7,050 nucleotides of DNA, from positions 1-7,050 of the forward strand of contig CANNLO010000246.1 of the NCBI GenBank assembly GCA_947505055.1, read 5' to 3'. Shown here piece by piece: positions 1 to 7,050 of this stretch; the first letter of the stretch is position 1; every line of letters starts with the position of its first letter. Under the pieces are notes generated by a model that had not been told where the DNA came from, did not search any database, and saw nothing but the letters and a program-made list of their open reading frames with translations. Source of the stretch: Methylococcaceae bacterium (GTDB lineage Bacteria; Pseudomonadota; Gammaproteobacteria; Methylococcales; Methylomonadaceae). Both the position numbers and the translations under genes were made by a program.

Positions 1-573
1 GCCTATTCTAAACACATATTGATCCAACATAAAACATCAGGCAAATATGCCGGCTGTGTTCGTTTAGTCACTCCGCCCCCAGATAATCCAAAAGCTTTAC
101 TCCCTTTTGAAGCCAATTGCTCGCAATCCTTCGAACCCAAAAATATAGCTTTTTTACGGGAAGGAAACGCTATAAAGGTAGGTGAAGTTTCGCGCTTGGC
201 AGTAGCATCCCAGTTTAGACTTAGAAAAAGTGATACAAAAAGCCCTGAGGGTATTAACACGGAACAACTGTTACTCGGAATAAGTAAAGAACAACTACGT
301 TATTTTCCTCTCATTTCCGTTGTACTTTATTTTGCCGCCACTTCTATAGCAGTGCACCAACACCTTAAATATGCCGCCGTTATGATGGAACCGGCCCTGG
401 CAAGGCTGCTAAGCCGTTCTGGGATCAGTTTTAAACAACTAGGCGAGCCCATGGATTATCATGGACAAAGAGCTTTGTTTTTCTCAGATGGTGCTTTTTT
501 AAAAGCATTAGAACCTGATTTATTAGCGTTATTTCAAGATTTAAATCAACAACTTAAACATAATCTAAACTAA
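1..573 (+). CDS. PEP-CTERM/exosortase system-associated acyltransferase (5' partial)
   Basis: The reading frame is open from the first base of the window (AYSKHILIQHK...) to a TAA at 571-573, so 190 residues are visible and the N-terminus lies outside. A TTG at 19 could be taken as a start, but the conserved family sequence begins before it. The segment AYSKHILIQHKTSGKYAGCVRLV resembles the core strand region of the acyltransferases that accompany PEP-CTERM/exosortase systems, which are distant relatives of LuxI-type acyl-homoserine-lactone synthases with a GNAT-like fold. The family is usually around 240 residues, so roughly 50 residues are missing. Other matching features are the GEVSRLAV segment and the C-terminal region with YHGQRALFF. 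The enzyme would be cytoplasmic and transfer an acyl group; donor and acceptor are not established for the family and cannot be read here. Family assignment is from recognition of motifs, not a search. Confidence 0.8.
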   Translation, partial: AYSKHILIQHKTSGKYAGCVRLVTPPPDNPKALLPFEANCSQSFEPKNIAFLREGNAIKVGEVSRLAVASQFRLRKSDTKSPEGINTEQLLLGISKEQLRYFPLISVVLYFAATSIAVHQHLKYAAVMMEPALARLLSRSGISFKQLGEPMDYHGQRALFFSDGAFLKALEPDLLALFQDLNQQLKHNLN

Positions 574-582
574 CAGCTTAGC

Positions 583-613
583 TCTGTATCCGTTTCAAGA
601 AACAAAATACAGA
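583..613 (+). terminator. Weak hairpin after the acyltransferase gene
   Basis: TCTGTAT (583-589) pairs with ATACAGA (607-613), and inside it GTTT (592-595) pairs with AAAC (600-603) around a CAAG loop. The hairpin starts 10 bases after the stop codon, where a terminator would be expected. There is no T-tract behind it, so as an intrinsic terminator it is doubtful. The rest of the gap up to 773 is AT-rich; I could not pick a convincing -35/-10 pair or sigma-54 site for the next gene. Confidence 0.25.
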
Positions 614-782
614 TTGATAGAATCACTTATAGAAAATTCCATGCAATCCTTTTAAAACTTAATAAAATTACCCATAAAGAAAAGGAAATTAATCATTGCC
701 CTTCACTAAAAAGTAAAAAACAACAACTAAAAAGTACTCAATTTAAATAAAGCTTAGTTAAAAATATAAATTTGGTGGAAAT

Positions 783-1853
783 ATGAAAAGTTGTAAAAAA
801 TGTCTGATTTCTGAAGCCGTGCCAGAAATAACTTTCAACTCTCTGGGGAATTGCAACTTGTGTCAAAATTATCATTATGATAAAGATGCCGAAGAAGAGC
901 CCAGGAAGGCAAGGGAAGCTGATTTTGAGACGGCCATTAAGGATTGTAGAAACAGGGGTGGATACGACTGTTTGGTGCCGGTAAGCGGCGGAAAGGATAG
1001 TATTTATCTTTTATATAAGTTAAAAGTAGAATATGGCTTAAGGGTATTGGCTTTTACAACCGACATTAATATTCCTCCCATCGCGTGGGATAATATTATC
1101 CGTACCTTGGATAAATTGGAAATTGATCACGCGATTTATCGACCATCCAAAAAATTCTATCAAAAAATTTTTAGATTTTTACTAAAAAATCAAGAAGAAA
1201 GAGGCGCTGTTTATACAGTTTCTTATGTATACGCACCTTTGTTTGAAGGAGATGCCATTAAATTGGCCATCGAAAAAAATATTCCCTTGGTGCTTGCCGG
1301 TTATTCACCTGGGCAGCCAGAACCGGAGAGAATGCTTTACGAGTTTTCCAGAAAGCTGATTTCTGAAATAGACTGGACACCACCTGCATTAAAAGCCTGT
1401 GCCGATTTTGACGCCCAAGAGCTATCGCGTTTTTTTAATCCAAATAATTATCCTAAAGGGACTCAATTCCCACGCTACTTAGCCCCTTATCACGCTTGGC
1501 AATATAACCAGGAAGAAATTATGCGCAAAGTCGTTGAGCTGGGTCTGGTCAAATCCGGCAAATATGCCAGCCCCATTTTTAGCAATTATCCAATCAATTG
1601 GTTGTTGATGTATTCTGATTTGAAGCATTTTGGCTATAACCCTTATCTTCCAGAGTTTGCAACTTTGATACGTGAGGGTAAAGCCAATCTTCAGCAGTGG
1701 AAATTATTGTTACCCATTATTGACTTCATGATAAGACATAAAGTATTTTTGGGTAAAGAAGTTAAAACAAGTCTTCAGTGGCTTGAAATGTCGGAAGATG
1801 AACTGGTTATTAATCAACCCAAAGGCGTATACGATCCACCTTTAACAACCTAA
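783..1853 (+). CDS. PP-loop ATP pyrophosphatase, N-acetyl sugar amidotransferase-like
   Basis: This is a 356-residue cytoplasmic enzyme of the PP-loop (N-type ATP pyrophosphatase) superfamily. The ATP-binding signature SGGKDS is at residues 68-73, following a hydrophobic strand (DCLVPV). The N-terminus carries two Cys pairs, CKKC (4-7) and CNLC (24-27), a likely zinc ribbon as seen in the WbpG/N-acetyl sugar amidotransferase branch. Members of the superfamily adenylate a carbonyl or carboxyl oxygen and let a nitrogen or sulfur nucleophile displace AMP. In the sugar amidotransferase branch, ammonia from a partner glutaminase makes an acetamidino sugar. No glutaminase domain is visible in the protein or nearby, so the exact reaction is open. 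The ATG at 783 has GGTGGA at 774-779 as a somewhat close Shine-Dalgarno sequence. The stop is 10 bases before the next start, so the gene is probably co-transcribed with the ligase. Superfamily is secure; substrate is not. Confidence 0.82.
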   Translation: MKSCKKCLISEAVPEITFNSLGNCNLCQNYHYDKDAEEEPRKAREADFETAIKDCRNRGGYDCLVPVSGGKDSIYLLYKLKVEYGLRVLAFTTDINIPPIAWDNIIRTLDKLEIDHAIYRPSKKFYQKIFRFLLKNQEERGAVYTVSYVYAPLFEGDAIKLAIEKNIPLVLAGYSPGQPEPERMLYEFSRKLISEIDWTPPALKACADFDAQELSRFFNPNNYPKGTQFPRYLAPYHAWQYNQEEIMRKVVELGLVKSGKYASPIFSNYPINWLLMYSDLKHFGYNPYLPEFATLIREGKANLQQWKLLLPIIDFMIRHKVFLGKEVKTSLQWLEMSEDELVINQPKGVYDPPLTT

Positions 1854-1858
1854 AGAGG
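1854..1858 (+). promoter_or_regulatory. Ribosome binding site fixing the ligase start
   Basis: AGAGG lies five bases before ATG 1864. An in-frame GTG at 1858 overlaps this Shine-Dalgarno sequence and has no ribosome site of its own, so ATG 1864 is preferred. Confidence 0.75.
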
Positions 1859-1863
1859 TGAGT

Positions 1864-3642
1864 ATGATTGATCAACACTCGCTACCTGAGCTGTTAAAAG
1901 CCAGGGCAAGGGAAACGCCACAAGAAGTTGCGCAGTGGTTTCTCGATAATGAAGGTGGTTGGTTATCGATAAGTTTTCATGGTTTCTATCAGGAGGTCGT
2001 TGATTTAGCGTGGAAATTAAAAGCACTGGGCATTAATAAAGGCGATGTTATTGCAATTATGGCAGCGACAGGGCGCCAATGGGAATTGATTCATCATGCC
2101 ATTTTATCTCTGGGCGGTGTAGTTGTTGGTATTGATCCAGGAGAAATACCCGGGCAATTGGAAGCAATCGTAAACATTGCGGGTATTCAAACCTTGGTAA
2201 TTGATCGTTTGGAACGGCTCGACAAATTCGACGAAGACATAAAAGCGCAGTTTAAATTAATTATCACTTTTGACGAAAAGGCTATCGAAAGTGAAAGTGC
2301 AAAAGCGATATTTATCAATATTCCCAATAGACAGGCTGGAGAACTGAAAAAAAAACCACTACCTGACGTAGTAAATCCCGAAGATGTTGCAACCATTATA
2401 TTTACTTCCGGAACGACAGGCGCACCAAAAGGCATTGCCTACCGGCATGATCAAATTATTGCAGCCGTCGACGCAATTTTACAAACTTATCCGGAACTTG
2501 CCCAATTACCTTGCCATTTGGCTTGTTGGTTGCCGCTTTCTAACCTGTTTCAGCGAATGGTTAATTTGTGTGCAATCGCCAGTGGCGCCGAAGTTTACTT
2601 CGTTGAGCAACCGCAAAAAATTATTGACTATCTCCCGCAAATTAACCCGCACCTATTTATTGCTGTTCCCCGTTTTTATGAAAAACTTTATCAGGGTTTT
2701 GAGGTTGAGCTGAATCAGAAGCCGGAAATAGTTGTCCAATGCCTTCGGTATTGTTTGATCGCAGGCGAAAGTAATTCTCTGATAGGCAAGCTATTCAGGA
2801 AAATTAATTCTCACCTTTTCAAGTCGTTCACGGCGTTATTTGGCAGTAATATTCGATATTTGGCTAGTGGTTCTGCTCCAATGCCGTTGTGGTTGTTAAA
2901 ACGTTTTGATGCGATGGGTTTGTTGATTCTCGAAGCTTATGGATTGAGCGAAAACGTAGTGCCTATTGCAGCCAATCGGCCTACAGCTTACCGATTGGGT
3001 ACAGTTGGAAAAGCCTTGAAAGGTAATTCCATAATACTGGCTGAAGATGGTGAATTACTGGTAAAGGGCATAGGTGTTTTTAATGGCTATTTGAAAGATC
3101 AGCAGCATGATCACAGTCTAAGTAAGGATGGTTATTTAGCGAGCGGTGATTATGCGGAAATTGATTCACAAGGTTTTATTCATCTAACTGCACGTAAATC
3201 GGAAGTGTTTAAAACATCAACAGGGCGAAAAATAGCGCCTGTTGAAATTGAGGCACTGCTTCATCATGACTTTAGGGTTGAACACGCGGTCGTTTTTGGT
3301 GAAAGCAGAAAGTTTCTGGTTACCTTAATTACTGTCGGTGCTTCACTATCTAATAATGAAGCTGAGACCATTGCGTATGCGCAAAAAATAGCGACGGCAT
3401 TGGCGCAATGCATATCAGATTTACCGGAATATAAGCGGCCTGTGGGGGTGGTTTTATGTTTTAGAAACCTTTCTATTGAGCAGCAAGAGCTGACGGGTAA
3501 CCTGAAGATCCGGCGCAAGGCTATTCAGCAGAATTATGGGGTATGGATAGATGAGTTGTATAACGCCTTGGACGATCCTCAATCAGTTATACATCGCCAG
3601 CCTTTATTGATTGACCCCAAAATTGTGTTGCTGAAGCTTTAG
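1864..3642 (+). CDS. AMP-binding acyl-adenylating ligase (long-chain acyl-CoA synthetase-like)
   Basis: A 592-residue member of the ANL superfamily (acyl-CoA synthetases, peptide-synthetase adenylation domains, luciferases). Such enzymes activate a carboxylic acid with ATP to an acyl-AMP and pass it to a thiol, usually CoA or a carrier protein. Numbering from ATG 1864, the phosphate loop TSGTTGAPKG is at 181-190, EAYGLSE at 357-363, the ribose-binding Asp in GDYAEID at 428-434, the hinge region TARKSEVFKTSTGRKIAP at 442-459, and the catalytic lysine in LTGNLKIRRK at K548. All core motifs are intact. The length and the TARKSE...SGRK-like and LT.xLKIRR forms are closest to long-chain fatty acyl-CoA synthetases of the FadD15/FAA type. 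No carrier-protein or reductase domain is fused. It sits 10 bases behind the PP-loop gene and 50 bases ahead of the SDR gene, suggesting a shared transcript and a joint pathway. Chain length of the substrate is unknown. Confidence 0.9.
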   Translation: MIDQHSLPELLKARARETPQEVAQWFLDNEGGWLSISFHGFYQEVVDLAWKLKALGINKGDVIAIMAATGRQWELIHHAILSLGGVVVGIDPGEIPGQLEAIVNIAGIQTLVIDRLERLDKFDEDIKAQFKLIITFDEKAIESESAKAIFINIPNRQAGELKKKPLPDVVNPEDVATIIFTSGTTGAPKGIAYRHDQIIAAVDAILQTYPELAQLPCHLACWLPLSNLFQRMVNLCAIASGAEVYFVEQPQKIIDYLPQINPHLFIAVPRFYEKLYQGFEVELNQKPEIVVQCLRYCLIAGESNSLIGKLFRKINSHLFKSFTALFGSNIRYLASGSAPMPLWLLKRFDAMGLLILEAYGLSENVVPIAANRPTAYRLGTVGKALKGNSIILAEDGELLVKGIGVFNGYLKDQQHDHSLSKDGYLASGDYAEIDSQGFIHLTARKSEVFKTSTGRKIAPVEIEALLHHDFRVEHAVVFGESRKFLVTLITVGASLSNNEAETIAYAQKIATALAQCISDLPEYKRPVGVVLCFRNLSIEQQELTGNLKIRRKAIQQNYGVWIDELYNALDDPQSVIHRQPLLIDPKIVLLKL

Positions 3643-3680
3643 CTTTAGTATCCTTTAATCTAAAAAATTATATTGTAATT

Positions 3681-3686
3681 AAGGTG
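3681..3686 (+). promoter_or_regulatory. Ribosome binding site fixing the SDR start
   Basis: AAGGTG is six bases before ATG 3693. The in-frame GTG at 3684 is part of this site, as in the ligase gene, so translation most likely begins at 3693 (MAKKYFVTG). Confidence 0.7.
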
Positions 3687-3692
3687 CTTCTA

Positions 3693-4817
3693 ATGGCAAA
3701 AAAATATTTTGTGACGGGTGCGACCGGTGCTATTGGGAGCGCATTGATTCCCCTGTTGCTGGAAGATCAAAATAATCAGGTTTGGGCGCTTATGCGTGCG
3801 GATTCTTGCGATCATCTAACAAAGCGATTGGAAGAGCTGATTACTTTTTGGGAAATGGATTGTGATCAGGCGCAAGATGCGCGGCGGCGAATTATCCCGT
3901 TACAGGGTGATACTGATCAAAGTAAATTTGCTTTATCTGAGGGTGTTTATACAGAAATAGCCAGTCAATGCACCCATATTATTCATTGCGCAGGCGTGGT
4001 AAGAATGAATTTACCGCTGGCAGTGGCGCGGCGGCATGCGCTTGGTTCCGCGCAAAACATCGTTGAACTGGCGTTAGCCTGCCAGGCATCTGGGTCATTG
4101 CAAAAAATTGAATACGTTAGCACAGTTGGAGTGGCTGGCAGGATGTCCGGCATAGTGCCGGAAACCTGGATTACCCAACCCAGGGAATTTCATAATACTT
4201 ATGAGCAATCCAAGGCAGAAGCCGAGGATTATTTACGTGAGCAAATTGAGCGACACAATTTGCCTGTGACTGTGCATCGGCCGAGCATGGTGGTAGGCGA
4301 TTCAAAAACAGGCAAAATCATTCATTATCAGATTTTTTACCATATCTGTGAGTTTTTGACGGGTAACAGGACTTTTGGTTTGCTGCCGTTTGTGGGTTCA
4401 GCGGTACTGGATACTGTGCCCGTGGATTATGTTGCTCAGGTTATTAAGTTCTGTTCAGGCCGTGAGGAGATGGCGGGGGAAATTATGCACTTATGCTCGG
4501 GTTATGATGCTATCAAATTAACCGAGTTAAGGTTGCTTGTTAGGAAGATGCTGAAGCAGCATGGTAGAAGATTGCCGGTATTGATTCCGTTACCGGTAGA
4601 GCTTTTTAATGTATTGATAAAGTGGGTCACGCCGCTGTTGAGTGCGGACTTGCAACGGGCTGTTAAGACCGTTCCCTATTTTCTGGATTATTTGGGGGAT
4701 AAACAGATATTCGATAATAGCGGTACTTTGCTTTTGCTAAAAAGTCAATTGGAGGAAAGCTATTCAATGAGTAATTGGGATTATCTTGTTAATGTTTTAA
4801 AAAGTTATTTGGACTAA
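3693..4817 (+). CDS. Extended SDR, thioester reductase / fatty acyl-CoA reductase-like (NAD_binding_4 type)
   Basis: A 374-residue NAD(P)-dependent oxidoreductase. The Rossmann dinucleotide motif GATGAIG is at residues 9-15, right after the first strand (KYFVT). The catalytic set is ST at 143-144 (EYVSTVGVAG) with Y170 and K174 in YEQSK. HRPSMVVGDSKTG after the active site is typical of the male-sterility/thioester-reductase branch, which reduces acyl thioesters (CoA or carrier bound) to aldehydes or alcohols; related extended SDRs act on sugars or steroids. The C-terminal third has hydrophobic stretches (VLIPLPVELFNVLIKWVTPLL) that may hold the acyl chain or touch the membrane. Position immediately after an acyl-adenylating ligase fits a ligase-reductase pair, comparable in logic to carboxylic acid reductases but on separate proteins. 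It is the last gene of the + strand set. The general fold is sure; the thioester substrate is inferred. Confidence 0.82.
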   Translation: MAKKYFVTGATGAIGSALIPLLLEDQNNQVWALMRADSCDHLTKRLEELITFWEMDCDQAQDARRRIIPLQGDTDQSKFALSEGVYTEIASQCTHIIHCAGVVRMNLPLAVARRHALGSAQNIVELALACQASGSLQKIEYVSTVGVAGRMSGIVPETWITQPREFHNTYEQSKAEAEDYLREQIERHNLPVTVHRPSMVVGDSKTGKIIHYQIFYHICEFLTGNRTFGLLPFVGSAVLDTVPVDYVAQVIKFCSGREEMAGEIMHLCSGYDAIKLTELRLLVRKMLKQHGRRLPVLIPLPVELFNVLIKWVTPLLSADLQRAVKTVPYFLDYLGDKQIFDNSGTLLLLKSQLEESYSMSNWDYLVNVLKSYLD

Positions 4818-4848
4818 ATTTATACAAAGGCTGTATATCCATAAATAA

Positions 4849-4883
4849 AACCACCTATAGAATACAAGAAACCATAGGTGGTT
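4849..4883 (-). terminator. Intrinsic terminator between convergent genes
   Basis: AACCACCTAT (4849-4858) is the exact complement of ATAGGTGGTT (4874-4883), a 10-bp stem with a 15-base loop. Read on the - strand the stem is followed by TTTATTTAT, so it serves the PEP-CTERM gene, which stops 24 bases earlier. On the + strand it follows the SDR stop by 31 bases but is trailed by AAAATG, so it is a weaker terminator in that direction. Confidence 0.75.
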
Positions 4884-4906
4884 AAAATGAGTGTTATATA
4901 TAACGC

Positions 4907-5767
4907 TTATGCATTTATGCTAGATGTGTTTTTGCGACGACTTGTAAAGCCCAATCCTATAAGGCCTGCACCGATTAAAAATAGGCTGGATGGTTCAGGT
5001 ACATTGTTAGTCTGAAATACTGTTGATCCTTGATCATCTTGGAAATTTACCGTTTGTATTCCTGTTGAGTAAACAGCCGTAGTACTTAAAAATTTAGCTG
5101 ACGCTGTAGTTATCGTTAAGTATTGAAGTGCATTGACTATAGACGCGCCGCTTGCATCACGTATCCAAGCATCGCAATTGGTAGTGCAAGGAGCGATTGT
5201 ATTATTAATGGCAGCTATTAGCGCTACATCACCTATTGCTTGTCCGACAGCAAATTGAATAGCGGTTGCACCGCCGGCAATGAAACTCAGAGAGCTAATA
5301 TTCGTGCCGGTGCCTGGAGTACCCGAAATGAACGCGGCATCGCCATACAGGTTGATGATGCCAGAGGTAAATTGTACATCAAATTGTGTATTCAAAACGT
5401 TGTTGAGCGTGTTATCTGCATTTATAGAAATAGGATTTGTGATGTTTGCAAATACACCATTAAGTTGCACGTCTAATCGGTAATTTCCAACAAGATCAAA
5501 ACTTGTTGGACCGCCACCTAGTGATGAGCTAGAGACATAAAAGCTAACTATTTCAGTAAAAGTATCATCACCTGCCGTCATTGTTTTATCGGCACCCAAA
5601 TTTTGAGTTGCGCTGTAAGATCCAGTAGTTGAAGTCAAGTCAAGTTGATCGGTTGTTACAAAAGAGGAAGTTTCAGGATTCCAGAATTGTAATATATCTG
5701 CCTGCGCGTTTGCCAGTGGTAACGAGAGCAAGGCGGCGCTTATGATTAAGGCTTTAGTTGTTTTCAT
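4907..5767 (-). CDS. PEP-CTERM sorting domain protein, secreted, function unknown
   Basis: A 286-residue exported protein. It starts with a Sec signal peptide (MKTTKALIISAALLSLPLANAQA, likely cut near A23 before DILQFW). It ends with a complete PEP-CTERM tail: VPEPSS at 256-261, hydrophobic LFLIGAGLIGLGF to about 274, and basic RRK at 277-279. Exosortase recognises such tails at the inner membrane; the mature protein is released or attached to the extracellular matrix. The middle is rich in Ser, Thr, Asn, Gly and beta-branched residues with no enzyme motif, plus a lone Cys pair C194/C198 that could form a disulfide. An architecture similar to flocculation-linked PepA-type proteins is possible but not demonstrated. 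ATG 5767 is chosen over an upstream in-frame TTG at 5803 because GGAGA lies six bases before it and the sigma-54 promoter predicts transcription starting near 5802. Confidence 0.9.
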   Translation of the reverse strand: MKTTKALIISAALLSLPLANAQADILQFWNPETSSFVTTDQLDLTSTTGSYSATQNLGADKTMTAGDDTFTEIVSFYVSSSSLGGGPTSFDLVGNYRLDVQLNGVFANITNPISINADNTLNNVLNTQFDVQFTSGIINLYGDAAFISGTPGTGTNISSLSFIAGGATAIQFAVGQAIGDVALIAAINNTIAPCTTNCDAWIRDASGASIVNALQYLTITTASAKFLSTTAVYSTGIQTVNFQDDQGSTVFQTNNVPEPSSLFLIGAGLIGLGFTSRRKNTSSINA

Positions 5768-5773
5768 AGTAGT

Positions 5774-5778
5774 TCTCC
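5774..5778 (-). promoter_or_regulatory. Ribosome binding site of the PEP-CTERM gene
   Basis: GGAGA on the - strand, six bases before ATG 5767. It lies inside the longer frame that a TTG start at 5803 would give, and so decides the start. Confidence 0.8.
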
Positions 5779-5813
5779 AAGATTTATTATTAATGTACTT
5801 CAATAATCATATA

Positions 5814-5828
5814 GCATTAATTATGCCA
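5814..5828 (-). promoter_or_regulatory. Sigma-54 (RpoN) -24/-12 promoter of the PEP-CTERM gene
   Basis: On the - strand the sequence reads TGGCATAATTAATGC, followed by T. The invariant GG and GC are separated by exactly 10 bases, as sigma-54 demands, and TGGCAT-N5-ATGCT is close to the consensus TGGCAC-N5-TTGCW. The predicted start point is about 12 bases downstream, near 5802, giving a leader of roughly 35 bases with a good ribosome site. Established work on PEP-CTERM systems links such genes to RpoN and the PrsK/PrsR two-component pair, so a sigma-54 promoter here fits the family. Activator genes are not in the window. Confidence 0.75.
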
Positions 5829-6057
5829 GCCTTGCTTGACAGAACTTTTGTGTGGCTAAGAATAGCTATTACATTGGCTTTTGAGCGTTGCAAAAATTTA
5901 AATGCATCTTTGTGCTTGTAAGACTCGATTGATCTTAAATTGAGCCGGCTTTCTGTCATCGCCTCTGGCAATAGGCTATACACGCCGCGCCCGTTCGTCA
6001 TTGAGTTAAGCATCACTCAGCCCGGCATTTGTCGCCACGAGGTATTGGGTTGAGCAT
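5829..6057. other. Upstream region of the PEP-CTERM gene, no gene seen
   Basis: These 229 bases lie between the sigma-54 promoter and the first repeat. A short open frame on the - strand (6016 to 5807) runs through the promoter and has no ribosome site or recognisable motif. I see no RNA gene. The stretch would be the DNA looped out if an activator bound the dyads beyond 6082. Confidence 0.5.
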
Positions 6058-6214
6058 TAATTTTATCGCTTAAATTATAAAGTGTAAAAAATCCTGACAC
6101 CTAAGTTTGCAGGTTGAGCTATGTAGCGCGTAACCAGGCGTGGCGGGCTACAACTGACGCCTGATCGAATCCACGGAAATGCCTGTTTCCCCAGGGCTTG
6201 GGCGGTATTTATGC
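6058..6214. repeat. Repeat A, copy 1 (157 bp)
   Basis: Matches 6320-6476 with 4 differences in 157 bases, at a 262-base offset. It begins with TAATTTTATCGCTTAAATTA, the same 20 bases (one change) that end repeat B. It carries the 19-bp dyad at 6082-6100 and a GTAG-containing imperfect hairpin: TGTAGC (6122-6127) pairs with GCTACA (6147-6152), continued inside by CG/CG and CCA/TGG. CAGGCGT (6135-6141) could instead pair with ACGCCTG (6157-6163). The hairpin is reminiscent of REP elements. No protein function is supported by the frame that crosses it. Confidence 0.9.
6082..6100. promoter_or_regulatory. 19-bp dyad, copy 1 (candidate operator)
   Basis: GTGTAAAAAATCCTGACAC: the half-sites GTGTAA and TGACAC (complement GTGTCA) are inverted repeats with 5 of 6 bases paired around a 7-base centre. 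The same 19 bases recur at 6344 and 6532. Regulator is unknown; binding by a sigma-54 activator such as PrsR is a guess. Confidence 0.45.
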
Positions 6215-6216
6215 TC

Positions 6217-6339
6217 CGAAGCGTGACGGGGTTTGCAACCCCGTCACTCACATTTTGTGAGTCGCTGCGGAGTTCAAACGCTCCGGTCGGGGTTGCAAAC
6301 CCCCGACCGGCCGAGGCAATAATCTTATCGCTTAAATTA
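6217..6339. repeat. Repeat B, copy 1 (123 bp, multi-hairpin)
   Basis: Identical to 6678-6800 except one base. It is GC-rich and highly structured. GTGACGGGGTT (6223-6233) pairs with AACCCCGTCAC (6237-6247) around TGC. ACTCACA (6246-6252) pairs with TGTGAGT (6256-6262), overlapping the first. CGGAG (6268-6272) pairs with CTCCG (6281-6285). CCGGTCGGGG (6283-6292) pairs with CCCCGACCGG (6301-6310). The two strong hairpins share a GGGGTT-TGCAA-CCCC design. The unit ends with TAATCTTATCGCTTAAATTA, which also opens repeat A copy 2. It may be a REP/MITE-like mobile element; no transposase is in the window. Confidence 0.9.
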
Positions 6340-6476
6340 TAAAGTGTAAAAAATCCTGACACCTAAGTTTGCAGATTGAGCTATGTAGCGCGTAACCAGG
6401 CGTGGCGGGCTACAACTGACGCCTGATCGAATCCACGGAAATGCCTGTTTCCCCAAGGCTTGGCCGGTATTTATGC
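6320..6476. repeat. Repeat A, copy 2 (157 bp)
   Basis: Second copy of the unit at 6058-6214, 153 of 157 bases identical. Its first 20 bases are shared with the end of repeat B copy 1. The REP-like hairpin is at 6384-6414 and the dyad at 6344-6362. Differences between copies include GG/AG in the CAGRTTG segment and two changes near the CCCCARGGCTT segment. Confidence 0.9.
6344..6362. promoter_or_regulatory. 19-bp dyad, copy 2 (candidate operator)
   Basis: Identical in all 19 bases to the dyads at 6082 and 6532, and 262 bases from the first. It lies within repeat A copy 2, so identity to copy 1 alone could reflect recent duplication. Confidence 0.45.
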
Positions 6477-6525
6477 CCGCTAACTCGTTTAAATGAAATC
6501 TAACTAGCTGTTTTATTTGTAAATT

Positions 6526-6677
6526 CAAAAAGTGTAAAAAATCCTGACACCCTAAGCTCGCAGATTGGTTCAGATAATGCGCCAACCGATGCTTGTCGTC
6601 CGATTTGCCGGGTTATGGCTAATGCCGACCGATCTATGAAACTGACCGGATATTAAGGGGTTAAGCGGTTTTTTATG
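6526..6677. repeat. Diverged repeat C, related to A at its left end
   Basis: The left 40 bases match repeat A with an inserted C and a few changes: the dyad, then CTAAGCTCGCAGATTGG versus CTAAGTTTGCAGATTGA. The remaining 110 bases do not align with A, though both units end in TTTATGC directly before the repeat B type sequence or its former site. The tail has a weak terminator-like fold on the + strand (ACCG 6645-6648, TTAA/TTAA around GGGG, CGGT 6666-6669, then Ts). Confidence 0.6.
6532..6550. promoter_or_regulatory. 19-bp dyad, copy 3 (candidate operator, divergent context)
   Basis: GTGTAAAAAATCCTGACAC again without a change, although the sequence on both sides differs from repeats A. Conservation in an otherwise diverged unit is the main argument that the dyad itself matters. 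Confidence 0.5.
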
Positions 6678-6800
6678 CGAAGCGTGACGGGGTTTGCAAC
6701 CCCGTCACTCACATTTTGTTAGTCGCTGCGGAGTTCAAACGCTCCGGTCGGGGTTGCAAACCCCCGACCGGCCGAGGCAATAATCTTATCGCTTAAATTA
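6678..6800. repeat. Repeat B, copy 2 (123 bp, multi-hairpin)
   Basis: 122 of 123 bases match copy 1 at a 461-base offset. The strong hairpins are at 6684-6708 and 6744-6771. The only change (G to T at 6720) breaks the small ACTCACA/TGTGAGT hairpin. Homology stops abruptly at 6800, right after CTTAAATTA, and unlike copy 1 no repeat A follows. Confidence 0.9.
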
Positions 6801-6973
6801 AAAGAGACCTTTGCGCGATGGACCTTTATTAGCCCAACAGTAATCCCTCCCTAGTAAATATCTACTAATAAACCATACTCTACTAGTACCTATAATAAGC
6901 GTTAAATTTATCATTGTTCACAGGCATAAAGCATTAGCTTTAATTTTCCATCACTAATTATTTTCCAACTACT
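6801..6973. other. AT-rich leader region of the gene at the right edge
   Basis: No gene is visible. CTAGTA (6851-6856) and TACTAG (6881-6886) form a 6-bp inverted repeat. TATAAT at 6891-6896 would be a perfect sigma-70 -10 box, but no acceptable -35 lies 16-18 bases upstream. AGGCATAAAGCATTAGC (6922-6938) resembles the sigma-54 promoter of the other PEP-CTERM gene, but GG and GC are 12 bases apart instead of 10. The true promoter is undecided. Confidence 0.4.
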
Positions 6974-7050
6974 ATGAATTTTATAAAAAAAATGACTGGA
7001 TGGCTTTTCGTATTGGCACTGGGTGCAATGCCCGGCATAAGTCAGGCTAA
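6974..7050 (+). CDS. Secreted protein with Sec signal peptide (3' partial), possible second PEP-CTERM protein
   Basis: ATG 6974 opens a frame that runs off the window after 25 full codons: MNFIKKMTGWLFVLALGAMPGISQA. This is a compact Sec signal peptide with a basic start (KK at 5-6), a hydrophobic core (WLFVLALGAM) and a plausible cleavage site after SQA. No Shine-Dalgarno sequence is evident (TTTTCCAACTACT precedes the ATG), although AACTACTATGAA repeats the bases around the start of the PEP-CTERM gene at 5767. Short, divergent placement next to a PEP-CTERM gene makes a second exported sorting substrate likely, but the diagnostic C-terminus is outside the window. ATG 6992 (M7) is an alternative start that would remove the basic residues. 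Confidence 0.65.
   Translation, partial: MNFIKKMTGWLFVLALGAMPGISQA

Follow-up and report, generated by a model that had tools for sequence, protein, structure and literature searches.

PEP-CTERM proteins have been tied to flocs and biofilms (PMC9850573, PMC1569441, PMC3333781). The closest described promoters are those of Haft 2006 (PMC1569441), whose text presents a 17 nt motif 1 that has the 3' end TTTACA, is sometimes repeated and is followed by a sigma-54 motif 2 after a spacer of 62.8 nt on average (range 32–92 nt). Of 167 proteobacterial PEP-CTERM genes 99 had the motif upstream, and PrsR was predicted there to be the protein that binds motif 1 before the sigma-54 promoters of these genes. 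A comparable case is DVUA0057 of Desulfovibrio vulgaris, also a response regulator with a predicted control over PEP-CTERM genes; five predicted PEP-CTERM targets were enriched in DAP-chip, and according to a figure legend there is no validated binding-site motif for its regulator group (PMC3333781). In Aquincola tertiaricarbonis the gene pepA is described as RpoN-dependent, with a mapped -24/-12 promoter and an enhancer noted upstream (PMC9850573).

The DNA analysed here, a stretch of 7,050 nucleotides from a Methylococcaceae bacterium (the window), shares with the motif 1/motif 2 promoter and its PrsK-PrsR system, as presented in the 2006 text, a 17 nt motif, the repetition of this motif, a PEP-CTERM gene and a -24/-12 promoter, and the order is also the same, with the sigma-54 element lying between the motif and the start codon of the PEP-CTERM gene. 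It differs in the spacer, which is 254 nt compared to the published 32–92 nt, and in having three perfect boxes together with a proximal box that is at most a half-site, at 60 nt. The locus is an outlier with respect to the geometry found in the family.

Three identical dyads upstream of a PepA-like gene

The left-hand gene (4907–5767, minus strand) encodes a PEP-CTERM protein of 286 aa which in HMM searches scored above the cut-offs of TIGR02595 (25.2, cut-off 16) and PF07589 (30.8, cut-off 20.7) and is PepA-like, resembling the flocculation-associated family NF033554 at a score below its cut-off (58.6 bits, cut-off 80). A PepA-type PEP-CTERM gene with a -24/-12 promoter is common to the window and A. 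tertiaricarbonis (PMC9850573), although the organism is another one and the window protein stays under the family threshold. The sigma-54 promoter TGGCATAATTAATGC is predicted at 5814–5828 (minus strand), 46 nt before the ATG, and agrees with the consensus at 8 of 10 positions. At the left end of the window a cut gene (1–573) belongs to the PEP-CTERM/exosortase-associated acyltransferase family (TIGR03694, above cut-off), consecutive genes at 783–4817 resemble a sugar amidotransferase, an AMP ligase and a thioester reductase, all scoring below the cut-offs of the NCBIfam families listed, and a rightward gene starts near 6973 and is cut by the window end. When searching 4800–7050 for known RNA no Rfam match appeared.

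The 19-mer GTGTAAAAAATCCTGACAC occurs three times without any difference, as the first-pass annotation had observed, at 6082–6100, 6344–6362 and 6532–6550, and no further match with up to three mismatches was found on either strand in the whole window. The count expected by chance is 0.01 per window, and none of 200 shuffles gave three copies. Read leftwards the 19-mer is G-TGTCAGGATTTTTTACA-C, so that each dyad holds the inner 17-mer TGTCAGGATTTTTTACA and points toward the left gene, and the matrix (PWM) score of all three is 34.5 out of a maximum of 35.8. They are referred to below as predicted PrsR-type boxes 1 (GTGTCAGGATTTTTTACAC in gene orientation), 2 and 3, all on the minus strand, and their 17-mers are situated 254, 516 and 704 nt from the -24 element. 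The distance of 254 bases given earlier was reproduced with TGGCATAATTAATGC as the nearest promoter in the reading direction, since counting from its first base (5828) gives 253 bases to the 19-mer and 254 to the 17-mer.

Boxes 1 and 2 are contained in the two copies of repeat A (6054–6214 and 6316–6476), a direct repeat of 161 nt with 97% identity between the copies. Box 3 lies outside repeat A, in the region of a diverged unit B, and the stretch that follows it (6551–6676) was compared by local alignment with the corresponding part of repeat A (6101–6215), giving a score of 37 where the 99th percentile of 1000 shuffles was 33. Judged from this alignment, unit B seems to have separated from repeat A long ago and is its probable homologue. 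Mismatches and gaps are numerous between the two, yet the 19-mer is identical. The argument that a third copy in a unit mostly unlike repeat A speaks for selection on the dyad holds in this respect, and selection is favoured because identical dyads sit between diverged flanks; local gene conversion could be an alternative source of the identity. The further proposal, that the inverted repeat is the site of a dimeric regulator, is supported, except that the dyad is used asymmetrically: elsewhere it nearly always faces one direction.

The box in other genomes

In one scan of a collection of 84,980 species genomes, 44 exact copies of the 19-mer were found at 43 loci outside the window, showing that the dyad is not restricted to the repeats A and C of the window. 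Judging by title the hosts are mostly Gammaproteobacteria, with some Alphaproteobacteria, Rhodoferax, three titled only Proteobacteria and one Acidobacteriales MAG. By arithmetic, random DNA should yield about two exact 19-mers in such a scan and more if AT-rich, so only a few of the 44 sites would be due to chance. Five of them (L013, L014, L019, L030 and L042) are inside an ORF of at least 120 aa on either strand.

The exact sites are often followed, after 60–64 nt, by a -24/-12 promoter and then by a PEP-CTERM-type gene. Promoters were scored against ten positions of what we take to be the sigma-54 consensus. Counting the three boxes of the window, a site with a score of at least 8 was found within 400 nt downstream in 28 of 47 cases and upstream in 6 of 47, and at a score of at least 7 the numbers were 32 and 19 of 47, the full 400 nt of sequence being present at 38 (downstream) and 40 (upstream) of the 44 outside sites. 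A strict pattern for a PEP-type C-terminus was matched by the downstream ORF at 16 of the 44 sites and by the upstream ORF at none, and a loose pattern allowing VPAP and VPLP variants at 25 and 6 respectively, in a set where 10 of the 44 have less than 1500 bases of downstream sequence. At 19 of the 44 sites no PEP-type gene was detected downstream by the loose pattern, and 9 of these have less than 1500 bases on that side.

When allowing up to two mismatches in the 17-mer, 95 matches were obtained versus 7 for the reversed pattern in nine genomes chosen for having the exact dyad (eight Methylococcales and one other gammaproteobacterial MAG, G009). A search for the box together with a promoter in 311 Methylococcales genomes revealed 31 matches with a spacer of 40–70 nt and 48 with a spacer of 71–101 nt, and the reversed-pattern controls gave none in either range. 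A complete ORF within 300 nt was present at 49 of 56 examined sites of this kind, and 37 of these 49 downstream ORFs end in a PEP-type tail by pattern. Among 50 proteins (the 49 together with that of the window) TIGR02595 matched 35 and VPLPA-CTERM 4, at E up to 0.01.

Of PrsR, PrsK and PrsT, the proteins expected to be encoded in a genome with such promoters, PrsR, defined as TIGR02915 above the cut-off of 502.6 bits, was found in 127 of the 311 genomes; among the matches listed, members scored at least 568, a single truncated piece scored 477 and no other regulator exceeded 425. PrsR is present in 46 of the 52 genomes with box and promoter compared to 81 of the 259 others, with a Fisher p of 8.8e-15 that is too small because the genomes are related. 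The six box-positive genomes with no PrsR above the cut-off (G006, G053, G121, G187, G249 and G264) may be incomplete assemblies.

The enrichment near PEP-CTERM genes with -24/-12 promoters that the first-pass annotation had suggested is accordingly seen both in the scan of species genomes and in the 311 Methylococcales genomes. With its 17 nt and the 3' end TTTACA, TGTCAGGATTTTTTACA fits motif 1, the comparison being with the description in the text and not with the logo (PMC1569441). This fit, together with the association with PEP-CTERM genes, sigma-54 promoters and PrsR, supports the guess that the dyad is a PrsR site, most of which had been published already in 2006, and points to PrsR as the protein that would bind the box. 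The 19-mer is a DNA switch box which in many bacteria stands ahead of genes of secreted proteins, and the proteins of this class are probably matrix-building.

Orientation and helical spacing

When the 79 Methylococcales spacers were analysed they fell into five lobes (52–57, 61–65, 71–75, 82–87 and 94–97 nt) with nothing in between. The lobes are one helical turn apart, with a vector strength R of 0.78 near 10.7 bp where the 99.9% level of a jittered null was 0.34; because only spacers of 40–101 nt were searched, this set is silent on boxes further away. A second set of 69 sites, in part the same ones, was drawn from all loci examined and thinned of similar spacers; its vector strength was 0.76 at 10.6. 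The phase is shared by 18 sites at exact-match loci that are not labelled Methylococcales, with a p of about 5e-7 that is too small because L010/L035/L036, L011/L016 and L022/L033 share a MAG or are near-copies. These 18 were picked by hand, leaving out L004, L012, L017 and L024, where the best promoter-like site is 208–343 nt from the box, and for the 7 of the 18 outside the main lobe the agreement in phase has a p of 0.006. Inside the main lobe spacers of 62 nt (10 sites) and 64 nt (12 sites) are common and 63 nt is rare (2 sites).

The orientation of the box is close to fixed. A reversed box 40–70 nt before a promoter was not found in any of 201 genomes of the family, and a hand count in the same list gave 18 forward matches of box and promoter. 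A possible exception is L032, in which a promoter-like site (8/10) is situated 60 nt from the exact box on its opposite side.

A further element, YAANNNNTTGAWW, was found with up to one mismatch and starting at -34 to -30 relative to the -24 element at 32 of the 69 sites, compared to 1.3 on average and 5 at most in 300 sets of shuffled spacers, the pattern having been defined after the profile had been viewed. In windows of five offsets the count peaks at 27 of 69; other positions in the spacer give 0–6 of 69, and those upstream of the box no more than 3 of 69. By lobe the numbers are 2/6, 17/35, 10/20, 3/5 and 0/3. The element, often present some 32 nt ahead of the -24 element, resembles what we take to be the IHF consensus and is a candidate IHF binding site.

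A similar quantisation has been described for the LuxO enhancers of 61 Vibrio qrr genes, with distances to the promoter that group at intervals of about 11 bp (PMC4740811). Like the boxes studied here these are sigma-54 enhancers at helically set distances, and they differ, according to the same source, in the activator, in having tandem sites and in forming loops of about 80–120 bp. No report of helical spacing or of IHF at PEP-CTERM promoters was found in the open-licence literature searched, and a word search of the text of Haft 2006 gave no mention of helical phasing or IHF (PMC1569441). Within the literature searched, the helical lobes, the near-fixed orientation and the IHF-like element roughly 32 nt ahead of the -24 element seem to be new.

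Distant boxes in the window

That an activator could bridge 254 nt, as had been put forward, is reasonable for sigma-54 activators as a group, but the distance is outside the 32–92 nt given in the text of Haft 2006 (PMC1569441) and rare among the loci examined. Additional boxes are in themselves ordinary, since second boxes upstream of the proximal one occur at 37 of 98 promoter-like sites, and such distal copies nearly always accompany a proximal box. Promoters having distant full boxes alone are rare among the examined loci, which mostly come from searches favouring proximal boxes. Of 14 'distal-only' cases listed, the window included, 11 turned out to have a closer canonical promoter as well. 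The remaining cases are L015 (115 nt), the near-copies L017 and L024 (220 nt) and the window; each of the near-copies combines a perfect box at 220 nt with a half-site, TTTTTACA, whose distance from the promoter is 63 nt. At periods of 10.5–10.68, box 1 of the window (254 nt) deviates from the lobes by no more than 0.16 turn, a limit that boxes 2 and 3 both keep to only at a period of 10.5. Inspection of the gaps at other promoters gave no clear phase for their distal copies, and the phase of the distal boxes in the window is for this reason given no weight.

Between the promoter and box 1 no full box was detected within the 253 nt (best matrix score -18.7, shuffle mean -15.7), and the IHF-like element is missing from its usual place before the promoter. 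A possible decayed proximal box (5889–5905, minus strand) retains the right half-site TTTTTGCA only (5889–5896), 60 nt from the -24 element. Simulated spacers contained this half-site, a pattern chosen post hoc, at 60–65 nt in 0.06% of cases, within any of the lobes in 0.36% and at any position in 2.8%, and a proximal box that has decayed to a half-site would be consistent with these numbers. The two closest homologues of the gene at 4907–5767 (38–39% identity) both have the ordinary layout, with spacers of 61 and 62 nt and boxes that differ from the dyad core at two positions. A candidate promoter nearer to the boxes, the degenerate GG-N10-GC site CGGGCTGAGTGATGC 58 nt from box 1, scored 5/10 by hand and was rejected as too weak.

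The gap also holds the decayed C-terminal end of a Y1 transposase gene (5923–6004, minus strand), an intact relative of which, in L084, matches PF01797. We assume the name RAYT for this remnant; of the intact Y1 transposase gene by which a RAYT/REP system is defined, the window contains only this decayed end. Ends of this kind recur in Methylococcales (L084–L095), several apparently being fragments with the rest of the gene absent within 250 nt (e.g. L087, L091, L093 and L094). Repeat C, of 135 nt, is present in two copies with 96% identity, one following box 1 (6208–6342) and one following box 3 (6669–6803), each with two hairpins (6217–6312 and 6678–6772). It is an interspersed REP-like double hairpin of some Methylobacter relatives and has no box inside.

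The reading preferred here, and considered probable, is that the three dyads are PrsR boxes which activate the leftward PepA-like gene from 5814–5828, acting from a distance by looping after decay of the proximal box. The NtrC-type response regulator PrsR, with PrsK as partner kinase, would bind all three. At an ordinary promoter its box would be found some 51–97 nt ahead of the -24 element, with both its helical face and its orientation fixed, and in many cases an IHF-like bend would lie between box and promoter. In the window only a half-site would be left of the proximal box after its decay, and the three boxes that are intact would have been multiplied within REP/RAYT repeat debris 254–704 nt upstream, from where they would contact the sigma-54 polymerase by DNA looping, perhaps aided by the half-site, and so activate the gene at 4907–5767. 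That the distal boxes act on the promoter of this gene is proposed as likely. A broader proposal, in which PrsR promoters across Proteobacteria follow a strict geometry of box, IHF-like bend and helical spacing and the window breaks the rule with a long-range enhancer of three boxes on REP/RAYT debris, is advanced tentatively, as something that may hold but is a little more likely not to.

Given the repeats around it, the dyad could instead be a part of the REP/RAYT system, such as a transposase recognition site or a repeat end, unrelated to PEP-CTERM genes; two of the three copies are after all in repeat A and the RAYT remnant is close by. This is hardly credible, as the genome scans contradict a REP part and find the dyad widespread beside PEP-CTERM genes. 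When the array was run through BLAST against three relatives it gave 7, 24 and 36 matches (G004, G007 and G005), nearly all to repeat C, mostly about 71–83% alike over the length of the repeat, and a few to the dyad or other parts. Repeat A without the dyad gave only matches of 20–24 nt, in 2 of 201 family genomes, and repeat C was present in 5 loci, all of them from the repeat search itself and none from the dyad scan. A crude pattern applied to up to three ORFs per site flagged no RAYT gene near dyads elsewhere.

The main rival accepts the boxes as genuine PrsR-type sites and regards them as relics, moved and multiplied by repeat duplication and RAYT insertion, which have ceased to act on the PEP-CTERM promoter, itself weakly driven or dead. 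A locus where the full proximal box and the IHF-like site are both lacking, where a RAYT remnant occupies the gap and where boxes 1 and 2 belong to a 97% identical duplication would look much like this, but three boxes that stayed perfect despite the diverged flanks of A and B are unexpected for relics, the promoter has kept its 8 of 10 positions, and further boxes are common at ordinary promoters; the relic explanation is on balance judged unlikely. It is much less plausible still that the boxes serve the rightward gene, or both genes, rather than the left one alone. A weak GG-N10-GC site with a score of 7/10, TGGACCTTTATTAGC, does exist on the plus strand at 6819–6833, 268 nt beyond box 3, and L032 possibly uses its box the other way, but the strand of the boxes points left, and both the absence of reversed boxes at 40–70 nt from the 201 family genomes and the excess of promoters scoring at least 8 on the downstream side argue against such a use.

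What deserves attention is the refined geometry and the status of the window as an outlier, the remainder being mostly explained by the prediction of 2006. The clean 17-mer, the preferred orientation, the helical rule and the candidate IHF site make this PrsR prediction exactly and cheaply testable, and the locus that breaks the rule is a natural experiment on how far a PrsR enhancer can be displaced.
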